A program made the translations under genes and the position numbers. Source: Thermoanaerobaculia bacterium (GTDB lineage Bacteria > Acidobacteriota > Thermoanaerobaculia > Multivoradales > J023). From it: DNA of 64,000 nt. Below the pieces are notes generated by a model. It saw only the letters and a program-made list of their open reading frames with translations. It made no database searches and was not told the origin of the DNA. The stretch lies in the NCBI GenBank assembly GCA_030431255.1, contig JAUIJL010000033.1, positions 1-64,000 on the forward strand. Direction: 5' to 3'. Shown here one piece after another: positions 1 through 64,000 of this stretch (positions are counted from its first letter, which is position 1; every line of letters begins with the position of its first letter).

Positions 1-610
1 TCGGCTCGGCGGCTCCGGCAGCGCCGACGATCTGGAGCTGTCCGGCGTCGAGCTCGACGGTCAGGAGCGCCAGGTCGACAGCGTCCGGGGCGAGGGTATC
101 GACGGTGAAGGTGGCGAGATCGGCGGGGGAGAGACCACCCTCGATATCGGCGACCACCGCCGTCAGCATGACGGGCCCTTCATCGAAGGGTAAGTCCGGA
201 ATGCAAATCGCGGTGCTCGGCGTGGAGTTGCAGCTGACGTCGAGCGGCGCGAGGTCGGCGTCGAAGGTGAGGGTGGCCGGATCCACGGCCAGGCCGGTAG
301 GGGTGCCGTAGGTCACGAAAATCGTGGGTTGATCCTCACCGACGGAGGATCCGGAGGTGGGAGCGTCGATCCGCAGGTTGACCGGCGGCTCGGTGTGGGA
401 CCAAGCGGAGGTGGTGCCCGATTCGAAATCGTCGAAGAAGATCGCGGACTTGGAGGCGGAGGCAAGGTCGGCGATGAGCTGGGAATAGGGTATGAACCAG
501 GTGAGAGCGAGCAAAGCACACGAGATCGCTAGCCACCGTCTTAGCAGTGGAATGAGCTGAGAGGTAGCGTTGACAGAGCCCTCATTGACAAAGTCTTTCG
601 GCACGCTCAT
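1..610 (-). CDS. Secreted protein with Ig-like region, 3' end outside window
   Basis: An open frame runs from an ATG at 610 to the window edge without a stop, giving 203 residues of an incomplete protein. The start is well supported: AGGAGGAA lies 4 nt upstream. Residues 1-25 are polar, followed by an arginine pair and a hydrophobic segment (about 27-50) that looks like a signal or anchor sequence. Just after it is the sequence FFDDFESGTTSAWS, a mature N-terminus I associate with secreted proteins of Thermoanaerobaculia-like bacteria. The rest is Thr/Ser/Asp-rich, with a VDTLAPDAVDL stretch typical of bacterial Ig-like linkers. Likely exported and surface-associated. Function is unknown because the C-terminal part is missing. 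Confidence 0.7.
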   Translation of the reverse strand, partial: MSVPKDFVNEGSVNATSQLIPLLRRWLAISCALLALTWFIPYSQLIADLASASKSAIFFDDFESGTTSAWSHTEPPVNLRIDAPTSGSSVGEDQPTIFVTYGTPTGLAVDPATLTFDADLAPLDVSCNSTPSTAICIPDLPFDEGPVMLTAVVADIEGGLSPADLATFTVDTLAPDAVDLALLTVELDAGQLQIVGAAGAAEP

Positions 611-727
611 GCACTTCCTCCTGCTCGAAGTCGAATCTGAGCTTTAGAATCCCAGGCGGCATCTTCCCTCTTCGTCATTAAGCTAGATATTGCGGTGGCG
701 GCCGGCAAACACAGGCACCGCAATACG

Positions 728-764
728 GCAAAAAGCCCACCGTCGAAACGGTGGGCCTTTTTTG
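728..764. terminator. Bidirectional rho-independent terminator
   Basis: A perfect 9-bp stem (735-743 with 748-756) encloses a CGAA tetraloop. It has an A-run before it and a T-run after it, so it can act on both strands. It lies just 3' of the propeller-esterase gene that ends at 808 on the minus strand and separates it from the secreted-protein gene starting at 610. Confidence 0.88.
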
Positions 765-807
765 ATTCGGGCCTACGACCAGCCTTTCTACCGAATGACT
801 TGGAACG

Positions 808-3204
808 TCACCCCTGGTTGGGGAAGAGGTTCGTCAGCAATTCGTCGGTACGGGCTTTCCAAAACGCCCAACCGAACCCTTCCGGCACCTCGCCACCGGT
901 GGGCCGATAACCGTGATCCCGAAGGATCGACCACAGCTTCCGGTTGCCGTCGGCCATGTCCCAGGCTTCATGGGGCGAGCGCAAGTGATAGGTGCCCCAC
1001 TCCTGGTAAATCACCATGGCCAGCTCGTCTGCGGGTTTCAACATGCCGGCTACCCGATCCGGGGTCATCAACGTGGCCGATTGGGAGGCCACTTTGCCGA
1101 ATAGGTCCGTGTTGCCGAAGGCGACCATCAGGGCCGTGCCCGCGGCGCCACCGGTGCCGACGCTTGCCCGCGACATACGATCGTCGAGGGTGCGGAATTT
1201 CTCGTCGATCATCGGCACCAGCTCTTTGGCGACGATTTCACCGTATTCGGGCCCTGGTCCGCGACGCCCTTCCTCCCCTTCGGCGGGCAAGACGAAGACC
1301 GCGATCAGGGGAGCGACGCTCTCACCGATCAGATTGTCCAGAGCGGCTTGGGCGCTGCCCTGCTCGAGGGCCTCCTTGCCTCCATGGATGTAGGCCACAG
1401 GGTAGCGTCGATCCTCGTCGGCGTCGTATCCGGCCGGCAGGTAGACCTGGACCGAGCGCGGGCCTTCGATGATCTTGCTTTCCCACTCCACCGTTTCCAA
1501 CCGCCCCTTGGCCGAGGCTTCGCCGAAGAAATCCCCGCTCTGCCAGGCCGGCATGGAGAACCAGGAGACCTCGCCGAACAAGCCACCGTTGGCCCGATCG
1601 TTCAACGGATCCGGAATCGGCTCACCGTAGTCCGGCAGGAAGCCGTAGGACACGGCGGCGTCCGGCTCCAGCTGGGTGGAATAGTAGAAAAGGTCCGTGC
1701 CGGGCACGTGGGTCATGGGATCCTCACGCCGGAAACCGATCATGTCGCCGACAATGCCCACATCGGACGCCTCGCCGCGATATACGAAGTGCACCGCACC
1801 GGCGGAGGGCTCGATGATCGGGAAGGATTTCTGCTCCGCCATGAAAGCGTCGACCGCGGCCTTCCTATCCTCGGCTCCGTCCAACCCGGCCAAGAACGCG
1901 CCAAAGCCCGTGCTCGCAATCCAAGAAGCGGCGGCGGATCCGCCGTCCTCCGCCTGGGCCGGATCGATACGGGCGAGGTGCCCCATGCTGCGGGCGAAGA
2001 GGTGACCGTCGGCGAACGCCACCTCCGACCAGGAATGCTCGTCGAAGAGCTCGATCTGCGCGACTTCTTTGTAGGCTTCCGGCGACGCCTCGATCACATG
2101 CAGGGTGCCGGGTTTGGTCATCATCACAATGTGGTTGCCCACCAAGGTCGGAAAGCCGTCGCCCGGCTCACGGGAGCGCCACTTGCGCTCACCGGTGGCG
2201 GCGTCCACGCATGTGAAGATGCGACCGGTCATGCCGTAGATATAACCGTCGTGGATCACCGGCTGCACGTAGGTGCGCTTGATGGTGTCGCTGGACCAAA
2301 GCTCGCTGATCTCGTAGGCATCCGCCTTTTTGCCGACTTTGAGCATCACCGACGACTCGAATTTATTGAGCAGCAGAAGCCGATCGTCCCCGGCGGGAAT
2401 CGGCACGATGGTCTCGCCACCCATGGCGGATTCATCGCCTTCGTGGTCGTAGCTCCACAGCACTTTTCCGGTCGTGGGCTCAATACCCAAAACCGTGTTT
2501 CGACCCGCGGAGATGACCTGTTTCTCGCCGCCCAAGGTGGCTAGAACCGGCGAGTGGTAATTGATCGCGTCGTCACCCAAGGTCCAGACGAGCTCACCGT
2601 TCTCAGCCTTGAAGCCCGCGATCGACCGACCCTCGCCACCACCGATCTGCACCGCCAACATGCCGTCGGCAAAGACCGGCGAGCTGGTGAATCCGTAGTG
2701 GGGCTTGGTGGCCTTGTGATCGTCTACCAGATGGGTGGCCCAGGCTTCTTTGCCTTCCGCATCCACGGCGAAAAGGTGACCGTAGGGGCCGAGGCCGTAG
2801 ATCCGTCCGTCGGCGATCACCGGTGTCGAGATCGGGCCGTCGTGGGAGCCGTCGTGGCCGGCGTAGGTCTCCGCGATGCGATAGCGCCAAAGCTCGTCAC
2901 CGGACTCGGAGTCAAAGGCGCCAAGATAGTCGGAATCCCCGTCGGCGAACATGGCGTAGACCCGACCTTCGCCCACGGCCAGGGCCGAATACCCCGAGCC
3001 CAGGGCCACCTTCCAGCCGATTGCCAGAGCCCGGCTGTCCCCCTCGAAAAGCTGCGAGCCCACCGAGCCGTCGTGGCTGGGGCCGCGGAAGCCCGGCCAA
3101 GCAGTTTCGGCCGCGACGGAACCCGCCGCCGATACCAACAACACACCAAGAATCGGAGCGTACCAACGAGTACGGACCGAATCGTTATTTCCGTTGACCT
3201 TCAC
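808..3204 (-). CDS. PQQ-like beta-propeller fused to an esterase-like (probably inactive) domain
   Basis: Protein of 798 residues. The GTG start at 3204 is preceded by AAGGAGG at 8 nt; the ATG nearer the ribosome site is out of frame and stops at once. A signal peptide (about 1-32, ending SVAAET) precedes a PQQ/WD40-like propeller (about 35-430) with repeated W-x-G and 'VYAMFADG', 'IYGLGPYG' type blades. Residues about 470-560 resemble the CBM48/E-set region that precedes enterochelin-esterase-type hydrolases, and about 575-795 are an alpha/beta hydrolase of that family (VQVYLPAGYD, VAYIHGGKEAL, ELVPMIDEKF). The nucleophile elbow is GTGGA instead of G-x-S-x-G-G, and the usual GGHDW near the end is EGFGWAFW, so Ser and His are both missing. 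I infer a periplasmic binding or structural role rather than hydrolysis. Confidence 0.82.
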   Translation of the reverse strand: MKVNGNNDSVRTRWYAPILGVLLVSAAGSVAAETAWPGFRGPSHDGSVGSQLFEGDSRALAIGWKVALGSGYSALAVGEGRVYAMFADGDSDYLGAFDSESGDELWRYRIAETYAGHDGSHDGPISTPVIADGRIYGLGPYGHLFAVDAEGKEAWATHLVDDHKATKPHYGFTSSPVFADGMLAVQIGGGEGRSIAGFKAENGELVWTLGDDAINYHSPVLATLGGEKQVISAGRNTVLGIEPTTGKVLWSYDHEGDESAMGGETIVPIPAGDDRLLLLNKFESSVMLKVGKKADAYEISELWSSDTIKRTYVQPVIHDGYIYGMTGRIFTCVDAATGERKWRSREPGDGFPTLVGNHIVMMTKPGTLHVIEASPEAYKEVAQIELFDEHSWSEVAFADGHLFARSMGHLARIDPAQAEDGGSAAASWIASTGFGAFLAGLDGAEDRKAAVDAFMAEQKSFPIIEPSAGAVHFVYRGEASDVGIVGDMIGFRREDPMTHVPGTDLFYYSTQLEPDAAVSYGFLPDYGEPIPDPLNDRANGGLFGEVSWFSMPAWQSGDFFGEASAKGRLETVEWESKIIEGPRSVQVYLPAGYDADEDRRYPVAYIHGGKEALEQGSAQAALDNLIGESVAPLIAVFVLPAEGEEGRRGPGPEYGEIVAKELVPMIDEKFRTLDDRMSRASVGTGGAAGTALMVAFGNTDLFGKVASQSATLMTPDRVAGMLKPADELAMVIYQEWGTYHLRSPHEAWDMADGNRKLWSILRDHGYRPTGGEVPEGFGWAFWKARTDELLTNLFPNQG

Positions 3205-3437
3205 AGAGTCATCCTCCTTAGCGGACCCCGTGGATCCGCGGGTTATGGATCAAGCCTTCCGCACGCACCCTGCGGGCCGAGCCGGTAGGCGAAAGCTTAG
3301 CTTCAGAGCTAATTTACGGTGAGCAGAGGGAAAGGATTCGGTGAGGGGGAGGAAAACCGCCGTGGTCCCGAGCCTGCGTTCGGGGACGGTTGAAATCGGG
3401 GTACGAGCGGTCGGTTGCCGGGCTCAACGCCCAATGC

Positions 3438-3893
3438 TCAAGACTTGTCGTCCTCGAGGCTCTTTCGGAACTTCGATAAGTCGATCACCCCGGTGCGGAA
3501 TTCCGCGGCGGCGTCCCCCGGATCGAACGATCCGCCCTCCACCAGCTGGAGGAAGTCGAAGGCGCTCAAAATGCCGACGATTTTCTGACCTTCCGTGACC
3601 ACCAATTGCCGCTGACGATTGCGGCGCATCAAAGAAGCCGCGGCTTCGACCCGGGCACCGCGATCGATGGTCACCACATCTCGGCTCATCACCTCGGAAA
3701 CCGGGCTCTCGGGGTCCTTGGAGCGCAGCAAATCCCGAGATCGCACGATGCCCACGGGTTTTCCGGCCTCGTCCGCCACCGGCACCGCCTGGATGTCCAG
3801 GGTCAAGATTTGACGCAGCACGTAGTCCACGGTGTGTTCCGGATTCGCCACGACGACCCCCTGGGCCATCAGCCTCTCGACCGTCAAAGCCAT
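3438..3893 (-). CDS. CBS-domain pair protein
   Basis: Chosen start is the ATG at 3893 (MALTVERLM), preceded by GAGAAG at 4 nt; a longer frame reaches 3965 but adds a basic stretch without family character. The 151-residue product is essentially two CBS motifs: about 5-60 (VANPEHTVDYVLRQIL, QAVPVADEAGKPVGIVRSRD) and about 70-130 (VSEVMSRDVVTIDRGARVEA, QLVVTEGQKIVGILSAFDFL). Such stand-alone Bateman modules bind adenine nucleotides and sense energy state or regulate a partner. No partner can be named from the neighbours; the upstream gene encodes a secreted TPR protein 102 nt away. Cytoplasmic. Confidence 0.85.
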   Translation of the reverse strand: MALTVERLMAQGVVVANPEHTVDYVLRQILTLDIQAVPVADEAGKPVGIVRSRDLLRSKDPESPVSEVMSRDVVTIDRGARVEAAASLMRRNRQRQLVVTEGQKIVGILSAFDFLQLVEGGSFDPGDAAAEFRTGVIDLSKFRKSLEDDKS

Positions 3894-3995
3894 CGATCTT
3901 CTCCCCAGTTTCGGCACGCTGAATCTGATTCCTGCCGAATAAGCGTACCGCCGCCGGGCGCCCAAGTCGAGCGGTGCGTGGCGCGAAACGGTGGG

Positions 3996-6386
3996 TCAGG
4001 AGCCGGATCCGTGCTCGTCCAACCACTTTCGTGCCAGTGCCCTTTGCCCCGGCAAGCCACAGGAGCAATTGCACTCGCCGGCACGGGTCTCACTCCATGC
4101 CGTCAGGCGGAGAAATTCCCGAAACGCCGGCTCGGCGTCCGAGGGGCGATCCAAACCATCCCAGGCGATCGCCAAATTCAAAAACGCCCGGTTGTCGTCT
4201 GGACGCCGGCTCACGGTCTGGGTCAGGATCTCAGCGGCTTTGTCAAAAGCTTCCAGCCTCAAATAGGCGTGACCCAGCAGCACTCCCGCGCTTCCGTCCA
4301 GCCGATGCCCCGACGCCGCGATCGGCTCCAAAAGCTCCACCACAGCGGAAAAATCTTCTCGGCCTTGCAACAAAAATCCCAGCTTGGTCAGTGTTTGGTC
4401 GTGGGTCGGCGAAAGCTCCAAGATGTCCCGATAGGCCTTCTCCGTTACCGCCGGTTGCTCGAGCTCCGCCAACGACTCGGCCAGCCCGATCCGCAGGTCG
4501 AGGTCGTCCGGCGCCATGGCGATCGCCCGTCGATAATGGGCCGCTGAATGACTCCACAGCCCGACGGCGGCGAATTCCGAGCCGAGGGCCGCCTCCAAAG
4601 TCCCGTTCGAGGATCCGGTCGCCTGCCGCTTTTGGGCCTTTCGTTCGACCTCGGCGACCACCTCACCGAGGCGACCGGCCGCTTGCATTTCCGCGACATA
4701 GACCTCCATATCCTTGCGGAAGGTGCTGCCCACTGCTTCCAGGTCGCGGTAGTGGGCCAAGATCTCTTCGCGCCGCCCGTTCTCACCGGCGATTTTCAAC
4801 AGCAGGCGATAGCCCTCGGCGGCGAGACTCGTGTCGTCGGATTGGGACATCTCTTGGGCCGCTTCCTTGGCCCAATCCGTCTCCCCCAGTCGGTTAAGGG
4901 TTTCGATCGCCCGGAAGAAGTAGCTCGGCTCGTCGGATCCCCGCCGCAGGAATTCCTCGATCCACGTCTTGGAGGCTTCGAGCCTGCCCTGAGCCGCCAG
5001 AAGCTCGGCGGCATTCAAGGCTGCGGTGCCGTTGCTCGGGTCATGGGCTGCCCAATCGAGGTAGTGGGCCAAGAGCTTTTCCGGCTCGCCGATTTGGCGA
5101 TAGAGCTCCGCGACCGTGCTTTGCAACGCGACATTCTGAGGATCCCCGTAGAGACGGTCGAGCAGAATCTGCTCCAGCTGATCCACCGGCACACCCTTCA
5201 GGCGGGTCGCATTCACCATATATTGGAGCTGGTCGTCCTGGGCGTTACGGAACAGCTCCAGGGCGGCTTCAGCCGCGCCGTTTAGACCACAGCGCCCCAT
5301 GGATTGGATGATGTTGAGGCGCGCGTGGTGGTTCCTCACCTCGGCCAAACCCCCTGAGCCCAGCTTGGAGCCGTTCAAGAAGCGCCCCAAGGCGTCGCAT
5401 TGGTCGAACGCCGCCAGCTGAGTGCAAATGTCCGACAGCAGGTGGCTGTCTCCCTTGCCTTTTACCCACCGTAGCAGCGCTTCGGCATCACCCACCGCCG
5501 CGGCGGTGCGAATCAACGCACGATGGTCGTGGTTGCCGAGTTTTGAGCCCTTCACCGGATCTTCTAGCCTCTGCCAACATGCAGCGGCTCGCCGGACGTC
5601 ACCCCCCTGTTCGAGGTCACGGCAAATCGACTGAGGATCGTCGGCGACTGCCACGGACTCGAGTATCGCTTCGGCCAGGATCTCGCGCTCCTGCTCATCC
5701 AACTCGGTGTGGTGGTAGCGGAGATAGTAGCGCTGAGCCCGCGGATCGTCGGGAATGCGGGCGAGCCATCGACGGGCGAGCCCGGCCACCTTCGACTCGG
5801 CTTTCTGTCGCTCATAATGATCCATGAGGGCGAGATAGGCTTCCGGGCTCTCCGGATGATCGTCGACGTAGCCTTGGAGCAAGTCCTCCGCTAGCCGACC
5901 CTGCCCCATGTTTCGCAGCTCCGATGCGGTGGATTGAAGCGTCGGAAGATGACTGCCGAAACGCTCACAAATCTGCTCCACCAACGACGGATCGGGCCCG
6001 CTTTCACCATGTCGAAGCACCGCCAGATAGGCTCCAACCTCAAACGGCTGCAGCTCCATCCATGCCCGGGCGACACGGGTCATTTCCTCGCCGAGCGCTG
6101 CCCTTTCTCGGTCGGCGCCCGCCGGCTCCGAAGCTCCCTGGGAGCTGAGCAGTCGTTTGATGTTTTCCAGGGTATTCAGCAAAAGAGCCGGCGTGCCGGA
6201 ATCGCCGGTTCCCTGCTCGAGCTCGGTCCGATAGATGTCCGCGCGCCGGCGGAGGGACTCGAGCTCCGATTCCGTATCGACCCGCACAGGAGTCGATGCG
6301 CTTGCGCCGATGGCGAGCATCGCGACGGACATCCAGACGACCCATAGGCTCAGGCTCAGTTTCAAGGATAGCTTAGCTGGACCCAT
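3996..6386 (-). CDS. Secreted or periplasmic TPR-repeat protein
   Basis: Protein of 796 residues. The ATG at 6386 has AAAGGAG 6 nt upstream and opens a long signal peptide (about 1-31, ending IGASAS). The body is alpha-helical, with TPR-like units through most of its length, clearest at about 420-470 (GDPQNVALQSTVAELYRQ) and 620-770 (SHSAAHYRRAIAMAPDDLDL, TEKAYRDILELSPTHDQTLT, SRRPDDNRAFLNLAIAWDGL). The C-terminus carries an unusual C-x-C-x-C cluster (residues 772-776, ECNCSCG) before a short basic helix. A protein-protein interaction scaffold in the periplasm is likely; no enzymatic domain is visible. Family not recognised beyond TPR. Confidence 0.8.
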   Translation of the reverse strand: MGPAKLSLKLSLSLWVVWMSVAMLAIGASASTPVRVDTESELESLRRRADIYRTELEQGTGDSGTPALLLNTLENIKRLLSSQGASEPAGADRERAALGEEMTRVARAWMELQPFEVGAYLAVLRHGESGPDPSLVEQICERFGSHLPTLQSTASELRNMGQGRLAEDLLQGYVDDHPESPEAYLALMDHYERQKAESKVAGLARRWLARIPDDPRAQRYYLRYHHTELDEQEREILAEAILESVAVADDPQSICRDLEQGGDVRRAAACWQRLEDPVKGSKLGNHDHRALIRTAAAVGDAEALLRWVKGKGDSHLLSDICTQLAAFDQCDALGRFLNGSKLGSGGLAEVRNHHARLNIIQSMGRCGLNGAAEAALELFRNAQDDQLQYMVNATRLKGVPVDQLEQILLDRLYGDPQNVALQSTVAELYRQIGEPEKLLAHYLDWAAHDPSNGTAALNAAELLAAQGRLEASKTWIEEFLRRGSDEPSYFFRAIETLNRLGETDWAKEAAQEMSQSDDTSLAAEGYRLLLKIAGENGRREEILAHYRDLEAVGSTFRKDMEVYVAEMQAAGRLGEVVAEVERKAQKRQATGSSNGTLEAALGSEFAAVGLWSHSAAHYRRAIAMAPDDLDLRIGLAESLAELEQPAVTEKAYRDILELSPTHDQTLTKLGFLLQGREDFSAVVELLEPIAASGHRLDGSAGVLLGHAYLRLEAFDKAAEILTQTVSRRPDDNRAFLNLAIAWDGLDRPSDAEPAFREFLRLTAWSETRAGECNCSCGLPGQRALARKWLDEHGSGS

Positions 6387-6533
6387 GGCGCGCTCCTTTG
6401 AGCTGAACGGCGTTGAGAGGCTTGAAAAGCGGATCTTCGATCAGCGTATCAGCCGCAAAACGGACTGATTCCGCGGCTTACACTGGGTTGGACACGGCTC
6501 ACCCCGATTCCGCTCCCGTCCGGACGAGATCAA

Positions 6534-7862
6534 CTACCCCGGGAGACGCAGGCGGGCGACGCAACCCGTTTGGACGTCGGCCCGATTTTCCAGGGTCAGG
6601 TGGCCGCCGTGGGCTTCGGCGATCTGACGGCTGAGCACCAAGCCGATTCCCGAGCCGCCCGGTTTGGTGGTGAAGAAAGGCACGAAAAGGTTGTGGGTCG
6701 CGGCGAGGCCGGGCCCCGTATCGAGCACTGAAATCTCCACCTCGTCCTCAACCCGGCGCCACTTCACGGAGACGTTGCCGTCGTTTTCCATCGCCGCCTC
6801 GACGGCGTTTTTCACCAGGTTGATCAACAGCTGCTCGAGCTGGGCGCGATCCGCATCCACCACCAGCTTCGGTCGATCCCCGGGCTCGGGAAGCCCGACA
6901 GGCAAACGGACCTCCAGCCCCGCCACCCGGGTCACCAACGGCCCGACCGAGACCGGGGCCAGCTCCGGTGCCGGTAAACGGGCGAGCTTGGAGTAGGCGA
7001 CGACGAATCGATTCAACGATTCGCAGCGGTCGGCGATCATGGTCAGGCCCCGCTGGGAATCTTCCCGCCAGCCCTCATGGGGATCGTCCCGTCGGAGGAT
7101 GCCGGCCAGGGTGGTAGCCGTGGACTTGATCGGTGCCAGGGAGTTGTTCAGCTCGTGCCCGAGCACCCGAATCAAACGCTGCCAAGCCTGGCGCTCCTCC
7201 TCCCGCAGGGCCTTGGAGAGGTCCGACAGCACCAGCAGGTGAGTGGGACGTCCACTTTCGCGAAAGGTGCTGCGACGCGCCTGCCAGCGACCGCTTTGAC
7301 CGGGAAATGCCCGCTCGAAGGTGGAGATCGAGTCCTCGCTGCGCAGGCAATCCTCCAAGCCGAGCACGGTCGCGGTTCGCCCCAAAAGCCGATCCTGGGG
7401 TTGGGCCATCATGCGCTCGGCGGCGCGGTTGGCCAGAGTCAGCACCTCGTCCTCGTCGAAGGTGAAGACGGCCACGTCGACTTCCCGGATCACCTGTTGC
7501 AGCAAGGTGGTGGCGTCGAGACGAAGAAATCGCTGGCTGCGCAACAGCTCCCCGAGCTCGTTGACCTCCACCATCACCTCGCCGAGGGAGTCCTTGACCC
7601 GGGGCTCCCGGGCTCGAATCGAATAGTCTCCCTCACGCAAAGACTCGAGCAAATTGGCCAGGGTTTGTAGGGGCAACACGGTACGCTCGCGCACCCCGAA
7701 GGCGAAACCCATCCACAAACCGACGATGAATACCGTCAACGTCCACTGGGCCCGGGCGCTGTAATCGCCACCCCACAGGATGATGAGGGCCGTCGCCGAG
7801 CCCGGCAGGCCGGCGGCCACGGCCATGAGAAAGAGTCGGGTTTCGTGGGCGAGCTTTTTCAT
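6534..7862 (-). CDS. NtrY-like sensor histidine kinase
   Basis: Protein of 442 residues. Two hydrophobic segments (about 8-30 and 40-58) lie close together with almost no periplasmic part, followed by a HAMP-like region (about 60-112), a PAS-like domain (about 115-215, VDVAVFTFDEDEVLTLAN), the H box VLGHELNNSLAPI with phosphoacceptor His236, and an ATPase domain with N box NLVKNAVEA, G1 DTGPGL and G2 GGSGIGL. This order and the HELNNSL H box match NtrY/nitrogen-type kinases that signal to sigma-54 activators. No response regulator is adjacent, so it is an orphan here. Its upstream neighbour, the TonB receptor gene, is separated by strong terminators, so it likely has its own promoter. Confidence 0.87.
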   Translation of the reverse strand: MKKLAHETRLFLMAVAAGLPGSATALIILWGGDYSARAQWTLTVFIVGLWMGFAFGVRERTVLPLQTLANLLESLREGDYSIRAREPRVKDSLGEVMVEVNELGELLRSQRFLRLDATTLLQQVIREVDVAVFTFDEDEVLTLANRAAERMMAQPQDRLLGRTATVLGLEDCLRSEDSISTFERAFPGQSGRWQARRSTFRESGRPTHLLVLSDLSKALREEERQAWQRLIRVLGHELNNSLAPIKSTATTLAGILRRDDPHEGWREDSQRGLTMIADRCESLNRFVVAYSKLARLPAPELAPVSVGPLVTRVAGLEVRLPVGLPEPGDRPKLVVDADRAQLEQLLINLVKNAVEAAMENDGNVSVKWRRVEDEVEISVLDTGPGLAATHNLFVPFFTTKPGGSGIGLVLSRQIAEAHGGHLTLENRADVQTGCVARLRLPG

Positions 7863-7902
7863 GTGCAGAGAGCCCTAGTCTAGCCCGCCCGTAAGACCCT
7901 TA

Positions 7903-7946
7903 AACACAAAAACCTCCTCCGGAAATACGGAGGAGGTTTTTGTGTT
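7903..7946. terminator. Strong symmetric bidirectional terminator
   Basis: A perfect 19-bp inverted repeat (7903-7921 with 7928-7946) around a 6-nt loop. The GC core CCTCCTCCG is flanked by A5 on one side and T5 on the other, so it reads as an intrinsic terminator in both directions. It lies 3' of the TonB receptor gene (minus strand) and isolates it from the histidine kinase gene. Confidence 0.9.
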
Positions 7947-7952
7947 GCGCGA

Positions 7953-7975
7953 GCGGACGCGCTAGGCGCGTCCGC
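7953..7975. terminator. GC-rich hairpin in tandem with the terminator
   Basis: A perfect 10-bp GC-rich stem (7953-7962 with 7966-7975) and TAG loop, between the TonB receptor stop and the intrinsic terminator. It has no T-run of its own. It may stabilise the 3' end of the transcript or add to termination. Confidence 0.6.
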
Positions 7976-7989
7976 GGGCTACGCGACGA

Positions 7990-10905
7990 TCAACGGAAGG
8001 AGAGGCGAACTCCGAATTGGACCTGCCGTTGGTCGGTGACCAACACGCTGGCAATGCCGAACTCGTCGCTGGACGGATCCCGTTGATTGATGGCGCCGAA
8101 GCCGTCGCCGACCTCGAAGCCGTGCTCGTTGAACACGTTGAAGACCTCGCCGAAGACGTCGAGGGTCCAATCGCCGAAGTTGAAGCCCTTGGTCAGGCGC
8201 AAGTCGAGGCGCGTGATGTCCTCATTGCGCTCGCTGTTGCGCTCCACTACCTCACCGTTGACCACGGCCCGCGGATCCAAGCAGTTGAAGCCGAGACTCG
8301 AGAAACCGCAGTAGCGGAAATCGGCAGCGGCATCGTGAGCGGTGAACGGCTGACCCGAGCGGAACTCGAAGATACCGGAGAGCTTGATGCCCCAGGCGAG
8401 CTCCACCAGGCCGCTGGCGAGGAAGCGATGCTCCACGTCGCGGTCGGACAGACCCCAGTCATAGGAAGGGTTGCCCGGAATGCTGATGGTCACGCCGGTG
8501 GCGGAACGCTCGTTGGAATCGGTATCGCGATCCTCGGACCAGGTGTAGTGGGCCTGGAATTGGTAACGACCGTTGTAGCGCTTGTCGATCTTGAAGGTCA
8601 GCGCCTTATACTCGGACTCACCGATGGACTGACGCACGAAGATCTCGTTGAAGTCCGAATTCGGCCGGTTGGGCAACGCGATCGGGCGACCGAACTCATC
8701 GAAGATGTAGGTCCGGTTCAGCTCGTCGTTGGTTTGCAGCTTGTCGCCCTCGGCGTAGACCGCGTCGACACCGGCTTTCCAGCCGCCGCCCAGCTCACGC
8801 TCGTAACCGAAGTTGAAGCGCAAGGTCTCGGGATCCTCGAAGTTGGGATCCACGTAGGCCGGGGAGTTGGGAGAATTCGCGGGCGGATTCTCGTTGTCGA
8901 TCGGCTCGCCCAAGGGAACGTAACCGACGTCTCCCGGACCTACGATCACGCGACCGAAGTTCGGGAAGAGGCCGTTCTGCTGCACTTGGCTGGCGAAGAG
9001 CAAGGACGGGGTGCGGCCGTAGAAGATGCCGATGCCGCCGCGGAACACGTCGCGGCCCTCACCCGGGGAGTAGGCGAAACCGAAACGCGGCGCCCAATTG
9101 TCGTCGTCGTCCGGGATCTCACGACCCTCGGGGAAGAGATGCTCCAGATCTCCGGGGTTGTCGGTGGCGTTGTAGCGCAGACCGAAGTTCAAGGTCAGGG
9201 CGTCGGACGCCTGCCAGCTGTCTTGGGCGTAAACGCCGAGCAGAGACTGGGTCTCGTCGTAGTTCGGATAGGTGACGTCACCGAAGTAGATGCGGACACT
9301 GGACGCCTCGTTGGCCAAGAACGCCTCGGGCGAGGTGAAGTCGTAGCGACCGTCCAAGCTACCGGCGAAGAGCTGAGCCAAGTCGTCCTCTTGGTAGTCG
9401 ATGCCGAACTTCAGGTCGTGGGCACCGAAGAGGTAGGAGAAGCTGTCCTGGATCTGCATCTTGTCTTCTTCGACGAAGATCGGCAGGAAGTCGAATTTAC
9501 CGACCGAGTCGAAATCGCCGAATTGGAAGCGGATTTGCGCCTCAAGGGGCTCACCCACCCGCTGGGACAGACGATCGAGCTGATCGCTGGCGAACTGAAT
9601 CCGGAATTCGTTGACCGCAGCCTCACCGATGACCGCGACGAGGGAGCCCACCAGGGAGTCGGTGTCCTCGATTTTCTGAGACTCTTCGTCCTTGTAGGTG
9701 GAAGACAGCTCGTATTCGGTGAGGTTGGCTCGCAAGCTGGCGCTCACCGAGTCGGTGAATTGGTGATCGATCTTGCCGAAGAGGATCTGATTGTCCACGG
9801 AACGCAGGAAGAGGCCGATGGCGGAGCCGTCGGGATTGCGATCGTAGCCGTCGAGCAGCGACAAGAAACGACCATCGCTAGCGGCACGCTGCATGATCAG
9901 GTCGAAGATACCGGGGGTATCCAAGGTGCGCGTGATCGGCTCGTCACGGTTGGTCTGATCGTAGGAGAAGAAGAAGTGGGTGCGGTCCTTGGCGATCGGA
10001 CCGCCGAGGGACAGACCATAGTTCTCCCGCTCGAACTCGTCCACGGGGCGGGAGGTATCACGACCGCGGGCCTCGTCCAGGGGCGAGGAGGGGATGTCCT
10101 CCACCATGGAATCGTCGCGGAAGAAGTAGAAACCCGTGCCCTTGAGGTCGTTGGTGCCCGACTGAGTGATCACGTTGATGTAACCACCGGCGTTGGCACC
10201 GTACTCCGGAGCGAAGCCGTTGGTGATCACCTGGAATTCTTTGACCGAGTCCTGAGCGACGACCAAACCGTCGTTCTCAGTGGCCTCACCGCCACGGCCG
10301 TAGCCGAAGAAAGCGGATTTGGCGGAGGTGCCGTCGATGTTCAGGCCGCTGTAGATGCCACGCTGACCGGACATGGTGATGAAACCACGCTCGGAGTCGT
10401 TCTGCACGGTCGGGGCGAGGAACGCGAATTCCTTGAAGTCGCGACCGGCGATCGGCAGGGCCTGGATCTCCTCCTCGGAGATGTAGTCGGCGGCGGACGA
10501 CCGGCTGGTTTCGATCAGCGGCGCGTCGGAGGTCACGGTAATGACCTCGCTGACTTCCTCGATGCCGAGGGAGAAGTTGATGGTCAGCGATTGGGCCACC
10601 AGCAGCTGAACGCCTTCTTGGCGAGTGGTTTGGAAGCCTTCGAGAGAGGCCGTCACGGTGTAGTCACCGGAGGCCAGGGAGCGGGCCTTGTAGAAGCCAC
10701 GCTCGTCGGTGACCACGACACGGCTGGCGCCGGTGTCGACATTGGAGGTCTCAACGGTGACGCCGGGAAGCGCCGCACCGTCGGAATCGGTGACGGTACC
10801 TTGGATCGAACCCAGCACCTGCTGGGCTTGGGCCGCGACCGGAACCAGCAAAACCAGCATGCTGATCAGTGCGACACGCGCAAATTGAACGCGGAATGAG
10901 CTCAT
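7990..10905 (-). CDS. TonB-dependent receptor, Oar-like, with carboxypeptidase-regulatory-like domain
   Basis: Protein of 971 residues. The ATG at 10905 is preceded by AAGGAGG. The signal peptide (about 1-27) ends AQAQQ. Residues about 30-115 form a CarboxypepD_reg-like beta-sandwich (GSIQGTVTDSDGAALPGVTV), then a plug domain (about 120-245: PIAGRDFKEF, GLNIDGTSAK, GYINVITQSGTNDLKG) and a 22-strand-type barrel with many Asp/Asn/Gly loops, ending in aromatic-basic VRLSFR as outer-membrane barrels do. Substrate unknown; in this group of bacteria such receptors are many and are thought to import peptides, glycans or chelates. A tandem 17-bp repeat lies in the 5' leader, and two hairpins follow the gene, so it is probably a single-gene transcript. 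Confidence 0.92.
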   Translation of the reverse strand: MSSFRVQFARVALISMLVLLVPVAAQAQQVLGSIQGTVTDSDGAALPGVTVETSNVDTGASRVVVTDERGFYKARSLASGDYTVTASLEGFQTTRQEGVQLLVAQSLTINFSLGIEEVSEVITVTSDAPLIETSRSSAADYISEEEIQALPIAGRDFKEFAFLAPTVQNDSERGFITMSGQRGIYSGLNIDGTSAKSAFFGYGRGGEATENDGLVVAQDSVKEFQVITNGFAPEYGANAGGYINVITQSGTNDLKGTGFYFFRDDSMVEDIPSSPLDEARGRDTSRPVDEFERENYGLSLGGPIAKDRTHFFFSYDQTNRDEPITRTLDTPGIFDLIMQRAASDGRFLSLLDGYDRNPDGSAIGLFLRSVDNQILFGKIDHQFTDSVSASLRANLTEYELSSTYKDEESQKIEDTDSLVGSLVAVIGEAAVNEFRIQFASDQLDRLSQRVGEPLEAQIRFQFGDFDSVGKFDFLPIFVEEDKMQIQDSFSYLFGAHDLKFGIDYQEDDLAQLFAGSLDGRYDFTSPEAFLANEASSVRIYFGDVTYPNYDETQSLLGVYAQDSWQASDALTLNFGLRYNATDNPGDLEHLFPEGREIPDDDDNWAPRFGFAYSPGEGRDVFRGGIGIFYGRTPSLLFASQVQQNGLFPNFGRVIVGPGDVGYVPLGEPIDNENPPANSPNSPAYVDPNFEDPETLRFNFGYERELGGGWKAGVDAVYAEGDKLQTNDELNRTYIFDEFGRPIALPNRPNSDFNEIFVRQSIGESEYKALTFKIDKRYNGRYQFQAHYTWSEDRDTDSNERSATGVTISIPGNPSYDWGLSDRDVEHRFLASGLVELAWGIKLSGIFEFRSGQPFTAHDAAADFRYCGFSSLGFNCLDPRAVVNGEVVERNSERNEDITRLDLRLTKGFNFGDWTLDVFGEVFNVFNEHGFEVGDGFGAINQRDPSSDEFGIASVLVTDQRQVQFGVRLSFR

Positions 10906-11597
10906 TCTTCGTTCCTCCTTGTTGTTGCCTGAGAAAAACAGTTGCCTGAGATAAAAAACCAGAGTCGGCCCGCCTGAGATGAGAGCCGGCTCAAGACCAA
11001 AAAACTGCGATGCCGTCGAAGCATCATGAATGGGGATCCGTCACCTGGAATCGGTTTTGAACAGTCGAAGCGCTCGGGGCGGATCTTTGGATCAACTGGA
11101 CGGTCATTCTGAAATCTTGAATTAGGGGTGCTCGCATTCGGGAAGAAGGAGCATGAGGACCCTCTATTAAGAGTTGATGAGGACGAGATGTGGGTTCTCT
11201 GGAGCAATATCACTCGCGCGCGGATCTGGGCCTGTCTCGATCGACGTCGAGACCAGGCTTGGTCGAATCGTCAGCGACAATGGAAGGGCTTTCAACTCGA
11301 CGGGCCGGTGCCGGATGGTCGATCTTGTGGCGACTTGCGCGCAAAAAGCTAAAGTAATGGTTGAGCAAGTAACAGTCTCTGTTGTGTCTTTACATTAGAC
11401 TACCACTATGCCTTGGGCATTTGGCACGTTTTTGAAGCAATTCAGCCCACAAAAAGGCAATCCAATTTTTAGAAGCAAAACCAGTTTTTTGAATGTTCAA
11501 CACTATAAAGATCTACGGGAATCGGCGGAGAAAGGGAGCTCAATTCTCATCGCATGTGCCTCGGATTTTCGTCGCCGAAAAGACGCGACATAGGGGC
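10906..11597. other. 692-bp intergenic region, AT-richer right half
   Basis: No convincing gene. The part next to 10905 is the leader of the TonB receptor gene (minus strand), with AAGGAGG and direct repeats. The stretch around 11340-11520 is clearly richer in A and T than its surroundings, with several A and T runs and a TTGAA-TG-TTCAA palindrome at about 11490-11501. It may hold promoters or be decayed sequence. Short open frames here lack ribosome sites and recognisable residues. Confidence 0.5.
10924..10957 (-). repeat. Tandem 17-bp repeat in the TonB receptor leader
   Basis: Two adjacent 17-bp units (10924-10940 and 10941-10957) share the first 11 bases GTTGCCTGAGA and an A-rich tail. 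A third GCCTGAGA occurs at 10972-10979. They lie about 20-75 nt before the start codon at 10905, within the probable mRNA leader. Confidence 0.75.
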
Positions 11598-12692
11598 TCA
11601 GTCGCCCTCCCAATCCCAAAAGAAGTCTTTGTTGGTCAGCTCCGCCTCGGTCTCTTCGGCACTGCCCAGGGGAACCGATCCAGGGGTTTGACCGAGCTCG
11701 GCTCTGACCCCTCGCCGGATCAGCTCCAACTGCTCTTCGAGATCGGCGGTTTCCGTTTGCCAATAGTCCTCGGTGCCGAAGTGGGGCCAACCCATCTGGA
11801 AGGCGGGGTCCTGCCGGCGACGGGCCAGCCAACCGCAATAACGGATAAGGCGCAGGCCCCGGAGCACTTCGACCCACCCCAATGAGGCCCGGTCGAAGAG
11901 CCGGAATCGCTCGTAACCTTCGAGAAACGACGAACGTAGCTGGGCGGTCTCGGAATCGCGCCCGGGCAGGGCAAGCCAGAGATCCTGCACCGCCGGTCCG
12001 CTGCAAGCATCGTCGAAATCCAAGACCCGCAGCTCCTGATCACGAAAGAGGATATTGCCGAGGTGAAGATCGCCGTGGATGCGCTGATAGTCGGCACCGG
12101 CGAAGGTGCGGTCCGCCACATCCGCGATCTCTTCGGCGGCGCGCAAATAACGCCGCTCGAAAGCCCCTGGGATCAGCTTATGCTCTTCTAGAAAGACAGC
12201 TTGGCGCCGAGCGTAACGATCGGCATCGAGCCGGGGTCTCGACTCGAAGCTGCTTCCCGCACCGACCCCGTGCATGCGTCCGACGAACATGCCCAACCTA
12301 TGGGCGGTTTCGGCCTGGAGCTCGTCGATAGCTCGGCCGGCCCGACGATCCCACAGACTGAAAAAGATGCCGTCGATGGAATCGATGGAGCGACCGTCCG
12401 CAAAGCGCCGTACGCCACAAACGGGTATTTCCGCGGCGACCAATTGGTCGAGAAATTGGTGTTCTTCGAGAATTTGGGCTTCAGACCAGCGCCCGGGGCG
12501 ATAGAATTTAGCCACGATTCGCGATCGATCCGAAAGCTCGACCTCATAGACGCGATTCTCGAACGAGTTCAGGGGGTAGCAAACGGGATGGGTCTCGAGA
12601 CCGGAACGCTCCACGGCCTCCAACACCTTTTCCGGGGTGAGCTCGAGGAATAGGTCGGTGACATCGCCGCCGTGCGGCATTTCGTCGTCCAT
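11598..12692 (-). CDS. srkA: SrkA/RdoA-like stress response serine/threonine kinase
   Basis: About 364 residues from the ATG at 12692; a GTG at 12701 is an alternative, and neither has a strong ribosome site. The fold is the APH/choline-kinase type: N-lobe (LNSFENRVYEVELSDRSRIV with the ATP Lys in VAKFYRP), catalytic loop HGDLHLGNILF and metal-binding DFDDACSGP, then a C-terminal helical part typical of YihE/SrkA (LRGLRLIRYCGWLARR, W-P-H-F). E. coli SrkA counteracts programmed death under envelope and oxidative stress. The gene stands alone, divergent from the GNAT gene with about 100 nt between. Confidence 0.87.
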   Translation of the reverse strand: MDDEMPHGGDVTDLFLELTPEKVLEAVERSGLETHPVCYPLNSFENRVYEVELSDRSRIVAKFYRPGRWSEAQILEEHQFLDQLVAAEIPVCGVRRFADGRSIDSIDGIFFSLWDRRAGRAIDELQAETAHRLGMFVGRMHGVGAGSSFESRPRLDADRYARRQAVFLEEHKLIPGAFERRYLRAAEEIADVADRTFAGADYQRIHGDLHLGNILFRDQELRVLDFDDACSGPAVQDLWLALPGRDSETAQLRSSFLEGYERFRLFDRASLGWVEVLRGLRLIRYCGWLARRRQDPAFQMGWPHFGTEDYWQTETADLEEQLELIRRGVRAELGQTPGSVPLGSAEETEAELTNKDFFWDWEGD

Positions 12693-12720
12693 ATGCGGCA
12701 CTCTAACAGCGGGATCTCGA

Positions 12721-12750
12721 CCTTGGAAGACCCTCGAAGACCTTGAAAGA
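12721..12750 (+). repeat. Three tandem 10-bp units upstream of the GNAT gene
   Basis: Three imperfect direct units, CCTTGGAAGA, CCCTCGAAGA and CCTTGAAAGA, lie head to tail between the divergent srkA-like and GNAT genes, 45 nt before the GNAT start and 29 nt before the kinase start. A degenerate fourth unit (CCAAAG) follows. Confidence 0.7.
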
Positions 12751-12794
12751 CCAAAGCCGGAGACCTTCCGCTCATCGACTGGAGAATTTTACCC

Positions 12795-13310
12795 ATGGTC
12801 GCCTCCGCAGACTCTGAGACCCGAACCACCCCACTGACCATCCGCTCCGCCGGTGAGCAAGATGTGGCCACCATCATGGGGTTCATCCGCGGCCTGGCGG
12901 ACTACGAGAAGCTCTCCCACGAGGTGGTGGCGGACGAGGAGCTGCTGCGTCGAAATCTGTTTGGACCGACCCCGTACGCGGAAGTGATCTTCGCCTGCGA
13001 AGGAGATACCGAGGTCGGCTTCGCGCTCTTCTTCCACAATTTCTCCACCTTTCTCGGCCGACCCGGCATTTATCTGGAAGACCTCTTTGTGGACCCCACC
13101 CACCGCGGCAAGGGTTACGGCAAAGCCCTGCTCACCCATCTGGCGGGATTGGCGGTGGAAAGGGGCTGCGGCCGGCTCGACTGGGCGGTGCTGGATTGGA
13201 ACGCTCCCGCGATCGACTTCTACAAATCCCTCGGTGCCGTGCAGATGGAAGATTGGTTGACGTTTCGGCTGACCGGCGACGCCCTGCTCGACATGGCGAA
13301 ACGAGGTTGA
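12795..13310 (+). CDS. GNAT family N-acetyltransferase
   Basis: Protein of 171 residues beginning at ATG 12795, with GGAG about 10 nt upstream. The GNAT core is complete: motif A LFVDPTHRGKGYGKALLTHL (acetyl-CoA pyrophosphate loop R-G-K-G-Y-G) near residues 95-115 and motif B WAVLDWNAPAIDFYKSLGA near 128-146. The overall pattern (IRGLADYEKL near the N-terminus, YLEDLFVDP) resembles spermidine/spermine or diamine acetyltransferases of the SAT1 type, but the substrate cannot be fixed from sequence. Only 13 nt separate it from the STAND-like gene, so they are probably cotranscribed. Confidence 0.88.
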   Translation: MVASADSETRTTPLTIRSAGEQDVATIMGFIRGLADYEKLSHEVVADEELLRRNLFGPTPYAEVIFACEGDTEVGFALFFHNFSTFLGRPGIYLEDLFVDPTHRGKGYGKALLTHLAGLAVERGCGRLDWAVLDWNAPAIDFYKSLGAVQMEDWLTFRLTGDALLDMAKRG

Positions 13311-13323
13311 GGCACTGCCCAGC

Positions 13324-15804
13324 GTGAGCCACCATAGATCCGATTCACCGAGCCGGCGGCATCCCGGCTACCCCACAGCTTTCCGGGGTCGCGTCTTCCT
13401 CGGTCGACAGGCCCGAGCACCGATGGCCGGGGAGCAGGACTGGATCGCTTATCCATTGGCGCTCCAACGGGCGCTGAGCACCCTCGGCATTTCTTCTTCC
13501 GCGGAATCCGACATCCCTGGAGACGCCGAGCCGGCTCTGGGTGTTCTGCTCCACGGCCCGGCCCGCAGCGGAAAGACCACCCTCGCCGGTCAAATCCTTC
13601 AGCGAAACCCCGAGGTCCGTTCCACGGTCTTGACCGGTCCGCTCGCACCGCTGGCCTTGTTGGAGCAGCTGGCCGGAGCTTTGAGCATTGCCGAGCTCGA
13701 GCCGCGTCTGCGGAGCTATCGGCAGGCACCGCTTTCCTCCGAGGAGCTGGAAGAGCTGCTCGTTCAATGGTTGGACGACCACACCTCGGAGGCTCGCCCC
13801 TTGGTGCTGGTGGCCGACGGATTCAATACCTGGTTGCGCGCCAACGACTCAGCCCCAAAACGGTTGAGGGCCCGCTGTGCGGATTCAGGAACCCTTCTAT
13901 TCCGGGTGTTGCGACGGACCCGCGGGTGCGCTCGGGTGATCGTCACCAGCCGAGACCTATTTACCTTGCCGGACCACGGCCGGGACCTGACGGACCTGCT
14001 CGTGCTGATCGAGCTCGGACCTCCCGACCCGGACGTGCTCGACCGATTGGTGGCCACGCCGTTCAAGGATTCGAGCTCGCCGGACCCGGCCGATACCGCG
14101 GATCCCAGCAGGGCGGATCGGCGGACGGCGGACGACCCACTGCGGGCACGCATCCGCCGGGCGTCCTTAGGGCATCTGGGCCTGGCCGACTTGCTCACCC
14201 GATCCGCGATCGCCGTGCCCCAAGCCCTGGGGTCGGCCTTGGGTACCATCGAAGCGTATCTCGACAGCCGAGGCGAGGTGCCCAAGGACGAGCTTCCCGA
14301 GATCACCGCGTTCTTCGAGAGCCTGACCTACGAGCGGCTGCTCCAAGGCTTGGACATTTCCGAGCGCGACCTGTTGCGGCTCTCCACCTCTTTCGAGGCC
14401 CCCGCGCCCCTTTCGATCGTCAAGGAATTTGCCCGGCGGTTCAGCCTGCTGGAGTCGGACGAGCACACCGAAAGCCATTTGGTCCAAAGCCGATTGGCGA
14501 CCCTCGGATGGTGGGACTTCCTGGAACCGGATCCCAACGACCGAGCAAAGGTCGGGCAGGCCGACGCCGACTCAGCCTCCGCGCTCCATTTGGTGCTCAA
14601 CCCGGTGGCTCGGCCTAGGGCCGGATCCCTGGACGACGAAGAGCGCCCGGCGGTGGCCATGCACCTGATCCAGCTCTATGTCGATGCCTGGTTGCCGGAG
14701 CCGACCACGATCGTAGATCCCATTCGCTGCCTGCAGCTCAGCCGGCTAGCGGTCGCTTGCGGCGATCCGGAGATCCTCAACCGGGTGGCACCGGCGGCGC
14801 TTCAGGAGCTGCACCACCAACTCGAAGACGAGGCGGCCCTTCACCTCGGCTCCAAAGCGCTCCAGCTTTTGGAGAGCTCCCGTTTCGAGGTCGGCTCGGA
14901 GCTGCTGACCACTTTGGCCCGTCTCTATTTGCAGGTGGGCGAGCCCCAACAAGCCGCAGGTCTGTTAGCGCGCGCTGAGCCACTGGAAGACCGCGATCCG
15001 CTGCAGCAGGCCCGCTTCGCCGGCCTATTTGCCGCCGCTCTGGGGTCGACCGGAGATCTGCCACGGGCCGCCGAGCACGCCCAATCTTCGATCACAGGGT
15101 TGGAATCCGCCGGCAGACCTTGGGAGCTGGCGGCGGCTTTGGGATGGCTTTCCAACCTCCAAACCGCACAGGGACAGTCGGAGGCGGCACTGAAATCCCG
15201 CCGGGCGGAGCTGGAAATCCTGATCGAGCTCGGCGAGCATCGGCGGGCGATCACCGCCCTGGGCCACCTGGCCAATCTTCAGGTGAGCTGTGAGCAGACG
15301 GAGCGAGCCGTCGAGGCCCACGAATCGGCCCTGGAGCTTGCCCGGAAGCTCGAAAACGACGACTTGGTGGCGTCCATCCAAGGTGAGCTGGCTCGCGTTC
15401 TCACGGAATGGGCAAGCCCCGACCAGACCGGCTCGGGAAAAGCCGGCCTGGACCGCGCCGCGGACCTCCACCAGGAGCGGCTGGAGTATTTCTCGAGCGT
15501 TGGAGACCAGGCCGGGCGGGCTCACGCCCTGTGGAGCAAGGCCCGGATCGAGCTTCAGCATTCACGTATCGACGCCGCCATGGCCTTGCTGGTGGAGGCC
15601 TACCACCTCAACCTCGAGCTGGATCGTCCAGACGGCATCGGTCTCGTGGGTCTGGACTACGGCCAAGTGCTGTGGGCCGCCGGCATGATGGGTGAAGCCC
15701 GCCTCATTCTCGAACGGGCCGTCCAAGCCTTTAGACGCCTGGGCGACGCTCGTCTCCTAGCCCAAGCCGAAGGCATCCTGGAAGAGCTGACCAGCGCGTC
15801 TTGA
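13324..15804 (+). CDS. STAND-like P-loop ATPase with C-terminal TPRs
   Basis: Protein of up to 826 residues. The GTG at 13324 is only 13 nt after the GNAT stop; an ATG at 13423 (residue 34) is an alternative. A P-loop NTPase domain shows Walker A GPARSGKTT (about 78-86), Walker B LVLVADGF (about 160-167) and a sensor-like VIVTSRD (about 205-211), as in NB-ARC/STAND proteins. A helical region follows (about 270-450, with a winged-helix-like ISERDLLRLSTSF), and from about 470 to the end are TPR units (LLTTLARLYLQVGEPQQAAG, ALGHLANLQVSCEQTERAVE). STAND proteins are signal-dependent switches used in transcription control, cell death and phage defence. No effector domain is visible, so the role is open. 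Confidence 0.78.
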   Translation: MSHHRSDSPSRRHPGYPTAFRGRVFLGRQARAPMAGEQDWIAYPLALQRALSTLGISSSAESDIPGDAEPALGVLLHGPARSGKTTLAGQILQRNPEVRSTVLTGPLAPLALLEQLAGALSIAELEPRLRSYRQAPLSSEELEELLVQWLDDHTSEARPLVLVADGFNTWLRANDSAPKRLRARCADSGTLLFRVLRRTRGCARVIVTSRDLFTLPDHGRDLTDLLVLIELGPPDPDVLDRLVATPFKDSSSPDPADTADPSRADRRTADDPLRARIRRASLGHLGLADLLTRSAIAVPQALGSALGTIEAYLDSRGEVPKDELPEITAFFESLTYERLLQGLDISERDLLRLSTSFEAPAPLSIVKEFARRFSLLESDEHTESHLVQSRLATLGWWDFLEPDPNDRAKVGQADADSASALHLVLNPVARPRAGSLDDEERPAVAMHLIQLYVDAWLPEPTTIVDPIRCLQLSRLAVACGDPEILNRVAPAALQELHHQLEDEAALHLGSKALQLLESSRFEVGSELLTTLARLYLQVGEPQQAAGLLARAEPLEDRDPLQQARFAGLFAAALGSTGDLPRAAEHAQSSITGLESAGRPWELAAALGWLSNLQTAQGQSEAALKSRRAELEILIELGEHRRAITALGHLANLQVSCEQTERAVEAHESALELARKLENDDLVASIQGELARVLTEWASPDQTGSGKAGLDRAADLHQERLEYFSSVGDQAGRAHALWSKARIELQHSRIDAAMALLVEAYHLNLELDRPDGIGLVGLDYGQVLWAAGMMGEARLILERAVQAFRRLGDARLLAQAEGILEELTSAS

Positions 15805-15809
15805 GCGGG

Positions 15810-17480
15810 CTAGAGACGGCAGGGGACGCCTTTCTCGTACTTTTCTAGATAAAGGTTCAGAGTCGCATGGGCATCGTCGGGTGCTTGGTCGAGCAACCGA
15901 CGGATCACCGCGGCGGCATCCTCGCAACGATCCGCTTCCGCCAGCGCTTTCGACAGGGTCAGCCAATGGCCCGGTTGGTCGGTCGCCGCGGCCACCCGGG
16001 TCGCCAACGCCACGGCCTTCTCGCCGTCACGGGCCTGGGGATCCGGTGAGGTCGCCATCAGCTCAGCCAGCTCCAGGGCGATCAATCCCTGGTCCGGCAT
16101 GGCTCGATAGGCCTCCTCCAACCAAGCGCGCGCCTCTTTGTGAAGCCCCAGACGGCTCATCAGCCGTCGCCCCGAGAGCCACAGGTTTTGATTCGCCGAA
16201 TTGAGCTCCACGGCCTCTTTGATCAGGGCCAAGGCCTCCTCCGGCTGATTCTGCATCTCGTAGGCCCGGGCCAGCTGGGCCCTGGATTCGTCGTCACGCG
16301 GGTCGGACTCGACCGCGTGTTTCAACAGGGCCACCGCTTCCTCGGTGTTGCCTTCTTGCAACGAAAGGGTTCCGAGATTGAAGCTGGCCGCGGCGTTGTC
16401 GGGCTCGACCTCCAACACGTGTCGGTATTGCTCTTTTGCCGCTTCGATCTCGCCGGCCGCGCCCAAGGCCGACGCCAGATTGACCCGCGCGGCAATGCTT
16501 TCGGGATTCGATTGCAGGGCTTTTTGAAAGGCCTGGGCGGCTTCCACGTAGCGACCCACGGCAAAGGCTCTGCGACCTTCCAAAATCATCACCCGTTCCC
16601 CGGTCTTGCGCTCCTCGATGGCGTCGAAGATCGGATCCGGGGCCCGCAGTCCCACATCTCCCCGCTGCTCCAGATGCTCACGGGCTTTTTCCATGTCGCC
16701 GAGGCCGCGGTAGGCCAAACCCAAGGGGTAGTGCAGACGGTTCGCCCCGGGAACCTGAGACAGGGCTCGCTCGAAATACCTCACCGCGCGAACGTAGTCC
16801 TTGGTCGAAAGGGACACCTGACCGAGCACCGCCAGGGCCGCGGGGCTGTCGGCGGAGAGCTCCAAGGCATGGTTCAGCAACGCCTTCGAGACCAAAGGCA
16901 TGTTTTGCTCCAAGCGCACCTCGGCCAATCCGATCAATGCCGTGCTGTTGCGGGGCAATTGCTCCAAGTTGAGCTCATAGGCCGCGGCCGCGCCTTCCAA
17001 ATCTCCTTGGCCCCGTAATCCCAAGGCCAAGGCGTAGCTCCACCGAGGATCCTTGGGATCGATGCGCGCGGCATTCCGATAGCAGGCGATCGCCGAGTCC
17101 AGCAGCTCGTGGGCATGGAAAAGGAATCCCAGCTCGCCGAAGGTCTCCTCGATTTTGACCGGATCCTGGGGCGTAGCCGCCATGGCGAGCCGAAGCTCTT
17201 CGAGGCGGATCGCGACCACCTCCTGCACCGCTCGGTCCAGGGCGTCCAAGGGGGCAGAGGGAATGCTCTCCAGAACCATTTCCTCTTGCGCCGGCACGGC
17301 GTCCGCGGCAGCCTCCTGGGCCAGGACGGGTGTCACCCCGACCGGGATCCAGACCAGGGTCCAAACCAAGCAGGCGCCGAAACGACAGAGAGATTCGAGC
17401 GACACCTTTGATGGGATCTTGCCCGGCAGCTCGGCAGTGTTTCGGGGCGCGCGCCGCGCTGAAAACATCGAGTCGTCCAT
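15810..17480 (-). CDS. Secreted TPR-repeat protein
   Basis: Start chosen at ATG 17480 (MDDSMFSARR), preceded by GAAGGAAATA; the frame is open further but would run into the upstream CRTAC1 gene. The 556-residue product has a basic N-terminus, a hydrophobic segment ending TPVLAQE (probable signal peptide, about residues 20-53) and then about ten TPR units, for example SAIACYRNAARIDPKDPRWS, AKEQYRHVLEVEPDNAAASF and EEAVALLKHAVESDPRDDES. It follows the CRTAC1 gene by 85 nt on the same strand; CRTAC1-TPR pairs recur in Acidobacteriota and may work together at the cell surface. No enzymatic motif. Confidence 0.82.
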   Translation of the reverse strand: MDDSMFSARRAPRNTAELPGKIPSKVSLESLCRFGACLVWTLVWIPVGVTPVLAQEAAADAVPAQEEMVLESIPSAPLDALDRAVQEVVAIRLEELRLAMAATPQDPVKIEETFGELGFLFHAHELLDSAIACYRNAARIDPKDPRWSYALALGLRGQGDLEGAAAAYELNLEQLPRNSTALIGLAEVRLEQNMPLVSKALLNHALELSADSPAALAVLGQVSLSTKDYVRAVRYFERALSQVPGANRLHYPLGLAYRGLGDMEKAREHLEQRGDVGLRAPDPIFDAIEERKTGERVMILEGRRAFAVGRYVEAAQAFQKALQSNPESIAARVNLASALGAAGEIEAAKEQYRHVLEVEPDNAAASFNLGTLSLQEGNTEEAVALLKHAVESDPRDDESRAQLARAYEMQNQPEEALALIKEAVELNSANQNLWLSGRRLMSRLGLHKEARAWLEEAYRAMPDQGLIALELAELMATSPDPQARDGEKAVALATRVAAATDQPGHWLTLSKALAEADRCEDAAAVIRRLLDQAPDDAHATLNLYLEKYEKGVPCRL

Positions 17481-17565
17481 TATTTCCTTCTCCGACTGAG
17501 CTTGAAATCGAGCGTTCGTGGTGACCTCGAGAAGCCGGCACACGAGAGCCGCCCAGGGGCACCGC

Positions 17566-19365
17566 TCAAGGTTTCGATGGGCTCGACCCCTTGGCATCGG
17601 ACCCTCCGATCGGACGCCCCGAGCCCTGAATGAGTCGTTGGTAGTGACCGACTTTGAGACCGGAAAACGCCTCACGGGCACCATCCGACCACAGAACCCG
17701 GACTTCGCTCGGCGAGCGACCTTCGGGTAAGGCAACCACCACCCGGGGGTCCGAGGCCGAGGCATAGCTGCCGTCGGTGCTCGCCCGACGCCAGATGGAC
17801 TTCGGCGACCCCTTGCCGTCGAGCTGAATGTCGACCACCGCGCCCGCGGGATCCCGCTCTTTCTTTGCGGAACGTGCTTTGAGCTGCAGGCCTAACCAAC
17901 GCTTCGGCGCCCCTTCGACCAAAAACAAACGGGCCGGGCCGTGATTGTTGGTCATCAACAGATCGACGTCGCCGTCGTTGTCGACGTCGCCGAGGGCCAA
18001 GCCGCGGCTCACCTCTTGGGCCAGGAAGCTCGGCGGGGTCCGGGCCGAGGCGTCGGCGAATCCCTCGCCGGCTCGATTCAGCCACAGCTGGTTGGCTTGA
18101 CCGAGGGGAAAAGGATCGCCGTCCCGGACTTGATCCTCGAGGATTCGGACCGAGCCCGAGAACACCACGAGATCCAACCAGCTGTCGGCGTTGACGTCGA
18201 CGAAACCGGTGCCGAAGGAGGTGAACGAAAGGCTCGATCCCGCCAGGCCCATCTCGATGGTGCGATCCTCGAAGAAAGCCCCCCCTTGATTCAGGTAGAG
18301 GGTGTTGGTCTCTCCCATCAGATGGGTCATGAAGAGATCGGCATCGCCATCGCCGTCCGCATCGCCGACGGTGACGCCCATGGAGGCTTCCGGCTGCCCT
18401 TCCCGATTGAGCGCCACACCGGCGAGCAGGGCCTCGTCGCGAAAACTGCCGTCACGCCGATTGATCCACAGCCGGTTGGGCTGGCCGTCATTGGCGACAT
18501 AGAGATCCAGCCAGCCGTCGCCGTCCAAATCCTCGGCCACCACTCCCAGGCTTGCCCCGGCCTCCGCCGCCAACCCGGAACGGGTGCTCCAATCCTCAAA
18601 TGTGCCGTCACCTTTGTTGTGGAAAAAGGAGTTGGGCAAGGGGGGAAAGGCCGAGGGACCACAATAGTCTTTGCGGCTGGAGGTGGCGTAACAGGTGGGA
18701 TTCTTTTCGATGTCGTAGCGCACGTAGTCGATCACCATCAGATCGAGATGGCCGTCGCGGTCGAAATCCGCGAGGGTCGCGCCCACGGACCAGGCCCGGG
18801 CATCGCCGGCCACACCGGCTTTGGCGGTCCAATTCTCGAAGGTGCCGTCCCCGCGATTGCGCCACAGCTGATTGGGACCGACATTGGCCAAGAAGATGTC
18901 GACGAAGCCGTCACCGTCGATATCGCCCGTCGCCACTCCCATGCCGTAACCATCGGCGACGATCTTCGACGCCTCGGTGACGTCGACAAATCGGGGCACG
19001 CCGTCGCGCACACCGTCGTTGCGCCACAGCCGGTCCTTGAGATCCCCGTCGGGGGGAGCGGTTTCGAGGGTTTTGCCCCGGTCCTGCGGGCGCAGGTAGG
19101 TGCCTTGAATCAAATAAGCGTCGAGGTCACCGTCATTGTCGACATCGAGCAGGGCGGCACCCTGGCCGGTCATTTCCGGAAAGTAGAGCGCCCCGGTTCG
19201 ACCGTTCCAATGCCGGAAGGTCAAGCCGGCGGCCTCGGTGGCGTCGATCAACAAGGTTTGTGCTCCCACATCCGGGGCGATCGGGGCCAAGCTCAGAAGG
19301 ATGACCGGAATCGATACCGGAATCGACAGGAGTGGGCGGGACGAAGCGTGTCTGAAATCATGCAT
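17566..19365 (-). CDS. CRTAC1 family protein: FG-GAP/VCBS propeller with ASPIC/UnbV domain
   Basis: Start chosen at ATG 19365 (MHDFRHASS), which gives a compact signal peptide ending DVGAQ; the frame extends to 19485 but that adds no family sequence. The 599-residue secreted protein carries at least seven calcium-loop repeats of the D-x-D-x-D-G-x-x-D form (DVDNDGDLDAYL, DIDGDGFVDIFL, DFDRDGHLDLMV, DLDGDGWLDLYV, DADGDGDADLFM, DVNADSWLDLVV, DVDNDGDVDLLM), forming an integrin-like propeller. The C-terminal 110 residues match ASPIC/UnbV (RWLGLQLKARSAKKERDPAG, VRVLWSDGAREAF). Likely exported adhesion or carbohydrate-binding protein. The signal peptide has a small internal duplication (SIPVSIPV) encoded by a 12-bp tandem repeat. 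Confidence 0.88.
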   Translation of the reverse strand: MHDFRHASSRPLLSIPVSIPVILLSLAPIAPDVGAQTLLIDATEAAGLTFRHWNGRTGALYFPEMTGQGAALLDVDNDGDLDAYLIQGTYLRPQDRGKTLETAPPDGDLKDRLWRNDGVRDGVPRFVDVTEASKIVADGYGMGVATGDIDGDGFVDIFLANVGPNQLWRNRGDGTFENWTAKAGVAGDARAWSVGATLADFDRDGHLDLMVIDYVRYDIEKNPTCYATSSRKDYCGPSAFPPLPNSFFHNKGDGTFEDWSTRSGLAAEAGASLGVVAEDLDGDGWLDLYVANDGQPNRLWINRRDGSFRDEALLAGVALNREGQPEASMGVTVGDADGDGDADLFMTHLMGETNTLYLNQGGAFFEDRTIEMGLAGSSLSFTSFGTGFVDVNADSWLDLVVFSGSVRILEDQVRDGDPFPLGQANQLWLNRAGEGFADASARTPPSFLAQEVSRGLALGDVDNDGDVDLLMTNNHGPARLFLVEGAPKRWLGLQLKARSAKKERDPAGAVVDIQLDGKGSPKSIWRRASTDGSYASASDPRVVVALPEGRSPSEVRVLWSDGAREAFSGLKVGHYQRLIQGSGRPIGGSDAKGSSPSKP

Positions 19366-19502
19366 CAATCGATTCACCCGCTGATTGTACACTCCCCGCT
19401 TGCTCACTCCCCACAGAGTAGGATCGCGGCGGCTGGGAGCACGAGTTATCATGAGGGGAGCTAACAGCCTGCGGCGCATCAACAACTCAGGATCCGGGCT
19501 CC

Positions 19503-19560
19503 CGAGGAGCCTGCGCTAGAGGATCCTGTTTTAGAGGAACCTGCTTTAAAGGAACCAACC
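19503..19560 (+). repeat. Four degenerate 15-bp units abutting the TMEM43 gene start
   Basis: Units at 19503-19517, 19518-19532, 19533-19547 and 19548-19560 follow the pattern (A)GAGGA-x-CCTG-x-x-TT and end exactly at the ATG at 19561. Each unit holds a Shine-Dalgarno-like core (GAGGAG, GAGGAT, GAGGAA, AAAGGA). The in-frame codons upstream would read E-E-P-A-L / E-D-P-V-L / E-E-P-A-L / K-E-P-T, but no ATG, GTG or TTG opens that frame after the stop at 19462. Confidence 0.8.
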
Positions 19561-20769
19561 ATGGTCGACGAAGTTACACGGATCACACGCGAGGGCTGGG
19601 GGGAGCGCCTGGGGGGCTCGTTCAAAGGAATTGTCGTCGGCATCTTGATGGTTTTCGGCGGCATTGGATTGCTCTTCTGGGGCGAGGGGCGAGCCGTTAA
19701 ACGGGCGAAAGTCTTGTCGGAAGGCTCGGCGGCCGTGATCACAGTGGCCGCGTCGGGCCCGAGCTCCGGGAACGAAGGCAGCCTGGTGCACTTCACCGGC
19801 CGAACCGACGCCTTTGAGCCCATTTCCGATCCGGTCTTCGGCGTTCAGTCCGACACTTTGAAGCTACATCGCCGGGTGGAGATGTTCCAGTGGGTCGAAG
19901 AAAAAGAGTCGAAAAAAAAGAAGAACACCGGCGGCAGCACCGAGACGGTGACCACCTACCGCTATAAGAAGAAGTGGTCTTCCAAGCTCATCGACTCCGA
20001 TCATTTCGAGGAGCCTTCGGGCCACCAAAACCCTTCGTCCATGGCCTACTCCAACCAAACCTTCGCCGCCGAGCCCATCGTGATCGGCGATTGGATGCTC
20101 GGCGCTAGATTCGTCGCCAAGCTGAACAAGACCGAAGATCTCAGGGTCGGTGAAGCGGAGCTGGATCGAGCGTCCGAAGAGGTGCGCCGCCGGGCGACGG
20201 TCGCTGACGGCGGTTTTTACCTCGGCGACGATCCCAGCTCCCCCGCGATCGGCGATCTCCGGGTCCGATTCGACACCGTGGCGCGAGCCGAGGTCAGTGT
20301 GGTCGGTCAACAGCGCGGCCAGAGCCTCAAACCCTACAGCGCCAAAGAGGGTGGAGATATCGCCCTGCTCAGCTATGGCGCCAAGACCTCCGAGGAGATG
20401 TTCGACGCGGCCAAGGCCGGCAACGCCACCCTCACCTGGGTGCTGCGAATGATCGGCTTCGTGATCATCATGGTGGGTTTTTCCACGATCCTGCGTCCCT
20501 TCGCCGTCGCTGCCGATTTGCTGCCATTCCTCGGCAATCTGGCGGAGAAAGGCATTGGTCTCGCGTCCTTCGTGATGGCAGCGATGGTGTCGTTGGTGAC
20601 GATCGCCATCGGCTGGATCTTCTACCGTCCGCTCCTGGGTCTGACCCTGCTGGCGCTGGCTATCGGCTTGGTGGTTTGGCTGATGAAACGCGCCGCCACC
20701 AACCCCTCGTCCGATAAGTGGTCCGGCCAAGCGCCAACGGGCCCGCCGCCACCTCCTCCGGCCGGGTGA
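19561..20769 (+). CDS. TMEM43 family membrane protein
   Basis: Protein of 402 residues, with AAAGGA 7 nt before the ATG. One transmembrane helix near the N-terminus (about 22-41, GIVVGILMVFGGIGLLFWGE) is followed by a large soluble domain with the TMEM43 hallmark V-H-x-x-G then 'D-x-V-F-G-V', 'L-x-R-x-V-E-M-F-Q-W-V-E' and 'S-S-K-L-I-D-S-D-H-F'. Three further helices lie at about 295-315, 330-352 and 357-378, then a Pro-rich tail. Four helices and the domain order fit the bacterial relatives of eukaryotic TMEM43/LUMA, whose function in bacteria is not established. The ECF sigma gene follows 48 nt downstream, suggesting one transcript. Confidence 0.87.
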   Translation: MVDEVTRITREGWGERLGGSFKGIVVGILMVFGGIGLLFWGEGRAVKRAKVLSEGSAAVITVAASGPSSGNEGSLVHFTGRTDAFEPISDPVFGVQSDTLKLHRRVEMFQWVEEKESKKKKNTGGSTETVTTYRYKKKWSSKLIDSDHFEEPSGHQNPSSMAYSNQTFAAEPIVIGDWMLGARFVAKLNKTEDLRVGEAELDRASEEVRRRATVADGGFYLGDDPSSPAIGDLRVRFDTVARAEVSVVGQQRGQSLKPYSAKEGGDIALLSYGAKTSEEMFDAAKAGNATLTWVLRMIGFVIIMVGFSTILRPFAVAADLLPFLGNLAEKGIGLASFVMAAMVSLVTIAIGWIFYRPLLGLTLLALAIGLVVWLMKRAATNPSSDKWSGQAPTGPPPPPPAG

Positions 20770-20817
20770 AGCGTTGCATCTACTTGGAAAGCAGAGAGGA
20801 AACCTGAGAGAGCAAAC

Positions 20818-21405
20818 GTGAGCGAGGACCCCATGAGCAGCAACTCGTCGCCTATGGACACCCACCTGTTGTTGTCCGAAGCCCGAAGCGGTGACGACGC
20901 GGCCAAGAACCGCCTTTTCGGTCACCTCTACGGCGAGCTCCAGAAGCTCGCCCGGGTCCAGCTCCGGCGGTCCTCCGGAGGTAGCTTCCAAACCACCGAG
21001 TTGGTGCACGAAGCGTACCTAAAGCTGTGCAGCGCCGAGCAGCTGGCGGCCGGGGATCGAGCCCACTTCTTCTCGATTGCGGCCGGGGCCATGCGCCAAA
21101 TCCTGGTGGACCATTTCCGTCGAAACACCGCGGCCAAGCGAGGGGGTAAAGAAAAACCCGTGACCCTCGACGAGCAAAGCCTCCGCCGTCAGCAGGACGG
21201 CGCCTCGGTACTGGTTATCGATCAGGCCTTGACCCGATTCGCCGAAATCGACGAACGAGCCGCCAAGGTGGTGGAAATGAAGTTCTTCGGCGGGCTCACA
21301 GAAGAGGAAATCGCCGAGGGGCTCGGCATTTCCCAACGCACGGTTAGCGGAGATTGGAGACGGGCCAGGGCCTGGCTCAACCGCGAGCTGGCCGCGGGCT
21401 CGTAG
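20818..21405 (+). CDS. ECF-like sigma factor (Sig-70_X6 type)
   Basis: 195 residues from GTG 20818; ATG 20833 is an alternative start. Region 2 is at about 15-95 (DDAAKNRLFGHLYGELQKLA, TTELVHEAYLKL, HFFSIAAGAMRQILVDHFRR) and region 4 at about 135-192 (ALTRFAEIDERAAKVVEMKF, EEEIAEGLGISQRTVSGDWR). The A-K-R-G-G linker and H-E-A-Y-L-K-L are typical of the family often found next to Hanks-type kinases in Acidobacteria and Planctomycetes. Here no kinase or anti-sigma gene is adjacent. The stop codon (21403-21405) lies inside an interspersed palindromic repeat, so the original C-terminus may have been altered by insertion. Confidence 0.9.
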   Translation: MSEDPMSSNSSPMDTHLLLSEARSGDDAAKNRLFGHLYGELQKLARVQLRRSSGGSFQTTELVHEAYLKLCSAEQLAAGDRAHFFSIAAGAMRQILVDHFRRNTAAKRGGKEKPVTLDEQSLRRQQDGASVLVIDQALTRFAEIDERAAKVVEMKFFGGLTEEEIAEGLGISQRTVSGDWRRARAWLNRELAAGS

Positions 21406-21464
21406 GGGCGATCCTTGTGATCGCCCTCGGCTCTGAGCGGGCGAATACGAGATTCGCCCCTACG
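21401..21464 (+). repeat. Interspersed palindromic repeat, copy 1
   Basis: A 64-bp element bounded by an 11-bp perfect inverted repeat, CGTAGGGGCGA (21401-21411) and its complement (21454-21464). Inside are two hairpins of the same build: an 8-bp stem with 5-nt loop at 21406-21426 (GGGCGATC arm) and another at 21439-21459 (GGGCGAAT arm). It overlaps the end of the sigma factor gene and supplies its TAG. A second, rearranged copy in opposite orientation is at 44308-44406. Confidence 0.88.
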
Positions 21465-21488
21465 CGTGAACGTGATCGCCCTTGTCCG

Positions 21489-22238
21489 CTAGATACCGAG
21501 GGAGAGCCGGTCCGCGAGGACTTTGGGCAGGCCGGAGCGGACGATGCGCTCTTGGGCTTTGGAGATGGCGTAGTCCACCCGCTGCCAACGGACGGTGCGC
21601 GCCTCGCTGTCGTAGATCAGGTACGCCGCCCTTGGATCGCGGTCCCGGGGCTGGCCGATGGATCCCGGGTTCAGCAGGTAGCGCTTGCCTTCTTCCATGT
21701 GCAACACCGCCGATTCCCCTTGCACCACGGCCACCTCGATGGTGCCTTTGGAGTGCAGCACGAAACGGGAAGGGATGTGGGTGTGGCCGAAGAAGATGAC
21801 CGACGCCTCGGGGTAATTGGAGAAGATCTCGTAGGCGTCGTAGATGGAGAAGACATAGGTGTCTTCGTCCAGCGGAGAGCCGTGGCAGATATGCATGTCG
21901 TCGGTGATTGCCACCGGGCCGAGGGGCATCTCTCGCACGTACCGTAGATTGGCCGGGGTAAGGCGATCGGTGGTCCACCTAGCGGCCGCCAGGGCCGGCT
22001 GGTTGAAATTGGAGCCGTCTTCGAGCTCGGCCACCACCTTGTCGTGGTTTCCCCGGACGACATGGACCGTGCCCTCCAAATTCTTGACGGCTTCGACCAC
22101 CTGGTTGGGACCGGCCCCGTAACCGACCAAATCGCCCAACACCAAAGTGGCGTCGAAACGCTTACGCCGCACGCGCCTTAGGACTGCCGCGAAAGCGTCC
22201 CAATTGCCGTGCATGTCTGAAAGGACTAGATAACGCAA
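21489..22238 (-). CDS. YfcE/MJ0936-like metallophosphoesterase
   Basis: 249 residues from a TTG at 22238, overlapping the aroK end by 13 nt. All calcineurin-like metal motifs are present: D-x-H in LSDMHGNWDA, GDLVGYG, GNHD, CHGSP and GHTHIP, with a second histidine pair in the GHTH motif. The fold matches small diverse phosphodiesterases of the YfcE class; the physiological substrate is unknown. It is the last gene of a long minus-strand run that includes aroK, the transporter genes, thiE and accBC. The start is inferred from the conserved N-terminus MRYLVLSDMH. Confidence 0.88.
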   Translation of the reverse strand: MRYLVLSDMHGNWDAFAAVLRRVRRKRFDATLVLGDLVGYGAGPNQVVEAVKNLEGTVHVVRGNHDKVVAELEDGSNFNQPALAAARWTTDRLTPANLRYVREMPLGPVAITDDMHICHGSPLDEDTYVFSIYDAYEIFSNYPEASVIFFGHTHIPSRFVLHSKGTIEVAVVQGESAVLHMEEGKRYLLNPGSIGQPRDRDPRAAYLIYDSEARTVRWQRVDYAISKAQERIVRSGLPKVLADRLSLGI

Positions 22239-22741
22239 TTTCTCTCTCGGATCATTTGGAGAATTCTAGCAGCAACGGCCCCAGCCGGCTCACCCGGTTG
22301 GACTTTCACCTTCAGATCCGCAGCTCGATAGGCAGGTCGTCGTGCTTCGAAAAGAGCGCGGGCCTTCTTCTCGTCCTGTAAAAGGGGACGGGATCGGCGT
22401 CCTCGCTCGCTCATGCGTCCGATTATGCTATCGAAATCTAGATCGATCCAGAGGGAAGTGCCAAGTTTCTCCACAACTTGTCGATTTCGCTCGTAAGTGA
22501 AGGTGCCACCGCCGGTGGCGACCACCGCTGATCGCAGCTGGGCGGTGCACCTCAAGCAGGCATGCTCGAGGTCCCGGAAATAGGTCTCTCCCCAGCGCTC
22601 GAAGATATTTTTGACCGGCATGCCGGCGGCGGCGGTGACCCAATGGTCGAGGTCGACAAAGCGGGTATGGTAGCCACGGGCCACCCGTCGCCCCAGCTGG
22701 GTTTTACCCACACCCATGAACCCGACCAAGTACAAAGGCAT
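22226..22741 (-). CDS. aroK: Shikimate kinase
   Basis: 171 residues; catalyses ATP-dependent 3-phosphorylation of shikimate in aromatic amino acid synthesis. All key parts are visible: P-loop GFMGVGKTQLG (7-17), VDLD shikimate-binding aspartates, FRDLE arginine, TGGG, the lid RSRPLL and the C-terminal RRPAY arginine. Length is normal. It starts 7 nt after the MetS-like gene and overlaps the metallophosphoesterase gene by 13 nt, so translation is likely coupled. A nearby GG-rich stretch in the preceding gene end may serve as ribosome site. Cytoplasmic. Confidence 0.93.
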   Translation of the reverse strand: MPLYLVGFMGVGKTQLGRRVARGYHTRFVDLDHWVTAAAGMPVKNIFERWGETYFRDLEHACLRCTAQLRSAVVATGGGTFTYERNRQVVEKLGTSLWIDLDFDSIIGRMSERGRRSRPLLQDEKKARALFEARRPAYRAADLKVKVQPGEPAGAVAARILQMIRERNCVI

Positions 22742-22748
22742 GTCGACG

Positions 22749-22883
22749 TCAGTCCTCGGCGCCTTGATTTTGCTCGCTCGTCTTGATCCCCTCTCGGCGA
22801 AAAGCGTAGACCCAAAGCGAGACGAATCCGCCCCAAACCGTGCCGCAAATGACGGCCATGGTGATCCAAGCCACTGTGCTCAT
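22749..22883 (-). CDS. MetS-like small subunit of NSS amino-acid transporter
   Basis: A 44-residue open frame starting at ATG 22883, overlapping the transporter stop as ATGA, and ending 7 nt before aroK. The peptide begins MSTVAWITMAVICGTVWG, has one transmembrane helix (about 4-27), then an aromatic-basic edge (LWVYAFRREG) and a short charged tail. Size, topology and position directly after an NSS-family gene match the MetS/MaAIMP small subunits described for bacterial methionine/alanine importers. The identification rests on topology and context; the substrate of the pair is not established. Confidence 0.82.
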   Translation of the reverse strand: MSTVAWITMAVICGTVWGGFVSLWVYAFRREGIKTSEQNQGAED

Positions 22884-24343
22884 GACGCTGCTCCCCCCTG
22901 CTGGGTCAGATCGTTACCGGACGAGCTGGTCTTCGCCAACCACCGGTTGAGCACCAGAAGCACCACCAGCGCGACCGCCCATTGTGCCAAGACGGTGCCG
23001 ACGCTGAAAGTCGCGAAGGGTTGCCACCAACCGGGCCCGAGATCCCGCAACCACCAAACCAACAGCACCACCGCTTCCACGGGCACCAGGATACCCACCA
23101 TGAAGACCCACCAACGACCGACCGGCAAATCACAGCCGTCGCCGTTGACCACCTCTCGGCGCAACCGCTCGAGACCGAATTTGCGCGCCGCCAATGCGAA
23201 GAAGAGGCCGGAGAGCATCAAACCGACCCCCCAAACCCAATCCTGATTCTGGAAAATCTCCATTTTGAGAGCTGACGGCGCGCCGAAAACGATGCCCGCG
23301 CCACCGACGATCAGAATCGATTGCTTCCGCTTCCAGCCCGCGTCGATCAGGATGCGGGTGGCCAGCTCGAGCATGGCGATCAGGCTGGTCAGGGCGGCGA
23401 AGGACAACGCCGCGAAGAACAACACCATGAAGATCGAGCCACCGGGCATGGCGGCGAAGAGCTGCGGCATCCAGATGAAGGTCAGCCCCTCGTTGCCCGC
23501 GCCGACGATCTCGCTCTGGGCCTGGGGGTTGATGGCGAAGACTGTGCACAACACCATGATGCCCGCCAGCAGCGACATGGAGTTGTTGCCGAAGCCGATC
23601 AGAAATGCGTTGAGCGAGACGTCCTCACGGGCTCGCATATAAATGGCGTAGGTGAGGATCAAACCCCAGCCGGCGCCGGTGTCCCAAGCATTCTGGGTCA
23701 GCGCCTCGAGCCAGATTTTCGGTGACGCTAGCTGCGACCAATCCGGGGTGAACAAAAAAGCCAAACCTTGCTCGGCACCGGGCAGGGTGACGGCTCGAAC
23801 CGCCAGGATCATCACCATCACCACCAGGGTAGGGATCAACACCCGGGCGGCCCGTTCGATGCCGCGTACCCCGAACCAAACCACGCCGACCCCCAAGGCG
23901 ATGGCCAACACATGGGTGACCAACGATTGCGGTGTGCCGGCGAAAGACTCCCACAACCGGCGGGAAGACTCACCGTCCGCCAGTCCGCCGGTCACGGAAG
24001 CGGCCAGAAATCGCAAGCACCAGCCGGTGACCACCGAGTAATAGAACATGATGCCGGTGGCACACAAGGCGACGAAACCGCCCATCCAAGCCATGCCTGG
24101 CCCTCCCATGGCGACGAAGCTTCCCACGGTGCCGCGGCGGGCCCGCTTGCCGAAGGAAAACTCGACGATCATCAGGGGAACCGACCACAAGAAGAGGAAG
24201 ATGACCCAAGCGACCAGGAAGCTGCCACCGCCGTTGGACGCCGCAATACGCGGAAAACGCCAGATATTGCCGGTACCTACGGCCATGCCGAGGGTCGCGA
24301 TCAGCATGCCCCATCGGCTGGTAAAGACGTCACTTCGACTCAT
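22880..24343 (-). CDS. Neurotransmitter:sodium symporter (NSS) family transporter
   Basis: 487 residues from ATG 24343 (MSRSDVFTSRWGML), preceded by GGAGG at 9 nt; the open frame continues upstream but lies inside thiE. The N-terminal signature is clear: TLGMAVGTGNIWRFPRIAAS in helix 1 (sodium- and substrate-binding unwound region) and GGSFLVAWVIFLFLWSVPLM in helix 2. About 12 helices follow. NSS proteins import amino acids or amines with Na+. The gene starts 1 nt after the thiE stop (TGAGATG) and overlaps a MetS-like subunit gene, so all three are translationally linked. Confidence 0.9.
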   Translation of the reverse strand: MSRSDVFTSRWGMLIATLGMAVGTGNIWRFPRIAASNGGGSFLVAWVIFLFLWSVPLMIVEFSFGKRARRGTVGSFVAMGGPGMAWMGGFVALCATGIMFYYSVVTGWCLRFLAASVTGGLADGESSRRLWESFAGTPQSLVTHVLAIALGVGVVWFGVRGIERAARVLIPTLVVMVMILAVRAVTLPGAEQGLAFLFTPDWSQLASPKIWLEALTQNAWDTGAGWGLILTYAIYMRAREDVSLNAFLIGFGNNSMSLLAGIMVLCTVFAINPQAQSEIVGAGNEGLTFIWMPQLFAAMPGGSIFMVLFFAALSFAALTSLIAMLELATRILIDAGWKRKQSILIVGGAGIVFGAPSALKMEIFQNQDWVWGVGLMLSGLFFALAARKFGLERLRREVVNGDGCDLPVGRWWVFMVGILVPVEAVVLLVWWLRDLGPGWWQPFATFSVGTVLAQWAVALVVLLVLNRWLAKTSSSGNDLTQQGGAAS

Positions 24344-24344
24344 C

Positions 24345-25016
24345 TCAGCTGTCCTCCAATGCCGCCACCCATCGACGGCTGTTGCGGGCCACATCTCCCC
24401 GGCACAACGCACCGAGGACCACCACCGAATCGGCGCCGGCGGCGAGCACCTGAGAAGCATTGGAAAGCTCAATGCCCCCGATCGCCACCAAGGGCTTTCG
24501 GGTGAGAGCCCGAGCCGCCCGCACCCCGGCGAGCCCGATCGTCGGATCCGGATGAGACTTGCTGGTGGTGGTGAACACCGGGCCGCAGGCCAACACATCC
24601 ACCGCGTCGTGCCCGTCCCCTTGCCGGATTTGATGCTCGTCGTGGCAGGATAACCCGATCCATTGGTCGGGCGAAAGCACTCGACGAGCCGCCTCCGGGG
24701 TCAGATCGTCCTGTCCCACATGGACCGCCACCGAGGGAAAAAGCGCCGCCAAATCCACCCGATCGTTGATCCACAGCTGAGCGGGACCACCCTCCAGCCG
24801 CCGGACGCACGACTCCGCGACCCGATACAAAGTCCGATCATCGACCGATTTCAAGCGGATTTGAATCCAACGCACCCCAGCCTCGGCCATCTCGACCACC
24901 GCGCGGGTGACCGGATCCGGGTCGTGGCCGAAGGAAGTTGCCGCCGAAGAGCCCAGGGCGTCACCGTCGGCGATGCCGTAGAGCCTCGGCACCCGATGCT
25001 TCGACAGCCGATTCAA
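24345..25016 (-). CDS. thiE: Thiamine-phosphate synthase
   Basis: 223 residues from a TTG at 25016 that overlaps the accC stop as TTGA, with AGGA just upstream. ThiE joins HMP-pyrophosphate and the thiazole phosphate to thiamine monophosphate. TIM-barrel landmarks are present: [42 protein letters not shown], and the phosphate-binding VAIGGI and [11 protein letters not shown]. The usual Q-x-R-x-K is Q-I-R-L-K. No other thiamine gene and no TPP riboswitch is seen nearby; its setting between accC and a transporter gene is unusual. Confidence 0.9.
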
Positions 25017-26371
25017 TCCTGCTCAGCGGCAGCGGCCCGCTCGAAGAACGTTTCCATGAATCGAGTCGACAGCTCCCCGCGGCGGAAGAGCTCGTCGCGC
25101 AGAATCCGCTTGTGCAGCGGGATCGACGTCTTCACCCCTTCGACGACAAAGAAATCCAAAGCCCGGAGCATACGAGCGATGGCTTCTTCACGATCTTTTC
25201 CCCGGGCCAGCAGCTTGGCGACCATGGAGTCGTAAAACGGCGGGATGAAGTACTCCTCGTAGCCGTGGGTGTCCACCCGGATGCCCGGTCCTCCGGGCAG
25301 GTGGAAGGTGTCGATACGACCGGGCGACGGCATAAAACGCTCAGGATCCTCAGCGTTGATCCGGCATTCGATGACGTGCCCTCTGGGGCGCAGACCGGCG
25401 CGGAAGGAGAGCTTATGGCCCGCGGCCACCAAGAGCTGTTCCTTCACCAGATCGACACCCATGACCATTTCGGTCACCGGATGCTCCACCTGGATGCGGG
25501 TGTTCATTTCCATGAAGTAGAAGCTGCCGTCCACGTCGAGCAGGAATTCCACCGTGCCCGCGTTGGTGTAGTCGACCGCTTTCGCCAGCTTCACCGCCGC
25601 CTCGCCCATGCGCTCCCGAAGCTCTTGGTCGAGCGCCGGCGACGGGCTTTCCTCGATCAGCTTTTGGTGCCGTCGTTGGATCGAGCATTCCCGCTCGCCC
25701 AGATGCACCACGTTGCCGTGGTGATCGGCAAAGATCTGGATCTCCACATGCCGGGGCTGCTCCAGGTACTTCTCCAAATACATGGAGCCGTCACCGAAGG
25801 CGCGCTCCGCCTCTTGGCTGGCGGTGGCGTATTGGCTTTCGATCTCCGACGGATCTTTGACGATCCGCATGCCGCGACCGCCGCCGCCGGCGGAGGCCTT
25901 GAGGATCACCGGATACCCGATCTCGGCGGCCATGGACGCGGCTTCAGCAGCCCCCGAAAGGGGTTGCTCAGCACCGGGCAGCACCGGGACTCCGGCCTCC
26001 ACGGCGACTTTTCGGGCATTCGCTTTGTCGCCCATGGCCCGGATGGTCTTGGGATCCGGGCCGATCCAAGCGATCTTGCACTCCTCCAAGACCTCGGCGA
26101 AGTGGGCGTTCTCCGACAGGAAGCCGTATCCCGGATGAATCGCTTCGGCGCCGGTGATCTCGGCGGCGGCGATCACCGAGTTGATGTTGAGGTAGCTCTC
26201 GTTGGAAGGCGGCGGGCCGATGCATACGTCCTCATCGGCATAGGTCACATGCAAGCTGTTCGCGTCCGCCGTGCTGTGGACCGCGACCGTGGCGATCCCC
26301 AGCTCACGACAAGCTTGAATGATCCGCAGGGCAATTTCGCCACGATTGGCGATCAGAATCTTCTTGAACAT
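25013..26371 (-). CDS. accC: Acetyl-CoA carboxylase biotin carboxylase subunit
   Basis: 452 residues, the standard length. The N-terminal [17 protein letters not shown], glycine-rich ATP loop [14 protein letters not shown], metal/substrate region [14 protein letters not shown] and C-terminal [18 protein letters not shown] are all typical of AccC. It carboxylates biotin on AccB using bicarbonate and ATP, the first step of fatty acid synthesis. It follows accB by 56 nt and overlaps thiE by 4 nt. The carboxyltransferase genes accA and accD are not in this window. Confidence 0.95.
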
Positions 26372-26427
26372 CGATAGGTCCTAAATTGAGCCGTTCCCAG
26401 TCGAGCCGAAGCGGCCGCCGTGTCGGC

Positions 26428-26952
26428 TCAGGCGGGTTTGATCGCGAATAAGGGCTCGCCGAATTCCACCGGCTGCGCATTTTTCGGATAGATGCCTACG
26501 ACTTCGCCGTCGACGTCCGACTCGATCTCGTTCATCAGCTTCATGGCTTCGACGATGCACAAGACCTGCCCTTTGGTCACCACATCGCCGACCTCGACGA
26601 ACGCCGGAGCCTCGGGGTTCGGCGAGCGGTAGAAGGTGCCGACGATCGGTGACGTCATGATGCTCGCGTCCGCGGGCGGCTCGATTTCATCGTTGGCCAC
26701 CTCAGGCTCGGGAGCAGCAGCCGGCTCGGGGGTCGCTGCCGAGGCCGCCGGGGCGGCCGGCCGGGCGGCGGCAACCGGCACGGCGAGGGTCGGCGCAGGC
26801 TCAACCGCCGCGGCTTGGGTGACGTGCACCGTTTCCGCGGTTTTATATCCGTCCACTTTCAGGCGAAAACCGGAGCGTTCCAGCTCGATGCCCGACATCT
26901 GGTGGCTGGCCACCAACTCGATGAGCTCTTTGATTTGTTCAAATGTCAGCAA
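26428..26952 (-). CDS. accB: Acetyl-CoA carboxylase biotin carboxyl carrier protein
   Basis: 174 residues. The N-terminal helix [14 protein letters not shown] is followed by a long Ala/Pro linker (about 50-95) and the biotinyl domain (about 100-172), with the modified lysine in [12 protein letters not shown] and the AccB-type thumb in [20 protein letters not shown]. AccB carries the carboxybiotin between AccC and the carboxyltransferase. It heads the accB-accC-thiE stretch, and the 197 nt upstream of it probably contain the promoter. Confidence 0.95.
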
Positions 26953-27149
26953 GGTCTTGTCCTTCCTGGGCCTTTCGCGTCACACGAGAACGGGACGCTT
27001 TCCGAAGATAGATAATCCATCCAACGCCCGATCCGTTTGAGTCGGAACGAGGATCTGAATACTCGGTCTTCATTCAGGCCGTGCCACCAGATCTCGAAGG
27101 CTCGGATCTCGCGGGGTCGGGCCTGAAAATTCTTGATGGGTAAATCGTG

Positions 27150-27503
27150 TCAGAGGTCCTGCTCGAAGAGAATCACCGACCGCCTGAGCTCGAATCTCGC
27201 TCGTCCGGCGTTGGAACCGGTTTCCAACACCAAAAGCAGGAAGTACTCCTCCGTCAGGGCGCTGACCATGAGGATGAAGCGGTCGGTGGTCACCGAAAAA
27301 TGGCGGACCCTACCGACCGAAAGCTCTTGATGATTTTGCGACACCGCCCGGATCTGTGACATCAGCTCCGCCGCCAAAAGATCCAAATCCAACGAGGTGT
27401 CACGGCTGACGGACTCCACCGGGATACCGTCTTTGGCGACCAACGAAAGGGCCAGGGTGCCCTGAATTCTTTGACTTACCTGCTCGAGTCGCTCAGTGAA
27501 CAT
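27150..27503 (-). CDS. Roadblock/LC7 domain protein
   Basis: 117 residues, start ATG 27503, overlapping the end of the TPR/Ala-rich gene by 11 nt. The fold pattern is that of Roadblock/MglB proteins: N-terminal helix (FTERLEQVSQRIQGTLALSL), a strand VAKDGIPVESVSRDTSLDLD, a central helix (LLAAELMSQIRAVSQNHQEL) and strands HFSVTTDRFILMVSAL, EYFLLLVLETG. Such proteins usually act on Ras-like GTPases such as MglA, controlling polarity or motility. No GTPase gene is in this window. The tight overlap suggests it works with the product of the upstream gene. Confidence 0.82.
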   Translation of the reverse strand: MFTERLEQVSQRIQGTLALSLVAKDGIPVESVSRDTSLDLDLLAAELMSQIRAVSQNHQELSVGRVRHFSVTTDRFILMVSALTEEYFLLLVLETGSNAGRARFELRRSVILFEQDL

Positions 27504-29799
27504 GGTCCTGGCTCGTCTTCCGGAGATGTTTGGCGTACTGGTCGAGGACCAGGATCTTCTTTGCGGTCAGACCTTCCGGGATCACCCCTTTGAGGGATCG
27601 ATCCGCGAGCAGGTCGGCGGCGGTCAACAAATCGCGTTTAGCCGACTCTGCATCGGACGCGGTCGGATCAGGCGCAGCAGGCTTCGGCACATCAGAGTCG
27701 GCGACCGGCTGCTTCGCCTCTTGGGCACGAGCCGCCGCTTCGATCGCCGCCCGGGCTGCCGCGGACGGCTCGCCGGAGGGGGCCGTCGCGGGCTCCTCCA
27801 GGGATGGGCCAGCCGGCTCTGGAGCGATCTCCAGGGGCTCCGGCTGCTGAGAGAGCTCTGCCGACGGCTCGATCACGGGGATCGCATCGATTTCAGCAAT
27901 CGGGTCGATCTCGGGGATGGCGTCCACCTCGGGGGTCGGCTCGACCTCCGGCACGAGATGGATTTCGAAATCATCCTGCGAATCCTGAGATGAGGTCACC
28001 GCTCCTGCCGGTAGCGACGACTCGTCGCCGGCAGCGGCGTCGGGCTGGACCGGCATCGGCTCCGTGATCTCGAGGTCCTCCGGGACCTCAAGGTCCTCGG
28101 CGGGAGGCTTCCGGGCACTCGCCGCTCGGCTGGCGGCCTCGATCGCCGCTTGGGCAGCGCTCGACGGCTCGCCCGAGACCACTGAGTCCGGGTCGCTCAC
28201 GGGCTCCTCTTCGGCAACGACCACTTCGTCCGCCACCTCTGCGGCAGCCTCCGAAACACGGGCGGATTCAAGCTTGGCCTTGCCTTCGAGGGCCGCCGCA
28301 TTGCCGGGATCTTGCTTCAAGACCCGATCGAAAATCTCTTCCGCTTCGTCCAGATGACCTTGGCTCAAGTAGAGCTCGCCGAGGGTGGCCGTGGCCGCCT
28401 CCTCGGTCTCTTCCACCTCAGCGGCGGCGTCCGCGTCGGCTTGCGGCGCTTCCGCTTGCGGCTCGGTGGGCTCATCCGACGGCTCGGGGCTTCCCCAAAG
28501 GGCATCCAAGGTCGGCTTCGGCGTCGCCGGGCCACGCAAATCGAATAGGTCGTCGAGTGAGGGCTTCGGCGGGGCCGAGCCGAGCTCGAAAAGATCCGTG
28601 GAGCCGGCGGCCAGCGGCACCAGACCCGTGGCGTCCTCGATGGCCGGCAGCTCGTCATCCGCGAGGGGTGGAGGCGGATCCTTCTTCGGCGCTGCGGCAG
28701 CTTTCTGAGAAGCGGCCCGGATGGCCGCCAAAGCTGCCTGGGACGGGCCACCGGACGGAGCCTCGCTCTCTTCCGGCTCCTCCGCGGCCTCTTCCTTGGC
28801 CGCCGACTTGCGAGCCGCGGCGGAGATGGCCGCCATGGCCGCCGACGACGGCTGACCCGGGGACGGATCGGGGTCTGACGACGATTCGGGCTCGGACGGC
28901 TCAGAAAGCTCAGGGGCGGCCGAAACCTCCGGAACCGAGACCTCGGGGATCGAAACTTCCGGAGCCGTGACCTCCGGAACCGAAACGTTGGGGCCTGAAA
29001 CTTCCGGAGCCGTGACCTCAGGAACTGAAACTTCCGGAGCCGACACCTCCGGAACCGCCGGGGCTTCTTGCTCGGTAGTCTCTACAGCGCTCGGATCGGC
29101 CTCGAATTGGAAGCTGACCCCTTGGTTGACGGGCTGATCCGCGCTCCGCACCGACGGCTCGACGGTATCTGAGGCATCGCTGGTATCTGAGGTATCGGCG
29201 GCCAGCAAGGTCGCCATGTCCGGAGCCGGAATATAAGGTGAGGATTCTTCGGGCAGATCCCTGGCGAAGGAGGCGTAACCGGGATCCGGATCGAATCCGT
29301 CCTCGGAAAACTCTTCGGACACCTCGTCGGAGCCGGTGGAATCGACGTCGGCGGCAGGCGGGTCCGATCCGGCCTCGGCCTTCGGCTCCAACAGGCTGAG
29401 CCGATACTCCAAATGATCGATTTCAGGGTCGCGATCGTTGAGCAGCCGATAAATATTCAAACGCTCCGAGGCGCGCTCAAAATCTCCGAGCTGAAGACAG
29501 CCTTCCAACAACAACTTGGCGGCTTCGATGTGCTCCGGGTCCCGACGGGTCACCGCTTCGAGAAGCTCCGCGGCTCCGCCCGGATCACCGGTCTCCAACA
29601 AGCAACGCGCTAGAGCCACTCTTCCCCTGGGATCTCTCGGACGGTGCTCGAGACTCTTTTCCAGGACTTCGACGGCTTCGGGATGACGGCCGAGCTTGCG
29701 GTATTCCTCCGCCAGCTCCAAATAGACCTTCGAGGATGGATCGCTCTCCCAGAGGAGCTTCAGATCGTCGATGCTGTGGTTGTCGCCAAGCTCTGACAT
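27493..29799 (-). CDS. TPR protein with long Ala/Pro/Glu-rich low-complexity region
   Basis: 768 residues from ATG 29799. Residues about 5-135 contain three TPR units (SKVYLELAEEYRKLGRHPEA, EVLEKSLEHRPRDPRGRVAL). A single further TPR pair lies at about 465-515 (GELYLSQGHLDEAEEIFDRV). Most of the rest is disordered and acidic, with nine pentapeptide units of the form P-E-V-S/T-x (about 245-300), and four copies of an Ala-rich helix motif, G-x-P-S-x-A-A-x-A-A-I-x-A-A (near residues 318, 354, 560 and 705). The extreme C-terminus is again folded (GVIPEGLTAKKILVLDQYAK). No enzyme motif. Overlap with the Roadblock gene suggests a shared complex, perhaps a cytoplasmic scaffold. Confidence 0.72.
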   Translation of the reverse strand: MSELGDNHSIDDLKLLWESDPSSKVYLELAEEYRKLGRHPEAVEVLEKSLEHRPRDPRGRVALARCLLETGDPGGAAELLEAVTRRDPEHIEAAKLLLEGCLQLGDFERASERLNIYRLLNDRDPEIDHLEYRLSLLEPKAEAGSDPPAADVDSTGSDEVSEEFSEDGFDPDPGYASFARDLPEESSPYIPAPDMATLLAADTSDTSDASDTVEPSVRSADQPVNQGVSFQFEADPSAVETTEQEAPAVPEVSAPEVSVPEVTAPEVSGPNVSVPEVTAPEVSIPEVSVPEVSAAPELSEPSEPESSSDPDPSPGQPSSAAMAAISAAARKSAAKEEAAEEPEESEAPSGGPSQAALAAIRAASQKAAAAPKKDPPPPLADDELPAIEDATGLVPLAAGSTDLFELGSAPPKPSLDDLFDLRGPATPKPTLDALWGSPEPSDEPTEPQAEAPQADADAAAEVEETEEAATATLGELYLSQGHLDEAEEIFDRVLKQDPGNAAALEGKAKLESARVSEAAAEVADEVVVAEEEPVSDPDSVVSGEPSSAAQAAIEAASRAASARKPPAEDLEVPEDLEITEPMPVQPDAAAGDESSLPAGAVTSSQDSQDDFEIHLVPEVEPTPEVDAIPEIDPIAEIDAIPVIEPSAELSQQPEPLEIAPEPAGPSLEEPATAPSGEPSAAARAAIEAAARAQEAKQPVADSDVPKPAAPDPTASDAESAKRDLLTAADLLADRSLKGVIPEGLTAKKILVLDQYAKHLRKTSQDHVH
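28910..29050 (-). repeat. 15-bp-period coding repeat (PEVSx units)
   Basis: Within the TPR/Ala-rich gene, about nine consecutive five-codon units encode P-E-V-S/T-x with one P-N-V-S-V variant. The DNA units (such as GGAACCGAAACTTCC-type blocks on the plus strand) are similar but not identical, so the array has diverged while keeping frame. Confidence 0.75.
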
Positions 29800-29964
29800 A
29801 AGGATCCGATCGGCAAGGGCACTCGAGATTGCTTCGAATCGCCGGGTTGAATCGTGGAAACGCTCAGAACGCGATTATATCCACTCGTCCATGAAGTACC
29901 AATTCCCGCCGCTATTTAGGTGGATTCGCGCGGGTCGATCTCACACGGGGCCGGCCGGCGGGGG

Positions 29965-30756
29965 TCACGCTAAGAGACGCTCCACTTCGGAACGTACTTT
30001 AGCCACCAGCTCCGCCGTCTCGGTCTCGCCGAGCTCGGCAAGCTCGATCGGCTTGCCGTACCGCACCCTGACCGACCCGGGAATCACCAACGAGCTGCCC
30101 TTGGGCCGGATCTCCCGGGTGCCTCGGATGCCCACCGGCACAATGGCCGCACCGGTTTGTTGGGCGATCACCACCCCGCCCCGCTTGAAGGGAAGCAGGT
30201 CGCCGTCGGGAGATCGGGTCTGCTCCGGAAAAATCAGGATCGAATGGCCTTTGTCGATGTGCTCCACGGCGATTCGGTAGGTTTCCGCGGCGGCTCGGCG
30301 ATTCCCTCGATCGACGGGAATGAAGCCACCGGCGGAAAGGGCCCAGCCGAAGGCCGGAATCTTGAACAGGCTCTTTTTCGCCATGAACCGGGTCTGCCCG
30401 GGGATGCTGCCGATCAAAACCGGAATGTCGAACATGCTCTGGTGGTTCGACATATAGATATAGCCACGCCCGGGCTCCAACGGGGACTCCCGCTCCACCT
30501 CGAGCCGGACCCCGCATACCCACAGATTCAGCCGGCTCCAAAGTCTCGCCAGCTGGTACATCCAATGGCCCCGGGGCGGTAGCCAGCCCGCAACCGAAGC
30601 CAACAAACCGAGAATCACGGTATCGAGGGCGACGACCACGTTGCCGATGATCGTCCGGAGCACGATCCGCCACAACGGCGGCCGCCCCTTTGACGGCTCC
30701 CGCGAAGCGTTGCCGCCGGCCTCGGATCCGGTTTCAGTGGCTTCCATTTCACTCAT
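29965..30756 (-). CDS. plsC: 1-acyl-sn-glycerol-3-phosphate acyltransferase (PlsC family)
   Basis: 263 residues from ATG 30756, with GGAG about 11 nt upstream. A hydrophobic N-terminal segment (about 31-60) anchors it to the inner membrane. Acyltransferase motif I is SNHQSMFDIP (NHx4D), motif II GGFIPVDRGNRRAA, motif IV VPVGIRGTREI. Motif III reads FPEQTRS instead of the usual FPEGTRS, which could affect glycerol-phosphate binding. The enzyme makes phosphatidic acid from lysophosphatidic acid. It is divergent from a small membrane protein gene with 80 nt between. Confidence 0.9.
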   Translation of the reverse strand: MSEMEATETGSEAGGNASREPSKGRPPLWRIVLRTIIGNVVVALDTVILGLLASVAGWLPPRGHWMYQLARLWSRLNLWVCGVRLEVERESPLEPGRGYIYMSNHQSMFDIPVLIGSIPGQTRFMAKKSLFKIPAFGWALSAGGFIPVDRGNRRAAAETYRIAVEHIDKGHSILIFPEQTRSPDGDLLPFKRGGVVIAQQTGAAIVPVGIRGTREIRPKGSSLVIPGSVRVRYGKPIELAELGETETAELVAKVRSEVERLLA

Positions 30757-30824
30757 AAGCCGCTATTCTCCATAGATCCCACCTTCGGGTCCAGCCGCCT
30801 CCTCTCGTCTCCACTCGGAGCTGC

Positions 30825-30836
30825 TATGCTCCGACC
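30825..30836 (+). promoter_or_regulatory. Extended -10 element directly before a start codon
   Basis: TATGCT (30825-30830) with an upstream TGC (30822-30824) forms an extended -10 box; no good -35 is seen. It ends 6 nt before the ATG at 30837, so transcription would begin at or next to the A of the start codon. There is no Shine-Dalgarno sequence, which suggests a leaderless mRNA. Confidence 0.5.
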
Positions 30837-31253
30837 ATGAGCAGCGGGACTCAAACCACGAAGATCAAGAGAAACCACGGCTACCTCCGGCTGTTGAAGC
30901 TGAGCCTGAGGGCCGGAGCCGCTTACGACTTGGTATTCGCCCTGGCCATGGTGGCGTTTCCGGCTTTTTCGGCCGAGCTGCTCGGTCTCCGGCTGCCGGA
31001 AGATCCCTACTACCTTTGGCTGATTGCGATCTTCTTGGTCATGCTCGCCTCCATGTACCTCTTCGCCGCCTACGATCCACGCGCCTACTGGGGAAATATC
31101 TTAGTCGGTATCGTCGGACGAACCCTGGGCTTCTTTGCCATGCTCACCGCGGCGATCCTCGATCCAACGCTATCGGGGCTCTACCTGCTCGCTTTCGGTG
31201 ACCTCACCTTTGCCGTGCTTCACGCCGTGTCCTGGTGGCCCATTCGACGTTGA
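30837..31253 (+). CDS. Small four-helix membrane protein, unknown function
   Basis: 138 residues. After a basic N-terminus, four hydrophobic segments are visible (about 24-46, 57-78, 84-107 and 110-130), the second containing YYLWLIAIFLVMLASMYLFA. Positive charges (KIKRNHGYLR and the final WWPIRR) suggest both ends face the cytoplasm. I do not recognise the family; it loosely resembles small DoxX-like or MFS-fragment membrane proteins but lacks a signature. It precedes mlaE by 32 nt and may be its first operon partner. Confidence 0.75.
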   Translation: MSSGTQTTKIKRNHGYLRLLKLSLRAGAAYDLVFALAMVAFPAFSAELLGLRLPEDPYYLWLIAIFLVMLASMYLFAAYDPRAYWGNILVGIVGRTLGFFAMLTAAILDPTLSGLYLLAFGDLTFAVLHAVSWWPIRR

Positions 31254-31285
31254 GCTGACCAGCCGACCTTTCTGAGCATCTAGCC

Positions 31286-32041
31286 ATGAAAAGCCCCGAT
31301 CAGGTGCTGCAATCCGTCGGTGAGCTCGGCATCTTGGCCGGGCGAGCCTTGGTCGCGTTGGCGACCCCACCCTGGGAAATCCGCGAATGGATCCGCCAAG
31401 CGGAGCAGATCGGAGTCCGTAGCCTGGGGGTTGCGTCGATCACCACCGTCTTTACCGGCATGGTGCTCGCTCTGCAAACCGCTTACAGCCTGCCGAGCCT
31501 GGGGGTGAAGTACTACATCGGCACCGTGGTGTCGAAATCCTTGACCCGGGAGCTGTGCCCGGTGCTGCTGGCATTGGTGGTGGGAGGTCGTATCGGCGCG
31601 GGCATCACCGCCGAGCTGGGCTCGATGAAAGTCACCGAGCAGATCGACGCCCTGCGGGCCATGGCCGCCGACCCGGTGCGCAAGCTGGTGACCCCGAAGC
31701 TCGCCGCCATCCTGATCATGTTGCCGTGCCTGACCATTCTCGGCGATATCCTGGGTGTCCTGGGTGGTCTCGCCATCGCGGTTTTCCAGCTACAAATTTC
31801 CCCCGGCCTCTACCTCAACGACGTGCTCTCCGCCCTGACCCTCGACGACGTCATGAGCGGGGTGAGCAAATCCGCCTTCTTCGGCTTCTTCATCGCCTTG
31901 ATCGCCTGTTATCACGGGCTGAGGGCCCGGGGCGGTGCCGACGGTGTCGGCCGAGCCACCACCGACGCCGTGGTCATGTCATCGATCACGATTTTGATCT
32001 CCGACTTCTTTCTCACCAAGCTGTTCTACGTCTTCGGCTGA
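31286..32041 (+). CDS. mlaE: MlaE-type ABC transporter permease
   Basis: 251 residues with five to six helices. The MlaE/YrbE signature is clear: TVFTGMVLALQTAYSL near residues 52-67, LTRELCPVLLALVVGGRIGA, AELGSMKVTEQIDALRAM and the coupling-helix region DPVRKLVTPKLAA. With MlaF and MlaD it forms the inner-membrane complex that moves phospholipids between the inner and outer membranes. It is followed 3 nt later by mlaF. mlaB and mlaC genes are not seen here. Confidence 0.93.
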   Translation: MKSPDQVLQSVGELGILAGRALVALATPPWEIREWIRQAEQIGVRSLGVASITTVFTGMVLALQTAYSLPSLGVKYYIGTVVSKSLTRELCPVLLALVVGGRIGAGITAELGSMKVTEQIDALRAMAADPVRKLVTPKLAAILIMLPCLTILGDILGVLGGLAIAVFQLQISPGLYLNDVLSALTLDDVMSGVSKSAFFGFFIALIACYHGLRARGGADGVGRATTDAVVMSSITILISDFFLTKLFYVFG

Positions 32042-32044
32042 GCC

Positions 32045-32878
32045 ATGACGACCGACCACAACCCTTCGAGACCTGACGATTCGAACCCCGGCGATTCGAG
32101 ACCCGGCGATTCGAAGGCCGGCGGCCCGCCTTTGCTGCAAGTTCGTGGGTTGGTGAAGTCGTACGGTCCGAGAATCATTCTCGACGGTCTCGACTTCGAC
32201 CTGCACAAGGGTGAAACCTTGGTGATCTTGGGCCGCTCCGGCAGCGGAAAGAGCGTGACCTTGAGGCATCTGAACGGCTTGGAATACCCGGATCGAGGGA
32301 CCGTTCACTTCGACGGCACCGAGCTCACCCAGCTCCGGGAGGAAGAGCTGTATCCGATCCGTCGGCGCATGGCCATGTTGTTTCAGAGCGGTGCCCTCTT
32401 CGACTCCATGAACGTCTTCGACAACATCGCGTTCCCGATCCGGGAGCATACGGATTTGCCGCTGGAAGAAGTCGCCGAAGTGGTGGCGGCCAAGCTCAAG
32501 CTGGTGCGTCTTTCGGGCATTGAGCAGCAAATGCCGTCGAGCCTCTCTGGGGGCATGAACAAACGGGTGGCCCTGGCCCGATCCTTGGCCCTCGACCCCG
32601 AGCTCGTGCTTTACGACGAGCCCACCACCGGCCTCGATCCGGTGACCTCGGCGGTCATCGGTCAGCTGATTCTCAAGAGCCGCGAAACCCTCAATGCTTC
32701 CGCGGTCGTAGTCACCCACGATCTACCCCTGGCGAGAACCGTGGGACACCGATTAGCCTTCTTAGACCGGGGTCGATTCCGATTTCTCGGCACATGGAAA
32801 GAGGCGGACCAAAGCGAAGACCCCATGCTGAGGGGTTTTCTCGAGGGACGCCCGGAGAACGACGACGATGGGACCTGA
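32045..32878 (+). CDS. mlaF: MlaF-type ABC transporter ATP-binding protein
   Basis: 277 residues. Walker A is LGRSGSGKS, the Q-loop follows at FQSGALFDSMNVFDN, the signature is SLSGGMNKRVALARSL, Walker B is LVLYDEPTTGLDP and the switch His is in VVVTHDL. These match MlaF/Ttg2A, including the FQ-x-G-A-L-F-D-S motif. The first 28 residues are a Pro/Asp/Ser-rich extension not expected in the family, encoded by a 15-bp tandem repeat. It overlaps mlaD by 11 nt. Confidence 0.93.
   Translation: MTTDHNPSRPDDSNPGDSRPGDSKAGGPPLLQVRGLVKSYGPRIILDGLDFDLHKGETLVILGRSGSGKSVTLRHLNGLEYPDRGTVHFDGTELTQLREEELYPIRRRMAMLFQSGALFDSMNVFDNIAFPIREHTDLPLEEVAEVVAAKLKLVRLSGIEQQMPSSLSGGMNKRVALARSLALDPELVLYDEPTTGLDPVTSAVIGQLILKSRETLNASAVVVTHDLPLARTVGHRLAFLDRGRFRFLGTWKEADQSEDPMLRGFLEGRPENDDDGT
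32071..32115 (+). repeat. Three in-frame 15-bp units at the mlaF 5' end
   Basis: Units at 32071-32085, 32086-32100 and 32101-32115 share GGCGATTCGA-type sequence and encode R-P-D-D-S, N-P-G-D-S and R-P-G-D-S. A degenerate unit may precede them (32056-32070). The repeat lengthens the N-terminus ahead of the conserved ABC domain. Confidence 0.8.
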
Positions 32879-34076
32879 GCAAGCGGCGAAGCGCTCGTCG
32901 ATAAAAGTAGGCCTGCTGCTCTTCGCGGCGTTGGGCGCATTGATGGCCAGCATTTTGCTGATCGGTGAGAAGAACAACCTCTTTCGCCCGATGAACCGCT
33001 ACTCGGTCAAATTCCCCGACGTCAGCGGTTTACAAGAAGGCAATCCGGTGCAGCTCAACGGTGTGGCCGTGGGTCGGGTGACCCGAATCGTCCTGCCGGA
33101 GGATCCGGGTCAGCACGATTTGACGGTCTGGATTGGTGTCGATCGTCGATTCGCCAAGCGGGTCCGGAAAGATTCCCAAGCGCGCATTCAAACCCTCGGC
33201 CTGCTCGGGGACAAATACATCGAGCTCAGCTCCGGCACGGACGATGCCTTGGTGATTCCCAATCGCGGCGAAGTGGCCACCGCGCCCGCAACCGACGTGG
33301 ACAAGCTGATCAATTCCGGCGAGGACGCGGTCCAAAATATCGTCGCCATCTCTTCCAGCTTGGTGCGTCTGCTCGAACGGATCGAGAAAGGCGACAGCGT
33401 CATCGGCGAGCTGTTGGCACCGCTGCCGGAGGGCTCCGATCGCGAGCCGTTGGTCGAACGCATCCATCGCACCATGGATTCTTTGGACACCTTGATGGCC
33501 GGCATCCAAAACGGCGGGGGTCCCTTGGGTCGCCTGCTCTTTGATCGCGAAGCCGGAGACCGCCTCAGCCGCTCCATCGAGCACTTCGAATCCCTGATGG
33601 TCGACGCCCGCGAAGGCGAAGGGTTGTTACCCGCGCTTCTGCACGATTCGGCCCTGAAAAACGACACCCAGGCCGTGCTCTCCGACCTGCGCGCCACCTC
33701 CGGGCAGCTTCGCGACCTGGTGCAGTCCATCGAGCAGGCCGATGGCCTCCTGCCTCGGCTCCTGGAGGACGAAGCCTTTGCCGACGAGGTTGTCGGCAAG
33801 GTCCAGACCGTGCTCGATCGCCTCGACGGCCTGAGCTCCGATCTGGTCGAAGGGGACGGCACGGTTTCCAGGCTGATCCGCGACCCCGAGGTCTATGAAG
33901 CGCTCAACGATGTTATCGTCGGGGTCAATGAGTCTCGCCTATTACGCTGGTTGATTCGCAATCGGCAAAAAGCGGGCATCGAAAAAAGGTACCGCGAGAC
34001 CCGAGCGACTTCCGAGCCCGCCGATTCGGATTCCGGCGCGAACGACTCCGAGCCGGAAGGGTCTTCCCCTGAATGA
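32868..34076 (+). CDS. mlaD: MlaD-type MCE domain protein
   Basis: 402 residues. One N-terminal transmembrane helix (about 14-32, LLLFAALGALMASILLIG) is followed by a single MCE domain (about 38-118: YSVKFPDVSGLQEGNPVQLN, GVAVGRVTRIVLP, LGLLGDKYIELSSG). The remaining 280 residues form an alpha-helical, apolipophorin-like or coiled-coil tail with repeated G-x-x-L-x-x-L/G-D-x-x-x-R pieces (GDSVIGELLAPLPEG, GGGPLGRLLFDREAGD, GEGLLPALLHDSAL, EGDGTVSRLI), as in long MlaD/Ttg2C proteins. Periplasmic, lipid-binding. The ATG at 32868 overlaps the end of mlaF. Confidence 0.92.
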   Translation: MGPEQAAKRSSIKVGLLLFAALGALMASILLIGEKNNLFRPMNRYSVKFPDVSGLQEGNPVQLNGVAVGRVTRIVLPEDPGQHDLTVWIGVDRRFAKRVRKDSQARIQTLGLLGDKYIELSSGTDDALVIPNRGEVATAPATDVDKLINSGEDAVQNIVAISSSLVRLLERIEKGDSVIGELLAPLPEGSDREPLVERIHRTMDSLDTLMAGIQNGGGPLGRLLFDREAGDRLSRSIEHFESLMVDAREGEGLLPALLHDSALKNDTQAVLSDLRATSGQLRDLVQSIEQADGLLPRLLEDEAFADEVVGKVQTVLDRLDGLSSDLVEGDGTVSRLIRDPEVYEALNDVIVGVNESRLLRWLIRNRQKAGIEKRYRETRATSEPADSDSGANDSEPEGSSPE

Positions 34077-34098
34077 GCCTACCCATGAGCGACCCAGC

Positions 34099-35091
34099 AT
34101 GAGCCAGCATCTTTTGATCACGGGAGGAGCCGGATTCATCGGCTCACATTTAACCCGTCGCTTGCTCGATCGCGGTGACCGCATCACCGTGCTCGACGAT
34201 TTCAACGATTATTACGACCCGCAGATCAAACGCCTCAACGTCCAGCCGTTCGTCGGCCGAGACGACTACCGGCTGGTGGAAGGAGACATCCGCAACGCCG
34301 AGCTGATCGAGTCGCTCTTTTCCGGCCGATACGGGCAGGCCGGCCGACACGACCAGGCCTGGGGCAAATTCGACGGTGTCGTTCACCTGGCGGCGAGGGC
34401 CGGGGTCCGGCCCAGCCTGGCCCAGCCGATCCTCTACGAAGAGGTGAATTGCGTGGCCACCCTGCACTTGTTGGAAGCCGCCCGGCGCCACGGACCCGAG
34501 GTCTTCACCTTCGGTTCCTCCTCGTCGGTCTACGGCATCAACAAGAAGGTGCCCTTTTCCGAAGCCGATCCGGTGGACCAGCCCATCAGCCCCTACGCCA
34601 CCACCAAGCGAACCGGCGAGCTGCTGTGCTTCAACTACCACCATCTCTACGGTCTCAAAACCTCGTGTCTGCGGTTCTTCACCGTCTACGGACCGGCTCA
34701 GCGGCCGGAGATGGCGATCCACAAATTCACCGATCTCCTAGCCCGTGGCGAGAAAATTCCGATGTTCGGCAACGGCGACAGCCGCCGTGACTACACCTAT
34801 GTCGACGATATCGTCACCGGCATCGTGTCGGCCTTCGATACCGCTCCCGGATTCGAGATTTTCAATTTGGGAGGTGCGGAAACCACCCGCCTCTCCGATC
34901 TCATCCGGTGGCTGGCGGAGGAGCTTGCCGTGGAGGCGAGGATCGAGTATCTTCCTGACCAACCCGGTGACGTTCCGATCACTTACGCGGATGTCTCCAA
35001 AGCCGGAGAGATGCTCGGATATTCGCCGCAGGTCCCGATCCGCGAAGGCTTGCGCAGATTCGTCGCCTGGTACAAAGAACACCGGAAATAA
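34099..35091 (+). CDS. UDP-glucuronate 4-epimerase-like SDR
   Basis: 330 residues. Rossmann motif TGGAGFIGSHL at the N-terminus, DDFNDYYDPQIK (a stretch characteristic of UDP-glucuronate epimerases), HLAARAGVRPS, catalytic SSSSVYG and YATTK (Tyr-x3-Lys), and LRFFTVYGPAQRPEMA. It probably interconverts UDP-glucuronate and UDP-galacturonate. With ugd and the UXS gene downstream it makes a set for uronic-acid and xylose donors used in surface polysaccharides. A weak ribosome site precedes the ATG, 22 nt after mlaD. Confidence 0.87.
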   Translation: MSQHLLITGGAGFIGSHLTRRLLDRGDRITVLDDFNDYYDPQIKRLNVQPFVGRDDYRLVEGDIRNAELIESLFSGRYGQAGRHDQAWGKFDGVVHLAARAGVRPSLAQPILYEEVNCVATLHLLEAARRHGPEVFTFGSSSSVYGINKKVPFSEADPVDQPISPYATTKRTGELLCFNYHHLYGLKTSCLRFFTVYGPAQRPEMAIHKFTDLLARGEKIPMFGNGDSRRDYTYVDDIVTGIVSAFDTAPGFEIFNLGGAETTRLSDLIRWLAEELAVEARIEYLPDQPGDVPITYADVSKAGEMLGYSPQVPIREGLRRFVAWYKEHRK

Positions 35092-35411
35092 GAAGACCGA
35101 CACCCGGAAACCGATATCCGGCCTCTGAATGTCTGGAAATCCGAATATCTGGAAACTGAGGGACCCGGCAGAAATATCCGGCCGTCAAAAAAACCGCAAC
35201 AGCCCGACGCGTGCCGACGCCCCCCACGGCGAAGGACCCCGCGTCATCCATCGGCTGCAACCATAGACGCCGGCCGTTGTCGTCACTTCGATCTGAGCTT
35301 CGTTCAGTAGTTTCTAGCCAGTGACTTTTCGCCCCCCGGCTCAAGCGACAGCGTCCATCGCCTCCGCGCCGAATTCGGCCCCCGAGGCGTCACCCCTGGA
35401 GAGCAATACCC
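35092..35411 (+). other. 320-bp gap with short direct repeats before ugd
   Basis: No gene is supported. Two exact copies of ATATCCGGCC lie at 35114-35123 and 35174-35183, with a related AATATCTGG between them, each next to GGAAA or AGAAA. They could be operator half-sites or slippage products. An A-run and a Pro/Arg-rich-looking stretch follow. The region probably contains the ugd promoter, which I cannot place. Confidence 0.5.
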
Positions 35412-36740
35412 ATGAAGATCTGTGTGGTAGGCACCGGCTACGTCGGCCTGGTCACAGGCGCATGCCTAGCGGATTTCGGCCACCATGTGACCGGAGTCGA
35501 TAAGGACGAGAAGAAAATCTCCGACCTGCAGAACGGCAAGATCCCCATTTTCGAGCCGGGTCTCGATGAGTTGGTGAAGAGGAACTTCAAGGAAGGCCGT
35601 CTCCACTTCACCACCGAGCTCGGACCGGCGGTGCACGACAGCCAGGCGGTCTTCATCGCCGTGGGCACTCCGCCGCTGCCCGACGGTCGGGCGGATTTGA
35701 AGTTCATCCGTCAGGTGGCGGAATCCATCGGCCAACATCTCAACGGTTACAAAGCGATCATCACCAAGAGCACCGTGCCCACGGGCACCGGCCAAATGGT
35801 CGAGAACACCGTGCGTGAAAACAGCGGCGGTCAACACGACTTCGCCGTGGTTTCCAATCCCGAATTTCTGCGCGAAGGGTCCGCCATCGAGGACTTCCGC
35901 TACCCCGACCGGGTGGTGATCGGTTCCCGCGACCCCAAAGCGATCGACATCATGCATCAGATCTACGCGCCCCTGAAGCGCGCCAAGGTGGCCTTCATCG
36001 ACACCGATGTGGAAACCGCCGAAATGATCAAATATGCGTCCAACGGCTTCTTGGCGACCAAGATCTCGTTCATCAACGAGATGGCCGCCCTTTGCGACGC
36101 CTATGGCGCGGATGTCGAGATGGTCGCCCGCGGCATGGGTTTGGACGACCGCATCGGCCCCCGCTTCTTGCATCCGGGCCCCGGCTTCGGCGGCTCTTGC
36201 TTCCCCAAAGACACCCGGGCGGTCTCCCAAATCGCCCAGGAACGCGGGCTTCAATTCCACATCATCGACGCGGTGCTCGACGTCAATCGCATCACCCAAC
36301 AGCGCATGGTGGTGAAAATCCGCGAGGCCCTAGGCGGCTCGGTGTCGGGCAAGACCATCGCCGTGCTCGGCTTGGCCTTCAAGGCGAATACCGACGACGT
36401 CCGTGAAACGCCGTCCCTGCCGATTCTTACCGCCCTGGTGAACGAAGGGGCCGAAATTCGGGCCTACGACCCGGAGGCCATGCACGAGTTCAAAAAGGAC
36501 TTCGAACACGAGATCGGCTACCACAGCGATGAATACGATGCCGCGGACGGTGCCGACGTGCTCCTGATCCTCACGGACTGGAATCAGTTCCGGGCTTTGG
36601 ATTTCAAACGCATGAAGAGCCTGCTGACCCAAAATTTGGTGATCGATCTACGAAATCTTTACGATCCGAACGACGTCACCCAACACGGCATGCGATACGT
36701 TTCCGTGGGCAGGCCGGAAGGTCGCCCGACCGAGGCTTGA
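35412..36740 (+). CDS. ugd: UDP-glucose 6-dehydrogenase
   Basis: 442 residues. NAD-binding [10 protein letters not shown] at the N-terminus, the F-E-P-G-L region, [15 protein letters not shown] and the catalytic loop [12 protein letters not shown] with nucleophile Cys263. The C-terminal domain holds [19 protein letters not shown]. It oxidises UDP-glucose to UDP-glucuronate, the substrate of the two neighbouring sugar-nucleotide enzymes. It is followed by the UXS gene 26 nt downstream, so the two are probably cotranscribed. Confidence 0.95.
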
Positions 36741-36766
36741 GACGAGCCCGAGAAAGGGAGGATGAA

Positions 36767-37717
36767 GTGAGCACAGCCCTGGTGACCGGTGGAGCGGGAT
36801 TTCTCGGCTCCCATCTCTGCGAAAAGTTGCTTTCCCACAACCATCGAGTGATCTGTGTCGATAATTTCGTCACCGGTCAGCCGCGCAATATCGAGCATTT
36901 GATGCCGCGGGACGACTTCCACTTTCTGGAGCACGACGTCTCGATGCCGTTCTACGTCGCCGAGGACGTGGATTACATCCTGCACTTCGCCTCCCCGGCC
37001 AGCCCGATCGATTACCTCGAGCTGCCGATTCAAACCTTGAAGGTCGGCTCCCTCGGCACCCACAACGTCTGTGGCATCGCCAAGGCCAAAAACGCCCGAC
37101 TGCTGGTGGCCTCCACCTCCGAGGTCTACGGCGATCCGCTGATCCACCCCCAACCGGAATCCTATTGGGGCAACGTCAATCCGGTCGGTCCCCGGGGCGT
37201 CTACGACGAAGCCAAACGCTTTGCCGAGGCGATGGTGATGGCCTATCACCGGGTGCACGACGTGGAGACCCGGATCGTCCGGATTTTCAACACCTACGGC
37301 CCGCGCATGCGGCCCAAAGACGGCCGTGTGGTGCCGGCCTTCATTCAGCAGGCGCTGCTGGGTCAGCCGTTGACCGTCTTCGGCGACGGCTCTCAGACCC
37401 GCTCCTTCTGCTACGTAGACGATTTGGTCGAGGGTATCTATCGTTTGCTGCTCTCGGATCGCGTCGATCCGACCAACATCGGCAACCCCCATGAAATGAC
37501 GATTCTGCAATTCGCCGAGCGCATCATCGAGCTCACCGACAGCGAGAGCACGATCGACTACAAGCCTTTGCCGGTCGACGACCCCAAGACCCGTCAACCC
37601 GACATCTCCAATGCCCGCAAGCACTTGGATTGGGAGCCGACCATTCCCTTGCAGGAAGGTCTGTCCAAGACCATCGACTACTTCCGTCAGGTCTTGGTGG
37701 AGCAAGGCAAGCTCTGA
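36767..37717 (+). CDS. UDP-glucuronate decarboxylase (UXS type)
   Basis: 316 residues from GTG 36767, with GGGAGG 5 nt upstream; a TTG 30 nt earlier is less likely. Motifs: [50 protein letters not shown] (a UXS hallmark), [20 protein letters not shown] and [16 protein letters not shown]. It converts UDP-glucuronate to UDP-xylose. With ugd directly upstream it forms a UDP-glucose to UDP-xylose path for envelope glycans. Confidence 0.93.
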
Positions 37718-37757
37718 GCCGACCCGCGGCCGCCCTCGAACCGAAAGGACCCCGAAC

Positions 37758-38024
37758 GTGTCGAACGAGAACGATCAAGTCTTCTGCAAGCGCGCCCTCA
37801 AATGGGCGCCTCCCGCGCAAAACGTGCCCTACGGTGGCGCCCTCGGAGAAGAGATTCGCCGGAATATTTGCGAGGAAAGCTGGCAGGAGTGGATGAACAT
37901 GGAGGTCATGGTGATCAACGAGCTGCGCCTGAACTTCATGGACCCCAAATCCCAAGATATCCTGATCAAACACCTACGCGAGTTCCTCAATCTCGACGGC
38001 GAGGTCGAGCCCACCCCGAGGTGA
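37758..38024 (+). CDS. yggX: YggX-family Fe(II) trafficking protein
   Basis: 88 residues from GTG 37758, with AAAGGA 8 nt upstream. The conserved pattern is present: V-F-C-K near the N-terminus, PYGGALGEEIRRNICEESW, W-x-x-W-x-N-M-E-V, and VINELRLNFMDP. In enterobacteria YggX protects iron-sulphur clusters from oxidative damage. Here it lies between the UXS gene (40 nt upstream) and a TVP38-like gene (49 nt downstream), all on the plus strand. Its link with sugar-nucleotide genes seems incidental. Confidence 0.88.
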   Translation: MSNENDQVFCKRALKWAPPAQNVPYGGALGEEIRRNICEESWQEWMNMEVMVINELRLNFMDPKSQDILIKHLREFLNLDGEVEPTPR

Positions 38025-38073
38025 CCGGCCGGCGGATCCTCACCGCTCGAGCTCGAATGGAATGGAGCCCGAC

Positions 38074-38862
38074 ATGACCCCACCAGCACCGGCACCGACC
38101 CCGAGCAAGACCGGGCCGATGCTGCGCGTCGCGGCTGTGCTCCTATTGGGCATCAGCGGCCTGCTGCTGGTGAAGCTCACGCCCCTCGGCGAGCTCATGG
38201 CCGAGGAACGGATCATCGGCATGGCCGATCAGCTGCGGGCCAACCCCTGGACGCCAGCCGTCCTATTCATCGCCTATTTGGTGATCGGCCCCTTCGGCGT
38301 GCCGGTCAGCCCGCTGGTGATCACCGGGGGCACCGTCTTCGGTCCGGTGATCGGCGCCGCCTTCAACTCCCTGGGGCTTATCGGCAACGCCATGGTGACC
38401 TTCTGGGTGGGTCGTAAGCTCGGCCGAGACGCGGTCACCCGCCTCGCCGGCCCCAAGCTTCGTCGGGCGGAGGCGATCTTCGAGCGTCGCGGATTCTGGC
38501 CGCTGATCCAATCCCGCTTCCTGCCGATCCCGGCTCCCGTGGTGGCTTACGGCGCCGCCCTCGCGGGTGTGGCTCCCGGTCGCTATTTGGTGACCTCGGC
38601 CCTCGGCTTGACCCCGGCCTGCGTGGTCCACACCTACTTCGCTCCAGCCCTCATTCTCGCGGTGCTCGCCGGTGAGGATCCGGTCCTGCTTTTCTTCCAA
38701 TACGCGGGCATTCTCTTCCTCTTCAACGTCGCCGCAGCTTGGCCTCAAATTCGCTCGCGCCTGCGTCGGCGCAAGCGTTACGCGGAGCTGATGGAAGCCC
38801 GACGCCGACGCACCCTCCCCCCCGCCGACACCCCGACCGCAGGCCGTCACTCCACCAGCTAG
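38074..38862 (+). CDS. TVP38/TMEM64 (DedA/VTT) family membrane protein
   Basis: About 262 residues from ATG 38074, which has GGAG 6 nt upstream; an in-frame ATG at 38062 is possible. The VTT-domain core is seen: FGVPVSPLVITGGTVFGPVI, then GLIGNAMVTFWVGRKLGRDA (G-x-x-x-x-F-x-x-G-R) and RFLPIPAPVVAYGAALAGV. About six hydrophobic segments. DedA-superfamily proteins scramble or transport undecaprenyl phosphate and phospholipids, which would suit a region rich in lipid-transport genes. The C-terminus is basic and Arg-rich. Confidence 0.87.
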   Translation: MTPPAPAPTPSKTGPMLRVAAVLLLGISGLLLVKLTPLGELMAEERIIGMADQLRANPWTPAVLFIAYLVIGPFGVPVSPLVITGGTVFGPVIGAAFNSLGLIGNAMVTFWVGRKLGRDAVTRLAGPKLRRAEAIFERRGFWPLIQSRFLPIPAPVVAYGAALAGVAPGRYLVTSALGLTPACVVHTYFAPALILAVLAGEDPVLLFFQYAGILFLFNVAAAWPQIRSRLRRRKRYAELMEARRRRTLPPADTPTAGRHSTS

Positions 38863-38898
38863 GCTAGCCAGAAAGCCGACCAAGAGCCGGGAAGAACG

Positions 38899-38920
38899 AG
38901 CACGGTGAAAAAGCCGTGCT
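38899..38920 (+). promoter_or_regulatory. Hairpin next to an extended -10-like box
   Basis: A 7-bp stem (AGCACGG with CCGTGCT) around an A-rich 8-nt loop. Its right arm runs into TGC-TATGAT (38917-38925), an extended -10-like sequence without a clear -35. It may be a promoter for the small gene at 39062 or the end signal of the gene before; the evidence does not decide. Confidence 0.4.
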
Positions 38921-39061
38921 ATGATGTCAGATGGATGCCTTCAGATCGTGCCGAAGCGAGCAAGCTTTCTTATTCATGCATACATACACGCTCGTCTCGG
39001 CCCCGCGACCTCGAAGACCCTATAGACGCTTACATCCCTTGCCCACCCGAGGAGTCCCGCC

Positions 39062-39397
39062 ATGCAAATCCACAGAGATCCGAGATCCACACACAGCCGC
39101 ACCGACCGCGTCGCCACTCGGCATCCCGGAGGAGCCTACGGCCCTTCCCTGCACGGCGACAAATATCGTGAAATGCGAGCGGCCATTTTTCAGGTGTTGG
39201 GCTCGAACCCCAAAGGTATCGAGCTTCGAAACATGCTCGACGCGGTCAAACCGTTCCTGTCCGACAGCGTCTACAATCCCGGCAGCTTGACCAGCTGGTA
39301 TTGCGTCAACGTCGAGCTTGATCTCGAGGCCCAAGGCCAGATCGAACGGGTTCAGGACGGCGCCATCGAACGCCTTCGTCGAGTTGCCGACGCCTGA
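39062..39397 (+). CDS. Conserved hypothetical, winged-helix-like
   Basis: 111 residues from ATG 39062, with GGAG 7 nt upstream. The first 30 residues are basic and probably disordered (His, Arg, Thr). From about 30 on there is a helix-turn-helix-like pattern: KYREMRAAIFQVLGSNPKGI, LRNMLDAVKPFLSD, and a C-terminal WYCVNVELDLEAQGQIERV, which resembles the 'wing' and last helix of small conserved proteins of the DUF6958 type. That family name is from memory and not certain. A terminator follows, so it is probably a single-gene transcript. Confidence 0.7.
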   Translation: MQIHRDPRSTHSRTDRVATRHPGGAYGPSLHGDKYREMRAAIFQVLGSNPKGIELRNMLDAVKPFLSDSVYNPGSLTSWYCVNVELDLEAQGQIERVQDGAIERLRRVADA

Positions 39398-39403
39398 GCT
39401 GTT

Positions 39404-39443
39404 GAAGGATCGAAAGCCCGGCCGAGGCCTTCCGATCCTTTTT
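39404..39443 (+). terminator. Intrinsic terminator after the small wHTH-like gene
   Basis: An 8-bp stem, AAGGATCG (39405-39412) with CGATCCTT (39433-39440), with further imperfect pairing inside, is followed by a run of five T (39439-39443). It separates the small gene from dinB. Confidence 0.8.
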
Positions 39444-39449
39444 CAATGC

Positions 39450-39484
39450 TTGGCAAGGCGTAAGTAAGGCGCTAAAATGGCTGG
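39450..39484 (+). promoter_or_regulatory. dinB promoter, probably giving a leaderless mRNA
   Basis: TTGGCA (39450-39455), a 17-bp spacer and TAAAAT (39473-39478) form a good sigma-70 promoter. The -10 box ends 6 nt before the dinB ATG at 39485 and no ribosome site is present, so the transcript should start at or beside the start codon. No LexA-type palindrome that I recognise overlaps it. Confidence 0.65.
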
Positions 39485-40585
39485 ATGGATACCGGAAGTG
39501 TGAATAGCTCGGCCACATCTCAGCGCCGCATTCTGCACTGCGACATGGATTGCTTTTATGCCCAGGTCCACATGCGCGACGATCCGAGCTTGCGCGGCAA
39601 ACCGGTGGTGATCGGCGGCAGCCCGCAAGGGCGTGGGGTCGTGGCCGCGGCCAGCTACGAGGCGCGAGAATTCGGTGTTCGCTCGGCCATGCCCGCCGCC
39701 CAGGCGGTGAAACGCTGCCCTCATGCGATTTTTCTCAAGCCCGACTTCAACAGGTACCGCACGGAATCCAAGCTGATCTTCGACATCTTCCGAAGCATCA
39801 CACCCACGGTGCAACCCGCTTCCCTCGACGAAGCCTACCTAGACGTCACACACCATCTCGGTCCTTGGGGAACCGCCACGGCCGTCGCCCAGGAGATTCG
39901 GGCCCGGGTTTTGGACGAACGCCGACTGACCGTCAGCATTGGAGTCGGGCCCAACCGATTGATCGCCAAAATCGCTTCCGACTACCACAAACCCGACGGC
40001 CTGACCGTGGTCCGTCCGAAGCAGGTGCAGCGATTCCTCGACCCCCTGCCGGTCCGCCGGCTGCACGGCGTCGGACCGGCTACCGAGGAACGGCTGAAGA
40101 AGATCGGCATCAAGACCATCTTCGACCTGCGCCATTGCGACACCCACGAGCTGGAGCGACGATTCGGCCGCCACGGCATGGATCTGTGGCGGCACGCCCA
40201 GGGCATCGACGAGCGCCCGGTACGCACCCATCGCGAGCGCAAGAGCCTGGGTCACGAACGCACCTACGCCCAAGACCTGGTCTCCATCGACGAGATGGAC
40301 GCGCAAATCGATGATTTATCCCAACGGGTGGTGGACGGCTTGCAATCCCGCGAGCTGCGAGCCCGCACGGTCACGGTGAAGGTGCGTTATGCCGACTTCA
40401 CCACCCTCACCCGCTCGCGCACCTTTTCCGCGCCCGTGGACTCCATGAGCGCCATCGGCCCGGCCGCCCACCAGCTGCTCCGCCAAACCGAGGCCGGTCA
40501 GGGCCGAACCGTGCGACTGCTCGGGGTCACCGCCTCGGGCTTCGAAAAGGACGGCCCCACCCAGATGTGGCTCTTTGAGCCGTAA
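39485..40585 (+). CDS. dinB: DNA polymerase IV (Y family)
   Basis: 366 residues, normal length. Palm and finger motifs: LHCDMDCFYAQV (first metal-binding Asp), SYEAREFGVRSAMP, and SLDEAYLDV with the catalytic D-E pair; then the helix-hairpin-helix thumb LPVRRLHGVGPATEERLKKI and a little-finger domain to the end. The C-terminus QMWLFEP is not a standard clamp-binding motif, though 'QMWLF' is close to the QLxLF consensus. It performs error-prone translesion synthesis. A strong hairpin follows the stop codon. Confidence 0.94.
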   Translation: MDTGSVNSSATSQRRILHCDMDCFYAQVHMRDDPSLRGKPVVIGGSPQGRGVVAAASYEAREFGVRSAMPAAQAVKRCPHAIFLKPDFNRYRTESKLIFDIFRSITPTVQPASLDEAYLDVTHHLGPWGTATAVAQEIRARVLDERRLTVSIGVGPNRLIAKIASDYHKPDGLTVVRPKQVQRFLDPLPVRRLHGVGPATEERLKKIGIKTIFDLRHCDTHELERRFGRHGMDLWRHAQGIDERPVRTHRERKSLGHERTYAQDLVSIDEMDAQIDDLSQRVVDGLQSRELRARTVTVKVRYADFTTLTRSRTFSAPVDSMSAIGPAAHQLLRQTEAGQGRTVRLLGVTASGFEKDGPTQMWLFEP

Positions 40586-40622
40586 GCACAAGGCCGCTCC
40601 CTTTAGGAAGCGGCCTTGTGCT
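40585..40622. terminator. Convergent-gene hairpin
   Basis: A perfect 14-bp inverted repeat (40585-40598 with 40609-40622) around a 10-nt loop. It begins at the last base of the dinB stop codon and sits between convergent dinB and POT transporter genes. No long T-run follows, but its strength and position suggest termination or 3'-end protection for both. Confidence 0.72.
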
Positions 40623-40646
40623 GGAGGCAGAGCGCCGAGCCGAAGG

Positions 40647-42161
40647 TCAGGCGTCGGCCTTGAGGTCGCCGATCAGCTTCTTGATCGGAATCGTGAACAG
40701 GATGTAAAGCCCGCCCGACACGATCACGATCATCGCCACCGTGCTGAAGAGCTGGGGCAAAGGCATGGACTCGATCCGGCCCGCCACCAAACCGGCGATC
40801 AAATTGCCGAGGGCGGCGCCCATGAACCAAGTGCCCATCATCTGACCCACCAAGCGATCCGGCGACAGCTTGGTCACGCTGGAAAGGCCCACCGGTGACA
40901 GACACAGCTCACCGGCCGTGTGCAGGAAGTAGGTGACGATCAACCACATGGGCGACACGCCTTGGAAGCCGTCGGTATTCTCCGGGATGTAGGTGGAGGC
41001 CCAGGACATGACCAAGAAACCGAGGCCGAGCAGCACCAAGCCGGTACCGAATTTGAACGGAATCGAGGGCTCTCTGGGTCCGAGAGCGACCCACAACCAG
41101 CCGAAAACGGGAGCGAAGATGATGATGAAGAGCGGATTCACCGATTGCAGCCAGCTGGCCGGTGACTCCCAACCGAAGACCACTCGATCTGTGAAGCGCT
41201 CTGCAAAGAGGTTCATCGAGGAGCCGGCCTGCTCGAACCCGGACCAGAAGAGGGCGGCACCCACGAAGAGCAAGAAGATCACGATCACCCGCTTCTTCTC
41301 GGTGGTCGTCAATCCGCCCGCCAGCAGCACGTAGCCGAAATAGACGATCGCCAAACCTACAATCAGACCACCGGTGGCCTGGGCCATGCCTTCCAAGGTC
41401 AGCCCCAGGGTGTCGCGCATGAAATACAGAATCACACCCGTGGCCGTCAACGCCGCGCAGGCGGACCAGAAGCGCGTCATATCCTTCTTCTTGGAGGCCT
41501 CGGTCACGCCTTTCAGAGTGCCGGCTTCACCCAGATATTTGAGCCCTGCTTTGTATTGAATCAAACCGATCAACATGCCGAAGCCGGCGGCGGAGAAGCC
41601 GAGGTGCCAGCTCACCTCTTCACCCAAATAACCGCACACCAGAGGACCGGCGAACGCGCCGATGTTGATGCCCATGTAGAACAGCGAGAAGCCGGCGTCA
41701 CGCTCGGCCCCTTTCTCGGGATAGAGCTGACCCACCACCGCGCTGACGTTGGGTTTCAACAACCCGGTTCCGAGCACGATGAGAATCAGACCGAGGAAGA
41801 ACGAGGGGGTGGAAAGACCGTGAAGCCCGGGAATAATCGGAATCGCCATAGTGAAATGGCCGGCCGCGATGATGCAGCCACCGAGGAAAACCGCCCTCTG
41901 CTGACCGATCAGCCGATCCGCGACCCAGCCCCCGGGAAGGGCGAACAAATAGACCCCCGCGGTGTAGAGCCCGTAGATAGCGGTAGCTTTACCGTCAGTC
42001 AGCCCGAAACCACCGTTTTGGATCTGATCGACCATGAAGAGAACAAGAATGGCGCGCATGCCGTAATAGCTCAGGCGCTCCCACAGCTCGGTAAAGAAGA
42101 GAGTTGATAAACCTCTCGGATGTCCGAACCACTGCTTCTGAGCTGCTGCTGCATCGCTCAT
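40647..42161 (-). CDS. POT family proton-coupled oligopeptide transporter
   Basis: 504 residues from ATG 42161, with AGGAGG 6 nt upstream; a longer frame reaches 42215 without a better site. The PTR2 signature FFTELWERLSYYGMRAILVL is at the N-terminus, followed by GGWVADRLIGQQRAV and a second signature near GAFAGPLVCGYLGEE (FSLFYMGINIGAFAGPL). About 14 helices. It imports di- and tripeptides with protons. Its leader region shares a long intergenic stretch with tRNA-Pro on the same strand. Confidence 0.92.
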   Translation of the reverse strand: MSDAAAAQKQWFGHPRGLSTLFFTELWERLSYYGMRAILVLFMVDQIQNGGFGLTDGKATAIYGLYTAGVYLFALPGGWVADRLIGQQRAVFLGGCIIAAGHFTMAIPIIPGLHGLSTPSFFLGLILIVLGTGLLKPNVSAVVGQLYPEKGAERDAGFSLFYMGINIGAFAGPLVCGYLGEEVSWHLGFSAAGFGMLIGLIQYKAGLKYLGEAGTLKGVTEASKKKDMTRFWSACAALTATGVILYFMRDTLGLTLEGMAQATGGLIVGLAIVYFGYVLLAGGLTTTEKKRVIVIFLLFVGAALFWSGFEQAGSSMNLFAERFTDRVVFGWESPASWLQSVNPLFIIIFAPVFGWLWVALGPREPSIPFKFGTGLVLLGLGFLVMSWASTYIPENTDGFQGVSPMWLIVTYFLHTAGELCLSPVGLSSVTKLSPDRLVGQMMGTWFMGAALGNLIAGLVAGRIESMPLPQLFSTVAMIVIVSGGLYILFTIPIKKLIGDLKADA

Positions 42162-42636
<475 letters not shown>

Positions 42637-42669
42637 AGATACCCGCACACAGCCGCGCGCGGGACCGGA

Positions 42670-42698
42670 AGGATACATGCGTGGGTGTCGGTGGTCAA
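42670..42698 (-). promoter_or_regulatory. Promoter of tRNA-Pro
   Basis: On the minus strand, TTGACC (42693-42698), a 17-bp spacer and TATCCT (42670-42675) form a near-consensus sigma-70 promoter. Transcription would start at about 42663, some 27 nt before the mature tRNA. Confidence 0.75.
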
Positions 42699-43028
42699 GA
42701 AGCCGGAAAAGAATTTTTGACCGCCGTTCGCGGGCCCGAGCTCGAGATCTCCCCAGGGGCCTGGGACGCCCCATTCGGGAGGAATCCCGACGGGCTGCGA
42801 ATGTCCCTTTCCGAGGACGCTGCACGGTCCAAAAAGGACGGCTCCACCGCCCCATTGCGAGCGGCCGGGAACGCAACCAAGGAGCGACGCGGGCCTGCGT
42901 CACCGGCTCACCCCCAATCACAGCACGTCGAGCCCTCCTCACCACCGGCTTACGTCCCCTCAGCCTTATAATCGTTGGTTGGCGCGACCCTTGCAGCTCA
43001 AACCGTAGCCGAAGAGCGAGACACCTCC

Positions 43029-43073
43029 ACGCTGGAGATCGACACGCTGGAGATCGACACGCTGGAGATTGAG
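43029..43073 (+). repeat. Three 15-bp units upstream of the VWFA gene
   Basis: Two identical units ACGCTGGAGATCGAC (43029-43043 and 43044-43058) and a third with two changes (43059-43073). If read in the frame of the small upstream open frame they encode T-L-E-I-D twice and T-L-E-I-E. The array ends about 70 nt before the VWFA start. Confidence 0.88.
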
Positions 43074-43144
43074 CAGCCCATTGGGACGCCACGCCTTGCC
43101 CGCCATCTCGCCGCCCTGGAGCCAACCTTCTAGGAGACCCGACC

Positions 43145-44290
43145 ATGATACGCCGCATTTCGAAGACCGCCCTGAGCCTCGCGCTCGTCACCCTCCTACT
43201 ACCCGCCACCCTGCACGCACAAGCCAAAGCGGATCCGAGCGCTCGATTCGACGAGCTGGTCGAAGTCTCCGAGGTATTGCTCGACGTCTTGGTCACCAAC
43301 CAAGAGGGCGACGTGGTGGTCGGCCTACAACCCGAAGATTTCATCATCGTCGAAGACGGCCAGGAAAGAGGGGTCACCGGCGCCCAGTTCTACAGCAACC
43401 GGTTCCTGGTTCGCGACGATGCTCCCACGGACCGGGTTCTGAAGGCGCCTCCGGGAGATGTGCCCAGTGATCGCTATTTCATTCTTTTCTTCCACGACAC
43501 CAGGCGTCTCGGAGATGCTTCGAATCGGCTGTACCGTCAACAGGTCCGAGCCTCCAAACACGCCAAGACTTGGGTGCAGGAAGAAATGCTCCAGGGCGAT
43601 TGGGTCGCTGTTCTCAGCTATGACTACAAGCTCAAAGTCCACTCCGACTTCACCCAGGATCGCGGCCAGCTGATCCAGGCCATCTCCAACAGCGCCGTGG
43701 GAAAGGATCCGGGCAATCAATGGGCCTCTCGGCGCGAAAACGACAGGTCCACCGGGCCTTCCTTGCTGACCCATCTGCCGGAAGGAACGGAGCTCAGGGA
43801 CGAGAGCAAGAATCTCTACGATGGCCTCTCGTTGGTCGCCGAGGCCACCCGCGACATGATCGGGCGCAAAAACCTTCTACTTTTCACCATCGGCTTCGGC
43901 GATCTGCGCAGCAACGCCGGCGGCACTTCCTTCGCGAACGGCGGCGTGATCTCTCGTCCGGACATCCGGTTCTACCCGGGCCTGAAAGAAAGCCTCAATG
44001 ACAACAACGTCGCCATTTACCCGATCGACCTGACCCCCAATGAGTGGGAGCACGCCCAGCGGGACTTCCTCAACTTGCTCGCCATCGACACCGGGGGCTA
44101 CTACCACTTCAACTTCGTCAGCTTCATGACCCCCATTCGTCAGATCGCCGACGAAGCCAACGGTTACTACCTGCTCAGCTATTTGGCCGAGCACCCATCG
44201 GGCCAACAGGGCTACCGGGACGTGAAAATCAAGACCCGCAACCCCGAGCTCAAGGTCAGAGCCCGGACGGGTTATCGATTCGGGGCGTAA
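43145..44290 (+). CDS. VWFA-related secreted protein of the acidobacterial type
   Basis: 381 residues, AGGAG 9 nt before the ATG. Signal peptide about 1-26 (LALVTLLLPATLHAQA). The N-terminal part has the TIGR03436-like pattern VLLDVLVTNQEGDVVVGLQP, EDFIIVEDGQ; the VWFA fold follows from about 105 (DRYFILFFHDTRRLGDASNR) to about 340, ending with YYLLSYLAEHPSGQQGYRDV and KTRNPELKVRARTGY. The metal site DxSxS is not preserved (HDTRR instead), common in this family but notable. Exported protein of unknown function. An interspersed repeat lies between its end and the PP2C gene. Confidence 0.87.
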   Translation: MIRRISKTALSLALVTLLLPATLHAQAKADPSARFDELVEVSEVLLDVLVTNQEGDVVVGLQPEDFIIVEDGQERGVTGAQFYSNRFLVRDDAPTDRVLKAPPGDVPSDRYFILFFHDTRRLGDASNRLYRQQVRASKHAKTWVQEEMLQGDWVAVLSYDYKLKVHSDFTQDRGQLIQAISNSAVGKDPGNQWASRRENDRSTGPSLLTHLPEGTELRDESKNLYDGLSLVAEATRDMIGRKNLLLFTIGFGDLRSNAGGTSFANGGVISRPDIRFYPGLKESLNDNNVAIYPIDLTPNEWEHAQRDFLNLLAIDTGGYYHFNFVSFMTPIRQIADEANGYYLLSYLAEHPSGQQGYRDVKIKTRNPELKVRARTGYRFGA

Positions 44291-44307
44291 TGGGCCGGAA
44301 TTCACCG

Positions 44308-44406
44308 CGTAGGGGCGAATCTCGTATTCGCCCGATGACAGGCACGGGCGATCACAGCGCGGGCCGAATAATTACAGGCTCGGGCGATCACAAGGATCGC
44401 ACCTAC
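44308..44406 (+). repeat. Interspersed palindromic repeat, copy 2 (reverse orientation, expanded)
   Basis: Related to copy 1 at 21401-21464 but inverted: the GGGCGAAT hairpin comes first (44313-44333) and the GGGCGATC hairpin second (44382-44402, one mismatch). Ends CGTAGGGGCGA and a degenerate CCTACT. An extra 35 bp or so between the hairpins includes a second GGGCGATCACA half (44346-44356), as if the element had partly duplicated. It fills the space between two convergent genes. Confidence 0.85.
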
Positions 44407-45276
44407 TCAGTAGCGTTTGACGGCTTGTGTGGTCTGATCGTCGCCGGCATCCTCGCCGACGGGAATCGTCATCGGGATGGTGTCTTCCTCGGACGAGTCC
44501 GACTCCACATCCTGCTCGTCGAGAACCTTCATCAACACCACGGTGATGTTGTCGAATCCGCCACGGGCGTTGGCGTCGTGGATTAAGCGACGGCAGACGT
44601 CCTCGAGATCCTGCCGGCCGGTCAGCCGCTGGTGAATTTCCTGGTCGCTGAGCATGGTGGTCAAGCCGTCCGAGCACAGCAGGAATAGGTCACCGGGCTC
44701 CGCCAACGTCTCGATCACATCGACCACCACCTCGCTGTCGCCGCCCAACGCGCGGGTCACGACATTTTTGAGGGGATGGGATTTGGCTTGGTCCTCGGAG
44801 AGGTAACCGGCGACGACTTGCTCGTTGACCCAGGTGTGATCTTGGGTGAGCAGCTCGAGGTGCCCGTCCCGCAGCCGGTAACCGCGGCTGTCTCCCACAT
44901 GGGCGATGGAGATCACCGCGCCGTCATGCATGGCTCCGACCACGGTCGTGCCCATGCCGAGCAGGGAGCCGTCCTTACGAATCGCGTTCAAGACCTCGTC
45001 GTGGGCGAGATGAATCGAGCGTTTCAGCCGATTGGAGTGCTGCTTGAGATTTTTGTCGTAACCGACGGGCAGAGTGCCGTCGCGATCATTGGTATCGGCG
45101 ATGAAGCCCAGGATCGTCTCGACCGCGATCTGAGAAGCGACCTCTCCGTGGTTGTGGCCACCCATGCCATCGGCAACGACATAGACCTGATCCTCCTCGT
45201 TGATATCGAAGTAATCTTCGTTATGGGTTCTGAGGAGTCCGACGTCCGTCGAACCAAAGGCTTCGATACGCACCAT
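44407..45276 (-). CDS. PP2C-family serine/threonine phosphatase
   Basis: 289 residues from ATG 45276, with AGGAAG 8 nt upstream; this ATG overlaps the previous gene stop (TGATG). Motifs of PPM phosphatases are all there: LLRTHNEDYF, VVADGMGGHNHGEVAS (metal Asp), GTTVVGA, AHVGDSRGYRL, LFLLCSDGLT and FDNITVVLM. The C-terminal 35 residues are acidic and variable. Bacterial Stp1/PrpC-type enzymes reverse Hanks-kinase phosphorylation; no such kinase is in this window. It is the last gene of the rodZ cluster. Confidence 0.92.
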   Translation of the reverse strand: MVRIEAFGSTDVGLLRTHNEDYFDINEEDQVYVVADGMGGHNHGEVASQIAVETILGFIADTNDRDGTLPVGYDKNLKQHSNRLKRSIHLAHDEVLNAIRKDGSLLGMGTTVVGAMHDGAVISIAHVGDSRGYRLRDGHLELLTQDHTWVNEQVVAGYLSEDQAKSHPLKNVVTRALGGDSEVVVDVIETLAEPGDLFLLCSDGLTTMLSDQEIHQRLTGRQDLEDVCRRLIHDANARGGFDNITVVLMKVLDEQDVESDSSEEDTIPMTIPVGEDAGDDQTTQAVKRY

Positions 45277-45959
45277 CACCAAATCTTCCTGAACAGGCCG
45301 GTCTTCCCTTGCTCGGTCTTCGTCTCATTCGAGCCGGTCCCAGAGCCGGACGAAAGCTCTTGCAGAGCCTTTCGAATCGACGCGTCTGTGCCGGCAAGCT
45401 TCAAGGCTTGATTGTAGTACTGTTTTGCCCGCGACGTCATCCCGCTCTGCGCATAGATCTTGCCGGCGAGCTTCAGATAGGGCACGTGATTCGGCTTCAG
45501 CTCCAGGGCACGGGCGATCGCTTCCTGGGCCTTTTGCATCCATCGGGGCTCGCGCACGCAGGTCAGAGCCAGGTGATGCCAGGCCTGGACGTTATTCGGA
45601 TCGGTGTGTGCCGCACGATCGAAATTGCTCGCCGCTTCAATGAGATTATCGGCCTTGTAGGCACGGATTCCCCGATTCATGTAGACCCGCACCACATCGG
45701 AGCTGGACTGCTCGATCGCCGCTTTCGGGCGCGCAAGGTAGAGATCCACCTGCCGCCTACGTACCGGATCCATCAGCGCATTGAATGCTTCGGTAATGTT
45801 CTGAAAAAAGATCTCGGCCTCAGCCTTTTCCTCGCCCTGAAAGCGATCGGGATGCCGCTCGCGGGCCAGGGCTCGGAATCTCTGCTTGATGTCCTTATCC
45901 GTGGCGTCCCGGGCAACCCCGAGCACGGAGTAGAAGTTCTTATGCTGTGATGATTCCAT
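45276..45959 (-). CDS. J-domain protein with TPRs
   Basis: 227 residues from ATG 45959; no strong ribosome site, but the longer frame would overlap the gene before. A canonical J domain occupies about 5-70 (NFYSVLGVARDATDKDIKQR, with the HPD loop ARERHPDRF), followed by four TPR-like units (about 90-200: MNRGIRAYKADNLIEAASNF, RAAHTDPNNVQAWHHLALTC, RALELKPNHVPYLKLAGKIY). It probably recruits and stimulates DnaK for particular clients. Its stop and the phosphatase start overlap by 1 nt. Confidence 0.88.
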   Translation of the reverse strand: MESSQHKNFYSVLGVARDATDKDIKQRFRALARERHPDRFQGEEKAEAEIFFQNITEAFNALMDPVRRRQVDLYLARPKAAIEQSSSDVVRVYMNRGIRAYKADNLIEAASNFDRAAHTDPNNVQAWHHLALTCVREPRWMQKAQEAIARALELKPNHVPYLKLAGKIYAQSGMTSRAKQYYNQALKLAGTDASIRKALQELSSGSGTGSNETKTEQGKTGLFRKIW

Positions 45960-45969
45960 GGAGATGTGA

Positions 45970-47010
45970 CTATCGCTTGTTGAGGTAGAGGCGCCGGGCC
46001 ATCTGCCGAACACCCTCGGAGGTGTTCTTGTCCTTGCCCAGATCTCGCAGATCCTTGGTCGACATTCGCGGCACCAGCTTCATGGAAATGGGCAAGGGTG
46101 TTTTGGGGTTCTTCACCAGCGCCTTGGCGATCACATACTTCTTGATCCACTCCCTACGCTTCGGGATCTCCGCCAGCACCTCTTCGCAAACACCGCGGTT
46201 GTTGGCAATGGCTTCGACCTCGGAATCGGGCAGGGCATTCGAGGTAATCACCGTCACCGCAACCTGGGAATTGGGATCGCGGATCAACATCGCACGAATT
46301 TGACGTGAGGCTTTTCGGGCTATTTTAACCCGCATCGGCACGGGAAGCTGACGGATTTCATTGTCGGTGAGACCCCGATCCTCGTCAACCAGGTTGCCCT
46401 GCTCGTCTTCGCTCTCCAAAGCGGATTTGGCCTTGACCTCGGCGATCGCTTCCGCCATCTCCTCCTCGGTCACAGCATCGGCTTCGGCCTGAATCTCCTC
46501 GGCGCTTTTGGCCGGCACCTTGTCCTTGGGCAGAAGGTGCTCGCGGTACTCCCAAATCCGACGCTTGGTATAGCTCGAAAGCTGAGGATTCTTCTCCAGC
46601 TCGACCAGAATCTCGGGCAAGTCGAGAATCGCGTCTTGGCGATGCACCAAAATCTCTTGGAGATCGGCCGGCAGGGTGGACGCGGCTTGCGCCAAGATAT
46701 GCCTCGGGCTGTCGGCACGGCGAATGACCGCTTCGATCAGGGCCGACGACCTACCGGGACGGCTGAAGTATTCGAGCTCACGCTCCCCCGCTTGCTCCCG
46801 CAGGAAGCTCGCGACCATCTCGGTATCGACGTTTTTCAGCGTCTCCTCGGCTTGACGGGCAATCTCTCTGTCCGGGCTGACGGTCAACGCCACCTGAATC
46901 GGCAACAAATCCTCGGGCGGCAGAGGCACTAAACCCTGGGCCGCCAGCACCTGCAGATTGCGGTTGGTGCCGGACAGAATCTGATCGAGCAAGCTGGTCT
47001 GTTGGGTCAT
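45970..47010 (-). CDS. HEAT-like helical-repeat protein, unknown function
   Basis: 346 residues from ATG 47010, which overlaps the rodZ stop as ATGA; the longer frame lies inside rodZ. The protein is almost all helical, without signal or membrane segment. Repeated blocks end in LP-type turns: LLPIQVALTVSPDREIARQA, DLPEILVELEKNPQLSSYTK, and KALVKNPKTPLPISMKLVPR. An acidic stretch (about 175-225) splits it. The last 110 residues clearly resemble the end of the protein encoded at 48242-49045 (RRLY/ERVL, LVKNPKTPL / LCLNPQTPF). No known catalytic motif. Translational coupling to rodZ suggests a role with the cell-shape protein. Confidence 0.75.
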   Translation of the reverse strand: MTQQTSLLDQILSGTNRNLQVLAAQGLVPLPPEDLLPIQVALTVSPDREIARQAEETLKNVDTEMVASFLREQAGERELEYFSRPGRSSALIEAVIRRADSPRHILAQAASTLPADLQEILVHRQDAILDLPEILVELEKNPQLSSYTKRRIWEYREHLLPKDKVPAKSAEEIQAEADAVTEEEMAEAIAEVKAKSALESEDEQGNLVDEDRGLTDNEIRQLPVPMRVKIARKASRQIRAMLIRDPNSQVAVTVITSNALPDSEVEAIANNRGVCEEVLAEIPKRREWIKKYVIAKALVKNPKTPLPISMKLVPRMSTKDLRDLGKDKNTSEGVRQMARRLYLNKR

Positions 47011-48047
47011 TCCAAGCGATCCCTCACGTTCCCGGTCGCCGCTCGCAGACCGGCGACGGTCTGGAGATCGAGCTGCAGGTCCACGACGCTCGAGCCGGGG
47101 TTGGGCTCGACCGAATACGGCATTCCGTTGACCAACATGTCGGCGACACGCACATCGCCGAGCTTGATTCGCAACTGACGCTGGGCCTCGAGACGAAGGG
47201 ACTCTCCTTGGACCCGCATCTCCGCCAAGCGACGCCCCTGATCGATGGTCGCTTCCACCCAACAATCGCCGGAGAAGTCGATCACCACCCATAACGGAGC
47301 TTGGGATTCAGCGACCTCCGGCTCGACGGCGGACGGCGTGCCGGCAGGAGTCGGTGCCTCGGAAGCGGTTTGACCCGGGGCCGCGGTGCTCAAGGCGCCG
47401 TTCAATCCGGGATCTGGGGTCGCAAGGCTGGTGGAAGCCCTCGGATTGGCGGATTCCGTCGACGGTGGGAGCTCCACACGATCGGCATCACCGCCGGACG
47501 TGGAGCCGGTCTCCGATCCTGAAGGAGCCGGGCCCGGGGAGGCCGGGAAGGTCGCCGACTCGACCGCAGAGCCACCACCCCCCAGATTCACCCGATCCGA
47601 CATGTTGAAGAGCAACCACACCAGCGAGATCAACAAAGCACCGACGATCAACGCCCCCACCAACCACTTCGCGTTGGTGCTTCGAGAGCCCCGAGGTCGA
47701 GGAATCAGCTCCGGGTCCGGCTCTTCCTGATCTTTTTGGGCGCGTTGTGCAGCGAGGTAGTAATTCACCACCTCTTCCGGATCCAAACCCACATAAACGG
47801 CGTATTGCCGCAGAAAACCCTTGGTGAATACCTCGGCGGGCAGGACGTCGAAGCGGTTGCTTTCGAGTGCCTCGATGTAACGCACGCTGATCCTGCTGGC
47901 GTCGGCAACCTCGCGCGCTTCGATCTCGCGCACCTCTCTCTGTTGCCTCAGCCAAGGGCCGAAATTCTCGACATCGGTATCCGGAGGGGCGATCGGCGCC
48001 GCTTCCGAGCCCGACTCGAGGTCACGTTTTTGCCTGTTTCTTTTCAT
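47007..48047 (-). CDS. rodZ: RodZ-like protein: HTH, single TM helix, periplasmic DUF4115-like domain
   Basis: 346 residues. Cytoplasmic HTH_25-type domain at about 28-95 (NFGPWLRQQREVREIEAREV, ISVRYIEALESNRFDVLPAE, FTKGFLRQYAVYVGLDPEEV), one transmembrane helix at about 127-148 (WLVGALIVGALLISLVWLLF), a long Ser/Thr/Pro/Gly-rich periplasmic linker, and a C-terminal beta-domain (about 250-345, LWVVIDFSGDCWVEATIDQG) as in RodZ/DUF4115. RodZ links MreB to the elongation machinery. It leads a cluster with a HEAT-like protein, J-domain protein and PP2C phosphatase. mreB is not in this window. Confidence 0.88.
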   Translation of the reverse strand: MKRNRQKRDLESGSEAAPIAPPDTDVENFGPWLRQQREVREIEAREVADASRISVRYIEALESNRFDVLPAEVFTKGFLRQYAVYVGLDPEEVVNYYLAAQRAQKDQEEPDPELIPRPRGSRSTNAKWLVGALIVGALLISLVWLLFNMSDRVNLGGGGSAVESATFPASPGPAPSGSETGSTSGGDADRVELPPSTESANPRASTSLATPDPGLNGALSTAAPGQTASEAPTPAGTPSAVEPEVAESQAPLWVVIDFSGDCWVEATIDQGRRLAEMRVQGESLRLEAQRQLRIKLGDVRVADMLVNGMPYSVEPNPGSSVVDLQLDLQTVAGLRAATGNVRDRLE

Positions 48048-48241
48048 CTACGGCTCACGACCGGCACGGGCTTGCCACCAGCTCGGCCCAGGAGGATCTC
48101 TATCGGCATAAATCTGAGGGGCTCGTAGGAATCATCAAGTCGTATTTCTCCGGCATATTCTAACGTGTCCGAATCCTCGGTGTCTAAAGTACTTATCGCG
48201 CTGATCCCGGCACCCGCGTTGTCTTCACCCGCTCCGAAGCT

Positions 48242-49045
48242 TCACGGTTCCGGAATCGATTCCAAAACGTAGGGCGACGGCAGCTCGCGAGCTCGGGGGC
48301 GGCTCGCCAAGACCCTCTCCGCCTCGCGCAGCACCACACTCGAATGCTTGGCCTGCCCGCACACCCGCTCCAAATCTCCCCGGCCGAGCCGCGGCAGCAG
48401 CTCGAAGACCTGCCGAAAGGGCGTCTGGGGATTGAGGCACAAGGCGAGCGCTACCTCATAGCGGGTCACCCAACGGGCATGGTCTGCCACCTCGGCCAAA
48501 GCTCTCGGAGCCGCTCCTTCATCGGTCAGCAAAGGCATCAGAGAGGCCTCGGTGGTGCGGGGATTGTCCAACAGCGCCATCAAAACCCGCTGATCCGCAT
48601 TTTTTGCCAGCTGTTTCACGGTGGACGCGGTGGCACGACGGGCCAGAGCGATTTTCTCGCCCCGGGTCAGCCGGGGCAGGCGCTCCAACAAATACCGCTC
48701 GGCGACCGTACGCACGGCACCGCGAATGCGCATATCGACCGTCACCTCCAGAAGCTCGCGCCAATAGAGATCCGGTAGCCAACGCATGGCCACCGGCTCG
48801 GGGGTCCTCGGATGTTTACAAATCGCCACCCGCACGGGATGCAGCGCCACCAGGGTCCGTATCGTCGCCAGCTCCTGCAGGATTTCCGAGTCGACGAATG
48901 GATTGAGCAGCAGCTGTCTGACGTGGGCAAGGGTGAAAAAACGCCCATAATCCCGCAACAGATCCTTCAGCTCCGGGGCCGACGCTCGACGCAATCGGAC
49001 CTGAAGGTCATTGGGTAGTGGAGGATCCTGGGCCGAGCGCGCCAT
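48242..49045 (-). CDS. HEAT-like helical-repeat protein, paralogue of the rodZ-linked one
   Basis: 267 residues from ATG 49045; the frame is open to 49381 but those bases belong to the divergent gene's leader and start. Helical throughout (RLRRASAPELKDLLRDYGRF, LTRGEKIALARRATASTVKQ, QRVLMALLDNPRTTEASLMP). The last 110 residues align with the end of the protein encoded at 45970-47010, sharing A-R-x-A, 'L-x-x-N-P-x-T', 'A-E-x-x-x-x-x-W-x-x-x-Y-x-x-A-x-A-L' and 'P-R-L/M-G/S'. It reads toward rodZ, 194 nt upstream of it, on the same strand. Function unknown. Confidence 0.74.
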   Translation of the reverse strand: MARSAQDPPLPNDLQVRLRRASAPELKDLLRDYGRFFTLAHVRQLLLNPFVDSEILQELATIRTLVALHPVRVAICKHPRTPEPVAMRWLPDLYWRELLEVTVDMRIRGAVRTVAERYLLERLPRLTRGEKIALARRATASTVKQLAKNADQRVLMALLDNPRTTEASLMPLLTDEGAAPRALAEVADHARWVTRYEVALALCLNPQTPFRQVFELLPRLGRGDLERVCGQAKHSSVVLREAERVLASRPRARELPSPYVLESIPEP

Positions 49046-49208
49046 TTCCGATAGTCTATCCAATCCTGAACGCCGAGCACCTGGGTCCCGAGCCCACCCC
49101 GAATGCCTCGGCCCCGTATCCCCAGACCCTTCCCGCGTCAGCGGTTGTAGAGGTCGTTGGCGAGAGCCAAGCACCGCGCACTTGCTGCGCCAGCCGGAAT
49201 TTTTATTG

Positions 49209-51305
49209 ATGACCTCAAACAAAAAGACTCTCAAGCCGGTCCCTGCGGAAATCCAGAAGCTGCTCGACGACGGCAAGATCGACGCCGTCGAAGACAAGTG
49301 GATGAGCCATATCGAAAAGGCACCGGCCGATCTCGACTTCTTCACCGCCGTCGCGGCGGGGGTGGCCAAGGCCGACTCCACGGAAACCTCGAAGATCCTC
49401 TTTCAGATGCTCGACGACCAGCTGGAAGCCGCCGGCCATTGGGTCATTCGAATCGAGCTGTTGAAGCGCTGCGGCCAGACGATCATGGACAAGAGTGAGC
49501 TGCACGGCGCCATCATCACTTGTCTACGGGAGCTCTACGGCGAACGGACCCACTTCGACGATATGTTGGAGAAGGTCGGGCTGAATAAGGCCAAGGAAGA
49601 CATTCCCAAAACTTGGCAGAAGGCCGACCGCTTGGAAAGCCTGATGGCCTTTGACGTCGGCTCCATCGTCCGCATGAAGGACAAGGGTGCCGGGCGGATC
49701 GAAGAGGTCAACATGGCCTTGGAGAGCTTCAAGGTGTCATTAGAAGGCGGTCTCGAGATCCGGGTCGGTTTCGGAGGTGCCGCCAAGTTGCTCGACCCCT
49801 TGGCCGCCAACCATGTGCTGCGGCGAAAGCTCGAGGACCCCGAAGGGCTGAAGAAGCTCGCACCCAGCGAGCTCTTTCGCTTGGTGATCGAAGGGGAAGG
49901 TAAATCCCTCACCGGCGCCGAGATCAAGAAAATTCTCACCGGCGTGGTCTCGGCCCAGAAGTGGAATAGCTGGTGGACCGCCGCGCGCAAGCACCCGCAG
50001 GTGCTGAACGATCCCAAAAACAAGCGCGCCTACACCTGGGCCGCCAGCTCCGAAGATGCTCAAGACACGGTTTGGGACGCCTTTCAAGTCGCCGAGCCCC
50101 AGGACCAATTAGTCATGCTTCGCCGAGACGCGGAGCGCGACGAGGCGCTCAAGAAACGCATGTCGATCGCCCTCTGGCAAGAGGCGAAATCCGTCGCCAG
50201 ATCCAAGCCCGGGCTGGCCTGTGAGATTTGGTTCAACCTCGAACGCAGCGGTGTCACTCCTCCCAGCGACGCCGATTGGATTCCGGAAAAGCTGCTCAAG
50301 ACGAGTGACGAGCCCAACAAGATCCTGGCCGGCATCCAAGAGCGGCTGATGCGGGAAAAGGCCTATACCTTGGTGCGCAAGATTCGAACCGATTGGATCG
50401 ACGTCTTCTCCGAGGCCTTGTGGGACGAAACCGACGCCAAGGCCCTCGACATGTTGAGCGACGCGGTCTTCGGCATGGAGAAGGATCGCTTCGACGCCTT
50501 CTTCGATCAATTGGTGAGCCAGCCGCGCAAGGCCCCAGCGGTCTTCACATGGTTGGTGGAACGGGCCGCCGACAAGCCGGAATGGATGGCGCGCAATCCG
50601 CTGCGTTTGATGCAGCAGCTGCTCTTCGCCAACACTCACGAGGATTTCGCCTCGTACCGAGCCGCCCGCCTAGCGCCCCTGTTGGAGTCCGGAGGCACAT
50701 TGCCTCGGCTGCTCGACCATCTGACCTTGGAGCAGGCGGCCTCGGCCCTGGATACGGTCAAGAAGTCCCCGGGTCTCGAGGACTACCACCGAGAGCCGCT
50801 GATCAACGCTATCCACCTGCGCTTTCCGGACCTACACCAGCAGAAGGAAGCGGCGCTCTATGCCACCGAGGCGTCGATCAAGGAGAAGCGCGCCGAGCTC
50901 AAGCATCTGGCGGAGACCGAGATCCCCGAGAATCGAGAAGCGATCGAATCGGCCCGAGAGCTCGGTGATCTGCGGGAGAACTTCGAGTACCACGCCGCGC
51001 GGCGTCGACACGAATACCTCTCCGACCGCGCCGGCAAGCTTGACCAAGACCTTCGTCGGGTCCGACAAATCGACCCCTCGAACGTCGACGGCAGCGAGAT
51101 CATCATCGGCGCCACGGTCAGCTTCCACGGCGACGAAGGTGAGACGACGTACACGATCCTCGGTCCTTGGGAAAGCGACCCGGAAAACCACATTCTGTCG
51201 AGCGAGTCGGACCTTGCGAAAAAGCTGCTCGGCAAGAGGCTGGGGGACAAGGTCGACTTGCCCGAGGGCCGTCATGAGGTCTCGAAAATCGAGCCTTGGG
51301 GCTAG
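49209..51305 (+). CDS. Large GreA-type transcription elongation factor
   Basis: 698 residues from ATG 49209. The C-terminal 160 residues are a GreA/GreB module: coiled coil ([40 protein letters not shown]) with the catalytic acidic tip G-D-L-x-E-N retained, then the FKBP-like domain ([39 protein letters not shown]). The first 530 residues are helical, with a middle stretch ([40 protein letters not shown]) seen also in the oversized GreA proteins of Chlamydia and spirochaetes, from memory of those families. It should rescue backtracked RNA polymerase; the large N-terminal domain is of unknown role. Confidence 0.88.
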
Positions 51306-51510
51306 GCGGATTCTCGGTGGGTCGGCGCGGCGTCCTGCGCGCGCGTCGCTACAAACTCGCGCCACCGTTGCGGACCCGCCGTAAGCTGCTGATGTGGTAG
51401 ATCTTAAGCCGATTCAGACGATGAATCGCTCAGACAAGCTTCGCTTTCCGTGCTCGGCACGCCGCGCCCCTTCGAGCTCCTCGAAAACGCCAAAACTGGA
51501 CGAAACCTGG

Positions 51511-52197
51511 CTAGACCGCTAGCTGCTGGTTCGGCCGCTTGGCCTTCTCGATCTCACGGCGCAGGGTGGCCGGGTCCGCCGTGCCCACCCGCAAAAAGCT
51601 GATCTGGCCTGTGATGTCGACCACCATCACCGTCGGCAGGCCGGTGCTTTGGTATCGACGCATCACGGTTTCGTTGGGGTCCATCAAAACGGGATAGGAA
51701 AACGGCGTCCGCTGCGCGTAGGCCTGGACTTTCTGCAGATCCTCACCGCTGTTGACGGCCAAAAACTGGACCTCATCGGCGGCATACTCCCGGTGCAGGG
51801 TCTCAAAGTGCTGGGCTTGGATCCGGCAGGGGCCGCACCAAGTGGCCCACAGGTCGATCACCACCACCCGGCCGAGAAAGTCTTGGGGGCCGATTTCCCG
51901 CCCTTCGAGGCTCGTGAGGCGAAAGCTGGGCGAAGGATAGGATCGGCTCGCGGCGGCTCCGGCATCGCCGCCGGCAGCGGCCTCACCCTCGGCGATCGCC
52001 AGGGCAGGCGAGTCCACCGGCAGCTGTTTGGCCACTTGGTCCATGCCCACGGCCAACACACCGAAGGCCAGAACACAGCCCAATACCCAGCCTGCCACCG
52101 GTTTCAGAAAGCTGCGAGCGCTCTGGGAAGAGCCCGGAGACACATCAGGAGAAGATGCACCGGTGGACTTTAGATCGGACGACGTTGGATCAGACAT
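51511..52197 (-). CDS. TlpA/ResA-like membrane-anchored thioredoxin
   Basis: 228 residues from ATG 52197, with GAGG 7 nt upstream. A single N-terminal transmembrane helix (about 32-52, GWVLGCVLAFGVLAVGM) anchors a periplasmic thioredoxin domain: FRLTSLEGREIGPQDFLGRV, VIDLWATWCGPCRIQAQHFE with the redox pair WCGPC, cis-Pro in STGLPTVMVV. Such proteins reduce periplasmic disulphides, often for cytochrome c maturation, which fits an organism with multiheme cytochromes. It stands alone, divergent from the LpxL-like gene. Confidence 0.92.
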   Translation of the reverse strand: MSDPTSSDLKSTGASSPDVSPGSSQSARSFLKPVAGWVLGCVLAFGVLAVGMDQVAKQLPVDSPALAIAEGEAAAGGDAGAAASRSYPSPSFRLTSLEGREIGPQDFLGRVVVIDLWATWCGPCRIQAQHFETLHREYAADEVQFLAVNSGEDLQKVQAYAQRTPFSYPVLMDPNETVMRRYQSTGLPTVMVVDITGQISFLRVGTADPATLRREIEKAKRPNQQLAV

Positions 52198-52356
52198 CTT
52201 GAATCCTCTAAGCTGAGCATCGTGGTCGCGGGACCACGGCATTTGCAATTACCGACGACCTCCCGTCATCGAGAGTCGGCCGAGGGTCCAACGACCCGAC
52301 CGTCAACCCCGTGACGCAGAGCGGATTTTACCCCAAGGGCCGCCGGGTGCCCCACC

Positions 52357-53244
52357 ATGAAGAACGCCCCCATCCAACACGCCGTTGAGCACTTCTTCTT
52401 CCGGCGATTTCAGAGCTATCTGCTGCGACGTCCCCATGCCCGCGTGCGTGAGGTCGGCGCTCGTCTGGGCCGGCTCGCCTTCAAGCTGCTGGCGAGCCCG
52501 CGCAAGAAGGCCTTGCGCAATCTCGAATTGGTCTTCCCGGAAAAAAGCGGCGCCGAGCGCGAGCGGATCACCCGAAAATGCTTCGAGCACTTCGGCTCCC
52601 AATTCTGCGAAAGCGTGTCCATCGGACGTTTCCAGCAGCACGAAATCCTGGACTATTTCGATATCGAAGGCTGGGAGATCATCGAGCAGCTGACGGAGCA
52701 ACATCGCGGTTTCTTTTTGCACACCGGTCACTACGGCTCGTTCGAGATGGCCCTTTACCCTTGCGGCATGTTGCTCGAGGGCTACCACGGCGTGGTTCGC
52801 CCCCTGGACAATCCCAAGATCGACGCCGAGCTGATGAAAATTCGCGGCAAATTCGGTGCCCGGATTCTGAGCAAGGCGGGGGTCGCGCTCAAGATGCGCT
52901 CTGCGGTGCGCCAGGGTCAACGGGTGGCGATCGTCATCGATCAGCACGTCCGCCCGTCCGCCGGCATCCAGGTGCCGTTTCTCGGCCACCCCGCATGGAC
53001 CAGCTCCCTGCTCGCGTCCCTGGCTCTCAAGCTCGACGCCCCGGTGGTGCCGTTCGCCTGCCTGCCCGCCCCGGAAGGCCGCTACACTTTGCAAATCCGT
53101 CCACCGGTTTGGGGTCGGACCGAAGGCCTTTCCAAGGACGAAGCCGTGGTGGACCTCACGACGCGCATCATGGCCGAGGTGGAAAAGGACGTCCGCCGAC
53201 GGCCGGAGTGGTGGCTTTGGATGCACCGAAGATGGCGCAATTAG
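52357..53244 (+). CDS. LpxL/HtrB-type lysophospholipid acyltransferase
   Basis: 295 residues. Hallmarks: NLELVFPEKSGAERERI, motif I HTGHYGSFEM (Hx4E), FGARILSKAGVALKMRSAVR, DQHVRPSAGIQVPFLGHPAW, and C-terminal RRPEWWLWMHRRWR, as in lipid A late acyltransferases. It probably adds a secondary acyl chain to lipid A or a related lipid on the inner membrane. No ribosome site is evident before the ATG. Its TAG stop overlaps the TAA of the convergent gene on the other strand. Confidence 0.9.
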   Translation: MKNAPIQHAVEHFFFRRFQSYLLRRPHARVREVGARLGRLAFKLLASPRKKALRNLELVFPEKSGAERERITRKCFEHFGSQFCESVSIGRFQQHEILDYFDIEGWEIIEQLTEQHRGFFLHTGHYGSFEMALYPCGMLLEGYHGVVRPLDNPKIDAELMKIRGKFGARILSKAGVALKMRSAVRQGQRVAIVIDQHVRPSAGIQVPFLGHPAWTSSLLASLALKLDAPVVPFACLPAPEGRYTLQIRPPVWGRTEGLSKDEAVVDLTTRIMAEVEKDVRRRPEWWLWMHRRWRN

Positions 53245-54572
53245 CGAGACGCTGAACCCGAGCCCGTCACCTCAGGCAATAGCGAAACCACAAAAGCCTT
53301 TTGGTGGTCATCTTTGCTTTCATCCAGCCAAGCGAGTTGATGTCCACCTGGGCTCAGCACCGGATTCGCTCCGACATGGAGTCCGCTCAAAGCTAGGATT
53401 TGCTCGTCGCGCAACTTGAGCAGGAAGCCTTCATCGCTCTTCCACAGTAGATAGCTACCGTCGTCGGCAAGAGTCACCCTCACCGGCCCGTTCGACGGCT
53501 CCTGCGGAAACCACCAACCGCCGGCTTCCCGCCACAGGCCCCAAGATCCTTCTCCAGATACCAGCGCGTCCGAGCCTTGCCGAGCCCAGGCCACGACAAA
53601 ACCGAACGGATCGAAACCCGCGGCTTGCACAGAGCCCAGCTGGATCTCTGAATAGTCTTCGAGCAGCCGACCCGCGGCATTCCACAGGCGCAGCCCGCCG
53701 CCTTCATCCGCCGAGAGCAAGGCTTTGCCGTCGCGGCGGAACGATAAAAAAGAGATCGCCGTTTCGTGGGCTTGCCAAGTCGCCACCAAACGACGACCGT
53801 CCCCCTGCCACAACCAAATGTGGCCTCCGGCAGCACAAGCCATCAGCTGCCCGCTCCAATCGACCCGGGTCACTGGTCCCTCGAGCCCGGTAAGCCGCAT
53901 CTCGAAGTGAGGATCGGGATCCGAGCCGTCTCCCCCTTCCAACAAACCCCAAATCCGCAGACGACCGTGAACGTCTCCCGTCAGCCAGCGGGAGCTTTCC
54001 GCGTCCCAAGCCAAAGCCGTGACTCCGCCGACCGCACCGAGCAACGCCTCGACAGACCCCTCCTGCGCCGACGCCAGGGGTATCCGCCACGCCGACCCGT
54101 CGGCCCACCAGGCTAATTGCCCGCCGTCGGGGGAAAAAGCGAGCCCTGAGGTGAGGCCAGAAGCGAGCCCTGAGGTGTCGAGGGCTTCCGGGAGCTCCGT
54201 CGAGCCCGGGCGAACGGCGATCAGCGGCTCCGAAATTACCAGCGGCACGGGAGCCGGATCGGGCTCCGAAACCCCGCTCCCGTCGATCGATGACTCCGAG
54301 CTTGAGGCCGACTCCGCCGAGCCTCGCGCGGATACGTCGGCGTCCTCCCCTTGATCGAGAACCGCTTCGACCGGCCCGTCGTCCGGCTCGATCGGCGCTC
54401 CTCGCAGCCAAAACCAATAGAGCGACACCAGCAGCAAGGCCACGAGCAACAGGGTCAGACGTATTGCGAGGGTCGAGCCTTTGGAATCCTGCCGCTCGAA
54501 ACGAGCGTTAGAATCCTGCCGCTCGAAACGAGCGTTAGAATCACTTGGTGCCGAAGATTCGGTCACCGGCAT
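53241..54572 (-). CDS. Membrane-anchored WD40-like propeller protein
   Basis: 443 residues, start ATG 54572 taken because no other start codon precedes the transmembrane segment; this overlaps the upp end by 32 nt. Residues about 36-58 form a transmembrane helix ([18 protein letters not shown]), then an acidic/Ser-rich linker, and from about 130 a WD40-like propeller ([60 protein letters not shown]). A 9-residue duplication (D-S-N-A-R-F-E-R-Q twice) before the helix is encoded by a 27-bp tandem repeat. Possible periplasmic sensor or scaffold; no partner is evident. Confidence 0.75.
54484..54537 (-). repeat. Two identical 27-bp units at the upp/propeller junction
   Basis: Units at 54484-54510 and 54511-54537 are exact copies, each holding the palindrome GCTCG-AAA-CGAGC. 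A third partial copy (GAATC) follows before the upp stop. They lie between the upp stop codon and the body of the propeller gene and keep the propeller reading frame. Confidence 0.92.
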
Positions 54573-55173
54573 CGCCCAAACCAGGCAGGATGTACCCTTT
54601 TTCGTTCAATCTTTCATCCACCGCCGCCGTGTAGACCGGCACCTCCGGGTGCACCTTGTGGAAAGACTCGATGCCCTCCGGCGCCGCCAAAAGACTGACG
54701 AATCGAACGGACCGCGACTTTTCTTGCAGCACCAGATCCGTGGCCGCGACCGCCGTATTGCCGGTCGCCAGCATGGGATCGAGAATCAGGACGTCCCGCT
54801 CGGCCAAGTGCTCCGGTAGTTTCTTGTAGTACTCCACTGCCTCCAGGGTCTTCGGATCGCGATAAAGACCCACATGGCCCACCCGAGCCGACGGCAGAAT
54901 CTCCAACATGCCGTCCAACAGACCCACTCCGGCTCTCAGCACCGCCACCAACACCAATTTCTTGCCGTCGATCACCGGCGCTTCCATGGTCTGCAAAGGG
55001 GTCTCGATCGTCTCGAAAGTCACCGGCATATCGCGGGTAATCTCGTAAGCCAGCAACATGCTGACCTCCTTCACCAGGCGCCTAAAGCCCTGGGTGCTCC
55101 GCTCTTTCATCCGCATACGGGTCAGCTTGTGTTGCACCAACGGATGATCGATCACCACCACTTCACCACCCAT
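54541..55173 (-). CDS. upp: Uracil phosphoribosyltransferase
   Basis: 210 residues from ATG 55173, with AAGGAG 5 nt upstream. It salvages uracil with PRPP to UMP. Type signature: [33 protein letters not shown], the PRPP loop [16 protein letters not shown], and the C-terminal [13 protein letters not shown], where the family ends. Normal length. The downstream propeller gene starts inside it. Confidence 0.95.
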
Positions 55174-55531
55174 GAAATCTCCTTCCACCTTGGAATGCTG
55201 CATTGAAAGATTGAAGCCGAAATATTAGAGCCGATGCGCGCTCTCCACCCCTCGGATCCCGGGCGAATTTCGCGCCGCAGGCCGATGCCGAAGCTCGACA
55301 CCGAATCCCGCCACCGCAAGAAAGCGCGTCCAGCAAGAATACCCCAGCCGACCCCATAACCCACAGACAACCCGTAAGCCTAATATTTACAATTATTTAA
55401 GGATATTACCTCAAACCACCTCCGGAGCTCCTCGTCTTGCATGGGCGTGTTATCATGACGCTCGCATCAAAGAGCTTGCTCCTACCCGGACCCACCGATC
55501 CGGTCACGAATTTCATAGAGGATCCAATCCG
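55174..55531. other. 358-bp divergent intergenic region between upp and bactofilin
   Basis: Holds the promoters of two divergent genes. An AT-rich island at about 55380-55412 has several A/T runs, and TTATCAT occurs at about 55450. No -35/-10 pair with proper spacing could be fixed on either strand. A weak GAGG precedes the bactofilin ATG by 10 nt. No gene or hairpin of note. Confidence 0.5.
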
Positions 55532-55858
55532 ATGGCACAAGACGACATCACCTTGATCGGCAAAGGCATTCGCATCAAGGGGGAGATCACCGGCACCGCT
55601 TCGATCGAGGTTCACGGCACGGTCGACGGCACCGCCGGTACCGAAGGCACGTTCCGAGTCCGCGAAGGTGGCAAGGTCGAAGGCGAGATCGCCGCCCGGG
55701 AAGTCGTCGTCGATGGCAAGGTCCAAGGCCTGATCGCCGCAGAGCAAAAAATCGCTCTCAACGCCAAGAGCGAGGTCCAAGGCGAGATCAAAGCGAAGTC
55801 CGTGTCCATCGCTGAAGGAGCCTATTTCGAGGGCAACGTTAAGATGCCGAAGAGCTGA
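55532..55858 (+). CDS. Bactofilin
   Basis: 108 residues, mostly the beta-helical bactofilin core: TLIGKGIRIKGEITGTASIE, HGTVDGTAGTEGTFRVREGG, GEIAAREVVVDGKVQGLIAA and KAKSVSIAEGAYFEGNVKM. Bactofilins polymerise without nucleotide into membrane-linked filaments that scaffold cell-wall enzymes or cell poles. No M23 peptidase gene is adjacent, unlike many bactofilin loci. Short N-terminal tail suggests membrane attachment through a partner. Confidence 0.92.
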   Translation: MAQDDITLIGKGIRIKGEITGTASIEVHGTVDGTAGTEGTFRVREGGKVEGEIAAREVVVDGKVQGLIAAEQKIALNAKSEVQGEIKAKSVSIAEGAYFEGNVKMPKS

Positions 55859-56037
55859 GCCGGCAAGCTCACTTCTTCGGCGCCCTCCACCCGAGGCGAC
55901 GCCCTGCTCGCCGTCGCCACCCACCGCCCCAGCTCAGACGGATCCCACCCACGATCCAGGGCACTCGCCCAGATGGTGACGTGACCTCACCGCGCCGCCC
56001 GTTCGGTGCGGCCGCGCAGTCACAGCTCCCATAATCA

Positions 56038-56100
56038 AAGCTTTTTGTATCCAGCTTTTTCGGGAATCCGGCTTTTCAGTATCCAACTCACTCAGGTATC
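56038..56100 (+). repeat. Degenerate 14-17-bp direct units upstream of valS
   Basis: Four imperfect units can be read in a row: AGCTTTTTGTATCC, AGCTTTTTCGGGAATCC, GGCTTTTCAGTATCC and a weaker AACTCACTCAGGTATC. They end about 28 nt before the valS ATG, within its probable leader. Unit length varies, so this may be slippage debris rather than a fixed array. Confidence 0.55.
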
Positions 56101-56127
56101 TAAATCACGTTTCAGGAGCTTTATCCC

Positions 56128-58806
56128 ATGGGCCTCGACAAATATTGGGAACCGCAGAAATACGAAAAGGACCTCTACCGCAAGTGGGAAGAGTCCGGCG
56201 CCTTCATCGCCGATGCCCAATCGGAGCGGGAGCCTTTCGTCATCTCCATGCCGCCCCCCAACGCCACCGGCACCCTTCACACCGGCCACGCCGTGATGTT
56301 GGCGATCGAGGACTGCATGAGCCGCTGGCGCCGCATGGCCGGTGACGAGGTGCTCTGGCTGCCCGGCACCGACCACGCCGCCATCGCCACCGAGAGCGTG
56401 GTGATCAAGAACCTCCAAGCCGAGGGCATGGCCAATCCCCGCGCCGAGCTGGGTCGCGAAGAGCTGGTCTCCCGCATCGCCGACTACGTGGCCGAGAGCC
56501 GCGACACCATCCGCAAACAAATCCGCGCCATCGGCTCCTCCTGCGATTGGTCCCGCGAGCGTTACACCATGGATCCGCAGCTCAACCGCTGCGTCAACGC
56601 CGTCTTTGCGCGCATGTTCCGCGACGGTTTGATTTACCGCGGCCCGCGCATCGTCAATTGGGACCCGCATCTTCAAACCACGGTCTCCGACGACGAGATC
56701 TACTATGAAGACCGGCAGGCTAAGTTCTACACCATCAAATACGGACCGTTCCTGGTGGCCACCAGCCGTCCGGAGACCAAGCTCGGCGATACGGCGATCG
56801 CCGTGCATCCCAGCGACGAGCGCTATCAAGAGCACATCGGCAAAACCTACGAGATCGAATGGCCTAAGGGTCCGACCATCAGCGTCAAGGTGGTGGCCGA
56901 TCCCCACGTGGATCCCGAGATGGGCACCGGCGCCCTGGGTGTGACCCCCGCCCACAGCCACGCGGATTTCGACATCGCCCAACGCCACGATCTTCCCCTG
57001 GTGGAAGTGATCGGCGAGGACGGCCGCATGACCGGCGCCGCCGGTGAACACTACGCCGGCATGACCATCGAGGAGTGCCGCGAGGCTTTTGCGGGGGAGC
57101 TGGAAAAAGCCGGTCTCTTGGAAAAAGTGGAGCCCTACACCCAGAAGGTGTCCCTCTGCTACCGCTCCAAAAAACCCGTCGAGCCGTTGCCCAAAGATCA
57201 ATGGTTCATCGCCGTCGACCGTCCGGCGGTGCCCTGGAAAGGTCAAAAACAAACCTTGAAGCAAGTGCTGCGGGACGCGGTGCAGAGCGGCATGATCCGC
57301 ATCCTGCCCGAGCACGAGGAGAAGGTTTACTTCCACTGGATCGACAATTTGCGGGATTGGTGCATCTCCCGCCAAATCTGGTGGGGCCATCGCATTCCCG
57401 TCTATTACCGTGGCGACGAGGATATGTATGTGGGCCATCGTGCTCCCGAGGGAGACGGCTGGCACCAAGACCCCGACACCCTCGACACTTGGTTCTCGTC
57501 GGCCCTTTGGACCTGGTCCACCCTCGTGGATCCGGAGCTCGCCGCCGATCCCGACGTGTCCCTCGACCAGCTCCTGCGCCAAAGCCCGGACTTCCAGAAA
57601 TTCCATCCCACCTCGGTGATGGAAACCGGCTACGACATTCTCTTCTTCTGGGTCGCGCGCATGATCCTGATGACCACCTACGCCACCGGCCAGGTGCCGT
57701 TCAAGACGGTCTACCTGCACGGCCTGATCTTGGATAAGGACGGCGACAAGATGTCCAAGTCCAAACCCGAGACCGCCGTCGACCCCCTGGAGGTGATCGA
57801 GGAGCGGGGCGCCGATGTGCTGCGCTTGTCGATGATGTTGGGCAACGCCCCGGGTGTGGATCTCAAGCTCACCCCGGAGCGCATGACCGGTTGTCAACGG
57901 CTGATCACCAAGCTGTGGAACGCCTCCAAGCTGATCGATGCGTCCATCGGCAGGATCGTCGGTGACGACCGCTCCGAGCTGAAGATCCCCCAAGGCGCCG
58001 AGCATCCGATCAACCAATGGATGTTGGCCCGCATTCGCAAGTTGGTGAGCTACGCGGATCGTCGATTCGAGGCCTATGCCTTCGGCGATGCCGCCGAGCA
58101 AATCCGCCAGTCTTTTTGGGGCGAGCTGTGCGACTTCTACCTGGAAGCCATCAAAGTGGCTCCCCTGTCGGAGAAGAAGGAAACCGCCGAGGTCTTGGCC
58201 TACGCCCTGCGCACCTACCTCAAGCTCTTCCACCCGTTCATGCCCTACGTCACCGAATACCTCTGGGGCGAGCTGGTGGGCGACGGCGAGCTGTTGATCG
58301 CCTCGCCGTGGCCGGAGGTCGTCTCCGAGCACGACTACGAGCTCGAAGCCGTGGACACCGTGGAGCGATTGGTGGCCGCCGTGCGCGGCATCCGTGCCGA
58401 GCAGGGTCTCGAGCCCGGCGCCCAAATCGACCTGCAGATCCAATCCCTGGCCCACGACGACACCTTCCGGGCCTGCGAGGCGATCATCGCCCGATTGGTG
58501 CGGGCCGAGCAGCTCGAGTGGGTGGACGCCGATCCCAGCGACGACGCCGGCGCGTCGGTGGCGGTGGATCCCGCGTTCAAAGCGGCGGTCCGCCTCGGCC
58601 GGGCGGATATCGAAGCGGAGAAGGCACGCTTGCAAAAGCAGTTGGAGCAGACCGAGAAACGCCTGGTGGGCCTCGAAAAGCAGCTGGCCAACGAAAACTT
58701 CATCAACCGGGCCAAACCGGAAGCGGTAGCCAACGTGCGCAAGAACCACGAGGAAGCCACCGCGACCCTGGAATCGGTGAAGGAGCGGCTGGCGTCCCTC
58801 GATTGA
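56128..58806 (+). CDS. valS: Valyl-tRNA synthetase
   Basis: 892 residues, AGGAG 9 nt before the ATG. Class I signatures: TLHTGHA (HIGH motif, residues 51-54 being HTGH) and DKMSKS (KMSKS at 541-545). The ValRS type is shown by ISMPPPNATGTLH, GTDHAAIATE and the editing domain (about 190-330, FLVATSRPETKLGDTAIAVH). A C-terminal coiled coil (about 825-892, EKARLQKQLEQTEKRLVGLE) is typical of bacterial ValRS. Charges tRNA-Val. No T-box leader is seen. Confidence 0.96.
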   Translation: MGLDKYWEPQKYEKDLYRKWEESGAFIADAQSEREPFVISMPPPNATGTLHTGHAVMLAIEDCMSRWRRMAGDEVLWLPGTDHAAIATESVVIKNLQAEGMANPRAELGREELVSRIADYVAESRDTIRKQIRAIGSSCDWSRERYTMDPQLNRCVNAVFARMFRDGLIYRGPRIVNWDPHLQTTVSDDEIYYEDRQAKFYTIKYGPFLVATSRPETKLGDTAIAVHPSDERYQEHIGKTYEIEWPKGPTISVKVVADPHVDPEMGTGALGVTPAHSHADFDIAQRHDLPLVEVIGEDGRMTGAAGEHYAGMTIEECREAFAGELEKAGLLEKVEPYTQKVSLCYRSKKPVEPLPKDQWFIAVDRPAVPWKGQKQTLKQVLRDAVQSGMIRILPEHEEKVYFHWIDNLRDWCISRQIWWGHRIPVYYRGDEDMYVGHRAPEGDGWHQDPDTLDTWFSSALWTWSTLVDPELAADPDVSLDQLLRQSPDFQKFHPTSVMETGYDILFFWVARMILMTTYATGQVPFKTVYLHGLILDKDGDKMSKSKPETAVDPLEVIEERGADVLRLSMMLGNAPGVDLKLTPERMTGCQRLITKLWNASKLIDASIGRIVGDDRSELKIPQGAEHPINQWMLARIRKLVSYADRRFEAYAFGDAAEQIRQSFWGELCDFYLEAIKVAPLSEKKETAEVLAYALRTYLKLFHPFMPYVTEYLWGELVGDGELLIASPWPEVVSEHDYELEAVDTVERLVAAVRGIRAEQGLEPGAQIDLQIQSLAHDDTFRACEAIIARLVRAEQLEWVDADPSDDAGASVAVDPAFKAAVRLGRADIEAEKARLQKQLEQTEKRLVGLEKQLANENFINRAKPEAVANVRKNHEEATATLESVKERLASLD

Positions 58807-58826
58807 TTCGTTTCCGAGCCGACAAC

Positions 58827-58852
58827 AAAAAAGCCGCGCCGAGGGGCGCGGC
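58827..58852 (-). terminator. Intrinsic terminator, minus strand
   Basis: A perfect 8-bp stem GCCGCGCC (58833-58840) with GGCGCGGC (58845-58852), loop GAGG. Six A before it on the plus strand give a T6 tail on the minus strand, so it best serves the EF-hand gene, about 150 nt upstream on that strand. It may also shape the 3' end of valS. Confidence 0.8.
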
Positions 58853-58939
58853 AGAAGCCTGGGAGCTCCGTCATCTCCGGCTTCAAGTCAGCTTTCTGGT
58901 TTCACATCGCGTCGCTCTCTAGCCTGCCTTTCCAGGCCC

Positions 58940-58965
58940 GGCCGGGGGCAAGCCCCGGCCCTACG
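58940..58965 (+). repeat. Half-element resembling the interspersed palindromic repeat
   Basis: Stem GGCCGGGG (58940-58947), 5-nt loop, CCCCGGCC (58953-58960), then CTACG. It has the same plan as one half of the two-hairpin element (8-bp stem, 5-nt loop, CTACG edge) but a different stem. It is also between convergent genes (valS and the EF-hand gene). Confidence 0.6.
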
Positions 58966-59004
58966 CCCGGAAGGGTGCTTTGGTGAGCAGATCCGGCACC
59001 CGGC

Positions 59005-60084
59005 TCAGAGGGAAGACCCCTCATCGCCCACGGGGCCGCGTCCACGGTGACCTCGGTGACCCCGCGGACCGCGACGGCTCCACTCGTCGCCTTCGATCAC
59101 GCCGTTGGCGTCGGCATCGCGGCGGGTGAACATCTCGGTCAGACGGGCGACCTCGAGGGGTTTCGGCTCGCCACGGTCCGCATGGTTGGGACGCTCCGGC
59201 GCGTCCTCCGGACGGGCGGCGTCGAGCTCCTCACGGCTCAGCAAGCCGTCGGTGTTGCTGTCGAGGGTGGCCAAATAACCCGTCCACTCGCTTTGGGTCA
59301 GCTGCTCGTCGGCGTTGATGTCGGCTTGACGCATGAGGTGGCCGGCGATGCGGTGGCCGCGGAAGCGATGCCGAGCCCGCTTGCCGTGCCGCACGGGGCG
59401 GTCTGCTTCCGACAGCTCGCCGTCACCGTTGCGATCGAGCTTGGAGAAAACCGCCAGCAAGTCCTCGGTTTCCAATTGACCGTCCTCGTCGGTGTCCATG
59501 AACACCCGCGTGTGGCGACGTGCATGCTGCCGCTCGAGCCCCTCCGGCCGCTCCTTGCCCATGGCCTTGCGGTGGGCCTCACGGTGGGCGGTCAGCTCGT
59601 CCTCGGTCAGCAGACCATCGCCGTCGGCGTCGATGCCACCGACGAAGGTCGACCACTCAGCCTGGGTCACCTTACCGTCCTGATCCGCGTCGGCGGCGGC
59701 GACGACTTTCGCCATGCCCTTGCCGCGATGACCGGGACCCTGTCGACCTTTGCGTCCGGCTCGGCCTTCGAAATCCTCAAAGTCCGCGGCGGTGACCACA
59801 CCGTCGCCATTGCGATCCATGCGGCTGAAGCGGTCGGCCGGCACCTCGTCGGCGGTCACTTGACCGTCTTGGTTTTGGTCATGGCGCTCGGAGATTCGCT
59901 GCCAGATCCGCTGTCCGCGGGTGACCTGCTGCTCGCTGACTTCTTCGCCGCTGCCGGCGCCCTCTTCCGCGACCAGCACCGCGGGCCCGGCGAGCAGAGC
60001 GCCGGCGAGCAACAACGCGGCCGGGCCTTTCCCTTTCAAACCGCGACCTCTGAAAGCTCCGTAGATGTCGAATGTCGTGCTCAT
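59005..60084 (-). CDS. Secreted protein with nine EF-hand loops
   Basis: 359 residues, AGGAG 9 nt before the ATG at 60084. A signal peptide or anchor (about 18-40, PAALLLAGALLAGPAVLVAE) precedes nine EF-hand loops: DQNQDGQVTADE, DRNGDGVVTAAD, DADQDGKVTQAE, DADGDGLLTEDE, DTDEDGQLETED, DRNGDGELSEAD, DINADEQLTQSE, DSNTDGLLSREE and DADANGVIEGDE. Linkers are rich in Arg, His and Gly. Probably a periplasmic or surface calcium binder. It is divergent from a histidine kinase/OmpR pair with 200 nt between, which suggests shared regulation, perhaps by calcium. Confidence 0.88.
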   Translation of the reverse strand: MSTTFDIYGAFRGRGLKGKGPAALLLAGALLAGPAVLVAEEGAGSGEEVSEQQVTRGQRIWQRISERHDQNQDGQVTADEVPADRFSRMDRNGDGVVTAADFEDFEGRAGRKGRQGPGHRGKGMAKVVAAADADQDGKVTQAEWSTFVGGIDADGDGLLTEDELTAHREAHRKAMGKERPEGLERQHARRHTRVFMDTDEDGQLETEDLLAVFSKLDRNGDGELSEADRPVRHGKRARHRFRGHRIAGHLMRQADINADEQLTQSEWTGYLATLDSNTDGLLSREELDAARPEDAPERPNHADRGEPKPLEVARLTEMFTRRDADANGVIEGDEWSRRGPRGHRGHRGRGPVGDEGSSL

Positions 60085-60249
60085 GATTGATATCTCCTAT
60101 GGATGAGCTGATGAATCGTTTCGTTGGGTCCGCGGCGGGTTCGTCGCCGTGGTGTATCCATAGTAGGTGCCCAAGAGGTTCGAGTCTTCAACCGGAAGAA
60201 AGAGTTTTGTAAGGCTTGTAAATTGAGCCCCGCAAGACCGGGCCACGCC

Positions 60250-60284
60250 TTGATCTCGACCCTGGAGAAACCCATACTTTGAGC
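60250..60284 (+). promoter_or_regulatory. Promoter of the kinase gene, probably giving a leaderless mRNA
   Basis: TTGATC (60250-60255), a 17-bp spacer and CATACT (60273-60278) resemble a sigma-70 promoter. The -10 box ends 6 nt before the ATG at 60285. The only purine-rich stretch (GGAG) is about 17 nt before the ATG, too far for a normal ribosome site and inside the promoter spacer. Confidence 0.55.
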
Positions 60285-62234
60285 ATGGAAAGCTCGGTCC
60301 AAGAAAAACGAAACAACCGCCTTTCGTGGCTGATCACCTCTTTGTTGGTGATTCTGGTGGCGGTGCTCGGCGCCCTCCAATATCGATGGCTGGGCCAGGT
60401 GGCGGAAGCCAATCGGCTCCAGAGCAAAGCCGCGCTCGATACGGCGGTCCAGCGCTTCGCGGAAGATTTCAACGACGAGCTGAGCCGTCTTTTGGTCGCG
60501 CTCAAAGCCGGTCGTCTGACCCGTCACCGCGACCTACTCGGCCCGGCGGCGGCCCGGGCGCTCGAGGATTGGCGCGATACCGCGGACTTTCCCGAGCTCG
60601 TTCAAGGTATTTACCTGCTGGACTCCGAAGGTTTGCAATCGGTTCAGCTACAAAGTGTCGCCCAGACCGGCTCAGCTGAGCAGAGCCCTGATTCGACCAT
60701 TTCGGCCCTCCAACTTTCGTCGGACGATCCCTTAATCCCGCTTCGCGACCGCTTGCTGCTCTTGCTGAGCTCGTCCGACCCCCGCGGGCCATTCGATCCC
60801 GAGCGCGAGCCTGAGCCACGCCTGTCCATGTTGGCCCCGGAAATACCCGCGTTGATCTTGCCCTATGCCGCCGGGCCCGGCGGTCATCGAGACATCGAGC
60901 GCCTAGTCCGGCGCACCCAACGGGAGCTCCGCGACCAAGGGAAGTCGAGGGGCGCTCCCGACAACGAAGAAGATCTCCCGCGCGGTCGCCGACGACATCG
61001 ACGGGATCCGAATCCGCGCCCCACGGCTTTCATCATCGTGCACTTGGACCAGAAGGTGATCGCGGAGCAGATCCTGCCGAGCCTGGCGGATCGCCATTTC
61101 GGCGACACCCTGCCCTTCCACCTACGGGTGCTCGAAGCCGACGACGACAACGTCGACCACAGCGTCGACTACATCGGCGGCAGCAACGGCGGCGTCATCT
61201 TCGAATGGGGCCCGGACCTTCGGGGCCGAACCTCCACCGTGGACGCGGAGGCCGAGCTCTTCGGTCCGTTGCTGACCAGCCCCAATGAACACGGTCGAGG
61301 TCGATTCCGCCGATTCCTGGGCGCCATCGCCGCCATTGGACAGCTCGATTACGGTCGCTGGCGTCTCCTCGCCCAACATCCCGAAGGCTCCCTCGACCTG
61401 GCCCTCGATCGGGCGAAGCGGCGGAACCTCTTGCTCGCCTCGGGTATTTTGGCGGTGCTGGCGTTCGCGCTTCTTCTGCTCACCCGCAACGCGATCCGGG
61501 CTCGGCGCCTAGCCCAACAGCAATTGGACTTCGTGGCGGGCGTCACCCACGAGGTGATGACTCCGCTCGCTGCCCTGCGATCCGCCGGCCAGAATTTGGC
61601 CGACGGATTGATCACCGACCCCAAGCAAATCGGTCGCTACGGCCAGATGATCGACCGCGAGGGCCGTCGCCTGGCGGATTTGGTGGGCCAAGTCTTGGCC
61701 TTCGCGCGCATGCAATCCCACCGCCCCAGCTTCCATCCCGAGGCCTTGGACCCGTCGGCGATCTTGGAGGCCGTAGCCGAAGACCTCAAACCCCAGCTGG
61801 AAGCCCAAGACGTCGAGCTGGAAAAGGATCTAGAGCCGGATCTCCCGCCGGTGCTGGCCGATCGGCAAGCCCTGATCCGAGCCCTCGGCAATTTGGTCGG
61901 CAACGCCATCAAATACGGCCAGGAACAGCGGCCGGGTTGGGTGGGTCTGCGCTGCCGACGCAAAGACTCGAAGGTGATCTTTGAGGTCGTGGACCGGGGG
62001 CCGGGCATTCCGAGCGGCGAGCGCTCGGCGATCTTCGAGCCGTTCTTCCGAGGCACCCATCGGGGCGGCGGGCTCACGGCGAGCGCGGTGCCCGGCACCG
62101 GCTTGGGCTTGGCGCTGGTCAAACACTTGGTAGAGTCCCAGGGCGGCAGCGTCGGGCTGTCGTCGAAGCTCGGACAGGGCAGCACCTTCCGCATCGTGTT
62201 GCCGATCGCTGTCGCGGAGGAATCCAAACCTTGA
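60285..62234 (+). CDS. Membrane sensor histidine kinase
   Basis: 649 residues from ATG 60285; a TTG 6 nt earlier is in frame but falls where transcription would start. A first transmembrane helix (about 12-32, WLITSLLVILVAVLGALQY), a large periplasmic domain (about 35-380), a second helix (about 383-405, LLLASGILAVLAFALLLL) and the kinase core: H box FVAGVTHEVMTPLAAL with His422, N box LVGNAIKYG, G1 DRGPGIP and G2 GTGLGLALVK. The H box has Met where HE-x-RTP usually has Arg. It overlaps the OmpR-type gene by 4 nt, a clear pair. The periplasmic domain shows no known sensor motif. Confidence 0.9.
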   Translation: MESSVQEKRNNRLSWLITSLLVILVAVLGALQYRWLGQVAEANRLQSKAALDTAVQRFAEDFNDELSRLLVALKAGRLTRHRDLLGPAAARALEDWRDTADFPELVQGIYLLDSEGLQSVQLQSVAQTGSAEQSPDSTISALQLSSDDPLIPLRDRLLLLLSSSDPRGPFDPEREPEPRLSMLAPEIPALILPYAAGPGGHRDIERLVRRTQRELRDQGKSRGAPDNEEDLPRGRRRHRRDPNPRPTAFIIVHLDQKVIAEQILPSLADRHFGDTLPFHLRVLEADDDNVDHSVDYIGGSNGGVIFEWGPDLRGRTSTVDAEAELFGPLLTSPNEHGRGRFRRFLGAIAAIGQLDYGRWRLLAQHPEGSLDLALDRAKRRNLLLASGILAVLAFALLLLTRNAIRARRLAQQQLDFVAGVTHEVMTPLAALRSAGQNLADGLITDPKQIGRYGQMIDREGRRLADLVGQVLAFARMQSHRPSFHPEALDPSAILEAVAEDLKPQLEAQDVELEKDLEPDLPPVLADRQALIRALGNLVGNAIKYGQEQRPGWVGLRCRRKDSKVIFEVVDRGPGIPSGERSAIFEPFFRGTHRGGGLTASAVPGTGLGLALVKHLVESQGGSVGLSSKLGQGSTFRIVLPIAVAEESKP

Positions 62235-62929
62235 GCCATCACATTCTGCTGGTGGAAGACGAGCCCAGCTTGATCCTGACCCTCGAAGACCGTCTGCGCG
62301 CCGAAGGCCACGAGGTGACGACCGCGGAAGACGGCGAAACCGGCTTTCAGCTGGCGTCGGATCAGCGGTTCGACCTCTTGATCCTCGACCTCAACCTGCC
62401 GCGTAAGAACGGTCTCGACGTCTGCCGGGACTTGCGCCAACGGGGTGTCGGCACCCCGATTCTGATGCTCACCGCCCGCGCCGAGGTGGTCGACAAAGTA
62501 GTCGGTCTAAAGCTCGGCGCCGACGACTACCTCACCAAGCCGTTCGAGACCATGGAGCTTATGGCTCGGGTCGAGGCCCTGCTGCGCAGGTCGCCGGCGC
62601 TCCAAGGGGCCAAAGCCAATACCTACCAATTCGGAGACGTGCGGGTCGATTTCGAAGGCGCCGAGGTCACCAAAGGCGGGGTGACCGTGGACCTCTCCGC
62701 CTTGGAGCTGCGACTCTTGCAATACTTCATCGAGCACCGGGGCAAGGTCATCGGCCGCGACGAGCTGCTGGACGAGGTCTGGGGATACGACGCCACGCCA
62801 GTGACCCGCACGGTGGATGTGCACGTCGCCGCCGTGCGCCAAAAGCTCGAAGACGTGCCGGGCAAGCCGCGACACCTGCTGACCGTGCACGGACGGGGTT
62901 ATAAATTTGTTTCCGGTCACGAGCGTTAG
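62231..62929 (+). CDS. OmpR-family response regulator
   Basis: 232 residues from a TTG at 62231 that overlaps the kinase stop (TTGA). Receiver domain (1-120) with acidic pair E9-D10 and phosphoacceptor Asp53 in ILDLNLP, and switch region LTARAEVVDK / DDYLTKPF. The winged-helix domain (about 130-230) has VDLSALELRLLQYFIEHRGK and TRTVDVHVAAVRQKLEDVPG, the usual OmpR recognition helix. It is probably phosphorylated by the kinase before it; the divergent EF-hand gene and its own operon are natural targets. Confidence 0.95.
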   Translation: MSHHILLVEDEPSLILTLEDRLRAEGHEVTTAEDGETGFQLASDQRFDLLILDLNLPRKNGLDVCRDLRQRGVGTPILMLTARAEVVDKVVGLKLGADDYLTKPFETMELMARVEALLRRSPALQGAKANTYQFGDVRVDFEGAEVTKGGVTVDLSALELRLLQYFIEHRGKVIGRDELLDEVWGYDATPVTRTVDVHVAAVRQKLEDVPGKPRHLLTVHGRGYKFVSGHER

Positions 62930-62978
62930 CCCGTCGGAAGCCGGGCCACCGGGGCCGCAGGACGCTGGGACGGTCGTC

Positions 62979-64000
62979 ATGGGTGCTGTCGTCCTCGGCC
63001 TTTGCCTCGCCGGCGCCGCCTCGGCCCAACCGCCGGCAAACGATCAAGCCTGCTTCACCTGCCACAGCGCCATTGTCCGCCAGTACCAGCGGGACCACGC
63101 CATGGCCCGCAGCTTGGGTCCCGTGGACACGCCACCCACCCCAGGTCGGGTCGAGAATCCGAGGAACGGCATGCGCTACGAGCTGTCGGTGGACGGTCGA
63201 GATCGGGCTTGGCTGAGCGCGACCTATCCCCACGGCGGCACGCGACGGCAACAGATCGTCGGTCGCATCGGCGCGGGGGTCCACGACGTCTCTTGGGCCA
63301 CCACCGAGGTGGACGTCATCACTTCCGAGCCCACGGATCGGCTCTTCTTCGCCCCGGTGGAGCACATCACCGGCAAGGGGCTGACCCTATCTCCCTTCGA
63401 GCAAAGCGATCGTGGGCCCACCGCCGCCATGGACAAGGTTTTGACCACCGCTTGTCTGCGCTGCCATTCTCAAACCGACGTGACCACCTTGCCGAGCTCG
63501 GCCGCCGCCCGAGGCAGGGTCCATCCCGCCCATCAGCTGGGGGCCGATGCCTTCGATCATCTGGAGCCCCTGGGCTGCGCCGCTTGCCACGGCGATGCCA
63601 CCCGGCATCTGGAGCTGATGCGCCGACCCGAGGGGCTGCGCCGAGCTCTCGAAGGAGACGACACCGACCTCGGTTTGCGTCGGCTCGCCAGCTTGGACCC
63701 GGGTCTGCAACGGGACGTCTGCGCCCGCTGCCACCTGGACGGCGACGCCCACCTCGACCTGACCCGGGGCGCCTTCGATCCGAGCCGACCCTTGGAAGCC
63801 CAAGAGCCCAACTTCCGCATCCGGCCGGACGACCCCGACGATTTCCGTTTCGTCGGCCAATGGGAGCGGCTGATGGAATCCGCCTGTTTCAAGGGCTCGC
63901 CGTCCATGACCTGCACCTCGTGTCATCAACCTCACTCGGGGGTGGCAGCCCAAGGACTGACCTCTTTCGACACCGCTTGCATGTCTTGTCACTCCTCCCC
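62979..64000 (+). CDS. Multiheme c-type cytochrome, 3' end outside window
   Basis: Open from ATG 62979 to the edge (340 residues seen). A hydrophobic stretch GAVVLGLCLAGAASAQ works as a signal peptide, though it lacks basic residues, so a start further up (for example TTG 62907, inside the regulator gene) cannot be excluded. Six C-x-x-C-H heme sites are visible: CFTCH (63051), CLRCH (63453), CAACH (63576), CARCH (63720), CTSCH (63912) and CMSCH (63978), with extra His (DHAM, HPAHQLG) suited to axial ligands. Resembles cytochrome c554/TPR-multiheme proteins of Acidobacteriota. Periplasmic electron transfer or redox role. It follows the response regulator gene by 49 nt. Confidence 0.87.
   Translation, partial: MGAVVLGLCLAGAASAQPPANDQACFTCHSAIVRQYQRDHAMARSLGPVDTPPTPGRVENPRNGMRYELSVDGRDRAWLSATYPHGGTRRQQIVGRIGAGVHDVSWATTEVDVITSEPTDRLFFAPVEHITGKGLTLSPFEQSDRGPTAAMDKVLTTACLRCHSQTDVTTLPSSAAARGRVHPAHQLGADAFDHLEPLGCAACHGDATRHLELMRRPEGLRRALEGDDTDLGLRRLASLDPGLQRDVCARCHLDGDAHLDLTRGAFDPSRPLEAQEPNFRIRPDDPDDFRFVGQWERLMESACFKGSPSMTCTSCHQPHSGVAAQGLTSFDTACMSCHSS

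Follow-up and report, generated by a model that had tools for sequence, protein, structure and literature searches.

The element at positions 21401-21464 of the window (the whole 64,000-nt stretch of DNA analysed here) is a REP doublet of the GTAG class, i.e. a REPIN or basic BIME unit, in which a type I and a type II unit stand head to head. We consider it very probable that it is one copy of a unit of ~62 nt whose spread is owed to a REP-associated tyrosine transposase (RAYT/TnpAREP) that works on the single strand in its folded form. This reading is based on the anatomy of the element, its copy number, the heterotypic pairing with its spacer, the compensatory changes in the stems, the constant loop, the preference for convergent gaps, the patchy occurrence in relatives, the RAYT between identical type III REPs in a genome of the same order and the RAYT relic of the window genome. 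The relevant features of the window are listed below.

20818..21405, plus strand: ECF sigma factor gene (TIGR02999 Sig-70_X6; PF07638) with its stop inside the element, from the ORF and profile matches
21402..21426, plus strand: REP type I unit, GTAG + GGGCGATC-CTTGT-GATCGCCC, from reading, exact genome copies and an RNA fold of -13.4 kcal/mol
21403..21405, plus strand: TAG within the GTAG tag, at which the ECF sigma gene stops, from reading of the ORF; the genome has eight gene ends of this sort, this one included
21427..21438, no strand: 12-nt spacer TCGGCTCTGAGC, akin to TTGCCTCTGAAT, the spacer usual in the family; a length of exactly 12 nt with similar sequence is found in most head-head pairs
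21439..21463, minus strand: REP type II unit, inverted, reading GTAGGGGCGAAT-CTCGT-ATTCGCCC on the minus strand, from reading, genome copies and an RNA fold of -11.1 kcal/mol
21472..21485, plus strand: GTGATCGCCCTTGT, judged from reading to be the probable leftover of a second type I unit and the start of a spacer
21489..22238, minus strand: calcineurin-like phosphoesterase gene, convergent neighbour of the sigma gene
44309..44406, no strand: another head-head pair belonging to this family, type II (plus strand, 44309-44333) and type I (minus strand, 44382-44406) with a 48-nt spacer

Direct reading of the letters gives perfect 11-bp inverted ends, CGTAGGGGCGA (21401-21411) and TCGCCCCTACG (21454-21464), together with hairpin 1, GGGCGATC-CTTGT-GATCGCCC (21406-21426), and hairpin 2, GGGCGAAT-ACGAG-ATTCGCCC (21439-21459). 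The element is composed of two 25-nt units, each consisting of GTAG, a perfect 8-bp stem and a 5-nt loop, which occupy 21402-21463 head to head with their tags outward and 12 nt between them. In both units a short palindromic stem-loop carries an unpaired GTAG at its 5' foot, as in REPs of the GTAG class. The unit that is repeated, GTAG...CTAC, is the ~62 nt of 21402-21463, inside the 11-bp-ended stretch, and the outer C and G at 21401 and 21464 are common to many copies, not all. The fold is more stable than expected by chance as DNA (z -4.5) and as RNA (z -5.6), with 0 shuffles equally stable. Leftovers like GTGATCGCCCTTGT are also found within the spacers of three other loci (L123, L134 and L135). 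The spacer of the second pair in the window contains a GTGATCGCCC remnant, and this pair directly abuts the next gene.

Our searches also demonstrate that the element belongs to a large dispersed family. In the 10.2-Mb genome, a draft assembly of 54 contigs with 98.8% completeness, the broader pattern GTAGGGGCGNNNCTTGTNNNCGCCC, which includes the common loop, yields 203 matches with up to 3 mismatches, compared with 10 for the reversed control, and the exact pattern GTAGGGGCGA-N-TCGCCC yields 58 matches against 0. A covariance model of the hairpins returns at least 127 matches among the 150 candidates scored, a lower bound, grouped in 72 clusters, of which 71 are intergenic. A loose GTAGG pattern is uninformative, its control matching as often as the real one, and an Rfam search of the window finds a tRNA and nothing else. 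The occurrence of these REPs in relatives is patchy; a genome of the same genus (G001) has 0 matches to the exact pattern. The initial annotation had described the two hairpins and inverted ends just as we read them, and had likened the interspersed repeat to a small mobile or REP-like family, to be searched for with a covariance model, supported if many copies lay in convergent gaps and given up if no further copies turned up. The copy counts bear out the family and establish that the repeat is real, and the placement agrees as well, as described below.

The genome clusters resolve into three stem types that share one loop, CTTGT: type I, GGGCGATC-CTTGT-GATCGCCC; type II, GGGCGAAT-CTTGT-ATTCGCCC; and type III, GGGCGGGG-CTTGT-CCCCGCCC. 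Compensatory changes occur at stem pairs 7-8, with a covariation of 0.229 versus 0.059 in shuffled alignments (0/500). Since the stem bases vary together on both sides, it is the hairpin itself that is kept. Among inverted neighbours within 100 nt, 36 of 37 combine type I with type II (24 of the 25 head-head pairs and all 12 tail-tail pairs). The odd one joins type II with type III, and for this reason the significance table counts 37/37 inverted pairs as mixed. Tandem neighbours, which run in the same direction, are of one type in 16 of 17 cases. The head-head spacer is most often 12 nt long, with sequences resembling TTGCCTCTGAAT, and several copies also have flanks in common, with CCGAAC preceding the tag of type I and GCA following the end of type II. 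As in REPINs and BIMEs, an inverted pair with a short conserved spacer is dispersed as a unit (25 head-head pairs, 24 of them type I with type II). Therefore, the I x II pairing and the conserved 12-nt spacer identify the doublet as what spreads, type III aside, which is nearly always single. The window copy, with type I, the 12-nt spacer and type II, belongs to this common unit. Two arrays were also observed: at L139:2501-2737 type II and type I REPs alternate three times with an 83-bp period, and at G000:C37:102446-102590 four type III REPs follow one another in one direction with a 40-bp period.

With respect to genes, the 72 clusters comprise 47 in convergent, 22 in tandem and 2 in divergent gaps, and 1 within an ORF call of doubtful start, as classified by a simple gene caller based on codon usage and made for this analysis. 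Because the observed background of convergent gaps is biased low by the exclusion of the REP gaps themselves, we used conservative expectations: the convergent excess (47/71 intergenic clusters) has a P of 3e-13 against 25%, and is still significant if one third of all gaps are taken to be convergent.

The placement between convergent genes, together with a very stable RNA hairpin on both strands, raises the question of whether selection has kept the element for terminating transcription in both directions or for stabilising the mRNA 3' ends of the sigma and phosphoesterase genes; roles of REPs in termination and mRNA stability have been proposed (PMC3733652). An intrinsic terminator consists of a G+C-rich hairpin and a subsequent T-run, however, and no T-run follows the stems here; a terminator scan likewise finds no site at the element. 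Moreover, none of six relatives of the same family has a REP after the stop of the orthologous phosphoesterase gene, and such a function leaves the GTAG tags and the RAYT association unexplained. We therefore regard it as an unlikely origin of the element, although it is the best surviving alternative; a terminating or stabilising role is possible as something secondary to mobility.

The TAG at 21403-21405 is indeed the stop codon of the ORF at 20818-21405, i.e. of the ECF sigma gene, as had been annotated initially. Across the genome, eight gene ends, spread over seven clusters, stop at the TAG that a REP's GTAG contains; in each of the eight the overlap with the element is precisely the GTAG, and 0 gene ends overlap an element in other ways. 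At L158:2501-2579 a single REP doublet gives the stops of a RecX-like gene and of sfsA, which converge on it. On the proposed mechanism, a unit that abuts a reading frame in the xxG TAG phase would end the frame at once and the protein would stay intact; since only this phase would do so, overlaps would be limited to those that spare the protein. The stop-codon supply to the sigma gene is thus a neutral by-product. That REP pairs insert preferentially at gene ends in TAG-compatible phase, so that stop supply is a targeted safe-site mechanism beyond what selection has left, seems to us very improbable.

The initial annotation had gone further and supposed that insertion into the coding end would truncate or change the regulator. 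It is correct that the stop codon falls within the element, but the sigma domain is complete: the 195-aa protein aligns with positions 7-182 of the 183-position TIGR02999 profile. Repeat-free homologues from the same bacterial family stop at a similar place, 0-15 residues past a shared conserved C-terminal helix (for example RELAR*, RQLAAGSD*, RELAAGGAA*); this comparison is indirect, the homologues being paralogous or distantly related (50% identity at best) and not orthologous. A search of the relatives' contigs with the sigma protein likewise gives homologues of 38-47% identity and no orthologue. SfsA, encoded at L158 with a stop that an element of this kind supplies, has retained the C-terminus seen in its repeat-free relatives: orthologues of 61-71% identity occur in six relatives, none with a REP, and five of these six stop at the same residue or one later, the sixth (G002) being extended by ~10 residues. 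An altered regulator is accordingly most improbable; the sigma factor appears to be unchanged by the element, and nothing in the compared sequences points to truncation or alteration. The initial annotation had named, as grounds for abandoning the idea, that repeat-free relatives share this sigma C-terminus. In substance this was found, and it removes the functional effect only, leaving the repeat family as it stands.

The surroundings of the sigma gene differ among relatives. Phosphoesterase orthologues in the six family relatives are 78-87% identical and end at the same residue, and beside them these genomes keep an aroK-like gene, without the sigma and TMEM43-like genes. Because the sigma gene is missing at the locus, the relatives offer no clean empty site to set against the window copy. 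The block of the TMEM43-like and sigma genes (19561-21405) is lineage-specific at that place. One genome holds 64 matches to the window's ECF sigma protein, a large expansion of the TIGR02999 type.

To relate the family to a transposase, Y1 transposases were surveyed in 72 genomes of the order. One of these genomes (G019) has a RAYT gene (L188) that scores 100.7 bits with NF047646, against an NCBIfam cut-off of 80, and sits between two inverted copies of GTAGGGGCGGGGCTTGTCCCCGCCC, letter-identical to the type III REP of the window genome. Related GTAGGGG REPs surround two further RAYT genes: that of G053 (L187), a relative of the G019 gene, is flanked by GTAGGGGAGGGGCTTGTCCCCTCCC, and that of G025 (L216) by REPs of the GTAGGGGCGAATCATCATTCGCCC type. 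In the window genome itself, a RAYT piece of 56 residues (about 3-58) at L239:2071-2238, with 41-46% identity to the G019 protein and without the HUH motif and the tyrosine, lies between two inverted GTAGGGTCGGGGCTTGCCCCCGACC GTAG REPs (L239:1991-2356). These REPs are a type III variant, neither type I nor type II. Judged from its sequence, the locus would most simply be a decayed REPtron. The flanking of a RAYT by the same REPs that is typical of the GTAG class is thus found through G019, for type III, and in the own genome as a relic only.

An intact RAYT of this kind was not found in the 54 contigs of the draft window genome, with none beside type I or II, and G001 has no match to the G019-type RAYT. 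The window genome has 11 Y1-transposase genes, and 0 of the 11 are flanked by REPs of this kind. Several copies of Y1-transposase-like proteins of ~320 aa (L033-L041), with weak NF047646 matches and no REPs around, are similar to a class of long RAYTs without REPs in PMC6006769. We suppose that a RAYT would have acted on the folded single-stranded REP pair, cutting and moving doublets as ~62-nt units; as the sole such RAYT found is a fragment, the family would now have no gene of its own to mobilise it. The REP-RAYT mobility proposed here is putative. A MITE or an IS200/IS605 end, suggested by the short, dispersed element with inverted ends and by two IS200-type transposase genes in the genome (L031 and L032), is scarcely credible, since neither gene is flanked by the element's sequence, the own Y1 genes lack these ends, no full-length IS copies bounded by the exact ends, as around a TnpA gene, were found, and the GTAG at each hairpin foot, the two independent hairpins and the RAYT-flanking REPs point to REPs instead.

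The REP doublet is in good agreement with known systems. In PMC3733652 (Di Nocera et al. 2013), GTAG REPs are described with stems of 6-13 bp, head-head heterodimers and conserved spacers, a preference for convergent and tandem gaps, association with RAYT, and termini that often supply the TAG stop of flanking ORFs. The window family shares the GTAG foot, the heterodimers from different stems, the spacers, the gap preference and the TAG stops, whereas its host is of another lineage than those described there. Relative to the 24 families of that superfamily, the window stem GGGCGNNN-CTTGT is placed at the superfamily level, not by family. In the REPINs of Pseudomonas fluorescens and the BIMEs of E. 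coli, two inverted REPs are likewise dispersed as one with variants paired (Y and Z2 in E. coli; PMC6006769), but the window sequence differs and its perfect 8-bp stem lacks the E. coli bulge. TnpAREP cleaves single-stranded REPs in vitro (PMC8266576). For RAYT subclass 2.4 (Bertels group 4), canonical REPs are described whose stem base consists of three G-C pairs (PMC6006769), and the REPs here begin GTAG-GGG, a likeness in the REP stems; in contrast to REPtrons of that subclass, the window genome has a RAYT relic only.

The element is thus a well-built but ordinary REP doublet of a known kind, and everything seen fits published REPs; stop supply by GTAG REPs is itself already described in PMC3733652. 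The overall significance is limited, with a mild interest in the pairs being strictly mixed, I x II, and in the RAYT relic standing alone in its own genome (draft, 54 contigs). The comparison with relatives illustrates that REP stop-codon supply need not alter the protein. For a lineage with fewer descriptions of REPs, the analysis contributes a family that has a heterotypic unit and is clearly linked to a RAYT. With ~200 REPs and a mere fragment of the presumed transposase, this REP population seems to have outlived its RAYT.
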